NCBI GenBank assembly: GCA_013140705.1 | Contig: JABFSH010000020.1 | Location: 124,001-188,000 of the forward strand | Length of the DNA: 64,000 nucleotides | From: Methylococcaceae bacterium | GTDB lineage: Bacteria > Pseudomonadota > Gammaproteobacteria > Methylococcales > Methylomonadaceae | Direction: 5' to 3' | In this document: positions 1 to 64,000 of the stretch, piece by piece | Position numbering within the stretch: position 1 is the first letter of the stretch | Layout: the number at the start of each line of letters is the position of its first letter | Notes under the pieces: generated by a model | What the model was told of the DNA's origin: nothing | The model's database searches: none | What the model saw: only the letters and a program-made list of their open reading frames with translations | Translations under genes and position numbers: made by a program

Positions 1-852
1 CAGATGCAAGACCGCATTCGTCGAACCGCCCAAAGCAATAACGACCGTGATGGCGTTTTCGAAAGCCTTTTTAGTCATGATGTCCCGCGGTTTGATGTCA
101 TTTTTCAGCAATTCCATGACCGCCGCACCGGCGCGCTCACAATCCAGACGTTTGTCTTCGGAAATGGCGGCCTGTGCCGAACTGTTGGGCAAGCTCATGC
201 CCAAGGCTTCGATGGCCGAAGCCATCGTGTTGGCAGTGTACATGCCGCCGCAGGAACCGGCACCCGGAATTGCTTTGGCTTCGATTGCTGCCAGCTCGGC
301 ATCATCAATTTTATTGTTGGCTCTGGCACCTACGGCCTCAAACACTGATACCACATCCAGCTTTTTGTCGTTGTGACAACCGGGCAGGATAGTGCCGCCG
401 TAGACGAACACGCTCGGGCGATTCAGTCGTGACAGCGCCATCATGCAGCCCGGCATGTTTTTATCGCAGCCGCCGATGGCAACAATGCCGTCAAAACCCT
501 GACAGCCGACCACGGTTTCAATGGAGTCGGCGATGACTTCTCGCGACACCAGCGAATATTTCATGCCTTCCGTGCCCATCGAAATACCATCGGATATGGT
601 GATGGTATTGAAAATAACTGCTTTGCCTTCGGCCTGGTTAACGCCGCGCGCTGCATCGTCAGCCAGTTTATTGATATGCATGTTGCAGGGCGTGACCATG
701 CTCCAGGTTGAAGCAATGCCAATTTGCGGTTTTTTGAAGTCTTCGTTAGTAAAGCCGACCGCATGCAGCATGGCCCTACTCGGTGCTCGTTCCATGCCGT
801 CAACGACAAGTGATGAAAATGCGCGAGGTTTTTGTTCGTCGGAATTAGACAT
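1..852 (-). CDS. ilvD: Dihydroxy-acid dehydratase, N-terminal part (runs off window)
   Basis: Dihydroxy-acid dehydratase removes water from 2,3-dihydroxy acids in isoleucine and valine synthesis, in the cytoplasm, with an iron-sulfur cluster. Reading from the ATG at 852 toward position 1 gives 284 uninterrupted codons, about half of the usual protein, so the gene is cut by the window edge. The cluster-binding signature [10 protein letters not shown] is visible in the middle, and the segment TPCNMHIN near residue 50 is typical of the family. A good ribosome-binding site (AGGAAG) lies 8 bases before the start. It is the last visible gene of a minus-strand run argD-argF-SH3-ilvD. Confidence is high for the family; the C-terminal half cannot be judged. 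Confidence 0.95.
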
Positions 853-932
853 GTAATAGCTTCCTGATGTTAAGTGTGTTGAGGCATAAGGCGAAGGAGT
901 CTTATGCCTTGAGCCCTTTCGTCTTGTGACTT

Positions 933-1601
933 TTAATAGGTATCCCAGCCACTTTTGCGGCGCCAACCCATTTTGGGCAGAACAAACCCTAAAACCACAC
1001 CAAATAGAGAAAGTAAGCCGCCGTATAAAAACCAGTCCTGTTTGGTTGAGTCTTTAAGTGCCTGATTTTCGAGTTTGAATTGCTGTAAGTCACGTTCAAC
1101 GTTAACGACGCGTTCCTGCAGTTCATCGCGTTCGGTTTTCAATTGCACAACATCGGCAGACGCCTTTTTGAGTTCGTTAAGTTCCCGGCTTAATTGATCG
1201 CGTTCAGTTGCGAGCGATTGTTCAAGAGGGGTTCCCGGCGTGATGGATGCTCTAACCGTGCTCAATTCCGCTTTTAACGTTGCGTTTTCCGATTGTAACG
1301 CCGCCAGGTTTTTCGTTATCGTTTCCAATTGAAAACGGCTGGGCAATTCCTTCATCGTGTTTCGGGCTGAAATAAAGCCTTCCGTACCATCTTCGAGTTT
1401 GACCTGTAAGTAGCCAGTGCTGCTGTTCTCTTTGATGACGGTTAAAGGTGTGCCGGTTGACAACAATTTCAGCACTTTGCTGTGGGCGTTTTCTTCGCTC
1501 CGTAGCGACAGATTGACATTGTCGGTCACATAAACAGTGTTTGCCTGTGCCGCTCCATTAACGAGTACCAAGATAAAAAATGAATGAATTATTTTTTTCA
1601 C
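933..1601 (-). CDS. SH3-domain protein with coiled coil and C-terminal membrane anchor (TIGR04211/YgiM type)
   Basis: A 222-residue envelope protein. It has a signal peptide (residues 1-20, ending AQA), then a bacterial SH3 domain (about 22-85) containing the usual LNLRS-like start, here [11 protein letters not shown] long coiled coil follows (about 95-190, rich in leucine, glutamate and glutamine), then one transmembrane helix (about 193-212) and a short positively charged tail. This architecture matches the TIGR04211 family, to which E. coli YgiM belongs. The function of the family is not established; the SH3 domain suggests contact with the cell wall or envelope. It sits 43 bases after argF and 81 bases before ilvD on the same strand and may simply be co-transcribed. 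Confidence 0.85.
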
Positions 1602-1643
1602 TGGTAGACCTCTGTTGTTAGTTTTTAAAGGTGAAAACTAAAT

Positions 1644-2546
1644 TTAATGTTTGCATAACAGGAATTCAAGCAAGGCTTTTTGGGCATGCAGCCGATTTTC
1701 AGCTTCTTGAAATACGACACTTTGTGGTCCATCTATGACTTCTGCGCTGACTTCTTCGCCACGATGCGCGGGTAGGCAATGCATGAATAAGGCGTCATCG
1801 TGGGCCTCATTCATGATGGCTTTATTGACCTGATAGTTTTTGAAATCCCGCTCGCGTTGTTTTTGCTCCTGTTCCTGGCCCATGCTTGCCCAGACATCGG
1901 TTACACATAAATCGGCATTTTTTGCGGCCGCCAGGGCGGTATCAAATAATTTGACCCGAGGGCCTGCTGCAGCAACAATCGCCTTGTCCGGTTGATATCC
2001 CTGTGGCGAGGCAATATGCAGATCAAAATCGAGCACCGTGGCGGCATGGATATAAGAGTGGCACATATTGTTGCCATCCCCGATCCAGGTAACCGTTTTG
2101 CCTTTAATATCGCCACGCAACTCAAAATAGGTCTGCATATCGGCCAGTAATTGGCAGGGATGCTGTTCATCGGTCAGGCCGTTAATGACAGGAACACGAG
2201 AGTGTTCAGCAAATTTAGTGACTGTTTCATGCGAGTGGGTTCTGAGCATGATGCAATCGACCATGCGGGAAATGACGCGAGCGCTGTCCTCAATGGGTTC
2301 GCCCCGGCCTAATTGGGTGTCCCTGGGCGATAAAAATAATGCGCTGCCGCCGAAATGAGCCATACCGGCTTCAAATGAAATGCGTGTGCGTGTCGATGAT
2401 TTCTCAAAAATCATTGCCAAAACTTGTCCTTTCAACGGTTGGTAATCAGGATCGCGATGGTTTTTAAGATAGATGGCGCGCGCAATCAGCTGATGTAATT
2501 CGTCGCGGGATAAGTCGAGAAGGCTGATAAAGTGTCTGGTATTCAT
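1644..2546 (-). CDS. argF: Ornithine carbamoyltransferase
   Basis: Transfers a carbamoyl group from carbamoyl phosphate to ornithine to give citrulline in arginine synthesis. The 300-residue length is normal for anabolic OTCases. The carbamoyl-phosphate motif STRTR is at about residues 51-55, HPCQ at about 129-132 and the ornithine-binding [11 protein letters not shown] near 256-266 follow in the family order. It lies 85 bases after argD on the same strand, so the two arginine genes probably form one operon. Nothing in the sequence looks damaged. Confidence 0.95.
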
Positions 2547-2631
2547 GTAGTAGGCGATTTTCGTTACGTAATATTTTCAACTGCAAGCAGAGTCAGGGCA
2601 TTAGTAAAATCTTATTGGTAATATCCTGCTA

Positions 2632-3837
2632 TTAGGCAGGTGATATATTTGCTATGGGCACAACAACGGCTGTAAATTGATTAACAAGGCTTGATAACGT
2701 TTCAACCAGTTGTTTAATTTGCTGGTTGTTAATGATCAAAGGCGGCAATAACCGAATGGTATTTTCATTGGTGACGTTGATTAGCAGGCGCTCTTGCAGG
2801 GCCAATTTAACCAGTTCAGCACAAGGTCTATCCAGTTCAATGCCGATCATCAAACCTTTGTTGCGTATTTCAGCAACATGCGGATTGTTATGCAAATGCG
2901 ATTTCAGACCGTTGGTAATCGCAGAGCCTTTTTGTTCGGCAGTAGCGATTAAATTCTCAAGTTCCAGCGTTTCAAGTACCGCTAGGGCAGCACTGCAAGC
3001 CAGCGGATTGCCGCCAAAAGTTGAACCATGCGCGCCGGCAGTCAGTAATGTAGCTGCTTTTCCTTGTGCCAGACAAGCGCCTATGGGGACGCCGTTACCC
3101 AATGCTTTTGCCAATGTAAGGACATCGGGGCGTATTCCGTTATGCTGAAACGCAAATAATTGACCGGTACGACCGATGCCCGTCTGAATTTCATCCAGCA
3201 TCATCAGCAGACTATGTTCATCGCACAGGGTGCGAATCCGGTTTAAATAATCGGTAGCCGGAATGTTGACACCGCCTTCACCCTGGATCGGTTCGACAAG
3301 AATGGCAACAATATTGGGGTGTTGCTGAATGGCTGTAATGATACTGTCAATATTGTTGTATGGAACCCGTATAAAGCCTTCAACCAGAGGCGCAAAGCCC
3401 TGTTGTATTTTTGTGTTGCCCGTGGCGCTCAAGGTCGCCAGCGTACGGCCATGAAAACTCTTCTCCATGACAACGATGGCTGGATTTTCAATGCCAAGCG
3501 AATGACCAAATTTACGAGCCAATTTGATGGCGGCTTCATTGGCTTCTGCGCCGGAGTTACAGAAAAACACGTTATCCATGCCGGACTTTTCGATGAGTTT
3601 ATCAGCGAGTTGTTCCTGAACCGCAACGCCGTAAAGGTTTGAAGTATGCAAAAGCTTCTCGCTTTGTTGACAGATAGCTCTATGGATGGCGGGATGGGCG
3701 TGACCCAAACTGCATACGGCAATGCCTGAAAGGGCGTCCAGATAGCGATTATTGTTTTCGTCCCATAGCCATGCGCCTTCACCTCTTACAAAAGTGACCG
3801 GTAAACGGCTGTAGGTTGGCATGATGTGGCTGGTCAT
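2632..3837 (-). CDS. argD: Acetylornithine aminotransferase (PLP-dependent)
   Basis: Class III pyridoxal-phosphate aminotransferase of 401 residues, acting on N-acetyl-glutamate semialdehyde in arginine synthesis; members of the family may also serve in lysine synthesis. Visible family features are FFCNSGAEANEAAIKLAR (about residues 91-108), the LDEIQTGIGRTG segment that holds the cofactor-binding aspartate, and the TLAKALGNGVPIGA segment with the PLP lysine. The start GMDN... context and length are normal. It is the first gene of the minus-strand arginine block and lies back to back with grxD, leaving a 200-base intergenic region in which promoters for both directions must lie. Confidence 0.93.
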   Translation of the reverse strand: MTSHIMPTYSRLPVTFVRGEGAWLWDENNNRYLDALSGIAVCSLGHAHPAIHRAICQQSEKLLHTSNLYGVAVQEQLADKLIEKSGMDNVFFCNSGAEANEAAIKLARKFGHSLGIENPAIVVMEKSFHGRTLATLSATGNTKIQQGFAPLVEGFIRVPYNNIDSIITAIQQHPNIVAILVEPIQGEGGVNIPATDYLNRIRTLCDEHSLLMMLDEIQTGIGRTGQLFAFQHNGIRPDVLTLAKALGNGVPIGACLAQGKAATLLTAGAHGSTFGGNPLACSAALAVLETLELENLIATAEQKGSAITNGLKSHLHNNPHVAEIRNKGLMIGIELDRPCAELVKLALQERLLINVTNENTIRLLPPLIINNQQIKQLVETLSSLVNQFTAVVVPIANISPA

Positions 3838-4037
3838 ACGCTGGGCTCTTTAACGAAAATGAGGTAGAAAGCAACTACCTTTAGGAAAAATGACCGATTA
3901 TAAGTTTCATTGGGTGCTTAGGCAATATTTTGATTGCAAATATAGACTTTTTCTTGTAGTGGACGTTAACGCGCAAGTGCAAAAGCCAAACAAAGCTGAT
4001 ATGATTACTGGGTTTTAAGATAAAGGTGGCTATTACC

Positions 4038-4361
4038 ATGAATGTTATAGAAAGAATTAAAAACCAGATTGAAAATAACCCTGTCGTTTTATTTATGAAG
4101 GGTACGCCTGATTTTCCACAATGTGGTTTTTCCGGTCAGACAGTACAGATTTTGGAGGCATGTCAGGCGAAATACGCGGCTGTCAATATCTTTGAAGATC
4201 CAGAATTGAGAGATGCGTTGAAAGAATATTCCAATTGGCCGACTTATCCACAGCTTTATATCAATGGAAACTTGGTAGGTGGCTGCGATATCGTGACGGA
4301 TTTGTATAAAAAAGGTGAATTAGCGGCGATGTTGGCGACTGTGAACGCAACCGTCCAATAA
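4038..4361 (+). CDS. grxD: Monothiol glutaredoxin (Grx4 type)
   Basis: A 107-residue monothiol glutaredoxin that carries and delivers iron-sulfur clusters, usually with BolA partners. The active-site motif PQCGFS lies near residue 28, followed by the glutathione-binding WPTYPQLY and GGCDI segments of the family. I start it at ATG 4038, with AAGG about 11 bases upstream; a GTG four codons earlier (4026) overlaps that ribosome-binding site and is less likely. The gene stands alone on the plus strand between divergent argD and convergent rnt. Confidence 0.93.
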   Translation: MNVIERIKNQIENNPVVLFMKGTPDFPQCGFSGQTVQILEACQAKYAAVNIFEDPELRDALKEYSNWPTYPQLYINGNLVGGCDIVTDLYKKGELAAMLATVNATVQ

Positions 4362-4373
4362 ATGACTGCGAGG

Positions 4374-4404
4374 GTGCCGAGTTTTCTACCTGATCGGCAC
4401 TTTC
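4374..4404 (+). terminator. Weak intrinsic terminator after grxD
   Basis: GTGCCGA (4374-4380) pairs with TCGGCAC (4394-4400) and is followed by only three T residues. It lies between the convergent grxD and rnt genes. The short T-tract makes it a modest candidate. Confidence 0.4.
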
Positions 4405-4457
4405 GTGACAATTTCCAGCGGTCAACTGTCGCGCGATATTTGGGCAATGCTGCAAAC

Positions 4458-5075
4458 TTATTGCACCTCAAGCTGTTTCCAGCGATTGACGATCCGGCAA
4501 AAAACTTCAGCGGTTTTTTCGGCATCATACAGCGCAGAATGCGCCTGCTCATTGTCCCATTCCATGCCGGCGGCCTGAACGATTTTTGACAGGACGGTCT
4601 GTTGATAGACCAGTCCACCCAGTGTGGCCGTATCAAAGGTGCTGAAGGGGTGAAAAGGACTTCGTTTGATCTGCGTTCTTTGAATGGCGGCATTCAGAAA
4701 ACCGATATCAAATGCAGGATTATGACCTACCAAGATGGCGCGGGTGCAATCGTTGCGCTTGACCGCATCTTTAATTGGTTTAAATAACAGGTGAAGTGCC
4801 GCCGCCTCTTCAACCGCCATGCGAAAAGGATGATGCGGATCAATGCCGTTGAACTTAAGTGCGGACTCATCCAGTTCGGCATTTTTAAAAGGAATGACGT
4901 GTGCGGAGTGGCGTTCGGTGATTTCCAGTTCATGTTGATCATTAAATTCAACAATGACGGCGGCAATTTCCAGAATGGCGTTTTTTTTGGGATTAAACCC
5001 TGCAGTCTCAATATCGATAACGATGGGTAAATAACCTCTAAAGCGTTTATCTATTGGTATCGCCGGTTTATTCAT
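4458..5075 (-). CDS. rnt: Ribonuclease T (DEDD 3'-5' exoribonuclease)
   Basis: A 205-residue DEDDh exonuclease that trims the 3' ends of tRNA and other stable RNAs. The first catalytic pair is in VIDIETAGF (about residues 19-27), GHNPAFDIGFLNAA carries the third acidic residue, and the HSALYDAEKTAEV segment near the C-terminus carries the catalytic histidine and last aspartate. Length and motif spacing match RNase T rather than DNA polymerase III epsilon. It follows pyrC by 35 bases on the same strand, and the two are probably co-transcribed. Confidence 0.93.
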   Translation of the reverse strand: MNKPAIPIDKRFRGYLPIVIDIETAGFNPKKNAILEIAAVIVEFNDQHELEITERHSAHVIPFKNAELDESALKFNGIDPHHPFRMAVEEAAALHLLFKPIKDAVKRNDCTRAILVGHNPAFDIGFLNAAIQRTQIKRSPFHPFSTFDTATLGGLVYQQTVLSKIVQAAGMEWDNEQAHSALYDAEKTAEVFCRIVNRWKQLEVQ

Positions 5076-5110
5076 CTTTGAGTGGATTTTATGAAAATTG
5101 GTCTACCAGT

Positions 5111-6142
5111 TTACTGTATTTTCCATCTCAGCTCTTCATTAGCTTTAAGCGGTGTAATTGACAGATCGTTTTCACCATACCGTTCAGGCACTTTCCAGGT
5201 GGCCCTTTCTAAGGTCACGGTGCCGTTATTTCTGGGTAATCGGTAAAAGTCAGGCCCATAAAAACTGGCAAAGCCTTCCAGTTTATCCAGCGCATCGGCT
5301 TGCTCAAACGCCTCGGCATATAATTCCAGTGCCGCGTGCGCACTGTAACAGCCTGCACAGCCGCAGGCGTTTTCTTTTAATGATGTATGGTGCGGGGCGC
5401 TGTCGGTACCCAGGAAAAATTTTGGATTTGCGCTGGTAGCCGCAGCAACGAGTGCCAAGCGATGATGTTCGCGCTTTATTACTGGCAGACAGTAATAATG
5501 GGGGCGAATGCCACCCGCCAGAATGGCGTTGCGGTTAAATAGCAAATGTTGAGGGGTAATGGTGGCGGCTATGTTGGGGCCGGATGATAAAACAAATTGT
5601 ACGGCTTCTTGCGTGGTAACGTGCTCGACGACCAGACGCAAATTAGGGAATTGACGGGTGATGTCGATAAGGCTGTCCTCGATAAAAACCCGTTCCCGGT
5701 CAAAAATATCAACGCGTTCGTCGGTTACTTCGCCATGAATCAGTAAAGGAATGTCATGGTTTTGCATGGCTTCCAGTAGGGGATAAATAGTCTTTACATT
5801 ACCAACGCCGGCATCGGAATTGGTTGTGGCGCCCGCCGGATAAAGTTTAAATGCATGTACATGTTCGGATTCCGCCACTTTTTTTATTTCAGATGCGGGC
5901 GTTTGTGCCGTTAAATATAACGTCATCAACGGATTAAAGAGCAGGTGGTCAGGGATAGCCCGCAGAATTTCGTCTCGATAAGCCAGTGCCTGAATCACGG
6001 TAGTAACCGGTGGTTTGAGGTTCGGCATGATGATGGCACGGGCAAATTGTCGCACCGTGTGCGGTATCACGGTTTTTAACATTTCGCCGTTTCGGACATG
6101 CAGGTGCCAGTCATCAGGTCTTGTGAGTGTTAATGTTTTCAT
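5111..6142 (-). CDS. pyrC: Dihydroorotase (class II)
   Basis: A 343-residue zinc amidohydrolase that closes carbamoyl aspartate to dihydroorotate in pyrimidine synthesis. The metal-binding DDWHLHVRNG motif is at residues 10-19, the carboxylated lysine region HAFKLYPAGATTNS near 100, the HGEV motif near 135, and GTDSAPH with the catalytic aspartate near 250. All of these match the E. coli PyrC type. The start ATG at 6142 is the only sensible one. The gene precedes rnt on the minus strand. Confidence 0.95.
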   Translation of the reverse strand: MKTLTLTRPDDWHLHVRNGEMLKTVIPHTVRQFARAIIMPNLKPPVTTVIQALAYRDEILRAIPDHLLFNPLMTLYLTAQTPASEIKKVAESEHVHAFKLYPAGATTNSDAGVGNVKTIYPLLEAMQNHDIPLLIHGEVTDERVDIFDRERVFIEDSLIDITRQFPNLRLVVEHVTTQEAVQFVLSSGPNIAATITPQHLLFNRNAILAGGIRPHYYCLPVIKREHHRLALVAAATSANPKFFLGTDSAPHHTSLKENACGCAGCYSAHAALELYAEAFEQADALDKLEGFASFYGPDFYRLPRNNGTVTLERATWKVPERYGENDLSITPLKANEELRWKIQ

Positions 6143-6249
6143 TTTTAAGGCCTAAATCGGTAAAATGGCAGCCTATTTTATAGCATGCGTCTTGAAAAAC
6201 TAAACCGCCCCCCTATCTTATTAATTATTTATTGTTTTTGGAGAAGTAA

Positions 6250-6525
6250 ATGCCCATTTACGAATATCAATGTCAATCCTGTGGTCATGAACACGAGGCC
6301 TTACAAAAATTGAGTGCTGAACCCTTGATTACATGTCCGGCCTGCAGTAAACCGGAATTGATGAAAAAAATTTCAGCGGCGGGCTTTCGCTTAAAGGGCG
6401 GCGGCTGGTATGAAACCGATTTTAAGAGCGGAGCCAAGAAAAATGTAGCAGGAGAAGCCGGAGGCTCATCACCTGAGGCTTCCAAATCAGGCAGCTGTTC
6501 CAGCGGCGGCTGCGGTAGTTGCTAG
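6250..6525 (+). CDS. FmdB-family zinc-ribbon regulatory-type protein
   Basis: A 91-residue small protein beginning MPIYEYQC, the standard start of the FmdB/CxxC_CxxC_SSSS family (PF09723). Two CxxC knuckles (CQSC at about 9-12 and CPAC at about 30-33) form the zinc ribbon, and the C-terminus is a serine-, glycine- and cysteine-rich tail ending CSSGGCGSC. Its biochemical role is unknown. A GGAG ribosome-binding site lies 6 bases upstream. It sits 66 bases upstream of aspS on the same strand, an arrangement seen in other gammaproteobacteria, which suggests co-expression with aspS. Confidence 0.9.
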   Translation: MPIYEYQCQSCGHEHEALQKLSAEPLITCPACSKPELMKKISAAGFRLKGGGWYETDFKSGAKKNVAGEAGGSSPEASKSGSCSSGGCGSC

Positions 6526-6591
6526 ACGACTTGCATAAGCCCGGTTAACTACGTAATATCGACCAATTTTTGAGAATAATAGAGAAGACTT

Positions 6592-8382
6592 ATGCGTACC
6601 CACAAGTGCGGAGAAATAAATATACAACAGTTAGGGGCAACCGTTGAAATATGTGGTTGGGTGCATAGACGAAGAGACCATGGCGGCGTCATCTTTATTG
6701 ACCTCCGTGATCGCGCTGGCCTTGTGCAAGTCGTCGTTGATCCGGATGTGGCAGAGGCATTTTCAATTGCCGAACACGTCCGCAGCGAATATGTGCTGAA
6801 AATTAGTGGTGTTGTCCGCAATCGGCCGGCTGGCACCATTAATACTAATTTACACTCAGGCGAAATAGAAATTCTGGCCAAACACATTGAAGTCCTCAAT
6901 GAGTCAGAAACACCGCCATTCCCGGTAGAAAGCGATATCGAAGTCAACGAAGAACTGCGCTTGCGTTTTCGTTATATCGATTTGCGCCGCACGGCCATGC
7001 AGGAAAAAATGAAAGTGCGTCGCGATGTGACGCGCAATTTGCGTCAATACCTGGATGATCACGAATTTTTCGAAATTGAAACGCCGTATCTGACCAAAGC
7101 CACGCCGGAAGGTGCGCGTGACTATATCGTACCCAGTCGCACGCATCCAAATTCATTTTTTGCCTTACCGCAATCACCGCAATTGTACAAGCAGTTGTTG
7201 ATGGTAGCCGGTATGGATCGCTATTATCAAGTGGTACGCTGCTTCCGGGATGAGGATTTACGTGCCGATCGTCAGCCGGAATTTACTCAGCTCGATATCG
7301 AAACCTCGTTCATGAATGAACAGGAAATCATGGAAGTGATGGAAGAAATGATCCGCAAGGTCTTTACTGACATCCTGAATGTCGATTTGGGCAGCAAATT
7401 TCCGGTCATGAGCTACGACGAAGCGATGCGCCGCTATGGTTCTGATCGTCCGGATCTTCGTATTCCACTGGAATTGATCGATATTGCCGACGAAATGAAA
7501 AATGTCGATTTCAAGGTTTTTTCAGGTCCGGCTAACGATGCCAATGGCCGTGTGGTCGCAATGCGTTTACCCGGTGGTGGTGACTTAAGCCGCAGTACGA
7601 TTGACGAATTGACAAAATTTGTAGGAATCTACGGCGCAAGAGGCTTGGCCTATATTAAAGTCAATGATTTGGCCGCTGGCAGCGAAGGTTTGCAGTCGCC
7701 GATCGTCAAATTTGCGCCGGATGAAGTGTGGGTCAAAGTGATGGCCAAGGTTGGTGCAGAAAATGGCGACCTAATTTTCTTCGGTGCCGATAAAAGCCAA
7801 ATCGTCAATGAAGCGATGGGCGCCTTGCGCATTAAGTTGGGTCTGGATCGTAACCTGCTGGTTGGCGAATGGAAACCATTGTGGGTGGTTGATTTTCCGA
7901 TGTTTGCCTGGGATGAAAAAGCGCAACGCTTCACTGCCATCCATCATCCGTTTACTGCACCAAGCTGTTCCGTTGAAGACCTGGTTGCCGATCCTGGCAA
8001 GGCGCTGTCACGTGCTTATGATCTTGTGCTGAACGGCACCGAAGTTGGTGGTGGTTCGATTCGTATCAACCGTACCTCAATGCAACAAACGGTTTTCGAT
8101 ATTCTTGGCATAGGTCATGACGAAGCGCGTGAAAAATTTGGCTTCCTGCTGGATGCCCTGAAATACGGTGCACCTCCGCACGGCGGTATCGCTTTCGGCT
8201 TGGACCGATTGGTGATGCTGATGACCGGTGCGAGCTCTATCCGTGATGTCATTGCATTCCCTAAGACGCAAACAGCGGCGTGCCCGTTATTTAATGCACC
8301 GGCTTTGGTTAGTGAAGAGCAACTGAAGGAGTTAGGCATTCAATTACGGAAACCCGACAGCAAGAGCGAAAAGAAGGTCTAA
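6592..8382 (+). CDS. aspS: Aspartyl-tRNA synthetase
   Basis: A 596-residue class II synthetase that charges tRNA-Asp, or both tRNA-Asp and tRNA-Asn in organisms without AsnRS. It shows the N-terminal OB-fold anticodon domain ([19 protein letters not shown]), motif 2 ([19 protein letters not shown]), the GAD insertion domain typical of bacterial AspRS, and motif 3 ([11 protein letters not shown]) near the C-terminus. Length is normal. Transcription probably ends at the hairpin just downstream, which is shared with the convergent ppsA. Confidence 0.97.
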
Positions 8383-8388
8383 TAAAGC

Positions 8389-8420
8389 AAAGCGGGCAAA
8401 TCGGTTTTTCCCGCTTTTTT
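8389..8420. terminator. Bidirectional intrinsic terminator between aspS and ppsA
   Basis: AAAGCGGG (8389-8396) pairs with CCCGCTTT (8410-8417) and is followed by further T residues; on the minus strand the stem is followed by the A/T-rich end of aspS. It sits exactly between the two convergent genes and touches the ppsA stop codon, so it can serve both. Confidence 0.75.
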
Positions 8421-10833
8421 ACTTGCCAAGACGCGATTCAGTATCAAGGATGAGCTGGGTTGTTTTGAGTACCGTATCAGGATTCAAACTTATTGAATCT
8501 ATGCCGATTTTAACTAAAAACTCGGCCATTTCCGGATAATCCGACGGCGCTTGCCCACAAAGACCTATATGCCGTCCATTCCGCCGGGCGCCTTCAACAG
8601 CTAAGCGGATAATTTCCTTAACGCCGGGATCGCGTTCGTCAAAAGCTTCGGCGACGATGGAGGAATCTCTGTCAACGCCCAGTGTCAGTTGCGTCAGATC
8701 GTTTGATCCGATTGAAAATCCGTCAAAAAACTGTGAGAAAGCATCAATCTGAATGACATTATTCGGAATTTCGCACATCACATAAATTTTCAGGTTATTT
8801 ACGCCTTGTTTTAAACCCAGCGTTGCCATATATTCCAGCACACGCTGCGCCTCCTGGATGCGACGGCAAAACGGTATCATCAGAATGACGTTGGTCAGTC
8901 CCATGGTGTCGCGGACTTGCTTCATCGCTGCACATTCGAGCGCAAAACCTTCGGCATAGGCAGGATGCGTATAACGGGACGCGCCGCGAAAACCAATCAT
9001 CGGATTGGCTTCTTCGAATTCAAACCAGCGACCGCCCAACAACGTCGCATATTCATTGGTTTTAAAATCGGACATTCTGACGATGACAGGCTTGGGGTAG
9101 AATGCGGCAGCGATGGTTCCAACGCCTTCTGACAAGCGCTGAATAAAGAAATCGGCACCAGTGGCGTAGTTTTGCATGAGCTGACGGAGCTGTTTGGCCT
9201 CGCCTTCATCCTGTACCCGCTCAGTGTGAATCAAGGCCATGGGGTGGGCTTTGATAGTTTCGGTGATAATAAATTCCATGCGCGCCAACCCCACGCCTTC
9301 ATTGGGCAAAAAGCTGGTTTTAAAGGCCAGCTCAGGATTGCCGATATTGATCATGATGTTGGTAAGTGGGCGTTTCAGGCCGGATAAATCAATGTTTTCG
9401 ACGTCGAAATCCAGTTTGCCGGAATATACCTTGCCCACATCACCTTCCGCGCACGAGACGGTAATTGGCGAATAGTCTTTGATTTTTGTCGTTGCATTGC
9501 CGCAGCCGATAACAGCAGGAACGCCCAGTTCACGCGCAATGATGGCGGCGTGGCAGGTGCGCCCGCCCCGGTTAGTGATAATGGCAGCTGCCATCTTCAT
9601 CACAGGTTCCCAATCAGGCGTCGTCATGTCCGCTACCAGGACATCGCCGGGTTTAAAGTGGCTGAGCTGTTCGACATGCTCAATAATTCTGGCGTTTCCA
9701 GTGGCAATCTTGCTACCTACTGCATGGCCGGTAACCATAGGGATTCGATGAGAGGCTTGCAAATGGTATTGTTCCAGGATCATTCCCCGCATTTGCGACA
9801 CCACTGTTTCCGGGCGCGCCTGAACGATATACAACTGGCCGTCGATGCCGTCTTTGGCCCATTCCATGTCCATCGGCTTTGCTTGTCCGGCCTTAGTGCT
9901 GTAATGCATTTCTATTTTGATGGCATAATCGGCCAGTGTCAGGACATCCTGATCATTAATACAAAAATGGTTGCGCTCTTCGGTCGAAGTAACGATATTG
10001 CGTGTCGCTTCTCGCGTGCTGCCATCGCTGTAAATCATTTTAATTTTTTTAGCGCCCAGTGTGCGTCTCAAGACGCTTCGATAGCTTTGAGCAAAGGTGG
10101 GCTTGTGGACATAAAACTCATCCGGATCGACGGCACCCTGGACAATATTTTCGCCCAAGCCGTATGCCCCGGTTATGAAAACCACATCGGTGAATCCAGA
10201 TTCGGTATCCAGCGAGAACATGACACCACTGGCAGCCAAATCGGAGCGCACCATTTTCATGATGCCAATCGATAAGGCCAGTTTAAAATGGTCAAAGCCC
10301 TGGTCAATCCGGTAATGAATGGCGCGATCCGTGAACAAGCTGGCAAAGCAGCGTTTACAGGCTTCAAGTAAGGCCTGGCCGCCCCGAACATTTAAATAGG
10401 TGTCCTGTTGTCCTGCGAAACTGGCGGTCGGCAAGTCTTCGGCGGTAGCGGAACTGCGCACGGCCACGCTTAAATCATCGCCGTACTGTTGCCGCAATGT
10501 GGTAAAAGCGTCTTGAATTTGACGTTCAAGGTCTTTGGGCAAGGGAGCTGCGTAAATAATGTCACGTGCCTTGCGCGCGCGTTTTGCCAAATCTTCAACA
10601 TCATCGGGATCAAGATCGTCCAAGGCTTCATGCAAGGGTTCCCAGGCGTTCGCCTGATCCAGCAGATATCGATAAGCTTCCGCCGTAACCGCAAAGCCAT
10701 TGGGTACATTAATGCCTTGCCCGGCCAATTCGCGGTACATTTCGCCAAGTGATGCATTTTTACCTCCAACAAGGGGTACATCATCAATGGTTAATTCATT
10801 AAACCAGCGGATATATTGGTTTGAGTGCGACAT
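8419..10833 (-). CDS. ppsA: Phosphoenolpyruvate synthase
   Basis: An 804-residue PEP synthase that converts pyruvate and ATP to PEP, AMP and phosphate, a gluconeogenic step. It shows the N-terminal ATP-binding domain (VGGKNASLGEM at about residues 21-31), the phospho-histidine domain with GGRTCHAAIIARELGVPAV (the histidine is at about residue 424), and the C-terminal PEP-utilising barrel with GSNDLTQLTLGVDRDS and GLCGQAPSD. Length is normal. The upstream intergenic region carries a cluster of DnaA boxes, described separately. Confidence 0.96.
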   Translation of the reverse strand: MSHSNQYIRWFNELTIDDVPLVGGKNASLGEMYRELAGQGINVPNGFAVTAEAYRYLLDQANAWEPLHEALDDLDPDDVEDLAKRARKARDIIYAAPLPKDLERQIQDAFTTLRQQYGDDLSVAVRSSATAEDLPTASFAGQQDTYLNVRGGQALLEACKRCFASLFTDRAIHYRIDQGFDHFKLALSIGIMKMVRSDLAASGVMFSLDTESGFTDVVFITGAYGLGENIVQGAVDPDEFYVHKPTFAQSYRSVLRRTLGAKKIKMIYSDGSTREATRNIVTSTEERNHFCINDQDVLTLADYAIKIEMHYSTKAGQAKPMDMEWAKDGIDGQLYIVQARPETVVSQMRGMILEQYHLQASHRIPMVTGHAVGSKIATGNARIIEHVEQLSHFKPGDVLVADMTTPDWEPVMKMAAAIITNRGGRTCHAAIIARELGVPAVIGCGNATTKIKDYSPITVSCAEGDVGKVYSGKLDFDVENIDLSGLKRPLTNIMINIGNPELAFKTSFLPNEGVGLARMEFIITETIKAHPMALIHTERVQDEGEAKQLRQLMQNYATGADFFIQRLSEGVGTIAAAFYPKPVIVRMSDFKTNEYATLLGGRWFEFEEANPMIGFRGASRYTHPAYAEGFALECAAMKQVRDTMGLTNVILMIPFCRRIQEAQRVLEYMATLGLKQGVNNLKIYVMCEIPNNVIQIDAFSQFFDGFSIGSNDLTQLTLGVDRDSSIVAEAFDERDPGVKEIIRLAVEGARRNGRHIGLCGQAPSDYPEMAEFLVKIGIDSISLNPDTVLKTTQLILDTESRLGK

Positions 10834-10937
10834 TTATGTTCCTCATCTGAGTTTATGCATCGACGATTCGATTGCTCAAAAAGTTGGATATTATCGCTAC
10901 ATTTAAAGTTCAACCAAACAATTAAGCACTTAGCGAG

Positions 10938-10972
10938 TTATGCACAAAATCTGTGGATAACTTTGTGCATAA
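10938..10972. promoter_or_regulatory. Cluster of three consensus DnaA boxes
   Basis: Three exact matches to TTATNCACA lie within 35 bases: TTATGCACA (10938-10946, plus strand), and TGTGGATAA (10952-10960) and TGTGCATAA (10964-10972), both read on the minus strand. The first and third also form an inverted repeat. A strongly A/T-rich stretch follows at about 11020-11070. The cluster sits about 105 bases upstream of ppsA. Without dnaA or other origin-linked genes nearby, it is more likely a DnaA-titration or regulatory site than the origin. The rest of the gap from 10834 to 11205 shows nothing else I recognise. Confidence 0.6.
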
Positions 10973-11205
10973 GGCATTTATAATGCCGACGAAGACCGAT
11001 CCTATCAGGTGCGGAGTTAAATTGTAGTATTTTTATACTTTATAAAAATAATTATAATCATCAATGTCTTATGTGTTTAGTGAATTACTTTGCAAGGCAT
11101 GGCTCAAATTCAAATTGCTTTTCTTGCATTTAAAGTTAATCTGTGTGTAAGCGGCCATCGTAAATCCTTGGGGCGTCATTATTTTCGTTCGATAGTGACA
11201 CATTT

Positions 11206-11739
11206 TTGTTCCATATCAGCAGCGTTTTAAAAACTACCATGCCAGTATTCATTGTCCTTAGTCTTTGCTTGAGTTATTTGGTGGAAACAGCCAATCCTTT
11301 TCAAAGCTTATTTATATCGCCTTTAGTGGTATATGCCGGTTCTGCGTGCGCTGTGGCTAGCATGGCAGGGATATTCGTTAAAAGATTTCAGGAGAATCTT
11401 TGGTATGACATTTTTTTTAGTAGTACTTTGCTAACGTGGTTTGCTGCCTGGAAACCGCTTTTTAGTGAAGATTCACCGATGTTTTTTTTCTTCCCGCTTT
11501 ATTTTGCGTTGGCAACAGCATTTGTATGGTTAATCGTCATCGGGGGAAGGCAGCAAATTGATCGTCAAACCTATGATTACATGCGGGCTTTTGTCGAAAA
11601 AAGCGGTATCGAGCCCTGGATGTTGATGGTGCTGGTCATGGGTAGCCTGGAATTGCATCAACATTTCATGTTATTTCCTGTCTTGATGACTCTGCTACTG
11701 ATTCGATTTACGTTATCCGGTTGTATACAACCGCGTTGA
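11206..11739 (+). CDS. Uncharacterised multi-pass membrane protein
   Basis: A 177-residue hydrophobic protein that I do not recognise. About five hydrophobic segments can be seen (roughly residues 10-28, 36-58, 68-86, 92-112 and 140-170). No catalytic motif stands out. The start is uncertain: the longest frame begins with TTG at 11206, while an ATG at 11239 would give 166 residues, and neither has a convincing ribosome-binding site. It has no clear operon partners: ppsA lies divergently upstream and an IS3 relic lies downstream. The last codons overlap a perfect 14-base palindrome. Confidence 0.55.
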   Translation: MFHISSVLKTTMPVFIVLSLCLSYLVETANPFQSLFISPLVVYAGSACAVASMAGIFVKRFQENLWYDIFFSSTLLTWFAAWKPLFSEDSPMFFFFPLYFALATAFVWLIVIGGRQQIDRQTYDYMRAFVEKSGIEPWMLMVLVMGSLELHQHFMLFPVLMTLLLIRFTLSGCIQPR

Positions 11740-11742
11740 GTG

Positions 11743-11826
11743 TAATCCCAATCCCAATAAATTCGCATACTATCCCTTCTCCAGCGGGAGTAGGTTGGTT
11801 GAGGGGATAGCAGCTTATTGGGATTA
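11743..11826. repeat. Imperfect long hairpin downstream of the membrane protein
   Basis: TAATCCCAAT with a second ATCCCAATAA (11743-11760) is mirrored by TTATTGGGATTA (11815-11826), and inside these CTATCCC (11770-11776) pairs with GGGATAG (11804-11810). This could be an insertion-element end or a terminator-like structure without a T-tract. The remaining bases to 11954 show nothing further. Confidence 0.4.
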
Positions 11827-11954
11827 GTACAATTAAGCCCCATCAACAACGATTCGTATATCGCTATGAACTGGCGCCTTAGAACACCACTCAGAATCAA
11901 TTGATGAGTCATCTTCTTTTCGGGCGCGGCTTGGCAGCAGCCACTGCAGCTTGA

Positions 11955-12080
11955 GCTTCAATCCGTTAGCAGAATATCTTCGTTTGCGGTTATAAAACCT
12001 TCAATATATCAAACCAGCCTGTTTGGTTTCTTCCCGAGTGTGATTGCGTTGATGATTAACTCACCTTTCTCTTCGTCCCC
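11955..12080 (-). pseudogene. IS3-family transposase (OrfB) C-terminal relic
   Basis: Translation of the minus strand gives REETKQAGLIY, a stop, then RFYNRKRRYSANG. This corresponds to the C-terminal end of IS3-family OrfB proteins, where a tyrosine-isoleucine-glutamate step is followed by FYNRKRRHS. One stop and at least one frame change occur within 40 codons, and no upstream catalytic region is left. It is a small decayed fragment. The rest of the gap to 12260 holds no other recognisable feature. Confidence 0.6.
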
Positions 12081-12260
12081 CACGATCTCTGACTAGTTGC
12101 GCTGTAAATTTATCCGACACGTTTGCCAGTCTGGCTGACGCTAAATCCGGCTGTTCAGGTATTTAGAAAATTCCATCTTTTGAACATTTTAATGAAGTCC
12201 AGTTTAATGTAGCCCTATCAATTTCATTAAAATGCAGCTACCAGGTTTTGAACTATATTT

Positions 12261-14471
12261 ATGTCTACCAATGTCGGTTTACTAGCAAAACCTAGTGAGC
12301 TGAATTCAAACTTTTCGCAGACCCTAATGTGGGTTATTGAAATATTCGATGTCTATTTTTACATGAGAAATCAATTAATAAACTTGTTCGAAATTATCAT
12401 GGCCTTGGTTATCTGGGGCAGTTTAATGCTGATGTCGGATTTAACATTCGCTGAACAAGTTACTTCCGATAGCTGGCGAGTTTCACCGCGTCTGGCGAAA
12501 ATAGCAAACCCTGTAGCTGCCGACCTGTCCTCTTCGACTACAGGTAAAAATCTATATCTTCGTGAGTGTCAGCAATGTCATGGAGAGACCGGTAAAGGTG
12601 ATGGAGCGATCGCGGCTTTCTTAGGTAAAAAAGTTGCAAATTTAACGAGCACTGAAGTTTTAAGACAGACTGATGGGGCGATTTTCAATAAGATTAGAAC
12701 GGGCAGAATGCCTATGCCTGGTTTTAAAAATTCCTTATCAAAGGATGAAATTTGGCATTTGATTAATTTCATGCGTTCCGAGTTTGGGTCTGCCGATGCC
12801 TTAGCGCATGTCAGTTCGAAATCGATCAATAACTCAGCCTATTTATCTGGAGATAAAGCGCACGAAGTCCTGTTTAAAAAGTCCGAATTTCCATCCGCGC
12901 AAGAATGTGGTGGCTGTCATCTACAAATTTATCGTGAATGGTCGGTGTCCCGTCATGCGTTCGCTCAGATCAGCCCCACTTTTTTGGCCTATCAAGCGAC
13001 CTTGGTGAAATTGACACAAGGTACCTTAGGCGATTTCTGCGAGCGATGTCACACTGAAGTGGGCATGTTTACCGGCGAGCCCATTCTTGCCGGCAATAGT
13101 TCTCGTGCCAAGGTAGCCTTGGAAGGTATTACCTGCGTTGTCTGTCATCGTGTGCCTGAAGCCTATGGCAAAATCACGGGCCGCTTGCCGCTTGAACCGG
13201 GTGATATCCATAACCCCATTTACGGGCCCAGGAAAGGTGACGAGTTGCAGCATGTGCTCGATACGCATGCGGACAACCCGCCCAAAACGCATCGTGAAGC
13301 CCGTCTTCTTGAACAAGTGTCTCAACCAGGTTTTTGTGCGCGCTGCCATGATGTTCGTTTAGTAAACGGCGTCCGGTTTGAAGATCTTTTTAGCGAATAC
13401 AAGCAAACCCCGGCGGCTAAAAAAGGCGTCACATGCCAAGGCTGCCATATGGGGCCGACGCAGGGTGTTGACTCAGACTATCCACTGGCATCGGCTGCGA
13501 TTGTTCGAGGCACCCCCACTCGGCCAGCACGACGCACCAATCATATGTTTCCCGGGCCTGACAGTTCCATTGTCCATCCCGGCATCTTTCCGATTAACCC
13601 CGAGGCGCAGGAATTCGCAAGGCCGGAGGAATGGCTGAGCTTTGATGTTGAAGCTGGATGGGGTACCGACACATTTGAAAATAACGTTTCGAAAGATGCA
13701 AAGTTTCCGGGTATTTGGGCGGATCCGGATGAACGTAAAACCGCACGCGAAATCATCGAACAGCAATTGACGTTGTTGGCTGAGAATAGAGCAGAGGCGA
13801 CTACCCTTATGCGTAACGGTTACGGTCTTGGCGCAGTCAATATTGTTGAAAAAGAACATGGACTCAAATTCGATATTGAGGTGAAAAATCTAACGGATGG
13901 GCACAGCGTACCCTCCGGCTTGATCGCAGAACGTAATGTTTTTTTGCAAGTGTCTGTCACGGATGCCGATGGTACGATCATGTTCCGCTCCGGTGATCTT
14001 GATCCCAATGGCGATGTTCGCGATACCCATTCGTTGTATGTCCACAATGGCAGCTTACCGAAGGACGATCAACTATTTAATCTGCGTTCACCGATTTTGT
14101 CCGGAACACTCCATGGCGGTGATCGTGAACAGGTGTTGCCAGCTAATTATTCTTTAAGTCCACTAATTTTTATGCGGCCTTCGGACACGCCATCGCTCTT
14201 GTTTGGCGGTATCCGTGACCTGCGGCTGCAAAAGAAAAGCATCGAAGCGCTGGGTAAGCGCTGGGCCAGTTATCAGGTTGAACCTGAAGCCCTTACCGGT
14301 CGAACACCTTACCATGTAAACGTTAAGCTCGTGGCTGGTCAACTTCCGCCACATTTAATCAATGCCATTTCCGGAGTAGGTTTTGAATACGGACTCAGTG
14401 CGCGCGCTATTGGCGATAAGCTGGTTGAACTTTACCGTGTCCTTTGGGAAAAACAAGTTGTTATCAAATAA
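12261..14471 (+). CDS. Periplasmic hexaheme c-type cytochrome
   Basis: A 736-residue protein with six CxxCH heme-binding motifs, at about residues 103, 216, 260, 292, 359 and 392. The first lies in a monoheme cytochrome c domain (CQQCHGETGKGDGAIA). The other five form a cytochrome c554-like multiheme region starting ECGGCHLQIYREWSVSRHA. The C-terminal 300 residues are heme-free and look beta-rich. A signal peptide can be seen only from the internal ATG at 12363 (MRNQLINLFE... to FAEQ), so the true start may be there rather than at 12261; neither has a clear ribosome-binding site. It overlaps a beta-barrel gene and precedes an inner-membrane heme protein. This suggests a trans-envelope electron route, which is inference. 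Confidence 0.85.
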   Translation: MSTNVGLLAKPSELNSNFSQTLMWVIEIFDVYFYMRNQLINLFEIIMALVIWGSLMLMSDLTFAEQVTSDSWRVSPRLAKIANPVAADLSSSTTGKNLYLRECQQCHGETGKGDGAIAAFLGKKVANLTSTEVLRQTDGAIFNKIRTGRMPMPGFKNSLSKDEIWHLINFMRSEFGSADALAHVSSKSINNSAYLSGDKAHEVLFKKSEFPSAQECGGCHLQIYREWSVSRHAFAQISPTFLAYQATLVKLTQGTLGDFCERCHTEVGMFTGEPILAGNSSRAKVALEGITCVVCHRVPEAYGKITGRLPLEPGDIHNPIYGPRKGDELQHVLDTHADNPPKTHREARLLEQVSQPGFCARCHDVRLVNGVRFEDLFSEYKQTPAAKKGVTCQGCHMGPTQGVDSDYPLASAAIVRGTPTRPARRTNHMFPGPDSSIVHPGIFPINPEAQEFARPEEWLSFDVEAGWGTDTFENNVSKDAKFPGIWADPDERKTAREIIEQQLTLLAENRAEATTLMRNGYGLGAVNIVEKEHGLKFDIEVKNLTDGHSVPSGLIAERNVFLQVSVTDADGTIMFRSGDLDPNGDVRDTHSLYVHNGSLPKDDQLFNLRSPILSGTLHGGDREQVLPANYSLSPLIFMRPSDTPSLLFGGIRDLRLQKKSIEALGKRWASYQVEPEALTGRTPYHVNVKLVAGQLPPHLINAISGVGFEYGLSARAIGDKLVELYRVLWEKQVVIK

Positions 14472-15984
14472 AACATCATCGAGTCGGTATTTTAGGTGGC
14501 TGCTTTGGATTGCCATGGGTTCGATCCTGGGTAGTCCTTGCTTGTTAGCCCAAGAGCATCCGCAAAACAGCAAATCGTCCAGTCAGTCGAATACCCATAA
14601 TCAAGCAGAAAAAAAAGCCATTCCCGAAGGTCGTGCTGCCCTTGAATTCTATCAGGACAAAGCGCTAATGGGAAAAGACGCGTGGCGCCTATCAGATACG
14701 GTTCTGAAATATCCGGTCGACCCTGTAGAACGGCTGCGACCGCTCTTTGAGCTTGGCGACCCATTTCTAGGTAACGGGCCAATCAGGCCAGGCATAAAAA
14801 CGCCCACCGGCCAAATGCTCCAACCCTGGTTTTTATTATTCGGCAGCTTCAGGAGCGCATTGCAAAGTTTCGAACAAGATAATCGGCAGTCCGCTGAATG
14901 GAGCAACCGCCTCGATCTACACGGTAACTTGAATCTTTCCGGAACCGAGCGAGTGCTGTTCTCGATGCGGCCGCTTGATAGTCAGTCAGGAAACACTACC
15001 GGCTATAATTTTGAACCCGCCAATAGTGACGGATGGCAGGAAGACTTCAATGCCAGGCTGACCCAGCTCTATTTTGAAGGCGATTTAGGCGAAATATTTC
15101 CAGGATTGGATCCGACCGATTCCCATACCTATGATGTGGGGTTTTCCATTGGTCGACAACGCCTACAGCTCCAGGATGGCTTACTCTTGAATGATATCAT
15201 TGATATGGTCGGCATTACCCGTAACTCGCTGGTGTTTGATGGGATATCAAATCTACGGATAACGGGTCTTTATGGTTGGAACCATATCAATCGTGGCAAC
15301 AATGATCTAGCCCACAACACGAATTTTCATTCTGCCGACCTGTTTGGCCTATTGACTGAAGCAGATACCGCCTGGAATAACACACTCTCCCTGGATTTTC
15401 TGTATATGCGGGAAAATCGCGATGATAGTGCCTGGTATGTTGGCGCTGGATCAACCCAACGCTTTGGCTGGCTGAACAGCACCTTTCGGATTAACGCTTC
15501 CATTCCAGAGCATAAGGAGTCGCAAACTGTGGGCCGCGGCGTGCTCTTACTGTCTCAATTGTCGAGCACGCTGCCTCATACCGACAATATCCTCTATTTC
15601 AATACGTTCTGGAACATCGACCGCTTCACATCGTCGGCGCGTGGACCTGATCAGGGAAGTCCTGTTGCCAATCTTGGCATCTTATATGGCCCTGTGGGTA
15701 TGGGTCGCTATGGTGTACCGCTAGGGCAATCGATTGATCATACCCTTGGTACGGCAATCGGTTACCAGATGTTTCTCGATGGCATAAATAGTCAGCTGAT
15801 CTTTGAAGTGGGTGCCCGCACCAGTAGCCAAAGCGGACGAGACGAGAGCGCCATAGGCTTTGGCGCCCGATATCAGCGTGTCTTCGGCAAACGCCATGTA
15901 TTGCGTTTGGATGCGTCTGTCGCCGAGCGAGAAAAAGAAGAGATATCTTACGGATTACGAACAGAGTGGATGGTTAAGTTTTGA
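14458..15984 (+). CDS. Outer-membrane beta-barrel protein (alginate-export/porin-like)
   Basis: About 508 residues from a TTG at 14458. That start is preceded by GGGA at 8 bases and directly gives a signal peptide ending CLLAQ; a longer frame from ATG 14383 would overlap the cytochrome gene by 89 bases and hide the signal. The mature part is rich in alternating aromatic and polar residues, has WFLLFGSFRSALQSFEQ and DLGEIFPGLDP segments resembling the alginate-export porin fold, and ends in phenylalanine (EWMVKF), as expected for BAM-inserted barrels. It overlaps the hexaheme cytochrome gene by 14 bases. The pairing is like a porin-cytochrome conduit, but MtrB-type similarity is not evident to me. 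Confidence 0.75.
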   Translation: MLSNKTSSSRYFRWLLWIAMGSILGSPCLLAQEHPQNSKSSSQSNTHNQAEKKAIPEGRAALEFYQDKALMGKDAWRLSDTVLKYPVDPVERLRPLFELGDPFLGNGPIRPGIKTPTGQMLQPWFLLFGSFRSALQSFEQDNRQSAEWSNRLDLHGNLNLSGTERVLFSMRPLDSQSGNTTGYNFEPANSDGWQEDFNARLTQLYFEGDLGEIFPGLDPTDSHTYDVGFSIGRQRLQLQDGLLLNDIIDMVGITRNSLVFDGISNLRITGLYGWNHINRGNNDLAHNTNFHSADLFGLLTEADTAWNNTLSLDFLYMRENRDDSAWYVGAGSTQRFGWLNSTFRINASIPEHKESQTVGRGVLLLSQLSSTLPHTDNILYFNTFWNIDRFTSSARGPDQGSPVANLGILYGPVGMGRYGVPLGQSIDHTLGTAIGYQMFLDGINSQLIFEVGARTSSQSGRDESAIGFGARYQRVFGKRHVLRLDASVAEREKEEISYGLRTEWMVKF

Positions 15985-16043
15985 ACTAATTCAACTCTGA
16001 ACCTTCCTTCAATACGCTGCAAAATTCAACCAAGGTAAAAGTC

Positions 16044-16922
16044 ATGGGCGAGTCGAATTACCGTTCTGGAAATGATCGACGTTCTCTATCTGATAAAAGA
16101 ACGAGCGCATATAGGCGTTTTAGAAATCTTTCCATTAGTGAAAAAATTTTAAATACCTGCTTTCTGGTGGCAATAGGCATTGGTTACCTGGTCGCGTTGG
16201 CACATATGTATTCTACACATCAATGGCATGATGGCCGCCCCGGTTTATCTATAGACGATGTGATGATCAACTACCACGGTTCACCTGAACAGACCCGCCT
16301 GGGTTCTGCCATTAAAGGTGTAATGGCAAGTAATTTAAAATACAAAAGCGATCAGGATGTGATCCTGGAATGGATTCAAAATGGCGCGGCGGAACCTGAA
16401 TATAACGATCACATAGCGCCGATTTTGAACCGTGATTGTATTGTGTGTCATTCGCCAGCCGTTAATCCATCATTGCCGAATCTGACCCATTATGCAGGCG
16501 TTACAGAGGTTGCCCATGCCGGAGGCGTATCGTTTCCGTCTTTACTGCGCGTTTCGCATATACACCTGTTCGGCATTGCGTTTGTTTTGTTCTTTATAGG
16601 TAAACTCTTTATTCTTTGTGATATGAATGTTACCGTCAAACGAGTTCTCGTCATGATTCCATTTGCTGCAATGTTAGTGGATATTCTGTCGTGGTTTATT
16701 ACGAAAGATGTTCCTAAATTTGCCTATGTTGTTGTTGCCAGTGGTGCCTTGATGGGCGTTTCCATGGGGTTGCAAATCCTGGTCAGCATTTATCAAATGT
16801 GGTTTTATTCTGGCGATAAAATCTTAATCCCGAATGAAATCAAATTTACAACAAGGTTATCGAAACTCAGACAGAAAGCAATCCTGAATAGATCTTTTGA
16901 AGATACCAGTTTGATTCCTTGA
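16044..16922 (+). CDS. Inner-membrane monoheme c-type cytochrome
   Basis: A 292-residue membrane protein of no family I can name. A charged cytoplasmic start (residues 1-33) is followed by a transmembrane helix (about 36-56). A periplasmic domain then ends in one heme motif, DCIVCH (Cys132, Cys135, His136). Three or four further helices follow (about 165-190, 200-218, 225-255), with histidines in RVSHIHLFG that could bind a second heme. It lies 59 bases downstream of the barrel gene on the same strand. The likely role is to pass electrons from the membrane pool to the hexaheme cytochrome, which is inference from context. Confidence 0.75.
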   Translation: MGESNYRSGNDRRSLSDKRTSAYRRFRNLSISEKILNTCFLVAIGIGYLVALAHMYSTHQWHDGRPGLSIDDVMINYHGSPEQTRLGSAIKGVMASNLKYKSDQDVILEWIQNGAAEPEYNDHIAPILNRDCIVCHSPAVNPSLPNLTHYAGVTEVAHAGGVSFPSLLRVSHIHLFGIAFVLFFIGKLFILCDMNVTVKRVLVMIPFAAMLVDILSWFITKDVPKFAYVVVASGALMGVSMGLQILVSIYQMWFYSGDKILIPNEIKFTTRLSKLRQKAILNRSFEDTSLIP

Positions 16923-17137
16923 AGTAGCTTTTTAGCTGAATACAAAAAATCTGGTAGCTATCCATTACGCTGATAAATGATCTTACAATCTGTGTCATTC
17001 CGGCTTCTGAGGGCATGGCAATAATTTGTTTATGGGTTGAATGGTTGCGAACCATTTCAACATGATAAAACCCTGATCCATAAAAACTGCTGATTCGGAC
17101 TGATGTTTGAAGTCGTTCGAGTTAAGCTTGTCGAAGT

Positions 17138-17344
17138 TCAATTTTTAGAGGCTACCTGTAATGATTGCCTGGCCCGGTCCAAAATATAGCCAATTAGCCC
17201 AATGGTAAAGAATGAGATCATGATTCGGCTGATAAGAAATAGCTGGCGGAATTCTATTGGATTTTTTCGTGTCGCAATTTTTATAAAGGGAACAAGCCAG
17301 GAAGGGCCGTTTAAATTATAAACTTTAATTTGTTGGCTGTTCAT
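17138..17344 (-). CDS. Small single-pass membrane protein
   Basis: A 68-residue protein, MNSQQIKVYN... to ...VASKN, with one hydrophobic helix at about residues 36-56 and basic flanks. A clear GGAG ribosome-binding site lies 8 bases before the ATG, better than most random frames would have. I do not recognise the family. It stands alone between the cytochrome cluster and a truncated transposase. The flanking stretches 16923-17137 and 17345-17783 show no gene I can support. Confidence 0.5.
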   Translation of the reverse strand: MNSQQIKVYNLNGPSWLVPFIKIATRKNPIEFRQLFLISRIMISFFTIGLIGYILDRARQSLQVASKN

Positions 17345-17783
17345 TGTTGATATCTCCAGATAAGTGTTGTCTCGAATAATTAATTCTTATTAATGTTGAC
17401 AGCATAGAGAATGCCAATAATCTTAAGAGCATGATTTCACGAGAAAAATGCGGATGATAGTAAAAACTGATGGTTACCAGGGAAGCATTTTTGTAACTTT
17501 TTTGATACGGAAATGGAGCGAACTCAAGAGAAATATAAAGCGAACTTAGGCGGAATCGAAGTTTCGTGTACAGAGAAGTCAATGTAACAATTGTGATACA
17601 CGCGACGGAGAGCTTGAGAGACGTGGGCTGTAGTTAGATTCCATGGTGCCTGCGTATTCTGATTAATTTGAGGGTAATGGGTTAGAACAGTATTTTCCAA
17701 TCCAGACATGAGCCTGAGTGAGGGGTGTTTATGAGAAATGACTTAAGCGGTGCTTTGTTGGGATTTATTGATTAATTGAACAT

Positions 17784-17888
17784 GGGTATCCCTTTAACTG
17801 CTGTAGCTACTATGGGTAGTGTTGTCAGCACATAACCAAGCCGACTTATGCACATGATGTAGCTTTTACATCAGTTAAAGGGATACCC
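17784..17888. repeat. 17-bp perfect inverted repeat at the end of a truncated IS
   Basis: GGGTATCCCTTTAACTG (17784-17800) is repeated in inverse orientation at 17872-17888, with 71 bases between. The inner copy encodes the last residues (GYPFN) and stop of the adjacent transposase, and the outer copy probably marks the IS end. Confidence 0.6.
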
Positions 17889-18540
17889 AGATAATTGAAA
17901 AAGTTTTGCCCTTTCCTCGGTGAGGTGTTGGGCAGCCTCATTATCGCTGCATTTGGCGGCCAATGCGTCTAATTTTTCCAGGGTGGTTCCCAATTTGAGA
18001 TAGCTTTCCGCTGCGGGCAGTGAGCGGAATTGTTCATAAGGTGTCATCATGTCCTGATAGAGGTAGCGTTTGCGTATTTTACCTTTCTTATCCTGATATT
18101 CCGTTGGAAAGTGGCAAAGGCGGTGGTAATTCAGGTAAGGCGACAACACCTCGGCAGTGAACGTATTCAGCTGATTAGCCAAGTGTTGTGGAATATGGCT
18201 ATAACCGAGATATTTCCGCACGGTTGAGGCATTCTTGCTCTCGGCCAGCGCGTTATCGTTGGTCTGCCGCGAACGTGATTTGGTTTGCTCGATACGCAAC
18301 TTCTCCAGCAGATTGGCGACCTTGTGATTGATGTACTCTGAGCCGTTATCCGAATGGAAGCCGCGAATCACGAACGGAAACGCATCCATCATGGCCGCAA
18401 GCACCGGCAGCAAATAGGCTTCGCTAATGCGCTCCACGGCAAAAACCGCCTGAAACTGGGTCACTTCGTCCACGGCATTGATGAGGTATACGCCTTTGAT
18501 GCCGTCATATCCGGCTTCAATTGTCATTAAGAAAAGACTC
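17871..18540 (-). pseudogene. Truncated DDE (rve-type) transposase
   Basis: The frame keeps the core and C-terminal parts of an integrase-type transposase. It has an acidic residue near INAVDEVTQF, the HSDNGSEYINH motif with the second aspartate, and NDNALAESKNASTVRKYLGY with the catalytic glutamate. The N-terminal DNA-binding half is missing. The frame runs by chance into the end of the VWA gene at 18541, whose last codons supply a spurious start. The element therefore seems to have lost its left end exactly where it abuts the VWA gene. It is not expected to be active. Confidence 0.8.
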
Positions 18541-19773
18541 TTAATAGTTCGCACTGTCAGCTTCATAAATCATGCCTTTTTCTTTTGCCTGGTCGCGGAT
18601 TGCGCCATATAACTTGACATCGAGCGAGTCCTTTTTTCCGCCTTCAATAACGACTTTCTGCCGCAAATAGTCGTTACGTTGCCCGGCTAGTATTTTGATT
18701 TCCGATTCCAGCTCGCTCCGCTCTTGTTTAGCTTTGCCAACAAACACTTCCTGAGCAGCAGTCGAAATGGCTTGCAAGCTTTCAGGCAATGTTTTTTTAG
18801 GGAGATTTGAAAGTTTTACCCGCCCGCTAGCGACCGCGTCCACCAGTTCATTTTCCCCAAGTAAATTGGCTTTGCCGCTTGCCGAAGCGTTAAAGGTTGC
18901 ACGGCGTGCTTGCGATTCAGTACTGGCCTCTTTATGTAACTTATCGGTCGCCGCCATTTTGCTCGCCTGTTTTGCCTTTTCTTCATCGTTGCCATAGAAA
19001 AGGCGGGTTTTGTCCAGTTTACTGGATAATTCCGCCAGTTTTTTATCGTAAGGCGTGGCAATGGCGACGGCATTTCCGGATTGCCCGACTTGAAAATAAC
19101 GGCCTTGCCCCAAACTGGCCACTTGCTGCCAATCAGCCGTGGCGCTGTTGTCCTGTCCGCATTGAATAGCATTGACGATTATGCCTTTTTGTTTAGCTAA
19201 TGCTACTGTGACTGGATATTTAACGTCATCCTGATAATCCATGTGCGGAGGCGCATCGCCCACCAGAAAGATGACTTTGTAGGTGTTGGAGTTTTGGTGG
19301 CTCCAGGTAATCTTATTCACGGCATCGTGCAGCGCCTGATTAACGCTTTCTGGGCCATCACCACCACCGTCCGCCTGAAAGTCCATCAACTTGGCATACA
19401 TTGAATCCAGGTCGCTGGATAAGGGGATGGTTTGGGTCACATAAGCATCACCTCGGTCGCGGTAGGCAACCAAGCCCATTTTAATGTCTGGAGCGGTTTG
19501 CGCGGAGGCCATCGTGCTGGCTATCGACCAGATTTTTTCTTTTGCAGCCGATATTAGCTCGCCCATGCTGCCAGTCGTATCGAGCACAAACACAACTTCG
19601 ATTTGTGGGCGTTGAATGTTGACAATCGGCGGTATGGCAAACAGATTAACGGCATTCGGCGGTGTATTGATCATTTTTGTTGTCTTAGCGATAGCCTCTT
19701 GGGTGGCCGGAAAATATGCGACCGTCGCGGCGGTTGCGACAAAAACTCCGATGGCTAATGGTTTGGTTTTCAT
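18541..19773 (-). CDS. Exported von Willebrand factor A domain protein
   Basis: A 410-residue protein with an N-terminal hydrophobic signal or anchor (residues 5-22). A VWA domain follows (about 57-230), whose metal-site motif reads DTTGSMG (Asp65 to Ser69), with VAYRDRGD and FLVGDAPPH segments. The C-terminal 170 residues are charged and probably helical. VWA domains bind partners through a metal ion, so a scaffold or sensor role in the envelope is likely. It ends the minus-strand group pspA - membrane protein - VWA, spaced by 11 bases from the membrane protein gene. A truncated transposase directly abuts its stop codon, but the gene itself looks whole. Confidence 0.85.
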   Translation of the reverse strand: MKTKPLAIGVFVATAATVAYFPATQEAIAKTTKMINTPPNAVNLFAIPPIVNIQRPQIEVVFVLDTTGSMGELISAAKEKIWSIASTMASAQTAPDIKMGLVAYRDRGDAYVTQTIPLSSDLDSMYAKLMDFQADGGGDGPESVNQALHDAVNKITWSHQNSNTYKVIFLVGDAPPHMDYQDDVKYPVTVALAKQKGIIVNAIQCGQDNSATADWQQVASLGQGRYFQVGQSGNAVAIATPYDKKLAELSSKLDKTRLFYGNDEEKAKQASKMAATDKLHKEASTESQARRATFNASASGKANLLGENELVDAVASGRVKLSNLPKKTLPESLQAISTAAQEVFVGKAKQERSELESEIKILAGQRNDYLRQKVVIEGGKKDSLDVKLYGAIRDQAKEKGMIYEADSANY

Positions 19774-19784
19774 AAGGGTTTCTC

Positions 19785-20348
19785 CTAGTTAAAAGTTGAA
19801 AGTTTACGTACAGCAGCTTCCGCTGCCTGGTAGGCGCGGTTAAAATCAGTTTCACTGTTGCTGGTTAAATCAGGATTCTGACGTTTTCTGTCAGTTGGGA
19901 TAAATACAAACAAAGCTTGCAGCAGAAAGAAACACCAGAAGGTTAAAAATATACTGCCGGTGTGATGTAAAGCCCAGACTGCGGATGCGATGCTGAACGC
20001 ATTCAACACAAGGTCGGCCAGGGATGAAAACAAACTGGCATAACTGTACAGGGAACGGACCAGCCATATGGCAAGCACATGCAATACTAAAAACAACGTC
20101 AAGGGCGGGTAAAACATCCAAAGCATTGCCAACAAGATGAACCAGGTCAACATGAGCGTGATCCAGCCAGTGCATTCTTGACTGCGGCGAATTAAATAGA
20201 GCATGTAAGCAATTGCCAAGCCGCTGATTAACAGCCGGATAACAAAGTCTTCAGAAAGCGAAAGTGTTAAAGCAAAAAAACTGATGCTGCCGATAACGCT
20301 TGTGAGCAGAGTAATGAAAACACCTTCCCAAAAGGTGACATTTTTCAT
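19785..20348 (-). CDS. Multi-pass membrane protein of the PspA/VWA cluster
   Basis: A 187-residue protein with six probable transmembrane helices (roughly residues 8-28, 35-53, 62-78, 82-100, 108-128 and 133-150) and a soluble C-terminal tail. No family is recognised. Its start overlaps the pspA stop by four bases (ATGA), so the two are translationally coupled, and the VWA gene follows. The context suggests a membrane partner for the PspA-like protein in envelope stress. Confidence 0.75.
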   Translation of the reverse strand: MKNVTFWEGVFITLLTSVIGSISFFALTLSLSEDFVIRLLISGLAIAYMLYLIRRSQECTGWITLMLTWFILLAMLWMFYPPLTLFLVLHVLAIWLVRSLYSYASLFSSLADLVLNAFSIASAVWALHHTGSIFLTFWCFFLLQALFVFIPTDRKRQNPDLTSNSETDFNRAYQAAEAAVRKLSTFN

Positions 20349-20875
20349 GATTCACTCCATTTTTGTTTTTCATATAGGAAGGCGACTTCAATATCTTCGT
20401 CACGAACAGCAGCAGACTGATTATCCCAATCGCTTGTACCACTTTTATTCTCATCCAAGAATGCATCGGCTTTTTGCTTCATGCTTGTCAACTTGGCTTG
20501 ATGCTCTAAAATCCGCTTGGTTAAACGGGATATTTTTTCCTTTAAGGAAGTCATTTTCTCAGCCAGAAACAGCTTGGTTTGCTGCGTTTCCAGTTTCCGT
20601 TTGATCAATGACCGTGCTAGGTCGTCCTTATTGGATTTAAAGCAAAGCGATAATTTATCTTCCAGTTCGGTTAGAGTCTCAGTCTGTTGATCGTACTTGT
20701 TGGCTAGCTGTTGTTGTTCGTATTCCCAGCACCTGATTTGACGCTCATCGGTTGTGATGGACTCTTCCATTTCCCGAATGGCCTGCTTGAGCAACAATTC
20801 GGGTTCTTCTATTTTGTCCAAGACAGCGTGCATATCGGCTTGGAACAGCCTTGAAAGTCTTGCGATTAAAGCCAT
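20345..20875 (-). CDS. pspA: PspA/IM30-family protein, short form
   Basis: A 176-residue, almost wholly helical protein that starts MALIARLSRLFQADMHAVLD and continues EEPELLLKQAIREMEESI, both typical of the PspA/IM30/Vipp1 family. Family members coat and stabilise stressed inner membranes. It is some 45 residues shorter than E. coli PspA, lacking the last helices. It is the first gene of the minus-strand group and is divergent from a response regulator and kinase pair. No pspF gene and no sigma54-type promoter can be seen, so control is more likely by the neighbouring two-component system. Confidence 0.85.
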   Translation of the reverse strand: MALIARLSRLFQADMHAVLDKIEEPELLLKQAIREMEESITTDERQIRCWEYEQQQLANKYDQQTETLTELEDKLSLCFKSNKDDLARSLIKRKLETQQTKLFLAEKMTSLKEKISRLTKRILEHQAKLTSMKQKADAFLDENKSGTSDWDNQSAAVRDEDIEVAFLYEKQKWSES

Positions 20876-20948
20876 AGTTTTTTCCTATTGGGTAAGTGAT
20901 CGACGGTGTACAGTCTATGCGCATGACAAAACAATATGTAGACACGGC

Positions 20949-20990
20949 TTTGTAAAACTTTCAGGCGTAGTTTTTACAAAAGATTTACAA
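20949..20990. promoter_or_regulatory. Possible response-regulator binding site in the divergent pspA/regulator intergenic region
   Basis: Two direct copies of TTTACAA (20973-20979 and 20984-20990) are spaced 11 bases start to start, one helical turn, as in OmpR/PhoB-type sites. TTTGTAAAACT (20949-20959) faces AGTTTTTACAAA (20969-20980) as an inverted repeat. The site lies between the divergent pspA and regulator genes. Confidence 0.45.
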
Positions 20991-21055
20991 GCTAAACGCG
21001 GGGAAATCACTTCCTCTTGCTAAACTATCAGAATATATTCGGCCTAAGATTTCCT

Positions 21056-21763
21056 ATGCCCCGTAAATTGCGCCTACTGATTATTGAAGACGAAGCCGCC
21101 ATACGTACCGGGCTGATCGATGTGTTCGTCTACCACGGTTACGAAGTCGATTTTTCCGGGCATGGCGTGGAAGGATTGAATAAGGCCTTAACCGGCAAAT
21201 TCGATTTGATCCTGTTGGATGTGATGTTGCCCGGTATAAATGGACTTGAAATTTGTAACCGGATCCGTGTGAGGGATCGCAGTCAGGCCATCATTATGCT
21301 GACGGCAAAAAGCAACGATGAAGACATTATTGAAGGCTTGTCGCTGGGCGCGGATGACTATGTCGCCAAGCCGTTTTCGGTGGCGCAACTCGTACTTAGG
21401 GTGCAAGCTGTCTTACGTAGGACACGTAACGGGACATCTCAATGTCAAACATTACAATTGGGAGATGATTTGTCGATTGATTGCCAAAATCTGACCGGAC
21501 GGCGTGGTGATGAAAACCTTAGCTTCACGCGGCGCGAAATAGAGTTACTGCAATACTTACAATTAAATTGGCACCGCCCTGTCCCACGCGAAGAATTGTT
21601 AAACAAAGTGTGGGGCTATGCCAATCATCATGACATAGAAACCCGCACCGTCGATATTCACATCGTCAAACTCCGCCGCAAAATTGAAGTCGATCCTGCC
21701 GAACCCCAACTACTGATAACAGTACGTGGGGCAGGATATAGGCTCATCGGTCAATCGCAATGA
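21056..21763 (+). CDS. OmpR/PhoB-family response regulator
   Basis: A two-component regulator of 235 residues from ATG 21056. An earlier in-frame ATG at 21017 would add 13 residues that are not part of the family. The receiver domain has the acidic pocket (IIEDE), the phosphorylated Asp55 in LILLDVMLPG and the lysine in DDYVAKPF. The C-terminal winged helix (about residues 130-230) ends VRGAGYRL. It overlaps the kinase gene by four bases (ATGA). It faces away from the pspA group and may control it through the repeats in between. Confidence 0.92.
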   Translation: MPRKLRLLIIEDEAAIRTGLIDVFVYHGYEVDFSGHGVEGLNKALTGKFDLILLDVMLPGINGLEICNRIRVRDRSQAIIMLTAKSNDEDIIEGLSLGADDYVAKPFSVAQLVLRVQAVLRRTRNGTSQCQTLQLGDDLSIDCQNLTGRRGDENLSFTRREIELLQYLQLNWHRPVPREELLNKVWGYANHHDIETRTVDIHIVKLRRKIEVDPAEPQLLITVRGAGYRLIGQSQ

Positions 21764-23880
21764 AACGCAATCATCTCAAAGGCCTAGATAAAGGCAGGCT
21801 TCGTTGGTGGTTGTCAGTGTTTTTCATCAGCTTGGCGATACCTACAACGTTATTAATCCAGCAATCTTACAACCGCTTGAAATGGGAAACGTTTCACCAG
21901 CATCAGGTAATGGCGGACGAGTTGACCCACCGCATCAACAACCATCTAATAAAGCTGATTAATGCCGAAGAACAACGGCCATTCACGGATTACTCCTTTT
22001 TAAACGTGGCAGGCGTTCCGTCTGCAAATTTTTTGCAAAGGTCACCGCTTTCCCAGTTTCCGGTTCAAACTGAAATTCCCGGGTTGGTCGGTTATTTCCA
22101 GGTGGATGCGGAAGGCAGGTTAGTGACGCCCTTTATTCCTGAAGACATCGAAAAAGCGGGAAGTTATGGCATTGCCAAAAGCGAACTGTTGGCAAGAACC
22201 GACTTACAAAATCGAATAAAACAGATATTAAGCGAGAACCATCTGGTCATGAATCAAGCACAAAGGAAGCGTGATAAAGCTGTGCACGGTAAAACGCTTA
22301 ACAGGCCAGACAGCGGTTTGTTAGAAAGCGAACAGGATGCAGTGTCCTTAGATGAAAGCGCTGCGAGCAGTAAACTTGAAAAATCAGCTACTGCTCCCGC
22401 AATGGAAGGCCAAGCGGTTTTTGATGAACTAAAAAAAATGTCTCCCGCGAAAAGCCAGCAACAAAACAAATTGGGTCGGTTAGAGGATGTGGAATTAAAT
22501 CAAACATTTCAAGTTGAAGCTGCCAAACCTAAGATGGCGGAAAGCGATGAAAAGCTAATAGGTAAAGTACAAAAAAAAGCGCGTACTGAGCAAAATGTAT
22601 TGCCCGAAGCCATTGAAAAGGAGAAACAATCTTCCGTTTATCCGATGGAAGAATACCGCCTTCCAGCAGCTTCCGTCATTCGGCCCGATGAAAAACCATT
22701 ACGTATCCGCACATTTGAAAGTGCCATCGATCCTTTTGAATTCAGCCAACTCGACAGCGGCCATTTTGTCCTGTTCCGTAAAGTGTGGCTGAATGGCCAG
22801 CGCACTATCCAAGGGTTGTTGATTGAAAATGACGCTTTTCTACAGGGTAATTTCAGCGCTGCTTTTCATGCAATAGCGTTGTCGCAAATGAGCGATATGC
22901 TGGTTGTTTTTCAAGGCAATGTGCTGTCCGCTTTTACAGGCCGAAGTCCGCGCGGCTATTTATCCAGTGCCAGCGAGTTGAACGGCGAGTTGCTTTATCA
23001 AGCGCAATTGTCTGATCCTTTGAGCGAGTTACAGCTTATTTTTAGCATCACCCAGCTTCCTGTAGGCCCGGGTGGATGGGTCATTATTGGGTTGTCGATG
23101 GTGTTGGGCATCGTATTTTTGGCCGGATTTTATGTCATGTACCGACTTGGAGTCGGTCAAATAAACTTGTTCAATCAACAGCAGGATTTTGTTTCGGCGG
23201 TTAGCCATGAGTTGAAGACTCCGCTAACCTCAATCCGCATGTACGGTGAAATGCTGCAAGCAGGTTGGGTGGAGGAAGCCAAGAAGAAATCCTATTACGA
23301 CTTCATATTGGATGAAAGCGAACGCCTGACCCGCTTAATCAATAATGTCCTGCAGCTTGCCAAAATGACCCGTAATGACTTACAGCCGGATTTTAAATCC
23401 TTAACGGTGGCAGAATTAATGGATGGCATTCAATCGAAAGTCTCAACCCAAATCAAGAGCACAGGGTTTGAATTAAAATTATCATGTAGTCAAGAGGCAT
23501 CCCAAGCCAAAATCAAGGTGAATCCCGACTGGTTGATGCAAATCATGATTAACCTGGTAGACAATGCCATCAAATTTTCTGCTAAGGCGGATAAAAAAGT
23601 GATTGAATTGGGCTGTAACTTCTTAGACAACAGCCATATTCAATTCAAAGTTCGTGATTACGGCCCAGGCGTAGCGAAAGATCAAATGAAAAAAATCTTC
23701 AAACTGTTCTACCGTACGGAAAACGAACTCACCCGTGAAACCGTGGGCACCGGTATAGGGTTGGCACTGGCGCATCAAATGACAATGAATATGAAAGGAA
23801 AGATAGATGTGGTTAATGTCAAGCCGGGGGCTGAATTTGGAATTGCTTTCTCTTTGGATAAATTTTCTAGGAATGGTTAA
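21760..23880 (+). CDS. Sensor histidine kinase with large periplasmic region
   Basis: A 706-residue kinase. One transmembrane helix at about residues 14-32 and another at about 438-460 enclose a periplasmic region of some 400 residues. That region contains a very polar stretch rich in lysine, glutamate and glutamine (about 165-310). The HisKA domain has the phosphorylated His483 in VSHELKTPLTSIRMYGEML, and the ATPase domain shows LVDNAIKFS, RDYGPGVA and GTGIGLALAHQM. It is translationally coupled to the regulator. The ligand is unknown; the divergent PspA/VWA genes suggest envelope stress. A decayed transposase follows directly after the stop. Confidence 0.9.
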   Translation: MKRNHLKGLDKGRLRWWLSVFFISLAIPTTLLIQQSYNRLKWETFHQHQVMADELTHRINNHLIKLINAEEQRPFTDYSFLNVAGVPSANFLQRSPLSQFPVQTEIPGLVGYFQVDAEGRLVTPFIPEDIEKAGSYGIAKSELLARTDLQNRIKQILSENHLVMNQAQRKRDKAVHGKTLNRPDSGLLESEQDAVSLDESAASSKLEKSATAPAMEGQAVFDELKKMSPAKSQQQNKLGRLEDVELNQTFQVEAAKPKMAESDEKLIGKVQKKARTEQNVLPEAIEKEKQSSVYPMEEYRLPAASVIRPDEKPLRIRTFESAIDPFEFSQLDSGHFVLFRKVWLNGQRTIQGLLIENDAFLQGNFSAAFHAIALSQMSDMLVVFQGNVLSAFTGRSPRGYLSSASELNGELLYQAQLSDPLSELQLIFSITQLPVGPGGWVIIGLSMVLGIVFLAGFYVMYRLGVGQINLFNQQQDFVSAVSHELKTPLTSIRMYGEMLQAGWVEEAKKKSYYDFILDESERLTRLINNVLQLAKMTRNDLQPDFKSLTVAELMDGIQSKVSTQIKSTGFELKLSCSQEASQAKIKVNPDWLMQIMINLVDNAIKFSAKADKKVIELGCNFLDNSHIQFKVRDYGPGVAKDQMKKIFKLFYRTENELTRETVGTGIGLALAHQMTMNMKGKIDVVNVKPGAEFGIAFSLDKFSRNG

Positions 23881-23929
23881 TTAACCAGGACCTTATGCAA
23901 TTTCGAAACATTAATCAATTACATAAAAC

Positions 23930-24587
23930 TGTCACTACGCCGCCAATTAGGTGTTTCCTACAACACCGCCTGGAGCATCAAACAGAAGTTGATGCAGGTC
24001 ATACCCAAAGGGCACAAGTGAAGGAGCGCGATGATAGCCAGCCACTTTCCGGCATCATCCAACTGGATGACGTGTATTGGGGTGGTGAACAACGGGGCGG
24101 TAAACGGGGTCGAGGCTCTCTCAACAAAACACCCTTTGTGGCCGCTGTGTCAGTCAACGAAAAGGGCCATCCGATCGCCATGACTATGAATGTAGTCAAC
24201 GGATTCCGCTCCAAAGAGATCGCCAAGTGGGCTAAGCGCCATCTTGACGCCGATAGCCTCGTGGTCTCGGATGGGCTGGCCTGCTTTGCCGCGGTTACCG
24301 ATGCCGGATGCCAGCACATCGGCATCGTCACCGGTGGCGGCCCGGAATGTGTTTCACTGGAAGCCTTTACTTGGGTCAACACCCTGATAAGCAATGTGAA
24401 AAGGTCGATTGACGGCGCGTATCACGCTATTAATCACAAACACCTCCCACGTTATTTGGCAGAGTTTTGTTATCGCTTCAATCGACGGGTTGTTCTTGAG
24501 GATATGCTGCCCCGTCTATGTTACGTTGCAGCCAGAACACCGCCTATGCCCATGCGGTTGCTGAAGATGGCTGAGTTTCATGAGTAA
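23930..24587 (+). pseudogene. IS1595-family transposase, N-terminally truncated and frameshifted
   Basis: From about 24020 the frame reads an ISXO2-like DDE domain, with IIQLDDVYWGGEQRGGKRGRG, VVSDGLACFAAV and a C-terminal YRFNRR. Upstream, a different frame (about 23933-24000) encodes RRQLGVSYNTAWSIKQKLMQV, the helix that normally precedes it. A frameshift therefore splits the gene near 24000, and the zinc-finger N-terminus is missing. The element is dead and lies just past the kinase gene. Confidence 0.8.
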
Positions 24588-24666
24588 TCAGGTAACTCTA
24601 TGATTCGTCGATCCTTAATTAGGATTTCATCAATCCTAAGTCAATACGGACTCAATAAACAAATGT

Positions 24667-24704
24667 TTGAAATAAGTTGAATTTCGCATCTATAATGTAC
24701 ATTA
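24667..24704 (+). promoter_or_regulatory. Promoter with overlapping palindromic operator for the Phd/VapC pair
   Basis: TTGAAA (24667-24672) and TATAAT (24691-24696) are spaced 18 bases apart. The perfect palindrome TAATGTACATTA (24693-24704) overlaps the -10 box. It lies just upstream of the antitoxin gene, where an autorepressor site is expected. Confidence 0.6.
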
Positions 24705-24726
24705 TTTTGCACATATTTGAGTTTCT

Positions 24727-24951
24727 ATGAAACAAGCCACATTTACAGAAGTCCGCAACCATGCGAAACAATTCTTTGATATCGTCGAAGCTGGTGAGTC
24801 TGTGCGCGTACTCCGTAACGGGAAACCAATTGCCGATATCGTTCCAATAGTGAACGACCTACCATCATGGAAACGCCGTAAAGCTCAGCCTATCATTTTG
24901 GATGGCGTGTCAGTCACTAAGATGATCCTTGAAGAGCGAGAAGAAAGTTAG
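24727..24951 (+). CDS. Phd/YefM-type antitoxin
   Basis: A 74-residue antitoxin. FTEVRNHAKQFFDIVEAGESV and VLRNGKPIADIVPI are typical of the Phd/YefM fold, which dimerises to bind the operator and uses its C-terminal tail to block the toxin. A PIN-domain gene follows after 15 bases. A palindrome overlapping the promoter suggests autorepression. Confidence 0.88.
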   Translation: MKQATFTEVRNHAKQFFDIVEAGESVRVLRNGKPIADIVPIVNDLPSWKRRKAQPIILDGVSVTKMILEEREES

Positions 24952-24969
24952 AATTTAAGAGCAACTATG

Positions 24970-25371
24970 ATGTTGGTTTTTTTTGACTCGTCTGCCTTTG
25001 TCAAACGCTACATAAATGAATCTGGAACGGATCAGGTCCTAGATTGGTGTGATAAGGCTACGGAAATTGGTTTGGCAAGCATTATTCTTCCTGAAATCAT
25101 ATCCGCCTTTTGCCGGTTGCGCAGGGAATCCAAAATTTCCGAGGCCCAATATAGGCAACTTAAATCCTTGTTACTGACTGATATCGAAGATGCCTCCTTA
25201 TGCGATCTGGCGCCAACGATCTCAGCACTTGAAAATAACACGCTAAGAGCAATGGATGCTATTCATATTGCTTCAGCAATAATAATGAAAGCTGATATTT
25301 TTATATCTGCCGACAAACGGCAATGCGAGGCAGCTGTCCAAACTGGATTAAGGGTGGAGTCGCTTTTTTAA
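24970..25371 (+). CDS. VapC-like PIN-domain toxin
   Basis: A ribonuclease toxin of 133 residues from the second of two adjacent ATGs (24967/24970). PIN-domain acidic residues are visible: Asp in VFFDSSAFVKRY, Glu in LPEIISAF, Asp in RAMDAIHIASA and Asp in FISADKRQ. These coordinate the metal ions that cleave RNA, often tRNA. It is paired with the upstream Phd-like antitoxin. No damage is seen. Confidence 0.88.
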   Translation: MLVFFDSSAFVKRYINESGTDQVLDWCDKATEIGLASIILPEIISAFCRLRRESKISEAQYRQLKSLLLTDIEDASLCDLAPTISALENNTLRAMDAIHIASAIIMKADIFISADKRQCEAAVQTGLRVESLF

Positions 25372-25472
25372 ACTTTAAAGCGGCAACAGACAAGCAAAGC
25401 CTAACACTACCGCGCCACATCTCTACTCTTACAAAGGAAACCTATTGGTTTTGCAGAAAATTGCGTTATTCA

Positions 25473-25799
25473 TTATTTCTTGCCGTAAGTACTGTCATGA
25501 TCAGGGGTAATAGACAGTAGGCGTATAAATTCACCATCCCGATAAGCTGTAGCTCGCCTCGAATTAGTAATTCGCAACGAATAAATTGCTTCGATCTCTT
25601 TGGGTAGTTTGACGCTGATGATCTTTTCCCAATTGAGGCCACCGTCTCGATAAACTTGGTTCCAGGTCATCTGCCGAAGTTTGTTGAGCGTATCTAGAGC
25701 CGCATGTCTTTCTGGTTTTTGCAACGTTAAAAGATTTTCTTGAAAAACGGGATTATTAAGATCAAGCCTGACCAATTTATCTTGATCAATCCTGGCCAC
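25473..25799 (-). CDS. RelE/ParE-like toxin
   Basis: A 108-residue basic protein, second of a minus-strand pair. The segment YSLRITNSRRATAYRDGEFIRLLSITPDHDSTYGKK near the end has the strand pattern of RelE/ParE-superfamily toxins, with closely spaced arginines and a C-terminal aspartate-histidine region. It overlaps the upstream antitoxin by 14 bases. The target (ribosome-bound mRNA or gyrase) cannot be told from the sequence. Confidence 0.7.
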   Translation of the reverse strand: MARIDQDKLVRLDLNNPVFQENLLTLQKPERHAALDTLNKLRQMTWNQVYRDGGLNWEKIISVKLPKEIEAIYSLRITNSRRATAYRDGEFIRLLSITPDHDSTYGKK

Positions 25800-26064
25800 T
25801 AAACCTGTCCAGAATAGTATCTAAATTATTATCGTCAGGTGAATTTGTTTGCGCCCATGACAAAGCATTTTGCAAATCCGTAGCGGCTTTTGGTTGATGT
25901 AGCCAAATTTCGTTATCCGGAATGATAGTAGCTGTTCGAATCAGCCAGACACCAGGTTCTCGCTCTTCCACGAGTACTTGCCGTCCAGCGTACAGTTTAC
26001 CTAGTGAGATTTGTCCATTTGCGCCAATAACTTTGACGCTTGGCGGTGTAACGACTGAAGCCAT
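25786..26064 (-). CDS. Antitoxin, AbrB/SpoVT-like swapped-hairpin type
   Basis: A 92-residue protein from ATG 26064, preceded by GGAG at 6 bases; a TTG four codons earlier overlaps that site. The N-terminal part (VKVIGANGQISLGKLYAGRQVLVEE) resembles the AbrB swapped-hairpin DNA-binding fold, and the acidic C-terminal tail would neutralise the toxin. It overlaps the toxin gene. Identification rests on the pairing and the fold pattern. Confidence 0.65.
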   Translation of the reverse strand: MASVVTPPSVKVIGANGQISLGKLYAGRQVLVEEREPGVWLIRTATIIPDNEIWLHQPKAATDLQNALSWAQTNSPDDNNLDTILDRFSGQD

Positions 26065-26157
26065 ATAGAACTCCAAAGCAATAAAATACTAAGGCACTAT
26101 AGCACTAATACAGTAAAAATAATAGGGGCTTACAAATTACGATAATTTCCGTCTGAA

Positions 26158-26475
26158 GCCAGAACAGTATCTACGTCGCAAGTTCTAAAGCCCATTTATC
26201 GAAGGTATACAACTAAAGTAGATAACGAGCATACCAAGGTCGGAATAGCAAAAGATTGCTTTGCATCACGGAAAAAATCTTATGTAAGCTCGTTCGATGG
26301 AGAGGTTATATTTTTACCCGTGGCAGAAGTAAGCCTGGAATTTCTTGAATCAGTGGAACAGAACATTCTCAATAGGTTGTCATCACATTTCAATAAAGTC
26401 GGTTACGCTCGTGAATGGTTCAATACTGCCGACAGAAAAATGCATTTGAGCATTATTAACGAAATTGTCGGTTAG
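26158..26475 (+). pseudogene. GIY-YIG (T5orf172/Mug113-like) protein remnant
   Basis: An open frame without a start codon reads TKVGIAKDCFASRKKSYV, then FDGEVIFLPVAEV, a glutamate-rich helix, and GYAREWFNTADRKMH before a stop. The order resembles the core of T5orf172-type GIY-YIG domains (KVGRSKD...EWF). The 5' part with the GIY and YIG strands is missing. It is a relic in the accessory region. Confidence 0.45.
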
Positions 26476-26637
26476 CAGTACCGTAACGTTTTATCAAGGC
26501 AGTGGCTGGGCTTTGGCGGGTAACAAGTTGATCAAGTACGCGCCGCTCATTGGTGGTTTTGAAATTCATTTAATTATGGCTTCGTTCAAGCTCTTTGAGT
26601 TGCGCGGCCCCACCGAACCGATTGAAAGGAGAGAGAC

Positions 26638-26973
26638 ATGCGTTTTACATTTTTAATTTCCATTGTATTCGTAGCTGGTTGTGCTTTTACCTACAAGCAG
26701 CCAGTCACAGTTGCAGTTGAAGCTTCAAAAGAAATTGTTGCAAGTCAGGCGGATATTTTTCGCGCAGCAAAACAAATTCTTGTTTCAGAGGGCTTCCAAA
26801 TAACAAATTCCGATGAATCGGCAGGCGTTATATCAACGGCACCGCGAAATTTTAGCATTACACCTGAACATGTAAATGCCGGACAAAACCCGCAGAAAAA
26901 TGCCGGAAACAGTCAAATACGATCTTCAGAAGTAATTTTTCAGGTTGGAAAATGTGTGGGTTTATTTGGGTAG
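26638..26973 (+). CDS. Putative lipoprotein, possibly truncated
   Basis: A 111-residue protein with a lipoprotein signal: hydrophobic helix (residues 3-13) and lipobox VAGC, with the lipidated cysteine at residue 15. A strong ribosome-binding site (AAAGGAGAG) lies upstream. The middle part (IFRAAKQILVSEGFQI and ESAGVISTAPRNF) resembles small outer-membrane lipoproteins of unknown role. The C-terminal 25 residues look unrelated and the frame soon ends, so the gene may have been cut by the events that left the IS debris downstream. Confidence 0.55.
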   Translation: MRFTFLISIVFVAGCAFTYKQPVTVAVEASKEIVASQADIFRAAKQILVSEGFQITNSDESAGVISTAPRNFSITPEHVNAGQNPQKNAGNSQIRSSEVIFQVGKCVGLFG

Positions 26974-27638
26974 CAAACCGTTAGCAAATTACTCGCGAGT
27001 TTGCAAAGCTGAAATTGGCAAAAATAGCTAAGATGTTGTAAAAAGAGACCGCCAATAAAAACGGCATGACATCGACAAAACCTGCCAGTTAGACCCGATG
27101 TCATGCCCCACACCGTGCTGGGCACGTGTGCAGAGCCAGTATTCCACTTGTGCCTGCGGGTATAAGACGACGGCTCTGTCGATAGTTCGTTGGCACCACG
27201 GATGCCAACGATGGAATTAACCAGCTGATTATTTCTCTGTGCCTGCTGCTGCCAGCAAGTCCACATTTGTAGCCGCTGCGATCGAGGTCAGATCTACTGT
27301 TCCGGCGATTGCTCTCAAGCCGCTCGCCACCGCTCACTGCGCGATGCCGGACGTCGTTATCAGCAAAGTCGCCAAGGTCGCTTTCGACACGCGGAACGGA
27401 CGCGCCGTTATCGACGACGAAAACAACATGTGACGCATCAGGGTTCTCTGGTTTCGGCAAAAGATGATCTACTAACGGTGAACTCGACATCGGTCGAAAA
27501 AGGCGCTGTTATAGACTCAAAGTCGCCGCACTGCAGCGTTCTTTTGTGGAAACGACGTCTCTGACTTTGTTCGTTACGGTTTTCTAGACCGCCGCCGGGT
27601 TCCTAACTGTGTTCAACTAGACCGAAGAGGCACACACT
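26974..27638. other. Gene-poor stretch with a 12-bp inverted repeat, probably IS-related
   Basis: No gene can be supported here. GGCATGACATCG (27063-27074) faces CGATGTCATGCC (27096-27107), forming a perfect 12-base stem with no T-tract. From about 27240 the composition becomes more GC-rich, as in the IS21 gene that follows, so this part may be the left end of that element. Confidence 0.4.
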
Positions 27639-28250
27639 ATGGCCATTCCCCCTGAACTCGAAGCGCAGATTCTGCGTTATTATCATGCCGAAAAATGGCG
27701 AATCGGCACGATAGCGACGCAATTGGGCGTCCATTACGACACCGTCAGCCGTGTCCTGGCTCAAGCCGGGCTGCCCAAGCTCGGTGCGGCACGCCGTGCG
27801 TCGGTGATCGATCCGTATTTACCGTTTATTCGTGACACCTTGGAAACATTCCCGAGACTGACCGCGAGTCGGCTCTATGGCATGGTGAAGGAATGCGGTT
27901 ATCCCGGTCGTCCCAGTCACTTCCGTCATTTAATCTCGTTGCATCGGCCCCGGCGGAAAGTGGAAGCCTATTGTCGTTTACGGACTTTGCCCGGCGAGCA
28001 AGCGCAAGTCGACTGGGGACATTTCGGGTATCTTGACATCGGCCGTGCCCGTCGACCGTTAATGGGCTTTGTCATGGTGCTGTCCTGGTCGCGGATGATT
28101 TATCTCCGGTTTTTTCTGGGCGCGCATATGGAAAATCTCCTGCGCGGCCACGTGGGTGCATTTACAGCGTGGGGCGGCCTTCCGCGTGACCTTTTGTACG
28201 ATAATTTGAAAAGCGCCGTACTTGAACGGCGGGGTCAGGCCTTGGTCTTT
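27639..28250 (+). pseudogene. IS21-family transposase (IstA), 3'-truncated
   Basis: The first 200 codons match IstA of IS21-like elements. There is an N-terminal helix-turn-helix ([23 protein letters not shown]), then the start of the DDE domain with [15 protein letters not shown] (first aspartate) and [15 protein letters not shown] (second aspartate). The expected continuation with the catalytic glutamate is absent. Near 28240-28258 the frame passes into sequence that belongs to an ABC exporter. The istB partner gene is missing. Confidence 0.8.
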
Positions 28251-28565
28251 ATTCTGCTGATGGGGCGGAATTGGCCGGCATCCGATGGAGATTTTGAAGA
28301 AGTTAAAGACTGATGTGTGGAATTGGATTTGGGTGAGTTGCTGGAGCGAATGCCGTCGGGCACTATGCAAATGGTGGGTGAAACTGGATGGCAGTTTTCG
28401 CACGGTGAACGTAGTCGTATATTCTTGGCAAGAATGTTACTACAAAATACGCAATTGACTATCCTGGATGAAAGTTTTGCTGCCCTAGATCCGGAATCAC
28501 TGGAGAAATGTTTAAACTGTGCGTTTAGGAGAGCAAGGACTTTACTTGTGATTGCGCATCCTTGA
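28251..28565 (+). pseudogene. 3' end of an ABC exporter ATPase, with in-frame stop
   Basis: The reading frame first encodes [21 protein letters not shown], then a TGA at 28311-28313. In the same frame it continues CVELDLGELLERMPSG, WQFSHGERSR (the ABC signature, here SHGER), LTILDESFAALDPESL (Walker B and D-loop) and LVIAHP (switch histidine), before a normal stop. So one nonsense codon interrupts the tail of an ABC ATPase domain, and the rest, including Walker A and membrane part, was lost at the IS21 junction. It points toward the small peptide genes on the other strand and may have been their exporter. Confidence 0.75.
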
Positions 28566-28599
28566 ATCCTTTTCGTGCTGAAAACTATTAGGTTTTCTG

Positions 28600-28650
28600 T
28601 AAAAAAACATAAAATGAAAGGGAATGATGCTTGGGCATATCACTCCCTTG
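28600..28650 (-). terminator. Intrinsic terminator after the small peptide gene
   Basis: On the minus strand AAGGGA/TCCCTT (28618-28623 with 28644-28649) forms the base of a longer imperfect stem, followed by a T-rich run ending in seven T residues. It lies 20 bases past the stop of the 45-codon peptide gene and should end that operon. Confidence 0.65.
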
Positions 28651-28669
28651 GCTCGATTGGACTGACTGT

Positions 28670-28807
28670 TTATATGCCTGCACAACGACTAACAGGAACA
28701 ACCACGTCTACGCTGCTATCAGGACTCAGTCCTTTTTTGCTATTGCTTTTGCTATTAATGCCACCGCTATTGACGCCTCCGGCACGCACATTAGATTTAA
28801 CTTTCAT
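28670..28807 (-). CDS. Small peptide 1, candidate RiPP precursor (45 aa)
   Basis: A 45-codon gene, too short for ordinary callers. It begins MKVKSNVRAGGVNSGGINSK and ends in a valine-rich part, VDVVVPVSRCAGI, with a single cysteine at position 42. A GGAG ribosome-binding site lies 7 bases before the ATG. The first ten residues and the bases around the start (TTGGAG, then AATAAA) are shared with a second small gene at 31694-31795. It follows the 609-residue gene by 105 bases on the same strand and is followed by a terminator. A short leader ending AG, then a core of small polar residues, suggests a modified peptide; this is inference. Confidence 0.7.
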   Translation of the reverse strand: MKVKSNVRAGGVNSGGINSKSNSKKGLSPDSSVDVVVPVSRCAGI

Positions 28808-28898
28808 TTATTGCTCCAATCTAATATTTGTTGATTGTTAAGCCATTCAAACAGAATGGCGATTTGCGTTTCTAAGGGTGGATTCCGTTTGGTTGTAC

Positions 28899-28910
28899 AA
28901 AGGTTCAATT
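28899..28910 (-). promoter_or_regulatory. Shared upstream motif AATTGAACCTTT (peptide 1)
   Basis: This 12-mer lies 92-103 bases upstream of peptide 1. The identical 12-mer lies 105-116 bases upstream of peptide 2 (31900-31911), and TTGAACCTT occurs upstream of the 609-residue gene (about 30899-30907). A common promoter element or operator is likely; the GAAC core could be part of an ECF-type -35 box. Confidence 0.4.
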
Positions 28911-28911
28911 G

Positions 28912-30741
28912 CTAAAAATTTTTTTTATGGTCAGAATTTTTTTGCAAAACAATCTCGCTATTTTCAGTAATCTCAATACTGTCTTTGGCTATGGTTATTC
29001 GAATATTGAATAACTCTTCAATGACATCGGTCAGGTAGGCAAGTCGCTTTTCCGCATCGCCATTTAGCAAATTGTGTATGTTAATATCAGCTACATCAAA
29101 AGCGTGAAGCGGGGACGGTCTGCCTAAAAGCTTGTTGATAGCCATTTGGGATTCTTCGGCCAATCGTAAAATGGCCTGCGCTTGAAGAAAGTAGTTCATT
29201 AGACAAGTCAGTAAATTTTCAATATCCCGGTTTTTGGGTGTGTGCAACATCCCACATTTTCGTTGTAATATTGTTCGTAATTGTTTTAAAACACGCTTAT
29301 GGCGTGTTTGCATTACGGGCGCAATCTGTTCAGTTAATGACTTTTGTTCATGCTCTAATCCCAAGCCGATTACGCAATAGTTATAAATGTCAGAATAGCC
29401 CCGTTGACGATTGGCGCGCAAATCTTCTGTGGCGTGATATGTTCGGGTTTTCAGAATATGAATCTGGGTTTGTAAATGTTGATGAAAGGTAGCCAAGGTA
29501 TCTGTTTTGTTTGCGGGCCATGATTCTATAATCTCCCATAGTTGTTCATAGGTTCGCGTCATCACCGGCCAGATCGAAAATACAGTTACATGTGCCATAT
29601 GGCCATAAAGACCGTATTCAAAAGCTGGGTTGATGTTGTCCAGAGCAATTTGAACTTGTGGGTCCAATATTACGGCTTCAGCATCTTTGATGGGTTCTCC
29701 ATTGACGATGACATTCAAAAATTCATCAATCATGGGTTTGGGGCCTGCGCAAACGCCATGCTCTGACGAGAACGCGTGATTGCGTTCGGAGTATTCGTAT
29801 ATTTCAGTGCTGGTGATGGGCGTGTGCGCCGGTCGAGTGGGTTCGCCAAAAGGTACAAAAATCATCTGGTGCATGATCATTCTGAGGCCATCGGTCACTC
29901 GGAATAGCGATGATAAGGCGGGATGCAGTTCGCCGTTTGGCACACGTTGCCTGTGACGCATCAAAAGATAAGTCGGTACGGCCAATACAAGTGTAGAGAA
30001 GGCTTCTAGTCGCCCAACTGTCCAGCCCTCGGGACCCAAAGGAAAGCGTTGTAAATAGGCGTTACGTATCTGTAGTAATGCAACCATCATCTGCGACCAA
30101 TTAGTTCGCATGCACTTGAGAGCAGTGATGTTCATGGGGCGCTCGTCAAGGTAACGACTGCCAGGATAAGGGCAGATTCGCCATTCGGTTGGTATTTCGA
30201 ACCGTAGTGCCTTTGGAAAAACATTGGCTTCGCCAATTTGCCGGCCTTCAGCATCCATAGCGATATGAGCAACCCGAAAAACTGGTATGACCAATTCTAA
30301 ATAACTCAGATCTAATGTACGTCCAGTTAGTACACTAGTGATGGCTTCACATTCAAGCCAGGTATGTGGCACTGAGGTAAATGCAGGGGGGAGCGGTGAA
30401 GGTTGTTTATCCTCAGGTGTAATGATGGGTTCTACATCTGTGTCATCGGCATATTGTAGAATGCCTTCGTCGATAAGCTGTTCAAGTAGTCTTTGAATGC
30501 GCGGCCAGTCATAGCATTGACCCCATTCAGTCGCAGTCTTCGCAACAAAACGCGATTGTTTCGCTAAATTTTCGCCGAATTCAAATAATTCGGGCTCATC
30601 AAACGAAATTTCTTTATCACCATAGTAAAGATGCAGTTCACGTGATCCTGAGGAGTCTTTAGAATACTGGACAATAACTCGCTTATGCAAGGGGAAAACA
30701 AGTTCGTCATCGGCATTTAGTGAATTATGTCGCATGGGCAC
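28912..30741 (-). CDS. 609-residue protein of unknown family, linked to small peptides
   Basis: I do not recognise the family. Residues 1-45 look beta-rich. Residues 48-95 read like a winged helix or RiPP recognition element (PELFEFGENLAKQSRFV, WPRIQRLLEQLIDEGIL), as seen at the front of some peptide-modifying enzymes. The remaining 500 residues are mostly helical, with segments such as ICPYPGSRYLDERPMN, MRHRQRVPNGELHPALSSLF and GVCAGPKPMIDEFLN, but without Walker, radical SAM or dinucleotide-binding motifs. There is no signal peptide and no transmembrane helix. Two tiny paralogous peptide genes lie on either side on the same strand, so it may be their maturation enzyme. Gene-calling confidence is high; function is open. 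Confidence 0.85.
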   Translation of the reverse strand: MPMRHNSLNADDELVFPLHKRVIVQYSKDSSGSRELHLYYGDKEISFDEPELFEFGENLAKQSRFVAKTATEWGQCYDWPRIQRLLEQLIDEGILQYADDTDVEPIITPEDKQPSPLPPAFTSVPHTWLECEAITSVLTGRTLDLSYLELVIPVFRVAHIAMDAEGRQIGEANVFPKALRFEIPTEWRICPYPGSRYLDERPMNITALKCMRTNWSQMMVALLQIRNAYLQRFPLGPEGWTVGRLEAFSTLVLAVPTYLLMRHRQRVPNGELHPALSSLFRVTDGLRMIMHQMIFVPFGEPTRPAHTPITSTEIYEYSERNHAFSSEHGVCAGPKPMIDEFLNVIVNGEPIKDAEAVILDPQVQIALDNINPAFEYGLYGHMAHVTVFSIWPVMTRTYEQLWEIIESWPANKTDTLATFHQHLQTQIHILKTRTYHATEDLRANRQRGYSDIYNYCVIGLGLEHEQKSLTEQIAPVMQTRHKRVLKQLRTILQRKCGMLHTPKNRDIENLLTCLMNYFLQAQAILRLAEESQMAINKLLGRPSPLHAFDVADINIHNLLNGDAEKRLAYLTDVIEELFNIRITIAKDSIEITENSEIVLQKNSDHKKNF

Positions 30742-31418
30742 GCAGTATTAGGGATTAATAATTCTTTTTGCGTTGATCAATTCCATTGATATTGCTGTGG
30801 ACGATCACTATTTTCTTCAAGGCTTGAGTGCCTGAAACAAAATTACTTGACAGGCATAATTTCAAGCTTTTCTTGAGTTAATTTCCAATTAGGGGGCTAA
30901 GGTTCAAAACAACAGAAATTTAATTACACGACACTTAAATGATTGTGCGTACAAGAGTGAAATTAGAGTAATGTTCAATTCAAGTCGACCGGGGAAGTTG
31001 GTCGCCTGTATTCAATTTTTAAATTGCTGTTATTTGGGGGCTTAAATCTGTTGGTGCTTGATAAATGTAAGAGTGAAAACGGGGAATGTTAGTCAAGCTA
31101 AAAGTCAAAGCCTTCGTGACATGTAATTGGTGAGGGCTTCAACAGTCAAGGCTTTAAAGAGTCTTGGTGCTTGGGAAATCATGTGGCGCTACTCTGCGAT
31201 TGCCCTGTTGGTGCTCCAACGGATTTGAATGAATTTAAGTTGTCAGTGATTTTTTGGATCATCAACTTTGTCACGCAAACCACTTAAACAGTTGCATTAA
31301 CTTCCATGCCTCTGTTTCATTATGGAGGTGATGAGTGCACCACAAATGGCGTTTGAGGTGTCACGACTTAGGATTCCGTTAAAAATAACTTCCCGAAATC
31401 ACAAAATCGCCCGGCAAG
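30742..31418. other. Intergenic stretch upstream of the 609-residue gene
   Basis: No gene can be supported in this 680-base stretch. It is A/T-rich, holds the TTGAACCTT motif near 30900 on the minus strand, and must contain the promoter of the 609-residue gene. Nothing else is recognised. Confidence 0.5.
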
Positions 31419-31634
31419 CCGTTCGTGCTGAGCAAAATAAGCCCCCCTTCGGAGGCATGGCGTTACCATGAAACAGTCGCTGTTCGACGTACTTTTTTGT
31501 GTTTTCATATCTTTGCAAGTCATTGATTTTACAAATACAAAAAAGCTGTTTCTTGAGAGCTTGTCGAAGCATGAATGGCTTGCTGCGACGGAGCGGAATT
31601 TTTCCGTCCATCCTTCGACAAGCTCAGACGAACG
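31419..31634. repeat. Dispersed repeat, copy A, with terminal inverted repeats
   Basis: Bases 31419-31572 are nearly identical to 41098-41252 (two substitutions and one extra C). The copy starts CCGTTCGTGCTGAGC, and after a further 50 bases ends GCTCAGACGAACG (31622-31634), close to its inverse. An inner pair GCTTGTCGAAG (31559-31569) and CTTCGACAAGC (31613-31623) makes a REP-like hairpin. Two identical short frames run through both copies but lack gene-like context. It is probably a non-autonomous mobile element. Confidence 0.8.
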
Positions 31635-31693
31635 CAAAAATTTTCTCGGCACCCAATCGGTAAGTTATTTCTTGCCATATCCTTAGTGTAATA

Positions 31694-31795
31694 CTAGGAT
31701 TTCTTAGGTATGACCGGTCCATCAGGGTTTACATTTCTTGGTCTAAGGCCTGAAACACCTTTTTTGCCTGCTTGAATATTTGTTTTAACTTTCAT
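31694..31795 (-). CDS. Small peptide 2, paralogue of peptide 1 (33 aa)
   Basis: A 33-codon gene that begins MKVKTNIQAGKKGVSG and ends GPVIPKKS. The first ten residues match peptide 1 at six positions, with conservative changes at three more (MKVK, Thr/Ser, Asn, Ile/Val, AG). A GGAG site lies 11 bases before the ATG in the same TTGGAG-AATAAAA context. The second halves differ: this one is lysine- and proline-rich and has no cysteine. That pattern, conserved leader and variable remainder, is typical of RiPP precursors. It is the upstream member of the locus; the repeat element lies between it and the 609-residue gene. Confidence 0.65.
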   Translation of the reverse strand: MKVKTNIQAGKKGVSGLRPRNVNPDGPVIPKKS

Positions 31796-31899
31796 GCTTT
31801 TATTACTCCAACGTAATAGAATTGTAACTTTCCGCTTAGTGACGGATTGCAAAAGCAGAAGTTTCGATCTCCTTGTCAGTTAAGGGAAATTACGCTGAT

Positions 31900-31911
31900 A
31901 AAGGTTCAATT
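31900..31911 (-). promoter_or_regulatory. Shared upstream motif AATTGAACCTTT (peptide 2)
   Basis: Exact copy of the 12-mer found upstream of peptide 1, at nearly the same distance from the start codon. Confidence 0.4.
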
Positions 31912-32017
31912 AGAGTTAAAATAAATTTTATAACTCAATGATTTAAGAGTTTTTAAGGATGGTTTCCGGCTTTGGGTGTCTGCATGCCATTGCATTTTCA
32001 CGAAAAAAGCTTGTCGG

Positions 32018-33061
32018 TTAAAGATAAACAACTTTGGATTTTCCTTCGGATTCAATCAATTCGCCAAGGCTAAAGGTAGTTTCACCCCATGCGGATAAGG
32101 TGGTGATGGCTGTTTGTTCATCTTCCGGTGCGACACAAACGATCATCCCTATTCCGCAATTAAAAGTAATCAACATGTCGGCTATGGAAACATTGCCCTG
32201 TACTTGCAGCCATTTGAAAATTTCAGGAAACTTCCAAGCATTGAGCTGGATGTGAGCGTCAAGTCCGGTTGGTATTACTCTAGGCAAATTTTCGGTTAAT
32301 CCGCCGCCAGTGATATGTGCCAGTGCATGAACAGGGACTTGTTCAATCAGAGATAACAGTGATTTCACATAAATCCTGGTCGGTTCCAGCAAGGCTTCGC
32401 CTAAGGTTTTTCCATGAAATGGATCAGAAAGCGAAGAGCCACTATGTGCGATAATTTTTCTAATCAGTGAGTAGCCATTGGAATGCGGGCCCGACGATGC
32501 AATACCGATCAGTTTGTCGCCAGCTTTCACTTTGCGTCCATCCAGAATTTTGCTCTTTTCCACAATACCTACGCAAAATCCCGCCAGATCATATTCACCA
32601 TCAGCGTACATGCCAGGCATCTCGGCGGTTTCGCCGCCGACTAACGCGGCTCCGGCCTGTTCGCAACCCTTGCCGATACCTTCAATGACAGCTGCTGCGA
32701 TATCAACATCCAGCTTGCCGGTTGCAAAATAATCCAGAAAAAATAAAGGTTCCGCACCCTGTACGATAATGTCATTCACGCACATGGCCACCAGATCAAT
32801 ACCCACCGTGTTATGAATGCCTAATTCAATGGCCAACTTGAGCTTGGTGCCAACGCCATCGGTACCTGAAACCAGAATTGGATTCTGATAACGATCCAGC
32901 GGTAGTTCAAACATTGAGCCAAATCCCCCCAAACCTGCCAATACACCGGCGGTTCGGGTTCTGGCTGCAATGGGTTTGATGCGCTCCACCAGGGCATTGC
33001 CCGCCGCGATATCGACGCCTGCACTTTTGTAATTCATGCTTGCTTTGTTATGTTCAGTCAA
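32018..33061 (-). CDS. purM: Phosphoribosylformylglycinamidine cyclo-ligase
   Basis: AIR synthetase of 347 residues, fifth step of purine synthesis, ATP-dependent ring closure. [34 protein letters not shown] and [11 protein letters not shown] are family signatures. I keep the TTG start at 33061, because the resulting N-terminus [18 protein letters not shown] aligns with the usual PurM start; an ATG eight codons later would remove it. A GAGA sequence lies 8 bases upstream. It is divergent from a DUF2066 gene, a common neighbour of purM in gammaproteobacteria. Confidence 0.95.
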
Positions 33062-33137
33062 CGTTGCGTTCTCTTGCTATAGTTAATATTGAATCTGCCG
33101 ATATTGTACAAGACATCATTGGTTTTATGTGAGGGTT

Positions 33138-34214
33138 ATGCGCGTGCTTTTTAGAACTTTGATTATTTGCATAGTATGCTACTGCTCGACGAGTATGGCC
33201 GCCGAAGTTCAAGGCTTGTATGAGACAGAAGTGATTGCAAAAAGCCAGTCGCCGGACGACAGAAATCTTGCGTTTAAAGACGCCTTATCGAGTGTTTTGA
33301 ACAGAGTTGCTGCGGGCAACGACATTATAAATGACCAGGCTGTCCGTACCGCTTTGTCGAATGCCTCGTATTATGTAAAGCAATATCAATATTCTCTCGT
33401 AGAGAATCGTTCCGTATTTGGCAATGGTGGCAGTGAAGCCAGAACGATGCGGGTATTGTTTGACGAACAAGCGCTATTAAATTTAATTAATACCGGAAAT
33501 CTGAAGATATGGGGTGAAAGCAGACCGGAAACGCTCCTATGGTTGGTAGTTGAAGAAAACGGGCAACGCTTGTTTTTTAAACCAGAAACCATGCCGGCTG
33601 TCAATGTTGCTGTGATCAATTCTGCCAAACAAACGGGATTGCCTGTACTGTTTCCCTTGATGGATCTGGATGAACAAAGACTGCTTTCGGTGAACGATGT
33701 ATTAAGCGCTTATCCACAAAATTTACTAGCCGTTTCAGAACATTATGGGGTTGTATCAATCTTGGCGGGTAGGGTTGTGAAAACCCATGACTGCTGGAAG
33801 TCTGATTGGGCTTTTTATTTTGATCAGAGAATTGAACAGTGGACGAAATCTTGCGGCACCTTGCACGATGCCATTCTTATCGGCTTGCAGGGTGTTTATA
33901 ACAAACTGGCTAATTACTACGCGGTCAAGCCTTATGTTATCGAAATGAATGTTGTAACTCTGAAAATTTCCGGCATACTGGGTATGGATGACAGGAACAG
34001 AATTACACATTATTTAAAATCATTGAAAATGGTGAAATCAGTCAACTGGATGAATAGTGATGCCGGTATTGATCGTTTTAAAATCAGTTTTGAGGGGAAC
34101 AAAACTGATCTTGAGGAGATGGTTGGTTTGGGGCGCGTTTTAGATCCCAAAGACACGAGTACACATGGCACGAATGAGCTTGATTATCATGCAGTACCCA
34201 ACCGATTTCACTAA
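33138..34214 (+). CDS. DUF2066-family exported protein
   Basis: A 358-residue protein from ATG 33138; a GTG at 33129 is also possible. A signal peptide ends near STSMAAEV. The first domain, VQGLYETEVIAKSQSPDDRNLAFKDALSSVLNRVAG-like, is the hallmark of DUF2066 proteins found next to purM, and the rest has a later sugar- or peptide-binding-like fold without known motifs. Function is unknown. It shares its promoter region with purM. Confidence 0.8.
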   Translation: MRVLFRTLIICIVCYCSTSMAAEVQGLYETEVIAKSQSPDDRNLAFKDALSSVLNRVAAGNDIINDQAVRTALSNASYYVKQYQYSLVENRSVFGNGGSEARTMRVLFDEQALLNLINTGNLKIWGESRPETLLWLVVEENGQRLFFKPETMPAVNVAVINSAKQTGLPVLFPLMDLDEQRLLSVNDVLSAYPQNLLAVSEHYGVVSILAGRVVKTHDCWKSDWAFYFDQRIEQWTKSCGTLHDAILIGLQGVYNKLANYYAVKPYVIEMNVVTLKISGILGMDDRNRITHYLKSLKMVKSVNWMNSDAGIDRFKISFEGNKTDLEEMVGLGRVLDPKDTSTHGTNELDYHAVPNRFH

Positions 34215-34313
34215 AACCCCAACACGGCAGCTTGAGTTTCATTGAAAAAATAATTAAAGTGCGTTCAGTAGTCTGACAATAATAAATAACTTAAAAAGTC
34301 TGAGGAAGAATTC

Positions 34314-34721
34314 ATGAGAGTATCAAAAGTAAGCAAATGGGTCATGTGTATTGCCATTGTTCTTTCCAATGGAGTTGCCAATGCCTATAGCCCGGAAATG
34401 CAGAAAGAAGTTTGTAAAAAGCCAAAATTCAGAGAATTTGACCTGCCTGAATATAAAGCACCCGACTATCCGGAAGTAGCGCCGGAATCAGAATTTTCAT
34501 TCACACTGTCTGCTTGGGCAAACCCTGAAACCATCAAGGTGATGGCAAAAAAACAACCCGTGCCATTTACTGTTGAAACTACCACCACCTATCATAGAGT
34601 GAAGGCAAGATTGCCGGCTAGTTTGACCGGGCAACATGTAAGAATTGATGTTTCCGTCAAAGCTGTTTTGGGCTGTGACGATCAAACGGGCTGGTTGGTT
34701 AAAGTAGCCGAGAAAAAATAA
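34314..34721 (+). CDS. Small exported protein of unknown function
   Basis: A 135-residue protein with a signal peptide (residues 1-24, ending ANAYS), an acidic proline-rich section (PEYKAPDYPEVAPESEF) and a beta-rich C-terminal domain with one pair of cysteines (Cys34 and Cys119) that could form a disulfide. I do not recognise the family. A GAGGAA ribosome-binding site precedes the ATG. It follows the DUF2066 gene by 99 bases on the same strand. Confidence 0.7.
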   Translation: MRVSKVSKWVMCIAIVLSNGVANAYSPEMQKEVCKKPKFREFDLPEYKAPDYPEVAPESEFSFTLSAWANPETIKVMAKKQPVPFTVETTTTYHRVKARLPASLTGQHVRIDVSVKAVLGCDDQTGWLVKVAEKK

Positions 34722-34795
34722 CTGCTAACACGCTAATCGTTATGATCTCTCGGCTATGTCGAAGAGGTATCTGACCATTGAGATTCCAGAGTCGT

Positions 34796-35263
34796 TTAAT
34801 AGAGCACCTTGTCGGACAATTTCTTCCAGACATTGAATGGCTCGTTGGCAGTTGGTAAATCAATATGTTTCATCACAATACTTCGTTCTGACGGCGGGAT
34901 TGCAATTTCCTGATAAATATAGCTGTCGTCAAAATTGGCGGCAGCCGCATCTTCTCGACTACAGGCAAAATAGACTTTTTTCAGGCGAGACCAATAAATG
35001 GCGCCCAGACACATGGGACAGGGCTCGCAACTGGTGTACAACACACAGTCTTTAAGTTGAAAGTCATTTAATTTTTGGCATGCCAGACGGATGGCCAAAA
35101 TTTCTGCATGGGCGGTTGGATCGAGAGTGCTGGTTACTCTGTTGCCGGAGCTCGATAAGACACAATTATCCTTAACGATTATGGCGCCGAACGGTCCGCC
35201 TCGTCCAGTGTTGACATTGTCGATAGCCAGTTCTATGGCCTGGTTAAGAAAGTTCCGGTGCAT
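34796..35263 (-). CDS. guaD: Guanine deaminase (CDA-fold)
   Basis: A 155-residue zinc deaminase that converts guanine to xanthine. The zinc motif HAE (in PTAHAEILAI) and CEPCPMC are present, and the neighbourhood reads LYTSCEPCPMCLGAIYWSR with FDDSYIYQEI downstream, as in B. subtilis GuaD rather than tRNA deaminase TadA. The start codon overlaps the metA stop (TGATG), so the two are coupled. Confidence 0.85.
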   Translation of the reverse strand: MHRNFLNQAIELAIDNVNTGRGGPFGAIIVKDNCVLSSSGNRVTSTLDPTAHAEILAIRLACQKLNDFQLKDCVLYTSCEPCPMCLGAIYWSRLKKVYFACSREDAAAANFDDSYIYQEIAIPPSERSIVMKHIDLPTANEPFNVWKKLSDKVLY

Positions 35264-36327
35264 CAGAAGCCCAACGGATTGTTGGGGTCAATACCATCCA
35301 TAAAGGGCAGTCGACGATCTTGATTAGTGATTTGATAAACCTTGCCCAGCCAATTATTGAATACGGCCTTGGCTGTATCTCGCCAAGTGTTGTCGATGTG
35401 TTCCAGCACCCGATTTTCAGGAAAATAATTCAGTGTTTGATCTGTTTGTTTGGCCAGCCTGACTTGAACTTCGTAGTCGGAAAAGATTTCCTGAACGGAT
35501 GCATTAAAATAGTTTTCAGGAAACGGAGGATACTCATTCGCTTCGCCGTTATAAAAGCGGAAGACTTCACGTTTGTATTCCTTTAATAAGCTTATGTCAT
35601 CGTATTCGGGATGGCCTTGAAAAAAAACGATTCGGAAGCCATCCGGACTGACGGCAAGGTGTGCACCGGCTTCCTTACTGCTAGCCAACACTTTCAGTCC
35701 GCAGCTCTCCATATCACTCTGAAATATTTCATTAAAGCGCGAATGTGGTACATCAAAGCGCGTATTGATTTCGGCCACCAACGGATGTGTCCGTTCTGTC
35801 AATTTATGCGGATAGACACCCCAGCGCTTGGCCGGCAAGCGTGTGCGTTCGATGCCGTAACAGTATTGAATAACCGCATGTGTGGCAAGACAGGAGCACA
35901 GCACGGACGTTACATTTTCTTTGGCCCAGGAAAAAACTTCAGTTAACGGATGCCAAAAATCTTCTTCCTGTAAATGGGGATGCGTTACATTAGCGCCGCT
36001 GATAATAAGGGCATCCAGGCCGTCCAGCTTGATTTTATCAAAGGATTCATAATGCTTGTCTATATGCGCCTGAGCCTCCGGGCTTCTTTTCAGGCCCTCG
36101 ATGGTAAATGGGTGAACATGAAATTGAGCGATTTGATTGCAAGCACCCACCAGACGAAAAAATTGTCGTTCCGTTGCTTCAAGCGCCGCATCCGGCATCA
36201 TATTCAGCAAACCAATATGCATTTCTCGAATATCCTGCTGGCAAGCTCGATCGGCAGCTAATATTTCTTCTCCCTCCTCTCTAAGACGCTGAAATGTTGG
36301 TAAATCAGTATGTGCAACTAAAGGCAT
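35263..36327 (-). CDS. metA: Homoserine O-succinyl/acetyltransferase
   Basis: A 354-residue acyltransferase that activates homoserine for methionine synthesis. HIGLLNMMPDAALEATERQF opens the catalytic domain, SCLATHA holds the nucleophilic cysteine, and FQGHPEYD carries the catalytic histidine and glutamate partner. Whether succinyl-CoA or acetyl-CoA is used cannot be decided by eye. It overlaps the following guaD gene. Confidence 0.92.
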   Translation of the reverse strand: MPLVAHTDLPTFQRLREEGEEILAADRACQQDIREMHIGLLNMMPDAALEATERQFFRLVGACNQIAQFHVHPFTIEGLKRSPEAQAHIDKHYESFDKIKLDGLDALIISGANVTHPHLQEEDFWHPLTEVFSWAKENVTSVLCSCLATHAVIQYCYGIERTRLPAKRWGVYPHKLTERTHPLVAEINTRFDVPHSRFNEIFQSDMESCGLKVLASSKEAGAHLAVSPDGFRIVFFQGHPEYDDISLLKEYKREVFRFYNGEANEYPPFPENYFNASVQEIFSDYEVQVRLAKQTDQTLNYFPENRVLEHIDNTWRDTAKAVFNNWLGKVYQITNQDRRLPFMDGIDPNNPLGF

Positions 36328-36344
36328 TCGTATAACCGCTTAAA

Positions 36345-37193
36345 TTAAATGGGATGTTTTGCGATGGCATCGGCAACTAACTGAATAAAATCGGCTTCGC
36401 CTGTTACACCAGTGATTGCATTGCCATTGATGGTGTAACCATAACGATCGGCAATGGCTTCGTAGCGCGGTAGTCTGGATTTGAATAATTCCGGAAATAC
36501 CCAGGAAACAAATTCATCGGGTGGTATCAACTCGGTACCTGAATAATTCTTTAATTGCATGAATTCAGCCAGTTTTTCTTCCAGAAAGGCTTCCCGGTAG
36601 TAGAGTGGTTTCGGATCTGCTTTAGCCCGGTCAATAAGGGTTTGCTCAAAAGAGGTTGGAATTTTAATGTAAACAATCAGTGTATGCTTTGCCAATAGCT
36701 CCATGACGTCGGGACAGTCCAGTTCACAGACGCTGCCACCGGCATCATTGATAAAATGTTTATAGCCATAGATGTCTTCCGCCTTATGAATAAAATCCGG
36801 CACATCATTCATGGCAGAAATCTCTGCCTGATGATGTAATTTTTGTCGGCGTTTAAATTCCTGCAATGACAGCCCACCCTGGTTAGGGTCACCCAGTTTT
36901 CCCAGAAAACTGGAGACAGGGGCGAGATTATCGACTGTGATGCCACTGCCGATGTAAATGGAGTCAGAAAGCAACAGATCGCGCAAAAACGGGACGCGCA
37001 TGGCCTGACGTTTAATATTGTCCAGAATGGGTTCTTTAAGGTATTGAGTGCCAATTCTGTAGTCACCGGAATAATGAAACCATTTGGCTTTCGGCAATTT
37101 ATTGGCCAGCGTGGTTTTACCCGCTCCCGACATTGCCAGTAGGGTGATCCTTTTTGATTCCCAGTCCAAAAAGTCCTGCGGACTCATTCGCAT
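36345..37193 (-). CDS. P-loop ATPase/kinase-like protein
   Basis: A 282-residue protein with a Walker A motif at about residues 21-29 (AMSGAGKTT). It is followed by a distinctive block (WFHYSGDYRIGTQYLKEPI) and an INDAGGSVCELD segment that may act as Walker B. Proteins of this kind are annotated as ATPases without known role in gammaproteobacteria. It lies 14 bases after a DUF6763-like gene and 17 bases before metA on the same strand. Confidence 0.75.
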   Translation of the reverse strand: MRMSPQDFLDWESKRITLLAMSGAGKTTLANKLPKAKWFHYSGDYRIGTQYLKEPILDNIKRQAMRVPFLRDLLLSDSIYIGSGITVDNLAPVSSFLGKLGDPNQGGLSLQEFKRRQKLHHQAEISAMNDVPDFIHKAEDIYGYKHFINDAGGSVCELDCPDVMELLAKHTLIVYIKIPTSFEQTLIDRAKADPKPLYYREAFLEEKLAEFMQLKNYSGTELIPPDEFVSWVFPELFKSRLPRYEAIADRYGYTINGNAITGVTGEADFIQLVADAIAKHPI

Positions 37194-37207
37194 AGTATCA
37201 GTCCTGA

Positions 37208-37507
37208 TCAGTCGAGGTAATCATCAATATCCATGTCTTCAGGGTTCGGCCGATGTTCATCGGTATCCGAATAGCCCAGATCATCGCTTTCCATATCATC
37301 GAAAGGCGCACTCCAATCTTCCGGCGCTTCAATATAGTCGAAAGTTGAGTTGTACCAACTATCGTAATCATACTCGCCGATATCGCCATTCAGATACTGT
37401 ACTTCGATGGAATCGTCGCCATCTTCAATATTGATGATTTTAAACTTCAGATTGTTTTCCAGGTCTTTGTACCAGCTGCCAATAATGGGGTCTGCCACGG
37501 TTGTCAT
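37208..37507 (-). CDS. Small acidic protein (DUF6763-like)
   Basis: A 99-residue very acidic protein that starts MTTVADPIIGSWYKDLE from ATG 37507, preceded by GAGGAA. The longer frame from 37579 adds residues unlikely to be coding. It has a short beta-rich domain, then a tail dominated by aspartate and glutamate. Assignment to DUF6763 is by recall and not certain. It is the first gene of the run leading to the ATPase and metA. Confidence 0.7.
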   Translation of the reverse strand: MTTVADPIIGSWYKDLENNLKFKIINIEDGDDSIEVQYLNGDIGEYDYDSWYNSTFDYIEAPEDWSAPFDDMESDDLGYSDTDEHRPNPEDMDIDDYLD

Positions 37508-37767
37508 AATGATTTCCTCAACATATAAAAAGCTAGAAGGGATTATTAATGCGATGGACATTGGTAAAACTGTCGCCAAAAAAATATTGACGCAGTTTTC
37601 GCAACCGCCAAAGCGGCGCCTAAGTCCATACTATAGGTTAATTCTACGGTCTGTTTTATCCAGGGCCAAGAATTTTTGCATCGCTATTTATAGAATAACT
37701 GCTGCTTTCTTGCAAGCATCGGCTGTGCTACGATGCCTCTGAATGATTCGAACTCTGGGGAGTTACC

Positions 37768-39234
37768 ATGCAGGAAATTATGATTGGCGGACAAAATGGC
37801 AAACAAATTCTAATGAATGCGGCCATGGGTAATCGTCACGGAATGATTTCTGGTGCGACTGGCACGGGTAAAACGATTACCTTGCAAATTTTGGCAGAAG
37901 GGTTTTCAAAAATTGGCGTGCCGGTTTTTCTTGCCGACATAAAAGGTGATTTGTCGGGCATTATCGCTCCCGGTCTGCCTCATGAAAAAATTACCGAGCG
38001 TATTCAACAAATTGGCATTGATAATTTCCAGCATCGCGGCAATCCAGCCGTTTTCTGGGATATTTTTGCCAAAACCGGTCACCCGGTACGAACGACGATC
38101 TCCGATATGGGGCCGTTATTACTCAGCAATCTGCTGGAATTAAACGATACCCAGAGCGGTGTACTTTACAGCGGCTTTAAAATAGCCGATGACAACGGAT
38201 TGTTATTACTGGACTTGAAAGACTTGCGCACGATGCTGACCTGGATGGGTGATGAAGCCAAGGAACTGCAATCCGGATACGGCAATATTGCCCCGGCTAG
38301 TTTGGGTGCTATTCAACGACAATTGCTGGTGCTTGAACAGCAAGGTGCTGAACATTTCTTTGGCGAGCCAGCCTTGCAAGTGGCTGATTTATGCAAAACC
38401 GATTTTTCCGGCAATGGCGTTATCAACATCCTTGATGCCACAGATCTCACCATAAAATCACCGCGCTTGTATGCCACATTTTTACTCTGGCTGCTGTCCG
38501 AGCTGTTCGAAACCTTGCCCGAAATAGGCGATGCCGATCGCCCCAAACTGGTACTGTTTTTTGATGAAGCACACTTAATTTTTGATCAGGCCCCCAAATC
38601 GCTTTTAGACAAAATCGAGCAAACGGTGCGTTTGATACGTTCAAAAGGCGTTGGTATCTATTTTATCAGTCAAAGTCCGCTGGATATTCCCGAAGATATT
38701 TTGGGGCAACTAGGGCTCAAAATTCAGCATGCCTTGAGAGCTTATACGCCAAAGGATCAAAAAACCATCAAGAGTATTGCCGGTACCTTTCGCAGTAATC
38801 CTAAGATAGATACGGAAGCGGCTATTCAGGAACTGAAAAATGGCGAGGCTCTGGTTTCAGTTCTTAACAAAGACGGCAGTCCCGTGGCTGTTGAACAGAT
38901 TTTAATTCGCCCGCCAGAATCTCAAATCGGCCCGATTACTCAGCAACAACGCGAGGAAATGATGAACCGGTCGCCGTTTAAGGATCGCTATGACCAAGCT
39001 GTCGATCGCGAATCCGCCTACGAATTGTTGAAAAATAGAGCCGCGCAACAGGAACAGGAGGCTATGGATCAGCAAGAAGCCAAGCAATACGCCAAAACCG
39101 TTGCCAGTCGCGCTAAGACTCGCGATAGCGCAGGGGATATCTTATTGAAAAGCGCCGCTCGAAGCATTGGAAGCGCGGTTGGCAGACAGATTATTCGGGG
39201 CGTGCTAGGGTCACTATTAGGAGGGCGGAGGTAA
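37768..39234 (+). CDS. HerA/YjgR-like ATPase (DUF853)
   Basis: A 488-residue ATPase of the HerA-FtsK superfamily, DUF853 branch, as in E. coli YjgR. Walker A is GATGTGKT (about residues 29-36), Walker B is LVLFFDEAHLIFD (about 262-274), and an arginine-rich sensor part follows (VRLIRSKGVGIYFISQSP). The C-terminal 80 residues form a charged coiled coil ending in a glycine- and arginine-rich tail. The cellular role is unknown. GGGGAG precedes the ATG. Confidence 0.88.
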   Translation: MQEIMIGGQNGKQILMNAAMGNRHGMISGATGTGKTITLQILAEGFSKIGVPVFLADIKGDLSGIIAPGLPHEKITERIQQIGIDNFQHRGNPAVFWDIFAKTGHPVRTTISDMGPLLLSNLLELNDTQSGVLYSGFKIADDNGLLLLDLKDLRTMLTWMGDEAKELQSGYGNIAPASLGAIQRQLLVLEQQGAEHFFGEPALQVADLCKTDFSGNGVINILDATDLTIKSPRLYATFLLWLLSELFETLPEIGDADRPKLVLFFDEAHLIFDQAPKSLLDKIEQTVRLIRSKGVGIYFISQSPLDIPEDILGQLGLKIQHALRAYTPKDQKTIKSIAGTFRSNPKIDTEAAIQELKNGEALVSVLNKDGSPVAVEQILIRPPESQIGPITQQQREEMMNRSPFKDRYDQAVDRESAYELLKNRAAQQEQEAMDQQEAKQYAKTVASRAKTRDSAGDILLKSAARSIGSAVGRQIIRGVLGSLLGGRR

Positions 39235-39351
39235 ATGATTGTTGGGTCGAGTATTTAATTGAGATGATAGCTCAGGAATTAATTAAGGTAGATGTCTCCG
39301 GATAATTGCCTCCAACAGGGAATGCATTAAATTTAAGCATATTGAGGTTTA

Positions 39352-40986
39352 TTGATGGACATACATCAGACATTGCCGCCTAAAACGGGATTGGCCGGTT
39401 TAAAGGAAAACTGGCGTAGTGACTTGCAGGCCGGATTTTTTGTATTTCTGATTGCTCTGCCGTTGTGTTTGGGCATTGCCATCGCCTCCGGTTTTCCGCC
39501 ATCGGCAGGTATTATCACGGCTGTTGTCGGCGGTGTGGTGGTGTCGCGGCTTAACGGTTCTTATGTGACGATCAATGGCCCGGCGGCGGGGTTGATTGTT
39601 GTTATCATCAGTGCCGTGCAAGCCTTGGGAGAGGGTGATGCGCTGGCAGGTTACCGCTATACGCTGGCAGCCATTATGCTGGCTGGCGCTTTGCAGGTTG
39701 TTATGGGCCTTTACAAGGCCGGGCAATTTAGTGCATTTTTTCCGGCTGCCGTGGTGCATGGCATGTTGGCGGCGATAGGAATTATCATTATTGCCAAACA
39801 AAGCCATGTCATGCTGGGCGCTTATAATGGGCCCGGGAGCATTTTCTCGACGATTGCGCAAATCCCGCACAGCTTTCTGAATCCCAATTTGAAAATCGCC
39901 TTTATCGGGATGAGCGGTTTGGCGATTTTAATTGGTTGGCCGAGGGTAAGGCATCCCAGATTGAAACTGATTCCGGCGCCGATAGTTGTGTTGATTTCCG
40001 GGATAGTGTTTGGGCTGCTTTTCGGTTTGCAGCAGGATTTTGATCAATCCACCGTCTCTGAAAAACAGCTCATATTTCCGCAGTTCCTGGTGGCGATTCC
40101 TGAGGATCTATCTGGCTATTTTTATCTTCCCGATTTTTCAAAACTATTTACATTTGCTTTCTGGGAGGCTGTGATCAGTATCTGCCTGGTCGGTAGTCTG
40201 GAAACCTTGTTAAGCGTCAGTGCTATTGATAAGCTCGATCCCTACAAACGCACGTCTGATTTTGATCGTGAATTGACTGCAATCGGTTATGGTAATGCCT
40301 TGTCGGCATTTTTCGGTGGATTGCCAATGATCGCTGAAATCGTGCGCAGTTCTGCCAACATTCAATACGGCGGTAAAACCAGCTGGGCTAATTTCTTTCA
40401 TGGTTTGATTTTTCTGGGAGTTGTTGTGCTGTTTCCAACGGTAATCCAGAATATTCCGTTGGCCTCGCTGGCGGCGTTACTGGTTTATACGGGTTATCGT
40501 TTGGCCTCACCGAAAACATTTAGGCAGGTTTTGGATATTGGTGTAGAGCAGTTTTGTTTATTTGCAATCACCATTGTTGCCGTCCTGGCGACCGATCTGT
40601 TAATCGGGGTTGCAATTGGCATTATCGTTAAATTCGTCATTCACATCGCGCGTGGTGTGTGGTTAGACAACCTGTTTAAAATTCACTTTAGGATTGAACG
40701 GGGAGAGACAGGCACGATCATCGTTAAGTTATTGGGGTCTGCGTTATTTTCTAATTTTCTGCCGCTAAAAAATGCGCTCGCCGAATTGGAACAAGGCCAA
40801 ACCATTATTTTTGACTTCTCAGAAGGTTATTTAATCGATCATACCGTGATGGAGTTTATTAATGATTTTAGCCATCGGTATGCAGCGCAATCCGGTGTTT
40901 GCCGCCAAGTGGGCCATGCTCTGGAAAGGTTTTCGGATCATGCGCTGGCGGCGCGCTTAATGACAAAGGATGACAGAAAAAATTAA
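39352..40986 (+). CDS. SulP-family anion transporter
   Basis: A 544-residue inner-membrane transporter with 10-12 transmembrane helices, starting with the SulP signature region (DLQAGFFVFLIALPLCLGIAIASGFPP) and the GSYVTINGPAAGL motif. A C-terminal region after about residue 450 resembles a STAS domain. Substrates of this branch include sulfate and bicarbonate; no carbonic anhydrase gene is next to it. It is a single gene followed by a MITE-like repeat. Confidence 0.9.
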   Translation: MMDIHQTLPPKTGLAGLKENWRSDLQAGFFVFLIALPLCLGIAIASGFPPSAGIITAVVGGVVVSRLNGSYVTINGPAAGLIVVIISAVQALGEGDALAGYRYTLAAIMLAGALQVVMGLYKAGQFSAFFPAAVVHGMLAAIGIIIIAKQSHVMLGAYNGPGSIFSTIAQIPHSFLNPNLKIAFIGMSGLAILIGWPRVRHPRLKLIPAPIVVLISGIVFGLLFGLQQDFDQSTVSEKQLIFPQFLVAIPEDLSGYFYLPDFSKLFTFAFWEAVISICLVGSLETLLSVSAIDKLDPYKRTSDFDRELTAIGYGNALSAFFGGLPMIAEIVRSSANIQYGGKTSWANFFHGLIFLGVVVLFPTVIQNIPLASLAALLVYTGYRLASPKTFRQVLDIGVEQFCLFAITIVAVLATDLLIGVAIGIIVKFVIHIARGVWLDNLFKIHFRIERGETGTIIVKLLGSALFSNFLPLKNALAELEQGQTIIFDFSEGYLIDHTVMEFINDFSHRYAAQSGVCRQVGHALERFSDHALAARLMTKDDRKN

Positions 40987-41010
40987 CTTGGTTTGTTGAT
41001 GTTTCACTAT

Positions 41011-41278
41011 TGGGAACCTCTGAAAATTGCACTTCGACAGGCTCAGTACCCACAGGGCATAAATGCGAACGGGTGTTTAGTTAAATCAGCAACTTATCCG
41101 TTCGTGCTGAGCAAAATAAGCCCCCCCTTCGGAGGCATGGCGTTACCATGAAACAGTCGCTGTTCGACGTATTTTTTTGTGTTTTCATATCTTTGCAAGT
41201 CATTGATTTTACAAATACAAAAAAGCTGTTTCTTGAGAGCCTGTCGAAGCATAATCGCATAATCTTTAGAGGTTCCCT
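41011..41278. repeat. MITE-like element containing dispersed repeat, copy B
   Basis: GGGAACCTCTGAAAATT near the left end (from 41012) faces the inverse of AGGGAACCTCTAAAGATT at the right end (to 41278). Bases 41098-41252 inside are the second copy of the repeat found at 31419-31572. No transposase is present. Possible TAT duplications flank the element but are ambiguous. It fills the gap between the SulP and mutarotase genes. Confidence 0.7.
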
Positions 41279-41350
41279 ATAGTTTAAAGTTAACGTATTT
41301 TGAACTTGTCGTTTTTCCGATCGATAGATCGACTTTGAATAAGGAATCTT

Positions 41351-42253
41351 ATGGATATTCAGCAATTAAATACTGAGTATGGCATTGCAGATCAGCTTGA
41401 GTTTATCAAGGGCAAAGGCGGTATGCCCTTTATCGTCATTAGAAATCAATCTGCAACGGCGTTGATTTCTCTGCATGGTGGGCAAATACTGTCATTTAAG
41501 CCCTTGAATGAAGAAAATGATTTGCTTTTTCTAAGCAGTCAATCGGATTACATTGATGGCAAAGCCATCAGGGGCGGCATGCCGGTGTGCTGGCCCTGGT
41601 TTGGGCCGGATCCTAAAGGCTTGCAACGGCCCAACCATGGATTTGTTCGAAATCACTGCTGGTCGGTAGCGAGGACAGCAGCAGCCGATAACGAAACCAA
41701 AGTGTTTCTACAATTTTTCGAGGACTACAAAAAAGAGAAAACCTGGCGGCAGCCGTTTGCGCTGACACTGGAAGTGACGGTTGGAAAATCGCTGCGCTTA
41801 AAATTGATTACGCGCAACACAGGTGATAAGGCGTTCTCGATCACGCAGGCATTCCACAGTTATTTTCTGGTAGGGGATATTAACCAGGTACAGGTATCAG
41901 GTCTGGAGGGATACGATTATTATGATAAGCTGGATCAAGGCACACAAAAAACACAAACAGGAATATTGACGATTGCTGAGGAGATTGACCGGATTTACAC
42001 GGAGGTTAAAAACGAATTGATTGTCAATGATCCTTCTTTGCAGCGACGGATTCAGATCGCTTCGCCCGGCAATGAGACCGTTGTGGTGTGGAATCCATGG
42101 CAGAAAGCGTCTGAAAAAATGGCGGACTTAAAAAACGATTCGTATCAACAGTTTATCTGTGTTGAGACAGGCAATATTGCGTTTGATCTGGTCCAGGTTT
42201 TACCCGATGAGGAGGTTTGCCTGGAAACGCATTTTAACATCGTAAGAGATTGA
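41351..42253 (+). CDS. D-hexose-6-phosphate mutarotase (YeaD-like)
   Basis: A 300-residue beta-sandwich epimerase that interconverts alpha and beta anomers of glucose 6-phosphate. IRGGMPVCWPWFGPD and NHGFVRNHCW are family motifs containing the substrate-binding arginine and histidine, and a TQAFHSYF segment carries a second catalytic histidine. Length matches YeaD. It fits the sugar metabolism genes further along (glk, glucan phosphorylase relic, phosphomannomutase). Confidence 0.88.
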   Translation: MDIQQLNTEYGIADQLEFIKGKGGMPFIVIRNQSATALISLHGGQILSFKPLNEENDLLFLSSQSDYIDGKAIRGGMPVCWPWFGPDPKGLQRPNHGFVRNHCWSVARTAAADNETKVFLQFFEDYKKEKTWRQPFALTLEVTVGKSLRLKLITRNTGDKAFSITQAFHSYFLVGDINQVQVSGLEGYDYYDKLDQGTQKTQTGILTIAEEIDRIYTEVKNELIVNDPSLQRRIQIASPGNETVVVWNPWQKASEKMADLKNDSYQQFICVETGNIAFDLVQVLPDEEVCLETHFNIVRD

Positions 42254-42292
42254 TAGACCTGATCATCAGGCCATTTCGATAGTGCCTTTTTA

Positions 42293-43048
42293 TTACAAGG
42301 CGATCTGCATGGGCTTGACGGATTCTATATTTAAGTTTGGTAAACTGGCGATGGCTTCACACAGTTTGGTTTCCCAACTACGTCTTAGTTGCAGCAAATA
42401 ATCATTGCCGTCGTCAAAACAGTAGTATTCATACAAACTAAAGCTGTCTTTGCGGTAAATGAGTAACTCAACAGGTGGGCCGACACTGGCGTTACTGCGG
42501 ATGGTCGAGTCCATCGAAACCAGGCAGCAGCGTGCCGCTTCGACGATGGGTGTATTCAATTTCAGAAATCTGTCCAGTATGGGCTTGCCGTATTTGCTTT
42601 CACCAATTTGTAAAAACGGTGTCTTGGCGGAACTGGTAATGCTGTTGCCTTCCGCATAAATCATATAGGCGCCATGCGGTTCGCTGCCGATTTGACCGGC
42701 TAAAATAAAACTGGCGGACGGATTAAATGCCGATTGGCCTTCGGGATTGAGATGCTGTTTTTGTTTTTCCAGGCTCACATGCCCCAGATAGGCGGCTGCT
42801 TCGGACAAACATTCAACCGTATTCAAATTGGTGGGAGCATTTTTGATTTTATCGCGGTGCAATTGCTCCAATACCGCTTGCGTAGTGGCGAGATTGCCAG
42901 CGCAAAGCAAAATGATTTTACGATCCGGATTCGTGGCAAACGCATGCATTTTGCCGTGCGTGCTGACATTATCGATGCCGGCATTGGTTCTTGAATCAGA
43001 AGCCAGAATCAGCCCTTCGTTGATTGAAGCTGCAATACAATAAGTCAT
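42293..43048 (-). CDS. Anbu-type proteasome homologue
   Basis: A 251-residue N-terminal-nucleophile hydrolase of the ancestral beta-subunit family (COG3484). The start MTYCIAASINEGLILASDSRTNAG gives a threonine at position 2 as the nucleophile once methionine is removed, and the later GEHKYGK-like IGESKYGKPILDRF segment is typical. Anbu forms open helical rings and is linked in many bacteria to ATP-grasp/alpha-E/transglutaminase genes, as here. It is the last gene of the minus-strand cluster. The substrate is not known. Confidence 0.9.
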   Translation of the reverse strand: MTYCIAASINEGLILASDSRTNAGIDNVSTHGKMHAFATNPDRKIILLCAGNLATTQAVLEQLHRDKIKNAPTNLNTVECLSEAAAYLGHVSLEKQKQHLNPEGQSAFNPSASFILAGQIGSEPHGAYMIYAEGNSITSSAKTPFLQIGESKYGKPILDRFLKLNTPIVEAARCCLVSMDSTIRSNASVGPPVELLIYRKDSFSLYEYYCFDDGNDYLLQLRRSWETKLCEAIASLPNLNIESVKPMQIAL

Positions 43049-43067
43049 GAGCGTTTAGCCGAAAGTG

Positions 43068-43874
43068 TTATAGGTAGATAATAGATGAATTATCCAGTAA
43101 ATCCACTCGAACGTCCATTCCGTTCAATAAACAGCCGGAGCCGAATTGATGAAATACCGACACATCCGCCGCGTCGCGTCCAAACGCAATAATGACTCTT
43201 CCGCCGCGCAAGGTGTTTTGTGTCGGGTCGAAGGTATACCACTTGCCACCAATGTAGGCTTCAAACCAGGCATGTAGGTCCATTGGTTGCAAATTGTAAT
43301 AATAGCCCACTACCAGGCGGGCAGGAATGCTGATGCTTCGGCAGAGGGCAATTGCCAGTTGCGCCAGATCTCGGCACACGCCATGCCCACGCTGGTGCAC
43401 TTCAACCGCGGATACCGGAATGTCACTGGAGCCCGGTAAGTAATGCACCGTTTTCTGAACCCAGGTGTTAATCTTGTTGACCTGATCGTAACCCGGCAGT
43501 GTATCGGAAATGATTTCTCGTGCAAGATCGCCAAATCGATCAGATTCACAATAACGGCTGGGCAACAGATAAGGCAATACCTCATTGGGAAGATGCTGAA
43601 TTTCAATAAACCGAGCGCCGGGCGCAACATCGACTCTATCAATTACCATGACTTCAGCTGATGTGTGAATCAAAAAGTCCCCGATAGGTGCAACCAGACG
43701 CTGACGGGAATTGCCAAAACTGTCAGTGCTTTCTATCATCGGTATGGCCGGTTTGATGGTATACACTTCGCGATTGATCCATTGCTGAATACCTCGAAAG
43801 GGACGTAGCATTAGAATCAAAACGGTTGCTTCGATCACCTGGAAACGGAGATTACAACTGACTCTCAATTTCAT
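43068..43874 (-). CDS. Transglutaminase-like protein (COG1305)
   Basis: A 268-residue protein. An N-terminal beta-rich region is followed by a transglutaminase core with Cys in GHGVCRDLAQLAIALCR, His in DLHAWFEAYI and Asp in YTFDPTQN, so the triad is complete. Proteins of this branch cluster with Anbu and the circularly permuted ATP-grasp and are proposed to cleave or form amide bonds in small peptides. It lies 19 bases before Anbu. Confidence 0.87.
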   Translation of the reverse strand: MKLRVSCNLRFQVIEATVLILMLRPFRGIQQWINREVYTIKPAIPMIESTDSFGNSRQRLVAPIGDFLIHTSAEVMVIDRVDVAPGARFIEIQHLPNEVLPYLLPSRYCESDRFGDLAREIISDTLPGYDQVNKINTWVQKTVHYLPGSSDIPVSAVEVHQRGHGVCRDLAQLAIALCRSISIPARLVVGYYYNLQPMDLHAWFEAYIGGKWYTFDPTQNTLRGGRVIIAFGRDAADVSVFHQFGSGCLLNGMDVRVDLLDNSSIIYL

Positions 43875-43901
43875 TCTTGGAAATTGCCTATGTTTGAAAG
43901 T

Positions 43902-44597
43902 TTAGATATTGAGCATATCGAATTCTTTGTAGGCATGATTCAGCCAGATTTTAATGCGCTGCCTTTCCAGTAAACCCAAGGCATTGGCGCTGTCGTTGTC
44001 TTTATTTTTTGCGGCCCAAAAACTGTAGCTGTTACTATCAATCTTGGTCATGGCGGGTGCGTGAAGTCGCTTGAGTGTGATAATTCGGGCATTCAAATCC
44101 AATGCCCGATCCTTTACACCGGAAAACTCCAGAATATTAAAGTTATCGTCGCGAAGCTGGTTTTGTACCAGAACATAATTCAGGCGGGAGCCAAATTGAT
44201 CGAGCAGTTTTCTCAACAGATCGACACAATCCTTGCCCGAATCCATGACGTTCCAATAACAAATCGAGATGCCGAGCTCGTCGGCCAATTCCAGAACACC
44301 GGATTCTTCTATCCACAAAGCCAGCGGATAATGCGTTTGTGCCGCTAAATCGACCAAAATGCGTTGTTCAGGCTGTGCCGAAGCGGTTTCGATGATCGTA
44401 TCCAGGCTTTGATAGTTATCGATAATAGTCGGTGATGCGAAGTCGGTGTAAAATCGCAGTAGTGAGCCGTGAGAGCGATCGGTATCAAAGCCGATAAAAG
44501 GAATGTCGTGATCAATCATATATTGCGCTAGTAATCGGGCCACGACAGATTTACCGACCCCCCCTTTTTCACCACCGATAAAATGAATAGTACTCAT
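43902..44597 (-). CDS. ParA/MinD-like P-loop ATPase in the Anbu cluster
   Basis: A 231-residue deviant-Walker ATPase. The N-terminal GGEKGGVGKSVVARLLA has the signature lysine, and a DLAAQTHYPL segment follows with an aspartate near the second site. This kind of protein usually positions or switches a partner. Here it sits between two transglutaminase genes, a less usual member of the amidoligase neighbourhood. A GGAG site lies 8 bases before the ATG. No parB or chromosome-partition gene is near. Confidence 0.8.
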   Translation of the reverse strand: MSTIHFIGGEKGGVGKSVVARLLAQYMIDHDIPFIGFDTDRSHGSLLRFYTDFASPTIIDNYQSLDTIIETASAQPEQRILVDLAAQTHYPLALWIEESGVLELADELGISICYWNVMDSGKDCVDLLRKLLDQFGSRLNYVLVQNQLRDDNFNILEFSGVKDRALDLNARIITLKRLHAPAMTKIDSNSYSFWAAKNKDNDSANALGLLERQRIKIWLNHAYKEFDMLNI

Positions 44598-44696
44598 AAA
44601 ATTAACTCCATTGATTTAAAAATGTTGTAGGTAAAGGTTTTAGTTCCAAGGTTCAAAAAAGCCGGTGCACTTTTAAACTTGGAGTTTTCACCGCAA

Positions 44697-45635
44697 TTAT
44701 TCCAGTCGCAATACATCCACCGATACGGACAGCGTGTGTTGTCCGCCGCCGAACGCAATGCCTTTTAGGGGAGTGACATCCGCATAATCACGGCCCCAGG
44801 CCAAGGTGATATGCTGATCCAGGGGGACCGTATTGTTGGTGGGATCAAAGTCTAGCCAGCCAATACCCGGTACATAAACCGAAAACCAGGCATGTGACGC
44901 ATCGGCACCCACGATGCGGGGTTTGCCGGATACAGGTCGGGTTTCAACATAACCACTGACATAGCGGGCGGCAATGCCATAGGCTCGAAGGCAGGCAATC
45001 GCCAAATGGGCAAAATCCTGGCATACCCCCCGACGATGACTGAGGACATCGGAGAGCGGTGTTGCAATCGTGGTAAACGTAGGGTCATAGGTAAAATCAT
45101 GGTGAATACGCTGCATCAAATCGCGTACGACTTCCACCAGAGGGCGATTGGGCTGGAAAGAAGGCTGCGCATAACAGCCAAGATCATAAGTCGTTGTGAC
45201 CATCGGCGAGTCGATCAGATACTGCCGGGCATCCAGTGTGTCCAGGTTTTGACTTTGACTTTGACTTTGACTTTGACTTTGGCCTTGATTTTGAGACTGA
45301 GCCGGCATCGGTGATTCTTGTAATAGACTACGTGCCTGTTCCCACGAAAGCTGATTAAATAATTCGAAAATGTGTTGCTCGGGAAAAATGGTCACGTCAC
45401 TGATGGCGGTGACAACCAGTTGTGTGTGCGCCTGCTGGATTGCAAAATAAGCCACATGATTTCCGAAGTAATCGATGCGTTCACGAAAATCGCAAGGCAT
45501 CGGATAAATTTCAAAATGGCTGGATTCGCATTGTTGCCGCCAGAAATCACGAGGTTGCAAACGTGCTTCGTTCTGGCAGAGGTCTACCGACTGACTGTAA
45601 TTATAAACGGTAGTGTGGGTTACGCGGTATTTCAC
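44697..45635 (-). CDS. Transglutaminase-like protein with glutamine-serine repeat
   Basis: A 312-residue protein of the bacterial transglutaminase type. An N-terminal region (YRVTHTTVYNYSQSV) is followed by the core with Cys in RRGVCQDFAHLAIACLRA, His in DASHAWFSVY and Asp in LDFDPTNN. Between them is a low-complexity linker, SQSQSQSQSQ, encoded by tandem hexamers. Its start overlaps the stop of the fused ATP-grasp/alpha-E gene by four bases. Confidence 0.87.
   Translation of the reverse strand: MKYRVTHTTVYNYSQSVDLCQNEARLQPRDFWRQQCESSHFEIYPMPCDFRERIDYFGNHVAYFAIQQAHTQLVVTAISDVTIFPEQHIFELFNQLSWEQARSLLQESPMPAQSQNQGQSQSQSQSQSQNLDTLDARQYLIDSPMVTTTYDLGCYAQPSFQPNRPLVEVVRDLMQRIHHDFTYDPTFTTIATPLSDVLSHRRGVCQDFAHLAIACLRAYGIAARYVSGYVETRPVSGKPRIVGADASHAWFSVYVPGIGWLDFDPTNNTVPLDQHITLAWGRDYADVTPLKGIAFGGGQHTLSVSVDVLRLE
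45248..45282. repeat. Tandem hexamer repeat in the transglutaminase gene
   Basis: About five copies of the hexamer TTTGAC (plus strand) encode alternating glutamine and serine. As units are six bases, gain or loss keeps the frame and only changes linker length. Confidence 0.85.
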
Positions 45636-48202
45636 GGCTCATCCCCGGAAGTTTTTGTCATCATCAGCTGTGATGTCTGTGAGTGGCTAAAATACGTTTT
45701 TGTCACTACATCGGCAAGTTGCCACAAGAGATCTGTCGTCGTGGACAAGACAGTTTCCAGACCCCCATATATGCCAGCATTGTCGCTGGCTTGAGTCAAT
45801 TCCAGAACGTTGATCAGTCGAACGTCGGTATAGGCTTTAATAATCAGGCATTCTTCCGGACTTAGCTGGCTTTTTCCATTGGGTTTCGGTAAGGCGCCTA
45901 TGTGCGATGATAATTGGCGAAGATGATAGGCAAGCGATCGAGGATGGGATTCATCCAGTACCAATAATTCCAGCACCATCGGCAACTGGATATAGGAACG
46001 GTAGCGACGTTGATAAATCGTCAAGCTGTCGGTTGAAATCAGTACAGCCTCAAGTACCTGACTCTGCAAGGCGTCATCGAGACGTAGCGCCAGTGTTGAA
46101 CGAAGAAGAGCGATTAATGTCAGCGCCCGTTCAAGTCGGCGGCCACTGTCCAGCATCAGCCAGGCAGCTTCCCGTGTCATGCTTTCACTGGTAAACCCGG
46201 TAAAGGCGACGATATAGGTAATGAGTTCGTCAAGACTGCTCTGGAGTTGATCAATGCTACAGTCGTAATTGATGACACGTTGTTGCCATCGGCGTTGAAT
46301 ATTATCGACACTGCGCCAGGTGTCGTGAGACCAGAAATCCCGAATACTGAATGCGGAATGTACGAATGCCTGTATATTCACACTCAGTGAGCCTGAGCGG
46401 CGATTATCTTTGGCGAGTGACAATAATTCAGGCTCGGGTAATTTCAGCAACTGGGGATTACCATTGACAAAGCCCGGATAAGTTCCTGTAACCTGGGTTA
46501 ACGTGCGTAATAAGATTGTTAGACACTCATTGTCGACAGGATCCTTGAACTCAAGGGTCTCTCGTAATTTCAGTATAACTGCGCGCATCAATTGAGCGCT
46601 CGCATCAATGCGTTCAATATGCCGTCCTGTCCAGAAGAGATGATCGGCGGCGCGGCTGGTCAGTGGTTCGATGATGGCTTCAACGCGTTGATTCTGAGTC
46701 AGTTTAGTCCATAGGCTCACCGGTTTTTCGGGTTCTGATGCCAGAACCCAGGTGTCTTTGCTGATGCCTCCCGCCTGATTGGAAACGATAAAATTATCTT
46801 TTTGTCGGGCTACACGGGTAAGTCCTCCCGGCATCACGACATAGTCATTGTCGCTGGCAACGACGAAATTGCGTAACACGGCATTACGCGGTTCGATGTG
46901 GTGGTCGATAAAGGCTGGCAAGGTAGAAAAACTGACTTGTTCCTGACCAATGAATAAATGCGGCTTTGCCAAAATCTGGCTGCGCAGGTGGTCTTTTTCC
47001 TTGCTGCTTAACAGGCCGCCGAAGAGTGCATGATTATCCTGTCCGCGATTGATGGGTTTAATGACTAAATTCTCGATATTTTGCAGCACAAAATTACGTT
47101 CACGTTTTTGGCCGCACCACCAGGTTGCAACCGACGATAACTTGAGATCCTGTCCTAAAAAATGTTGGGATAGCCGGGGTAAAAATGCCAGCAGGCCGGG
47201 ATTTTCCAAAATACTGCTGCCTAAGGGATTGGCAATGGCAACGTTGCCGCGACGCACAGCTTCCAGCAAACCGGTAATACCCAGGCGAGAACTGCTGCGT
47301 AATTCCAGCGGGTCGCAAAAAGTATCGTCGACGCGTCGCAAAATTACATCGACGGCTTGTAAACCGCCCAGCGATTTAAGCCAGACACGACTGTCACGAA
47401 CGGTCAGGTCACCGCCCTGAACCAGTGTATAACCTAAGTAGGATGCTAAATATGCATGTTCAAAATAAGTTTCATTGAGCGGGCCAGGCGTTAGTACAAC
47501 AATGCGGGGATCTTCCTTGTTGTGCGGCGCAATATCGGCCAAGCCCTTGCGTAATGCCTTGAAAAATCCGGATAAGCGATGCACTTGCGTTTCACGAAAA
47601 ATATCGGATAGCACGCGGGTCATGACCGTGCGGTTTTCCAGCGCATAGCCGGAACCCGAAGGCGCCTGGGTTCGATCATCCAGTACCCACATGCGTCCAT
47701 TGGGGCCACGTGCAAGGTTGGCTGAATAAATGATGAGCTGGCGCTGTAGATTTTGCTCTGCACCGACACAGGGATGTAAAAAACCGTCATGTCCGTAAAT
47801 CAATTCGCCCGGCAGCAAACCTTTTTTTAGCAGGTGTTGTTTGCCATAAACATCCTTGAGTATCAGGTTAAGCAGTTCAGCGCGCTGCTTGAGGCCGGCT
47901 TCGATAATAGCCCATTCTTCGCTACTGATTAATAACGGAACAGGGTCAAGTCGCCATGGCCGGGTGAGCTTTTGCGAATCGCCATAGACATTGTAAGTGA
48001 CCCCGTTTTCTCGTAGTAATCGTTGTGCTTCACGGCGCCGAATTTCAAGCTGTTCACTACCCATGGTTTCGAGTGCTGCCATAAAGCGTTCCCAGTAGGG
48101 GAGCGCCTTATTTTCGGTCGCATACATCTCGTCATAGATGCCAAGCTGGGTTGCGTAATATTGCTTGCCAATATCATTGGCTGGATTATTGGCTTCGGAC
48201 AC
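45632..48202 (-). CDS. Fused circularly permuted ATP-grasp and alpha-E protein
   Basis: An 856-residue fusion. Residues 1-480 are the circularly permuted ATP-grasp amidoligase (COG2308), with RPWRLDPVPLLI, YGKQHLLKKGLLP, DDRTQAPSGSGYALENR and the VVMPGGLTRVA end. Residues about 510-830 are the helical alpha-E domain (COG2307), starting SRAADHLFWTGRHIERID. The ATP-grasp domain is thought to make peptide bonds on an unknown substrate, and alpha-E helps. A second, split version lies at 58367-60757. It is coupled to the transglutaminase gene downstream. Confidence 0.9.
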   Translation of the reverse strand: MSEANNPANDIGKQYYATQLGIYDEMYATENKALPYWERFMAALETMGSEQLEIRRREAQRLLRENGVTYNVYGDSQKLTRPWRLDPVPLLISSEEWAIIEAGLKQRAELLNLILKDVYGKQHLLKKGLLPGELIYGHDGFLHPCVGAEQNLQRQLIIYSANLARGPNGRMWVLDDRTQAPSGSGYALENRTVMTRVLSDIFRETQVHRLSGFFKALRKGLADIAPHNKEDPRIVVLTPGPLNETYFEHAYLASYLGYTLVQGGDLTVRDSRVWLKSLGGLQAVDVILRRVDDTFCDPLELRSSSRLGITGLLEAVRRGNVAIANPLGSSILENPGLLAFLPRLSQHFLGQDLKLSSVATWWCGQKRERNFVLQNIENLVIKPINRGQDNHALFGGLLSSKEKDHLRSQILAKPHLFIGQEQVSFSTLPAFIDHHIEPRNAVLRNFVVASDNDYVVMPGGLTRVARQKDNFIVSNQAGGISKDTWVLASEPEKPVSLWTKLTQNQRVEAIIEPLTSRAADHLFWTGRHIERIDASAQLMRAVILKLRETLEFKDPVDNECLTILLRTLTQVTGTYPGFVNGNPQLLKLPEPELLSLAKDNRRSGSLSVNIQAFVHSAFSIRDFWSHDTWRSVDNIQRRWQQRVINYDCSIDQLQSSLDELITYIVAFTGFTSESMTREAAWLMLDSGRRLERALTLIALLRSTLALRLDDALQSQVLEAVLISTDSLTIYQRRYRSYIQLPMVLELLVLDESHPRSLAYHLRQLSSHIGALPKPNGKSQLSPEECLIIKAYTDVRLINVLELTQASDNAGIYGGLETVLSTTTDLLWQLADVVTKTYFSHSQTSQLMMTKTSGDEP

Positions 48203-48318
48203 GCATTATTCCATGAGGGTGTTCATGATCGGTTGGATACCTTTACCCGTTTATAAATGACCAGAGGCAGTGTTCGCGATGCTAAGTACTTGCGGGTCCA
48301 GTCTGCCACTTTCACCTG

Positions 48319-49623
48319 TCATTGACGGTTATCGATATCTCTGTAGTGGCGAATGGATTCGCCAACATATATCTGGCGTGGTCGGTAAATAGTCACTGTT
48401 TCACTGTGTATCATTTCACGCCAGTGTGCCAGCCAGCCAGGCATGCGGCCAATAGCAAATAAAACGGTAAACATGTTAGTTGGGATGCCTGCTGCACGAA
48501 GAATCAGGCCGGAGTAGAAATCGACGTTCGGATACAGCTTTCTGGAAATGAAGTAATCGTCCTTCAGCGCAATTTCTTCCAGTCGTCTGGCGATATCGAA
48601 CAAAGGATCATTGACACCCGGTTTATTCAGTAATTTGTCGCAATGTTTTTTTAGCACTGTGGCGCGCGGATCGAAGTTTTTGTAAACGCGATGACCAAAA
48701 CCCATAAGCCGATGTGGTGAGTTTTTGTCTTTGGCCTGATTAATAAATTCGGAGCCATCGCCGCCTTCGGCGTGAATATGCTCCAACATTTTAATGACTT
48801 CCTGGTTGGCGCCACCGTGTCTGGGTCCCCATAATGCGGAGATGCCCGCCGAAGCGACTGCATAGACATTCGCCAAACTTGAACCAGCGGTTCGTACCGA
48901 AGATGTACTGCAGTTTTGTTCATGATCTGCATGTAAAATCAGGAACATATCGATGGCTCGAACGATATCGTCATCCAGTTGATAGTCGCGAACCGGTGAT
49001 GCAAACATCATCGTCAGAAAGTTACGGACAAACTTGAGTTTGTAGGAAGGATAAACCAGCGGTTCGCCGATGGATTTTTTATACGAAAAGGCCGCGATGG
49101 TGCGGACCTGCGAAATCAGGTTGGCGACAATTTGGGCTTCTGTGGTGGCATCGAGCTGATCGGGAACCGGATAAAATGTCGATAAGGAAGCAACCATCGT
49201 GGCGAGAATACCCATCGGGTGAGAGCCGCGCGGAAAGCCATTAAAAAAATGGTGCATGTCTTCATGAATGATGGAAGATTCATTCAAATGCCTTGAAAAT
49301 TGATCCAATTGATTACTGTTTGGCAATTCGCCATGCAAAAGCAAATAAGAGACTTCCGTGAAGCGCGAGTTTTCAGCCAACTCTTCAATAGGATAACCGC
49401 GGTAACGGAGGATGCCCTTTTCGCCATCGATATAAGTGATGGCACTTTCGCAAGCGCCGGTATTGCCATAGCCATCGTCCAGCGTTACATAGCCCGTTTG
49501 GCTTCTAAGCTTGGTAATGTCGATCGCTTTTTCGCCCTCTACGCCACCATAAGTGGGCAACGTATAGGTTTTGTCATCAAGTGTTAGTGTAGCCGGAGTC
49601 AGCAATTTCAATTTATCGGTCAT
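48319..49623 (-). CDS. gltA: Citrate synthase (type II)
   Basis: A 434-residue hexameric-type citrate synthase. It keeps the catalytic histidines and aspartate in the segments ILHADHEQNCSTSSVR, GPRHGGANQEV and MGFGHRVYKNFDPRA. It condenses oxaloacetate with acetyl-CoA at the entrance to the TCA cycle. It lies inside the minus-strand amidoligase cluster, between the DUF2126 gene and the fused ATP-grasp/alpha-E gene, with gaps of about 90 and 115 bases, so it may have its own promoter. Confidence 0.95.
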   Translation of the reverse strand: MTDKLKLLTPATLTLDDKTYTLPTYGGVEGEKAIDITKLRSQTGYVTLDDGYGNTGACESAITYIDGEKGILRYRGYPIEELAENSRFTEVSYLLLHGELPNSNQLDQFSRHLNESSIIHEDMHHFFNGFPRGSHPMGILATMVASLSTFYPVPDQLDATTEAQIVANLISQVRTIAAFSYKKSIGEPLVYPSYKLKFVRNFLTMMFASPVRDYQLDDDIVRAIDMFLILHADHEQNCSTSSVRTAGSSLANVYAVASAGISALWGPRHGGANQEVIKMLEHIHAEGGDGSEFINQAKDKNSPHRLMGFGHRVYKNFDPRATVLKKHCDKLLNKPGVNDPLFDIARRLEEIALKDDYFISRKLYPNVDFYSGLILRAAGIPTNMFTVLFAIGRMPGWLAHWREMIHSETVTIYRPRQIYVGESIRHYRDIDNRQ

Positions 49624-49716
49624 ATAAAAAATTCTCCAAATTTTATGGGTGCGATGCAGGATGGTCGTTGCTAGAGTTCGCTCAGATCATTCCTGATGAT
49701 CACGGTGCAATTGCAA

Positions 49717-52700
49717 TTAATGACGGCGATGCCGCAAATCCAAAGTGAATGGATATTCTGTTCCCAACTCTTCTGCAGGCGGAGCCATGGCTCTTGGTGC
49801 GGCGTCACTGAGCGTAAACCTTGCCAGCAGCGGCTTATCGGACGCTGCCAGAGTTGTTCCTGCCAAAGGCGGTCTGATTATAACACCAGGTGTATGACCG
49901 TAATCCCAAAAACGCGTCATACGACGGGTTTCCGCAGCGTAATCATTAACCGGGAAATCATCGTAGCTGCGCCCGCCGGGATGAGCTACAAAATAGGTAC
50001 AACCGCCAACCGAGCGGCCATTCCAGGTGTCGATGACATCAAAAACCAGTGGTGTATGCGGTGCAATGGTCGGGTGCAGCGCCGATGGCGGCTGCCAGGC
50101 GCGATAGCGAACACCGGCGACAAACTCACCCTTGCGTCCGGTATTACGCATCGGCAGGCGTCTGCCATTGCAGGCGATAACATAGCGTCCTTCAGTAAAT
50201 CCGGTGACGCAAACCTGCAAACGCTCTACCGAAGAGTCGACATAACGTGCAGTGCCGGTACTGCTGACTTCCTCGCCAAGTACATGCCAGGGTTCGATGG
50301 CAAAGCGCAATTCCATATCAATACCATCAATGAGAGTGTTGCCATAACGAGGAAATCGGAATTCGAAGAACGGCTCCAGCCATTCCAGATCAAAGCTGTA
50401 ACCGGCACGTTGCAGATCCTTGACAACCTGTTTCAAATCTTCGCGAACATAATGTGGCAACATAAACCGGTCGTGCAGTTCCGTTCCCCAGCGAACCAGT
50501 TCGTGTTTGTAGGGTTCACGCCAGAACCAGGCAATCAAAGAACGAAGGAGCAATGTCTGAACCAGGGACATGCGGGCATGAGGCGGCATTTCAAAGGCAC
50601 GCAGCTCCAATATGCCTAAACGTCCGGTTGAACTGTCAGGCGAATACAGTTTATCAATGCAGAATTCTGAGCGGTGGGTGTTGCCGGTAATATCCGTCAA
50701 TAAATGCCGCAACAAGCGATCGACCAGCCAGGGTTCGGGAACATCGCCTTCCGGTATCTGTTGAAAGGCAATTTCCAGTTCGTAAAGTTTTTCATCACGA
50801 CCTTCATCAACACGGGGTGCCTGGCTGGTCGGCCCAATAAACATGCCGGAGAACAGATACGATAATCCTGGATGATGTTGCCAGTAGGTTATCAGACTGC
50901 GCAATAAGTCCGGGCGACGCAACAAAGGGCTGTCGGACGGTGTTTCTGCGCCCATCGTGATATGGTTGCCGCCGCCGGTTCCGGTATGACGGCCATCCTG
51001 CATAAATTTTTCCGTGCCCAATCGAGTCTGACGGGCCAGATCATACAGAATCGTCGTTTTTTCCACCAGTTCTTCCCAGGTTTTGGACGGATGAATGTTC
51101 ACTTCAATGACACCGGGATCCGGCGTAACCATCAAGCGTTCAATTCGATAATCGCGAGGCGGTTCATAGCCTTCCAAAACAATCGGTAAGGCCAGGCTTT
51201 CGGCCGTGGCTTCAATGGCGGCGACCAACTCAAGATAGTGTTCCAGTAAAGTCAGTGGCGGCATAAAGATATGCAGTCGGCCCTCTCGTGCTTCAATGCA
51301 AAGAGCCGTATGCGGTACTTCAACTTCTTTGGCGATATCATCGCCCGGTTCCTGTTCGATGACTTCCGGATGATCAGGTTTTTTGGTATCAAGGTGACTG
51401 TACCGACGCGTTACCTCACCATAATAGTCACCGAGTTCGGGTAATTCCTCAAACAGGCTTTGTGGCTCCTGGGTGTCACGTTTGTCCGGGGCTATCCAGG
51501 GTAGGCTGGCTAAGGGCAGGCGCATGCCGATTGGTGAATTGCCTGGAATCATGAACATGGCGCCACGTCTGAAGTTCCAGGGACCACTCTTCCAGCATTG
51601 GTTATACCAGTTCCACTTGATGGGCAATGCAAAGCCAGCGGGTTGATCCAGCCCGGTATCCAACAAACGCGTTAATGTTTTACGTTCAATCGAATCCTTT
51701 AAATTACTTTTCAAGGGATTTATATTTTCAGGCAGTGTGCCCTCTTGCCACAGATGATAGAAACTGTCTTCAAAAGCGGTGGCTATATAGCGGGTTGGAA
51801 TACCCAGTCGCTGACTTAATTGATGAATGAATTTCTGTGCCTGTTTGACCGTATGGCCATAATCTTTCGTGATATCGGCGAGCAAGCTAGGATTTCTCCA
51901 GATTGAAGCTTTGTCCTTGCGCCAGAAAATGCCATATTGCCAACGCGGCAAGGGTTCGCCTGGATACCATTTGCCTTGCCCGTAGTGCAGCATGGCGCCT
52001 TTTGCAAACGTATCCCGTAAACGAATGGTCAATTGTTGTGCGCGCTCGCGTTTGTTTGCACCATCGGCGTGCGTATTCCATTCTGCGCCTTCCATGTCGT
52101 CTATGGAAACAAAGGTGGGTTCGCCGCCCATGGTGAGTCGGACATCGGCATCCAGCAACTGTTTGTCGACCGCCTTGCCTAAGGCATCTATGTGATACCA
52201 CTGCTCATCGGTATAAGGTTTGGTGACACGGGGATCTTCGTGCATCCGCTCCACGGTGTTGCTGAAGCCGAATTCAACTTCGCATTCGTCAATGCCGCCC
52301 GTGACGGGGGCTGCGCTGGCTGGATCGGGTGTGCATGCCAGCGGAATATGACCTTCGGCGGTCAATAAACCGGAGGTGGGGTCGAGTCCTACCCATCCAG
52401 CTCCCGGAATGTAGACTTCTGTCCAGGCATGTAAATCGGTGAAATCCTGCTCCGGTCCTGACGGTCCGTCCAGAGATTTTATATCGGCCGTCAATTGCAC
52501 CAGATAACCGGATACAAAACGAGCTGCCAGGCCGAGATGACGCATGATCTGTACCAGTAGCCATGCGGAATCCCGACAGGAACCACTGCGTTTTTCCAGT
52601 GTTTCTTCACAGCTTTGTATGCCGACTTCCATGCGAATGTTGTAACTGACTGCTTCAAAGACTTTGCGATTTATGTCAACGATAAAATCATTGATTGAGC

Positions 52701-53115
52701 GTTTGCTGACATCAAATTCCTTCAGCCACTGCATCAGCAAGGGGCCTTTTTCAGTTTTTTCCAGGTAGGGTTGCAGTTCTTTCAGGCTTAACGCATCGTA
52801 GTTGAAGGGATAGTTTTCGGCATAGTCTTCAACAAAAAAATCAAAGGGGTTGATCACCGTCATGTCGGCAATGACTTCCACATCAACACTGAGTTTTCGG
52901 CATTTTTCAGGGAATACGACACGCGCTAGAATGTTGCCAAAGGGATCCTGTTGCCAATTAATGAAATGAGTTTTTGGCTCAATGCGTAAGGTATAGGCTT
53001 TGATGGGCGTTCGGCTGTGTACCGCCGGACGCAACCGGAATACATGAGGCGACAGTGATACAGAGCGATCGAAACTGTATGTCGTTTTATGGCGAATGGC
53101 TACGCGAATAGTCAT
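49717..53115 (-). CDS. Large transglutaminase-DUF2126 protein
   Basis: A 1132-residue protein. Residues 1-290 hold a transglutaminase domain with Cys in RSGSCRDSAWLLVQ, His in DLHAWTEVYIPGAGW and Asp in LDPTSGLL. The rest is DUF2126, with MGGEPTFVSIDDMEGAEWN, YGQGKWYPGEPLPRW and GGGNHITMG motifs. The family is found with alpha-E and permuted ATP-grasp proteins, and its product is unknown. It is the first gene of the minus-strand group. A sigma54-like promoter lies 82 bases upstream. Confidence 0.9.
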   Translation of the reverse strand: MTIRVAIRHKTTYSFDRSVSLSPHVFRLRPAVHSRTPIKAYTLRIEPKTHFINWQQDPFGNILARVVFPEKCRKLSVDVEVIADMTVINPFDFFVEDYAENYPFNYDALSLKELQPYLEKTEKGPLLMQWLKEFDVSKRSINDFIVDINRKVFEAVSYNIRMEVGIQSCEETLEKRSGSCRDSAWLLVQIMRHLGLAARFVSGYLVQLTADIKSLDGPSGPEQDFTDLHAWTEVYIPGAGWVGLDPTSGLLTAEGHIPLACTPDPASAAPVTGGIDECEVEFGFSNTVERMHEDPRVTKPYTDEQWYHIDALGKAVDKQLLDADVRLTMGGEPTFVSIDDMEGAEWNTHADGANKRERAQQLTIRLRDTFAKGAMLHYGQGKWYPGEPLPRWQYGIFWRKDKASIWRNPSLLADITKDYGHTVKQAQKFIHQLSQRLGIPTRYIATAFEDSFYHLWQEGTLPENINPLKSNLKDSIERKTLTRLLDTGLDQPAGFALPIKWNWYNQCWKSGPWNFRRGAMFMIPGNSPIGMRLPLASLPWIAPDKRDTQEPQSLFEELPELGDYYGEVTRRYSHLDTKKPDHPEVIEQEPGDDIAKEVEVPHTALCIEAREGRLHIFMPPLTLLEHYLELVAAIEATAESLALPIVLEGYEPPRDYRIERLMVTPDPGVIEVNIHPSKTWEELVEKTTILYDLARQTRLGTEKFMQDGRHTGTGGGNHITMGAETPSDSPLLRRPDLLRSLITYWQHHPGLSYLFSGMFIGPTSQAPRVDEGRDEKLYELEIAFQQIPEGDVPEPWLVDRLLRHLLTDITGNTHRSEFCIDKLYSPDSSTGRLGILELRAFEMPPHARMSLVQTLLLRSLIAWFWREPYKHELVRWGTELHDRFMLPHYVREDLKQVVKDLQRAGYSFDLEWLEPFFEFRFPRYGNTLIDGIDMELRFAIEPWHVLGEEVSSTGTARYVDSSVERLQVCVTGFTEGRYVIACNGRRLPMRNTGRKGEFVAGVRYRAWQPPSALHPTIAPHTPLVFDVIDTWNGRSVGGCTYFVAHPGGRSYDDFPVNDYAAETRRMTRFWDYGHTPGVIIRPPLAGTTLAASDKPLLARFTLSDAAPRAMAPPAEELGTEYPFTLDLRHRRH

Positions 53116-53196
53116 GAATGTTTTTCCTATTGCCCGATGGTTAGTGTGGCTTTTGTCGTTACCGTGTGACGGAGTCTGTGGCTAATGATATTGTAA

Positions 53197-53211
53197 GCAT
53201 GAATCGTTCCA
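53197..53211 (-). promoter_or_regulatory. Sigma54-like promoter upstream of the DUF2126 gene
   Basis: On the minus strand TGGAACGATTCATGC has the GG-N10-GC spacing and two mismatches to TGGCAC-N5-TTGC. The predicted start at 53185 gives a 70-base leader. A TGGTGCA half-site (53358-53364) lies about 175 bases upstream, and GGTGCA (53219-53224) is adjacent. The rest of the gap 53116-53611 has nothing else I recognise. Confidence 0.4.
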
Positions 53212-53611
53212 TGTATAAGGTGCATTTTAAAAAATAAAAAAGACTTGAATTAAACAGCATGCATCAGTCGATGTGTGGCGAAAGGTCTATTTAAATTTCG
53301 GGTTGACAGAAGTCGGTGGACTTTTTTAGAGCAAAAAAATCGGTGATGTGAACAATATGGTGCAATGCATCGGATCGTCGGCAGTTTTCTCGATTGCTGA
53401 GGCTCATCCTGCTGGTTTGTTGGGTTAGGAGGAAAGGTATTGGCGTGATTCATAAAGTAGCTACTTAAAATGGCATAATAACTGCTTTAATTATGCTTGG
53501 CCAAGTGTTTTTGAGTTATTGTTTGTTATCTTCGGCCGTGCCTAGATAAGTCGCTGGCATTTCCTTTTCGACTAAAGCGCATTACCAGAACGCAGAGCGT
53601 AACAGTTAAAC

Positions 53612-56600
53612 ATGAAATCAGATGATAGACATAAGAAATTAGCGGTTGTTTTCCAACAAGTCCAGGACATCATCTTAAATCGGCAGGATTGGGTTACTGG
53701 TTTATTGCCGGCCAGTACCGCCGTTACCATTCATGGTAACTACACGGATGCCTGGGTTAGGGATAATGTATACAGTATTATGGCGGCATGGGGATTGGCG
53801 CTGGCTTATCGACGCGTCCAGGAAAACGAGGGGCGTACCTATGTACTTGAACAAAGTGTTGTCAAGCTGATGCGCGGTTTGTTGACGGCCATGATGCGGC
53901 AGGCAGCTAAAGTGGAAAAGTTCAAGCAAACCCAGAATCCGCTGGATGCGCTGCATGCCAAGTACGATACCCGCACCGGCGCCTGTGTTGTCGGTGATCA
54001 TGAATGGGGTCATCTGCAGCTTGATGCAACATCTTTGTTTCTTTTGATGCTGGCGCAAATGACGGCCTCCGGACTGCGTATTGTCTTTACGATTGATGAA
54101 GTGAATTTTGTGCAGAATCTGGTTCACTATATCAGTCGCACCTACCGGATTCCTGATTACGGCATTTGGGAGCGCGGAAATAAAATTAATCATGGCATTG
54201 CTGAACTGAATGCCAGTTCTGTCGGCATGGCAAAGGCGGCGCTTGAGGCCATGTCCGGCTTTAACCTGTTTGGCAAGGACGGCGGACAGGCGGCTGTCAT
54301 ACATGTGATCAGCGATGATATTGCACGAACCCGGATTGCGCTGGAGTCACTTTTACCACGAGAATCGATTTCCAAAGAAACGGACTCTGCCGTTCTCAGT
54401 ATTACCGGATTTCCTGCGTTTGCGGTCGACAATCAGACGATACGGGCAAAAACCGAGGCCATTATTTGTGGAAAACTGGAAGGTCGCTATGGTTGTAAAC
54501 GGTTCTTGTTAGATGGGCATCAAGCCGCAATAGAGGATAGTCATCGTCTTTATTATGAACCACATGAGCTTAAGCAATTCATGCATGTCGAGTGTGAATG
54601 GCCTTTATTTTTCACTTATTTGCTGCTGAATCATCTATTCAGCGGCAATGCCGAAGCGGCTGGTCATTATCGTAACAAACTGGAAAGTTTGTTGGTTGAG
54701 CAAAACGCACAACAATTATTACCGGAACTGTATATTGTTCCGAAAGAGTTGATTGCCGCAGAAAAAGCCAATCCACGCAGTCAGGAACGTGTTCCGAACG
54801 AAAATATTCCCCTGGTCTGGGCGCAAAGTCTTTTTATCCTGGGGTGTCTGATTCAGGATGGCTTGCTTGAACTGGAGGATATAGATCCGCTGGGCCGGCA
54901 TAAAGTTGTTGCGCAAAAGCAGTGCAAACTGCAAATTGCGCTGCTGGCACAGGATGAAACAGTACAGAACAATTTGATGGCAGAAGACATTGATACACAG
55001 ACGCTGGCAGAAATTGTACCCATTCAGGTCAGGGAGGCGATAGAGCTCGCCGAGGCTTATACCCATGTGGGTAGAAATGATCGTATCGGTCTGACTGGGC
55101 GTCCTTTGCGGCAATTGAGAACGCTAGCCACATCCAAGGTCTATGTATTATCGGGTGAACGCCTGGTGTTTTTACCACAATGTCTGAACCAGAAAGGTTT
55201 TTATCTTGCGATGGACAACCGTTTGCTGATGCAGCGTTTGCGTCTTGAATTTGCTTATATTTATAGGCATTGGGATCGGCAGGGTAATCCGCTCGTTGTC
55301 ATGAATATCAAACAGAACATGTTGGGCAGTCATAATCGTGAAGTTCTTATCGGCTTCATCAGGGAGTTGCAAAGTGGCTTGACGCAAGGTATTTCGGTGC
55401 AATTGGGTTTACTTTCCGATTTTGCGGAAACAGCAAGTTATGAAAAAATCAACTACCTGCATGATTTTCAATTTTCGATGGCTTCCTGGGAGGAAGCCGA
55501 GCGCTCATTTTTTCAGACGTTGCCAATAAATAGTGATCCGCCAGTACCTTTGGATACACAAGTATTGAGGGAGTGGGAAATTAGTCAGGAAGATACACTG
55601 ATCGAACAACTAAAATGCAATGCGAATCTTTACGCACAGCTTGAAGTGCTAACCTTGCTCAGTACGCGACATGGTCCGGGTTACAACACCGGCCTGACAG
55701 CGATAGATGGTAGACCAGCTTTGGTACGCGATTTACTGGATGAAATCTACGAGCGTGCCGGTGATCAGCATGTTTGGTATGTGGTCAGGCGTTGTGCGGG
55801 CCTGTTAGGCAAATACGATATCAATCTGGAGCAGGCGGCCACCGAGATACTGGTCAGGCAACATGCACTGACCCTGGGTCGTGCCTACAGCGGCAAGGCT
55901 ACATTGAGACGGCCAGCGGATTCATTTGAAATCTTGCAGATTATTCGCACATATAATAATGATGCGAGTGAACATATCGTCATTCAGGAATTGATTCTGT
56001 ATTTGGGGATGCTAATCAAATCGAATCCGGAATTGTTTACCGATATTCATACGATCAGGGTCGGTCATATTCTGCAATTGATTATTGTCAGGCAAAAGCG
56101 TGAATCCGGTTGCGCCACATTGGATGAGGCGTTTAATGCAATTCTTGCCTTATCGCCGTATCAATTGACGATCAAAGTCAAGGAAACACTCGAAGACTAC
56201 AGCAACTCCGAGGATCAGCTGGAATTGGCAGGAACCCTGCATTATGAAGGAACATTGTCTCAGTCTGGCAGTCCTGATCTTAGCCGTACGCGTTTTTCAC
56301 AAAGCATGAATCCCAAGGATAGTGGTGGCGTCGTTGGGTGGTATGAGTGGCGCGAACAGCAAGGCAGTTTGGGTCGGGAAAACAATGCATTTTTTGCAAA
56401 TGTGTGGGATATTCTGCATCATTGCAAGGGCTTGATGATCGGTGAAATGCTCAACAGCAAAAATCGTCTGGATAGTGAAAATATCTTGGCACAGATGACA
56501 TCCGGTGAACAAAGTTTTAAACTTCACGTCAATCATTTGCTGAATAAAATTCAATCGGCCGTTTATCGGCAATTAACGGTGGAAGCCTTGAAGGCAATTG

Positions 56601-56824
56601 CGTCCATTTTTCGGGATAACGCATCTTTGCACATTGATGATACCTTGCTCATCGACATTATCATTGAACATGCCGTGAAGATTAATTGGTTACAGGGCCA
56701 TCCGGAAAGCAAAGACAATTATGACGAGTGTGTATCGCTGGCATGGCAGGACTTTTATCAGTTACCACCGCATCATGTGGCAAACAGCGTGTTGGATGCA
56801 TTAATTCATTTACTTAATAAATAA
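53612..56824 (+). CDS. GH15/phosphorylase-kinase-like protein
   Basis: A 1070-residue protein whose first 450 residues resemble the glucoamylase-like fold of GH15 and of phosphorylase kinase alpha/beta subunits. TDAWVRDNVYSIMAAWGLALAY, DHEWGHLQLDATSLFLLML and YGIWERGNKINHGIAELNASSVGMAK are the signature segments. The C-terminal 600 residues are helical and of unclear relationship. It has no signal peptide. Its role may be glucan hydrolysis or regulation of glucan breakdown. It is followed by glucokinase after 67 bases. Confidence 0.8.
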   Translation: MKSDDRHKKLAVVFQQVQDIILNRQDWVTGLLPASTAVTIHGNYTDAWVRDNVYSIMAAWGLALAYRRVQENEGRTYVLEQSVVKLMRGLLTAMMRQAAKVEKFKQTQNPLDALHAKYDTRTGACVVGDHEWGHLQLDATSLFLLMLAQMTASGLRIVFTIDEVNFVQNLVHYISRTYRIPDYGIWERGNKINHGIAELNASSVGMAKAALEAMSGFNLFGKDGGQAAVIHVISDDIARTRIALESLLPRESISKETDSAVLSITGFPAFAVDNQTIRAKTEAIICGKLEGRYGCKRFLLDGHQAAIEDSHRLYYEPHELKQFMHVECEWPLFFTYLLLNHLFSGNAEAAGHYRNKLESLLVEQNAQQLLPELYIVPKELIAAEKANPRSQERVPNENIPLVWAQSLFILGCLIQDGLLELEDIDPLGRHKVVAQKQCKLQIALLAQDETVQNNLMAEDIDTQTLAEIVPIQVREAIELAEAYTHVGRNDRIGLTGRPLRQLRTLATSKVYVLSGERLVFLPQCLNQKGFYLAMDNRLLMQRLRLEFAYIYRHWDRQGNPLVVMNIKQNMLGSHNREVLIGFIRELQSGLTQGISVQLGLLSDFAETASYEKINYLHDFQFSMASWEEAERSFFQTLPINSDPPVPLDTQVLREWEISQEDTLIEQLKCNANLYAQLEVLTLLSTRHGPGYNTGLTAIDGRPALVRDLLDEIYERAGDQHVWYVVRRCAGLLGKYDINLEQAATEILVRQHALTLGRAYSGKATLRRPADSFEILQIIRTYNNDASEHIVIQELILYLGMLIKSNPELFTDIHTIRVGHILQLIIVRQKRESGCATLDEAFNAILALSPYQLTIKVKETLEDYSNSEDQLELAGTLHYEGTLSQSGSPDLSRTRFSQSMNPKDSGGVVGWYEWREQQGSLGRENNAFFANVWDILHHCKGLMIGEMLNSKNRLDSENILAQMTSGEQSFKLHVNHLLNKIQSAVYRQLTVEALKAIASIFRDNASLHIDDTLLIDIIIEHAVKINWLQGHPESKDNYDECVSLAWQDFYQLPPHHVANSVLDALIHLLNK

Positions 56825-56891
56825 AATTAGATAAGTAAAGTAACCTGTGATTTGTTCATAGCCATAATAAATAATTAGCAAGGAGATCATT

Positions 56892-57866
56892 GTGATTCTG
56901 GCAGGCGATATCGGAGGAACCAAAACAGTTTTGTCCCTGTTGAGCAGAGATGCCGACGGTTCTCTTGTCTGTGTGCAGGAGCAGTCGTTCTCAAGTTTAC
57001 AATTCGCTGAATTTGATAATATTTTGACGGCTTTTTTGCCGGCTGATGTAACCATCAAAACGGCCTGCTTTGGTGTTGCCGGACCCGTTGTCAATCAACG
57101 TTGTCAAACAACCAATCTGCCTTGGCTACTGGATGCCGCCGAGCTTAGAGTAAAATTGGGCACGGAAAAGGTAAAGCTTCTGAACGATCTGGAAGCGATG
57201 GCTCTGGGCATGTTGTACCTGCCGGAGCAGGATCTGATCGAGTTGAATCCTGATGCAGTTGAGCAAACGGGCACTATTGCTGTTATTGCAGCCGGAACAG
57301 GTTTGGGAGAAGCCATTCTGTATTGGGATGGCAATAAACACCAACCGATGGCCACTGAAGGCGGTCACACCGATTTTGCAGCACAAAACGCTCAGCAGGA
57401 TCAGTTGCTGGCGTATTTAAGATGTCGCTATCCGGAGCATGTCAGCTGTGAGCGTTTAATTTCCGGTATCGGTTTCAGTCATCTGTATGATTTTCTGTGT
57501 GAGCAGGGATTTGCGTCGCCTTGTCGTGATGTGCCTGAATGTCAAGGGGATGTCGATAGGAATGCTGTCATATCGCGGCTGGGGGTTGCTGGAGAAGATC
57601 CCTTGTGTGCGGAAGTCGTGCGTCTATTTGTGGATCTTTACGGTGCAGAAACCGGTAATTTAGCCTTGAAGACTCTGGCGACGGGAGGGGTTTATGTCGG
57701 TGGCGGCATTGCACCTAAAATTCTTCCGGTTCTGCAGTCAGGTCAATTTATCCAATCGTTCAAGGCAAAAGGCCGTTTTTATAACTTACTGAACACAGTT
57801 TCCGTCAAAATATCGATGAATCCGCGCACTCCATTAATTGGCGCCATCCATTATTTCGAGCAATAG
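56892..57866 (+). CDS. glk: Glucokinase
   Basis: A 324-residue ROK-independent bacterial glucokinase (Glk type). The start GTG at 56892 follows AGGAG by 6 bases. ILAGDIGGTKTVLSLLS is the phosphate-binding loop, CFGVAGPV and LLNDLEAMA hold substrate contacts, AAGTGLGEA is the adenosine motif, and the aspartate of LNDLEA is the probable base. It probably shares a transcript with the GH15-like gene, so glucose freed from a glucan could be phosphorylated. Confidence 0.93.
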   Translation: MILAGDIGGTKTVLSLLSRDADGSLVCVQEQSFSSLQFAEFDNILTAFLPADVTIKTACFGVAGPVVNQRCQTTNLPWLLDAAELRVKLGTEKVKLLNDLEAMALGMLYLPEQDLIELNPDAVEQTGTIAVIAAGTGLGEAILYWDGNKHQPMATEGGHTDFAAQNAQQDQLLAYLRCRYPEHVSCERLISGIGFSHLYDFLCEQGFASPCRDVPECQGDVDRNAVISRLGVAGEDPLCAEVVRLFVDLYGAETGNLALKTLATGGVYVGGGIAPKILPVLQSGQFIQSFKAKGRFYNLLNTVSVKISMNPRTPLIGAIHYFEQ

Positions 57867-58038
57867 CCTCAAAAACAGCGACTGAGCCTCGGTATCGACA
57901 TGCCGCCGAGGAGGACTTTAGATATTCAGCACGAACGGCATGCCGAGTATGGCGCAAGTTCGCGAGCTAGTTTTGAAGGAATTTTGAGCCACCTCTTATT
58001 TCCATGGGTATTTTCAAGTGATAAGCGTAAAGTCAATA

Positions 58039-58063
58039 ACGCACTAAGGAGTGGATAGTGCGT
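58039..58063. terminator. Stable hairpin downstream of glk
   Basis: ACGCACTA (58039-58046) and TAGTGCGT (58056-58063) form a perfect 8-base stem with a 9-base loop. No T-tract follows, so it may be a processing or protection structure rather than a true terminator. Confidence 0.35.
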
Positions 58064-58093
58064 AGGTACGGCTAGCGATGATGCGCTTTTCAT

Positions 58094-58141
58094 TGCACCA
58101 AACTGGGTCGATAGGTTGGGCGCAGGTGTTTTCGTGGTGCA
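58094..58141. promoter_or_regulatory. NtrC-like enhancer half-sites
   Basis: TGCACCA (58094-58100) and its inverse TGGTGCA (58135-58141) match the two halves of the NtrC consensus. They lie about 145 and 105 bases before the predicted sigma54 start, the usual distance for enhancer sites. Confidence 0.5.
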
Positions 58142-58215
58142 AAAAGTAAGTGTTGTGGCCTCTAGCTGGCGAATTTACTGGGTTTATTCCGTGTAAACTC
58201 TACGTCTGACAACGT

Positions 58216-58230
58216 TGGCATGAACTATGC
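58216..58230 (+). promoter_or_regulatory. Sigma54-like promoter
   Basis: TGGCATGAACTATGC matches TGGCAC-N5-TTGC with two mismatches and the exact GG-N10-GC spacing. With the final C at -12, transcription would start at 58242. Confidence 0.55.
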
Positions 58231-58241
58231 TTCACATAAAG

Positions 58242-58309
58242 TGAGTCATCCTCCTCGTGTGTTGTACCTTCCTTGGCGCTATTCCTAAACAGAACTAGCG
58301 CCATTTTTT
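58242..58309 (+). ncRNA. Candidate short sigma54-dependent RNA or attenuated leader
   Basis: The predicted transcript is 68 bases. A single-stranded C/U-rich part contains TCCTCCTC (58249-58256) and CCTTCCTT (58267-58274), which look like anti-ribosome-binding-site motifs. It is followed by a perfect hairpin GGCGCTA/TAGCGCC (58275-58281 with 58296-58302) and six T residues, an intrinsic terminator. The region therefore has promoter, short body and terminator of a small RNA; alternatively the terminator attenuates the ATP-grasp operon, which begins 58 bases later. There is no small frame with gene-like features inside. Confidence 0.5.
58275..58309 (+). terminator. Intrinsic terminator of the short RNA / operon attenuator
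   Basis: A 7-base perfect GC-rich stem with a 14-base loop, then A and six T residues. It stands between a sigma54-like promoter and the ATP-grasp gene. Confidence 0.7.
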
Positions 58310-58366
58310 ATTAACTTTGCTGAAAATTAGATCTATCCAGCCTAAAGCGTAAATCGGAGATTAGAA

Positions 58367-59815
58367 ATGACATCATTATGGGATCATTACACAGTCACCA
58401 ACGCCTACGATGAAATGCGGTGCTCCTCAAACTTGGCCCGGCCCTCCAGTTCACGGTTAAGCCATTATCTGAACAGCCTGGATGGCAAGGCTCTGGAGGC
58501 AAGAAAATCCGCTGCGGAAATGGCGATTCTCGAAATGGGCATCACGTTCACTGTTTACAGTGATGAGGGCAATATCGATAGAGCCTGGCCATTCGACATT
58601 ATTCCGCGCATCATTGAATACAAGGAATGGCTGCACGTAGAAAACGGATTAAAACAGCGTCTTAAAGCATTAAATTGTTTTATTGACGACATGTACAACG
58701 AACAGACTTTCTTGAAAGAGGGTTTAATCCCCGCAGAAATCATCACTAGTTCGAGAAACTTTATCGAAGAATGCGTTGGCATGCATCCTAAGCACGGTGT
58801 TTGGGCCAACATTTGCGGCACCGATCTGATCAGGGATACAGATGGTACGTTCTATGTCCTGGAAGATAATTTGCGTGTTCCATCCGGTGTGTCTTACATG
58901 ATCGAAAATCGTGTCATCACCAAGCGAGTATTTCCGGAACTGCTTCAGGATTTGAATGTGTTGCCTGTCGACGGTTATCCTGCGCATCTTCTTGAAATGC
59001 TGGTTTCGATTGCACCCGAAGACAAGAGCAGGCCGCGCATTGCGGTACTGACGCCCGGTATTTATAACTCGGCCTATTTCGAGCACGCCTTCCTTGCGCA
59101 ACAAATGGGTGCAGAGTTGGTTGAGGGTGCTGATTTGGTCGTCAAATCCGATGACTGCGTCTATATGCGCACGATAAACGGCCTGGAAAAAGTCGATGTG
59201 ATTTACCGCCGTATTGATGATCAGTTTCTGGATCCTGAGGTTTTTCGCAAAGATTCCTTATTGGGCGCAAAAGGTTTGATAAGGGCTTGGAAAGCCGGCA
59301 ATTTGGCACTGGCGAACGCCCCTGGAGCAGGGGTTGCCGATGATAAAGTGGTTTATTCGTATGTGCCGGACATGATCCGCTACTATCTAAATGAAGAGCC
59401 GATCATACCTAATGTAGAAACTTATCTTTGCAGTAATCCGGATCATCTGGATTATGTTCTTAAGCATTTGGCCGAGTTGGTCGTAAAGCCCGCCAACGAA
59501 TCTGGTGGCTATGGCATGCTTGTGGGACCGCACGCATCCTTCGCAGAAATCATGAAATTTCATAAAATCATTCAGGAAAATCCCCGGAATTACATCGCTC
59601 AGCCCACCTTGGCGCTATCAACTTGCCCGACATTATGTGACAATAAACTGGAACCTCGGCATATCGATCTGCGACCATTCATCCTGCAAGGTGATAGCAG
59701 TTTTGTGACGGCTGGCGGACTCACCAGGGTTGCTCTGCAAAGAGGGTCTCTGGTCGTTAATTCCTCGCAAGGCGGGGGTAGTAAAGATACCTGGATAATC
59801 AACACGGAGACCTAG
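58367..59815 (+). CDS. Circularly permuted ATP-grasp protein (COG2308)
   Basis: A 482-residue amidoligase-type ATP-grasp, separate from alpha-E here. GNIDRAWPFDIIPRII, YNEQTFLKEGLIPAEI, LEDNLRVPSGVSYMIENR, VYRRIDDQFLDP and the end TAGGLTRVALQRGSLVVNSSQGGGSKDTW are the family features. It resembles the N-terminal half of the fusion at 45632-48202. It is followed by alpha-E with a gap of three bases. Its promoter region contains the NtrC/sigma54-like sites and a terminator, so expression may depend on nitrogen status. Confidence 0.92.
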   Translation: MTSLWDHYTVTNAYDEMRCSSNLARPSSSRLSHYLNSLDGKALEARKSAAEMAILEMGITFTVYSDEGNIDRAWPFDIIPRIIEYKEWLHVENGLKQRLKALNCFIDDMYNEQTFLKEGLIPAEIITSSRNFIEECVGMHPKHGVWANICGTDLIRDTDGTFYVLEDNLRVPSGVSYMIENRVITKRVFPELLQDLNVLPVDGYPAHLLEMLVSIAPEDKSRPRIAVLTPGIYNSAYFEHAFLAQQMGAELVEGADLVVKSDDCVYMRTINGLEKVDVIYRRIDDQFLDPEVFRKDSLLGAKGLIRAWKAGNLALANAPGAGVADDKVVYSYVPDMIRYYLNEEPIIPNVETYLCSNPDHLDYVLKHLAELVVKPANESGGYGMLVGPHASFAEIMKFHKIIQENPRNYIAQPTLALSTCPTLCDNKLEPRHIDLRPFILQGDSSFVTAGGLTRVALQRGSLVVNSSQGGGSKDTWIINTET

Positions 59816-59818
59816 ACT

Positions 59819-60757
59819 ATGCTGTCCCGCTCGGCCGAACGACTCTACTGGCTCGCCCGCTATCTGGAACGGACCGAAAATTCGGCTCGTCTTCTCAGCG
59901 TTTACATGAACTTGATGTTCGATTTGCCTTTGGGCGTGGAAATGAGCTGGCGCTATCTGCTTAATATTTGTGGCGCTGAAGAGGCTTTTTTTCACCTGTA
60001 CCAGGAACCGAACGAACAGAACACGATGAGTTTTTTGCTGACAGAAACTGCGAATCCTGGGTCGTTATTCTCATCCTTGCAATTTGCCCGCGAAAATATT
60101 CGCACGTCTCGTGATCAGATGCCCGACGAAGCTTGGCAGCTGGTCAATGAAATGTATCTGTATGCAAAAAATAATTCGGCGCTGGTGTCGCAACGCAGAG
60201 GACGAGTCTTGTTTCTGCAGGAAATAATGCAGGGTTGTCAACGCTTTACAGGATTTCTATCGGGCGCAATGAGCCATGATCATGCCTTACGTTTTATTCG
60301 TCTGGGTCGAAGTATTGAACGTGCCGATATGACGACGCGCATTCTGGATATTGGTTCATTGCTGTTGGCTGATAACCGAAGCGAAATCATGCGCGAATAT
60401 GAAAGCTCACTCTGGATCAACGTTCTCAAGTCGTTGAGCGCGTTTTTGATGTACCGAAAGCATCGCCGCCACCGCATCAACAGTGACGATGTGCTGGACT
60501 ATCTGCTGAAGGATAAGGATTTCCCTCGCGCTGTTGTCCATTGCATCAAAGAATTACAGCGATATATCTATCTATTACCTAACGCAGGCGGGCTCAAGGA
60601 GAGCCTGATCAAGCTGGAGCTATTTTTGCTGGACGTCAATATCAAGAAAACGACGCCAACGCAATTGCACGAGTTGCTCGACTATATTCAAGCCCATCTC
60701 GGTGACACACACAACCAGATTGCTGCGGCGTGGTTTTTGCCGAAGTATGGTACGTGA
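59819..60757 (+). CDS. Alpha-E domain protein (COG2307)
   Basis: A 312-residue, wholly helical alpha-E protein that starts MLSRSAERLYWLARYLERTENSARL, the family signature, and contains FIRLGRSIERADMTTRILD in the middle. It partners the ATP-grasp encoded three bases upstream. The role is not established; it is thought to assist amide-bond formation on an unknown molecule. Downstream the strand changes. Confidence 0.92.
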   Translation: MLSRSAERLYWLARYLERTENSARLLSVYMNLMFDLPLGVEMSWRYLLNICGAEEAFFHLYQEPNEQNTMSFLLTETANPGSLFSSLQFARENIRTSRDQMPDEAWQLVNEMYLYAKNNSALVSQRRGRVLFLQEIMQGCQRFTGFLSGAMSHDHALRFIRLGRSIERADMTTRILDIGSLLLADNRSEIMREYESSLWINVLKSLSAFLMYRKHRRHRINSDDVLDYLLKDKDFPRAVVHCIKELQRYIYLLPNAGGLKESLIKLELFLLDVNIKKTTPTQLHELLDYIQAHLGDTHNQIAAAWFLPKYGT

Positions 60758-60877
60758 GCATAGATATCTATACAATTTTTCACCGCAACACAAACAAGCG
60801 AAATTCAAAAAATTATCCGATCATGGTAGGAACATGCTTAGAGCGGAATTACTGGGATTAGTTATCGCTCCTTTCCC

Positions 60878-62566
60878 TTAGCGCTCAGAAAGCAGAGTTC
60901 GGTTGGCAATGTATATCGTCAAAATCGGCAAGGCAAAACCTAATAACATGACGGTAAAAAATAGTCCGCCTAACTGGCTGTAATCCGCCGGAACTGAAAC
61001 TACGCCGGTCACTGTATTTTTGATTTCCCGGGTAATAACAAATTGCTGGTTAAGCAACTTGGTCAACAACTGTGACAGCGAAAGCGCCAAGTTTATCAGA
61101 GCGGCCATCACTGCAAAATAAGTAGCTTTTAATTGCGGTGGTGCAGAGTTGGCAATCCATGCCAGGATGGGAATCATGGCAATTTGTCCTAGCGGCGATT
61201 CCAGAGCCGTATCGACCAAAGCGATAAATCGTGCATCAATGAAGTTTGCGATATGGGCTTGAGTCCATTCATGAAAACCATAGAACAGCGCTATTTCCGG
61301 TAAATTAAGCACGGTAAAGGTAACGGTCAATGTGATAATAATGTCGGTGATCGACCGTTCGGATAGATATCTGCGAAACAAGACCATGCCAAACAAGGTC
61401 AAACTGCTGGAAATCAAAGATAGTTTCGATAAAAACGCCTGATCGAAACCTAACTCGTCGATCATCCACCAGGTGGACCCCGCTCCCGTGGTCGGAACGG
61501 CACGAAAGGCGAAGATAACCAAAGCGGTACCGAACAATTGCTTTTTATCGCTGGAAGAAAGTTCATTGGTCAAATGCCACATCAGAAACAGTACAATTGA
61601 CAGAGAACCGGCAAAGATCAGTTCCTCGTTATACGGAACATTGGAAATTCCCATAACAACGGCAAAAAAGGTAAAGCTGAGGCTGCCGACTAAAATTCGC
61701 CAATCAATATCGGGCAACTCATTGGGCCTTGCCAACAGACGGTCAATATCTTCAAATTCATAGCCCTGTGCAGCGAGTCGCCATTCCTGATTAGAACGAA
61801 GGTAAGCAGCAAGAAAAACACCAAAGACAGAGATGACCGGAATCACCAACGCCCATCGATAGATCTGCACATAAATCGCTGCCTGGGCAGGAGCATCCAT
61901 GTTCGCCACGTCTCTGAATAAATAGACATTGGCTAATGCCACTATCAGTGTGCCGCCGATAATAGCGACTCTCCCCAGGGTTTGCATTGTGGTATGCGCC
62001 AGTTGTATTTGCTCCACAGGAATCGGCTTGCCATCTTCATCAAATCGGGAAACTGCTTCAACGGTCATGGCATCAGCCACCGTATCCTGAATGACATATC
62101 CGATAGGCGCAAGCAAAGTCGCCACTACAAACCAGGTTTCCACGGACAGTCGACTGGACATCGAATTCGCAGAGGTAATAAGATTCAGCATGATCAACAA
62201 GCTGGCTGCAATCAATGCTGCGCCCAGATAGATTATTTTTGCCTTGTGCCGCCAAAGTAAGTCGACCAAATGACCAATTGGCATTTTCATGGCCCACGGC
62301 ATCATGGCCCAAAAACCGAGGGTTGCAAGAAACTCGGCGGTTAGTCCCAGATAATCCTTCACGAAAAAAGTCCCTACGATCCCGGTTAAACCGGACACGC
62401 CGGCTGCCAAATAGATCATCATAGGGGGCACATAACTCAAGCGCATTTGCCGGACAAGATCGAAAACACTCCTGTCAATCCAGACTTGCAGGCGCTGAAA
62501 AAAACCAGTTAATTGCAATAAGCCACGACTAAATTCAAAGTCATTTGACATTAACATTCCTCCCAA
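60878..62566 (-). CDS. BT1/folate-biopterin-type MFS transporter
   Basis: A 562-residue membrane protein with 12 or more transmembrane helices. GYVIQDTVADAMTVEAV resembles the QDxxADALVVE motif of the BT1 (folate/biopterin) branch of the major facilitator superfamily, and a long helix-loop connects the two halves. The start may be a methionine five codons later. Substrate is unknown. It stands alone between alpha-E and the glucan phosphorylase relic. Confidence 0.8.
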   Translation of the reverse strand: MGGMLMSNDFEFSRGLLQLTGFFQRLQVWIDRSVFDLVRQMRLSYVPPMMIYLAAGVSGLTGIVGTFFVKDYLGLTAEFLATLGFWAMMPWAMKMPIGHLVDLLWRHKAKIIYLGAALIAASLLIMLNLITSANSMSSRLSVETWFVVATLLAPIGYVIQDTVADAMTVEAVSRFDEDGKPIPVEQIQLAHTTMQTLGRVAIIGGTLIVALANVYLFRDVANMDAPAQAAIYVQIYRWALVIPVISVFGVFLAAYLRSNQEWRLAAQGYEFEDIDRLLARPNELPDIDWRILVGSLSFTFFAVVMGISNVPYNEELIFAGSLSIVLFLMWHLTNELSSSDKKQLFGTALVIFAFRAVPTTGAGSTWWMIDELGFDQAFLSKLSLISSSLTLFGMVLFRRYLSERSITDIIITLTVTFTVLNLPEIALFYGFHEWTQAHIANFIDARFIALVDTALESPLGQIAMIPILAWIANSAPPQLKATYFAVMAALINLALSLSQLLTKLLNQQFVITREIKNTVTGVVSVPADYSQLGGLFFTVMLLGFALPILTIYIANRTLLSER

Positions 62567-62573
62567 ATCAAAT

Positions 62574-63354
62574 CAATCAATGGCTGCTAAAAAGTCAATT
62601 GCTTGGATATAAATTAACCCAGAAAATATGTTTTGTTTCAGCGGATTCAGACAGTCGCGATGATAAGGTTTGATACGCGGCGTGTAATCAGAAATGGGCG
62701 GAACCGCGTGCTGAAACAAAACCATTGACAGCGCCTGCTAGCGCTTGTTCAATCTGCATCGATTGAATGGAAAATGAATCATCCTCGGGCGTATCTGCAA
62801 ACAGCTCAACGCTGACTTCGTCTGGCGACAATTCGCCAAGATAAACCTGCAAACTGAACAGATATTGATTATCCTGGGTTTCCGGGATATTGGTCTGTAT
62901 ATTCAGCTCGCGCGCATATACATCCCTGACAAACTTGACCAGTCGGTTGCGATTTTTGGCGCGCAGGTTCCACAATGCTTCATCAGTCGCTCGGCTGAAT
63001 TGTTCAGACAGATTGGCCTGCCCACTACACCAGCGGAGTTTCCCGGATAAATTGGTCCAGAGTTTATCCGCTTCCATCGAATCCCAGACAGGAACATGAA
63101 CGCCTTTGGTAACATGCGTGACAGGCGTTTCAAAACGAGACCCGTTGGGGAACAGTGGACTGAACATTTGCCGGCTGACTGAGCCATGCAAACGGCTGGC
63201 GCCAATGATACTAGCGCTGCCTGCCACGGGCCATATTGAACGACGAATCAGCTCTGGTTGAATAGGGATTTCTGCCCAGATCGAGCAGTGCTTCCATATC
63301 AATGCCCAGTTTTTTGATATAAGGGCGAATGGAGGTTGTGTTGAATTTATTCAC
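62574..63354 (-). pseudogene. Decayed alpha-glucan phosphorylase
   Basis: Three reading frames carry parts of one gene. From about 63354 one frame reads IRPYIKKLGIDMEALLDLGRNP; a second frame reads GASRLHGSVSRQMFSPLFPN and VTHVTKGVHVPVWDSMEADKLW; after a stop at 62688 a third frame reads DYTPRIKPYH. These match successive parts of a GT35-type glucan phosphorylase. Large parts are missing, including several hundred residues between the VTHVTKGVHVP domain and the C-terminal VYLGELSPDEV segment. The longest open frame is 204 codons and should not be taken as a whole gene. Confidence 0.75.
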
Positions 63355-63496
63355 TTTTTTCCGTTCGTGGTCGACTGCATGGATGCAGGAGGTAGGGCAC
63401 CGACAGTAGGCGCTTTAGGCGACGCAGGGAGCAGTTGCCGAGACCCCGTTGAACCACAGACTGAAATATTGCATGTGTACCTCAGCAGATAAAAAA
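63303..63496. other. Short intergenic stretch with repeat-like sequence
   Basis: The part up to 63354 belongs to the phosphorylase relic. Beyond it lies GC-rich, repeat-like sequence (around 63370-63450) of the sort that recurs in such genomes, though no second copy occurs in this window. No gene is seen. Confidence 0.35.
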
Positions 63497-64000
63497 TTAG
63501 AACGGCAACACGATATCCGGCTTAATTTTTGTCATTAGCACTCTGAACTGCTCCTGTATGCTGAGCAATGCTTCCTGGGTGTCCGCTTCAAATCGAATAA
63601 CCAATGATGGCGTCGTATTGGAAGCGCGCACCAATCCCCAGCCATTGGCGAAATCGACACGCATGCCGTCGATATTGTTGATTTTTCCAGACCTGAAATT
63701 CGCTTCGTTGAACATGTGTTCAATAAATTTAAAGTTTTCGCCTTCAGCCATGCCGACATTTAATTCGGGCGTGTTGATACTGTCGGGGAATTGGGCAAAA
63801 ACTTCGGCCGTACTTCGACTGTCATTGGCCAGTATTTCAATTAAACGAGCGGCTGAGTACAGCGCATCATCAAAACCAAACCAACGGTCATTAAAGAAAA
63901 TATGACCACTCATTTCGCCTGCCAGTTTGGCGCCGGTTTCTTTAAGTTTCGCTTTCATAAAGGAATGGCCGGTTTTCCACATGATAGGCCTTCCTCCAAA
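63497..64000 (-). CDS. Phosphomannomutase/phosphoglucomutase, C-terminal part (runs off window)
   Basis: The last 167 residues of an alpha-D-phosphohexomutase (AlgC/ManB/Pgm family), which moves the phosphate between C1 and C6 of mannose or glucose. WKTGHSFMKAKLKETGAKLAGEMSGHIFFNDRW is the sugar-specificity region of domain 3, and VRASNTTPSLVIRFEAD is the phosphate-binding loop of domain 4. The N-terminal parts with the phosphoserine lie beyond the window. It fits the nearby sugar-phosphate and glucan genes. Confidence 0.93.
   Translation of the reverse strand, partial: FGGRPIMWKTGHSFMKAKLKETGAKLAGEMSGHIFFNDRWFGFDDALYSAARLIEILANDSRSTAEVFAQFPDSINTPELNVGMAEGENFKFIEHMFNEANFRSGKINNIDGMRVDFANGWGLVRASNTTPSLVIRFEADTQEALLSIQEQFRVLMTKIKPDIVLPF

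Follow-up and report, generated by a model that had tools for sequence, protein, structure and literature searches.

Two mini-genes whose products begin alike lie on either side of a gene for a 609-residue protein in a 64,000-nucleotide stretch of a Methylococcaceae bacterium genome (GenBank assembly GCA_013140705.1, contig JABFSH010000020.1, positions 124,001–188,000), which we call the window. Does this arrangement represent a RiPP-like system of a kind not yet described, as an earlier note made from the letters alone had proposed, and what would the large protein do to the peptides? We consider it likely that it does, with an RRE-fused maturase modifying a Cys-containing core before export. 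As we envisage it, the N-terminal RRE of the 609-residue protein would bind a leader of roughly ten residues (MKVK[ST]N[VI]RAG), and its all-helical domain would modify the C-terminal core, most likely at a conserved Cys next to or near an Arg; in the window, the modified core would be of the PVSRCxG[IA] type. In complete loci, the peptide would pass a C39 ABC transporter, HlyD, a second ABC protein and a TolC/NodT channel, probably losing its leader, and in one branch a MauG/MbnH-type di-haem enzyme may act too. The window genes would be expressed from ECF-sigma-like promoters. If true, this would be a new RiPP class whose maturase has a catalytic domain without a known relative, so that its chemistry and its product are both unknown, in a compact system of one modifying protein and one peptide.

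The peptide genes and their family

The precursor peptide gene P0001 (28670–28807, minus strand; 45 amino acids) encodes the leader MKVKSNVRAG, a Ser/Asn-rich spacer and a core ending in VVVPVSRCAGI (Cys-Arg type). The second leader-bearing mini-gene, P0002 (31694–31795, minus strand), encodes 33 amino acids. Both open reading frames (MKVKSNVRAGGVNSGGINSKSNSKKGLSPDSSVDVVVPVSRCAGI and MKVKTNIQAGKKGVSGLRPRNVNPDGPVIPKKS) lie where they had been placed earlier, as does the 609-codon frame of the putative maturase (28912–30741, minus strand), and no significant Pfam or NCBIfam match was found for any of the three products. The two mini-genes have in common the leader MKVK[ST]N[VI]xAG, a start context (TTGGAG 5′ of each) and an upstream 12-mer, all as the earlier note had described; the likeness of the leaders exceeds chance, with two occurrences in the window and none in 60 order-2 Markov simulations of it. 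That the genes are paralogous precursors stands for the leader, which both have, but not for the core, because in the window only P0001 has the core motif of the family: P0002 has neither a Cys nor a PVSRC end, and its core is unlike the others. The PVSRCxG[IA] ending of P0001 recurs in loci L032, L034, L036, L042, L045, L046, L047 and L049. The site of P0002, upstream of the 609-residue gene, is that of a His/Asp-rich sister peptide in genome G257.

Searches of Pfam, NCBIfam and PDB sequences returned no match of note for the 609-residue protein, which agrees with its earlier assignment to no known family. Among 311 genomes of the order, we found eight full-length homologues outside the window (52–58% identical), and a profile-guided scan of 85,000 species genomes yielded 19 loci, seven of them already among the earlier ones, which gives 21 distinct loci including the window (20 others). 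Searching the genome collection with the protein sequence alone had returned nothing; the alignment-based search did find homologues. The family is distributed over Methylococcales, Burkholderiales, Alphaproteobacteria, Steroidobacter and Nitrospira and occurs in named strains, its carriers including Methylomonas koyamae, Methyloglobulus morosus, Rhodoferax lacus and Steroidobacter gossypii. It is rare, being confined to the window's own genome among 369 sampled gammaproteobacterial genomes. Plasmids gave no match except a distant one (25%) in Burkholderia arboris, and the protein was not found in viral contigs.

A mini-gene lies near the 609-residue homologue in all 19 testable loci, across Pseudomonadota and Nitrospirota (that of L046 was identified by eye; the remaining 2 of the 21 loci, L038 and L041, are cut by a contig edge and could not be tested). 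Each testable locus has one or two of these genes, whose products start with MK[VI][KQ][ST].[VIL][RKQ][AG]G or a close variant, a pattern that for the same 19 loci can also be written MK[VI]K.N.xAG (or a close variant). Within the order, the leader pattern is present in 12 of the 311 genomes, nine with the 609-residue protein and three without it, that is, in 9/9 genomes with the full-length protein versus 3/302 others (Fisher p = 3e-15). The reversed pattern, our control, had no match in the 311 genomes, and the leader pattern itself had none in 368 further gammaproteobacterial genomes (369 sampled, including the window's own). The leader therefore recurs in other genomes together with homologues of the protein. 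The outcome that would have refuted the proposal, namely no further genomes pairing peptide and homologue, or a match to a known unrelated enzyme, was not encountered, given the pairing at every testable locus and the absence of any enzyme match.

The peptides are 23–57 residues long. Cores encoded near the 609-residue gene have a Cys beside or near an Arg and are of two types: PVSRCAGI and its variants after a Ser-rich spacer, to which P0001 belongs, and short cores of the GRCSGGIVLA, GFCRGPVIA and GRCGA types. In G257, a Cys-core peptide is encoded about 8.5 kb from the 609-residue gene, beyond the exporter. The conserved leader and divergent core inferred earlier from two genes hold up in that the leader is kept and the cores vary, but the leader spans only about ten residues. 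A genetically encoded precursor with a conserved leader, a variable core and an adjoining putative modifying protein satisfies one of the RiPP criteria in the 19 testable loci. We file the system as RiPP-like, since the architecture is met and the RRE fold is met by structure prediction; the modification is inferred. The motif strings of the peptides were not found in the open-access literature.

State and promoters of the window copy

The adjoining ABC exporter, previously read as broken, is a real remnant of the cassette found in complete loci. Positions 28242–28562 (plus strand) encode only the last ~107 of the ~710 residues that make up the second ABC protein, convergent with P0001 as in G257 and 84% identical to the intact cassette protein of G108. 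An IS21-type IstA fragment (27639–28313, plus strand) lies at the site from which the exporter genes are gone. Elsewhere in the window's genome, which is 99.97% complete, we found no member of this exporter family; other matches there are generic ATPase domains.

The 12-mer AAAGGTTCAATT (28899–28910 and 31900–31911, about 92–116 nt upstream of the ATGs), listed earlier among the features that the mini-genes share, is a promoter element rather than a feature of the peptides: it supplies the −35 half of a promoter that is ECF-sigma-like and is also present 5′ of the 609-residue gene and of ECF sigma genes. The promoter of P0002 (31879–31909, minus strand) matches TTGAACCTTT-N16-TTAAC exactly, its −35 part being the 12-mer, and that upstream of the 609-residue gene (30877–30907, minus strand; TTGAACCTTA-N16-TTAAC) has one mismatch. 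Upstream of P0001, the 12-mer (AATTGAACCTTT; 28899–28910, minus strand) provides the −35-like half of the same promoter, and the −10 half is degenerate. The window's genome contains only two exact copies of TTGAACCTTT-N16-TTAAC, one in front of P0002 and one in front of an ECF sigma gene; copies with one mismatch comprise the one upstream of the 609-residue gene and three elsewhere, and a reversed control gives two. ECF sigma genes of G000, G108, G144 and G258 have the motif in front of them; in G258, the sigma gene concerned adjoins that genome's own peptide cluster.

With its exporter lost beside the IS21 fragment and no core to be recognised in P0002, the window copy is probably in decay, or else it depends on a different exporter. 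We see the chances as evenly balanced that the window locus is a non-functional relic whose genes are drifting, a state compatible with the explanation that we prefer for the family. To the loss of the exporter and of the P0002 core can be added the degenerate −10 half at P0001 and a truncated N terminus: in most homologues, an extension at this end contains a CP[MF]H motif, whereas the window protein has no such extension and begins within the motif. However, all 609 codons are open, residues invariant among the homologues are kept, P0001 retains both leader and core, and two promoters are exact or near-exact matches to the consensus. The open frame, the intact P0001 and the promoters argue against a long-dead locus.

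Predicted fold of the 609-residue protein

In a second AF2 model, which was built on 27 sequences (pLDDT 88.9) and replaced a first one (pLDDT 71.5), residues 13–91 are predicted to adopt a strand-strand-strand-helix-strand-helix-helix arrangement, the topology of an RRE (strands 23–28, 34–40, 43–47 and 64–66; helices 50–61, 67–72 and 79–91). The prediction meets the criterion for a PqqD-like winged-helix fold (three strands, three helices), and the winged-helix segment suspected earlier at residues 48–95 forms part of this RRE-like region. Foldseek matched residues 13–91 to MINA53, McbB and the PbtF RRE with probabilities of 0.94–1.00 and weak E-values (McbB, 6gri, 0.94–0.97; PbtF RRE, 8t19, 0.95 with the first model). 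Because a related winged helix is also part of the top match, MINA53, the fold match is not specific to RREs, and a profile of 20 domains found no RRE in PDB or Pfam by sequence. The resemblance to an RRE rests on the predicted fold only, and binding of the leader is inferred.

The remaining ~480 residues form a confidently predicted all-helical domain, for which Foldseek found no PDB match at E ≤ 0.001 despite the high model confidence, and which matched nothing in viral structure models. The absence of a Pfam or NCBIfam match means that it is not a YcaO, ThiF, radical SAM, ATP-grasp, MNIO or LanM protein. In the helical domain we could recognise neither a known catalytic motif, as had been noted before, nor a known fold. 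Many RRE fusions to domains without a Pfam match have been described (PMC12710340). Like RRE-containing RiPP pathways of the PqqD, McbB and PbtF type, the loci combine a small precursor with a conserved N terminus and a protein fused to an RRE-like domain; unlike in those pathways, the fused domain corresponds to none of the known maturases and has no fold match in the PDB, and the leader is only about ten residues long.

Ten residues are invariant across the superfamily (D163, R167, G170, E171, G194, R196, N204, G285, Y317 and C331). Distant relatives of the helical domain, which are stand-alone proteins of 363–425 residues without an RRE, adjoin PKS/SDR, Rieske oxygenase, haloperoxidase-like, LRR and JmjC-cupin genes, and they keep the polar invariants D163, R167, E171, R196, N204, Y317 and C331, suggesting an active site. 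Apart from the peptide-docking domain, the 609-residue protein is unlike anything known, so the chemistry may be new. The helical domain might have an enzyme fold not seen before and modify the Arg-Cys or Cys-Arg motif of RRE-guided precursors in an undescribed way, its stand-alone relatives performing related small-molecule chemistry beside polyketide, Rieske and cupin genes and, in one branch, the exported MauG-like enzyme a second step; we regard this extension as possible and would not yet expect it to hold. The CP[MF]H motif and a conserved His led us to consider a haem-dependent dioxygenase fold (TDO/IDO/PrnB), which Foldseek did not support; some of the distant relatives lack H159.

It counts against the proposal that the helical domain has no relative of known chemistry and that the modification itself, together with its site, is inferred, as do the purely structural match to RREs and the loss of the exporter from the window's genome. 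Moreover, leader-bearing peptides occur with the same exporter and without the 609-residue gene in three genomes: G025 and G028, with cores of the sequence NRCETFRR (Arg-Cys), and G108, with His/Asp-rich cores (HGADDAPGH), the family's leader and exporter, and a MauG-like gene. As G025 and G028 illustrate, the leader is not exclusive to the 609-residue protein, and its conservation probably serves export in part. These three genomes, and a helical domain without a catalytic motif or known fold, would suit peptides that are secreted unmodified and act like bacteriocins, signals or metallophores, with the 609-residue protein as a leader-binding chaperone, immunity protein or regulator rather than an enzyme. 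We find this unlikely: RiPP maturases are built in this way, with an RRE fused to a large conserved domain, and the RRE-less relatives keep their polar invariants in biosynthetic settings. In view of the three genomes without the 609-residue gene, the short leader probably has a part in export and also, in loci that have an RRE, in binding to it; the function of the product is inferred.

Export cassette, MauG-like enzyme and upstream hairpins

Complete loci also encode an ABC exporter with a C39 peptidase, together with HlyD, another ABC protein and a TolC/NodT (OEP) channel; HlyD occurs in 11 loci, and the ABC proteins of the cassette (C39-ABC and second ABC) occur in 13. The C39 ABC protein (PF03412, 67.5 bits; PF00005, 76.2 bits) meets the criterion for PCAT/C39 architecture, an N-terminal C39 peptidase followed by permease and ATPase, and every C39 protein examined has the catalytic Cys, His and Asp (DCG, HF[VIM]V and DP motifs). 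Secretion of the peptides is inferred from these neighbours, as is the cleavage site. Double-glycine peptides handled by PCAT/C39 proteins resemble the family in that position −4 is hydrophobic, the presumed cleavage site has small residues and the C39 catalytic residues are intact; C39 substrates have a hydrophobic residue at −7 (PMC10885120), however, and the family lacks it, has AG in place of GG, GA or GS (GG in one homologue) and has no position −12. This ending, the missing residue at −7 and a leader far shorter than usual count against our explanation. The set of HlyD, C39 ABC and second ABC proteins is like that of NHLP/NHLM export systems, but scores against TIGR03794, TIGR03796 and TIGR03797 (173.5 of 853.3, 107.3 of 709.4 and 38.8 of 156.2 bits) are far below the curated cut-offs, so NHLP membership is not met, and the precursors lack a long nitrile-hydratase- or Nif11-like leader.

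A MauG/MbnH-type di-haem protein of ~745 residues is encoded in eight loci and also beside the G108 cassette. Presence of the MauG-like gene with short cores and its absence with Ser-rich PVSRCxG cores split on a single branch of the maturase tree (93/92); shuffling predicts 5.7 changes, and 0 of 500 shuffles was as low. Co-evolution of peptide and enzymes would be expected to give such a joint split.

The system might instead be a copper or haem system akin to MbnP/MbnH or CorA/CorB, in which a metal-binding peptide is modified mainly by the MauG-like enzyme and the 609-residue protein is an accessory. The occurrence of MauG-like genes and the His/Asp-rich sister peptides with the common leader and exporter fit this reading, as do ECF sigma control and the known association of MbnH with methanobactin clusters (PMC3621798), and it overlaps in part with the explanation that we prefer. 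Still less probable than unmodified secretion, it has against it that the window's branch has no MauG-like gene nearby, whereas the 609-residue protein is present in all, and that the short cores of the MauG branch lack Trp, the residue turned into kynurenine in MopE. What the loci share with methanobactin (MbnH/MbnP), MopE/SACCP and CorA/CorB systems is a small peptide or protein with a MauG-like di-haem enzyme close by, control by ECF sigma factors and many members in methanotrophs; unlike methanobactin-type systems, the window's branch is without the MauG-like gene, and the MauG-like proteins score 110.4 bits against TIGR04039, short of its cut-off of 362.85. No MbnB/MbnC, MbnP or MbnT was recognised among the neighbours scanned, which did not include every neighbour, and in a text search combining MauG and RiPP the only relevant papers were of the methanobactin type. 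By modifying enzyme, no described RiPP class matches in Pfam, NCBIfam or PDB sequence, and the helical domain has no fold match; the earlier judgement that no described class has this combination therefore holds for these libraries and for open-access papers, and a description in a subscription journal is not excluded.

Paired hairpins lie directly 5′ of the ribosome-binding site in 18 other peptide genes and are repeated before each paralogue. Compensatory changes were found in 4 of 9 pairs (RNAalifold), and helix 1 is paired in 90.7% of cells by a pair count, which was used for that helix only. No Rfam family matches them. Together with the ECF-sigma-like promoter, this covarying pair at other loci offers handles on when the peptide is made. 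In the window, a hairpin seen by eye (GCCATTC-TGTTT-GAATGGC; 28842–28860, minus strand) lies in the gap that separates P0001 from the 609-residue gene; in position, though not in sequence, it matches the paired hairpins.

Tandem hairpins and an inverted repeat

In loci L033, L034, L035, L036, L039, L040, L042, L043, L048 and L050, among others, every gene for a peptide with the MKVK-type leader has a tandem pair of hairpins about 70 nt ahead of it (for example, at L043:9822–9890), and each paralogous peptide gene is preceded by its own copy. The pair, with the frequent sequence GCCGGCATGGGGCCGGC...ACGTGCGATGGGCACGG, precedes peptide genes in Methylococcales, Steroidobacter, Nitrospira and Burkholderiales. 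Helix 1 shows compensatory changes, and a comparison with Rfam gave no match; the hairpins are possibly a new regulatory RNA. Separately, the gap between P0002, the second mini-gene of the window, and the 609-residue gene holds a MITE-like inverted repeat around CTTGTCGAAG...CTTCGACAAG (window 31545–31640).

Regulatory genes and promoter motif

The motif TTGAACCTTT-N16-TTAAC, common to the peptide genes, also stands, exactly or with one mismatch, ahead of ECF sigma genes, at G000:C42:21471–21501 in the window's genome and at equivalent places in G108, G144 and G258. In G258, genes for a putative anti-sigma protein, a subtilase and TolC come after the sigma gene, adjoining the peptide cluster. 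In the Betaproteobacterial loci L032 and L034, a histidine kinase is encoded together with a LuxR-type response regulator upstream of the exporter, between the exporter genes and the maturase gene (identified by scan in L034 and assigned from the same clusters in L032), so their control is unlike the ECF type.

Divergent peptides and stand-alone helical domains

L073 (G025) and L074 (G028) lack the 609-residue gene and encode two to three 22-residue peptides (MKVKSKV[KR]AG....[NQ]RC[ED][TN]FRR), accompanied by the C39 exporter and HlyD, together with a TPR-repeat protein and a further protein that, judged by sequence, looks like a TonB receptor with a signalling domain. The leader-bearing peptides of L075 (G108), L076 (G144) and L077 (G257) have His-rich, often His/Asp-rich, cores (for example, NHGADDAPGHVRREHAGIAGHR), which are possibly metal-binding.

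Relatives of the putative maturase's helical domain stand alone, without an RRE, in L026–L030, L052 and L017. They comprise 363–425 residues, the Burkholderia arboris relative (L017) having a longer frame than the others, and carry no annotation; adjoining genes encode PKS/SDR, Rieske oxygenase, vanadium-haloperoxidase-like, LRR or JmjC-cupin proteins.
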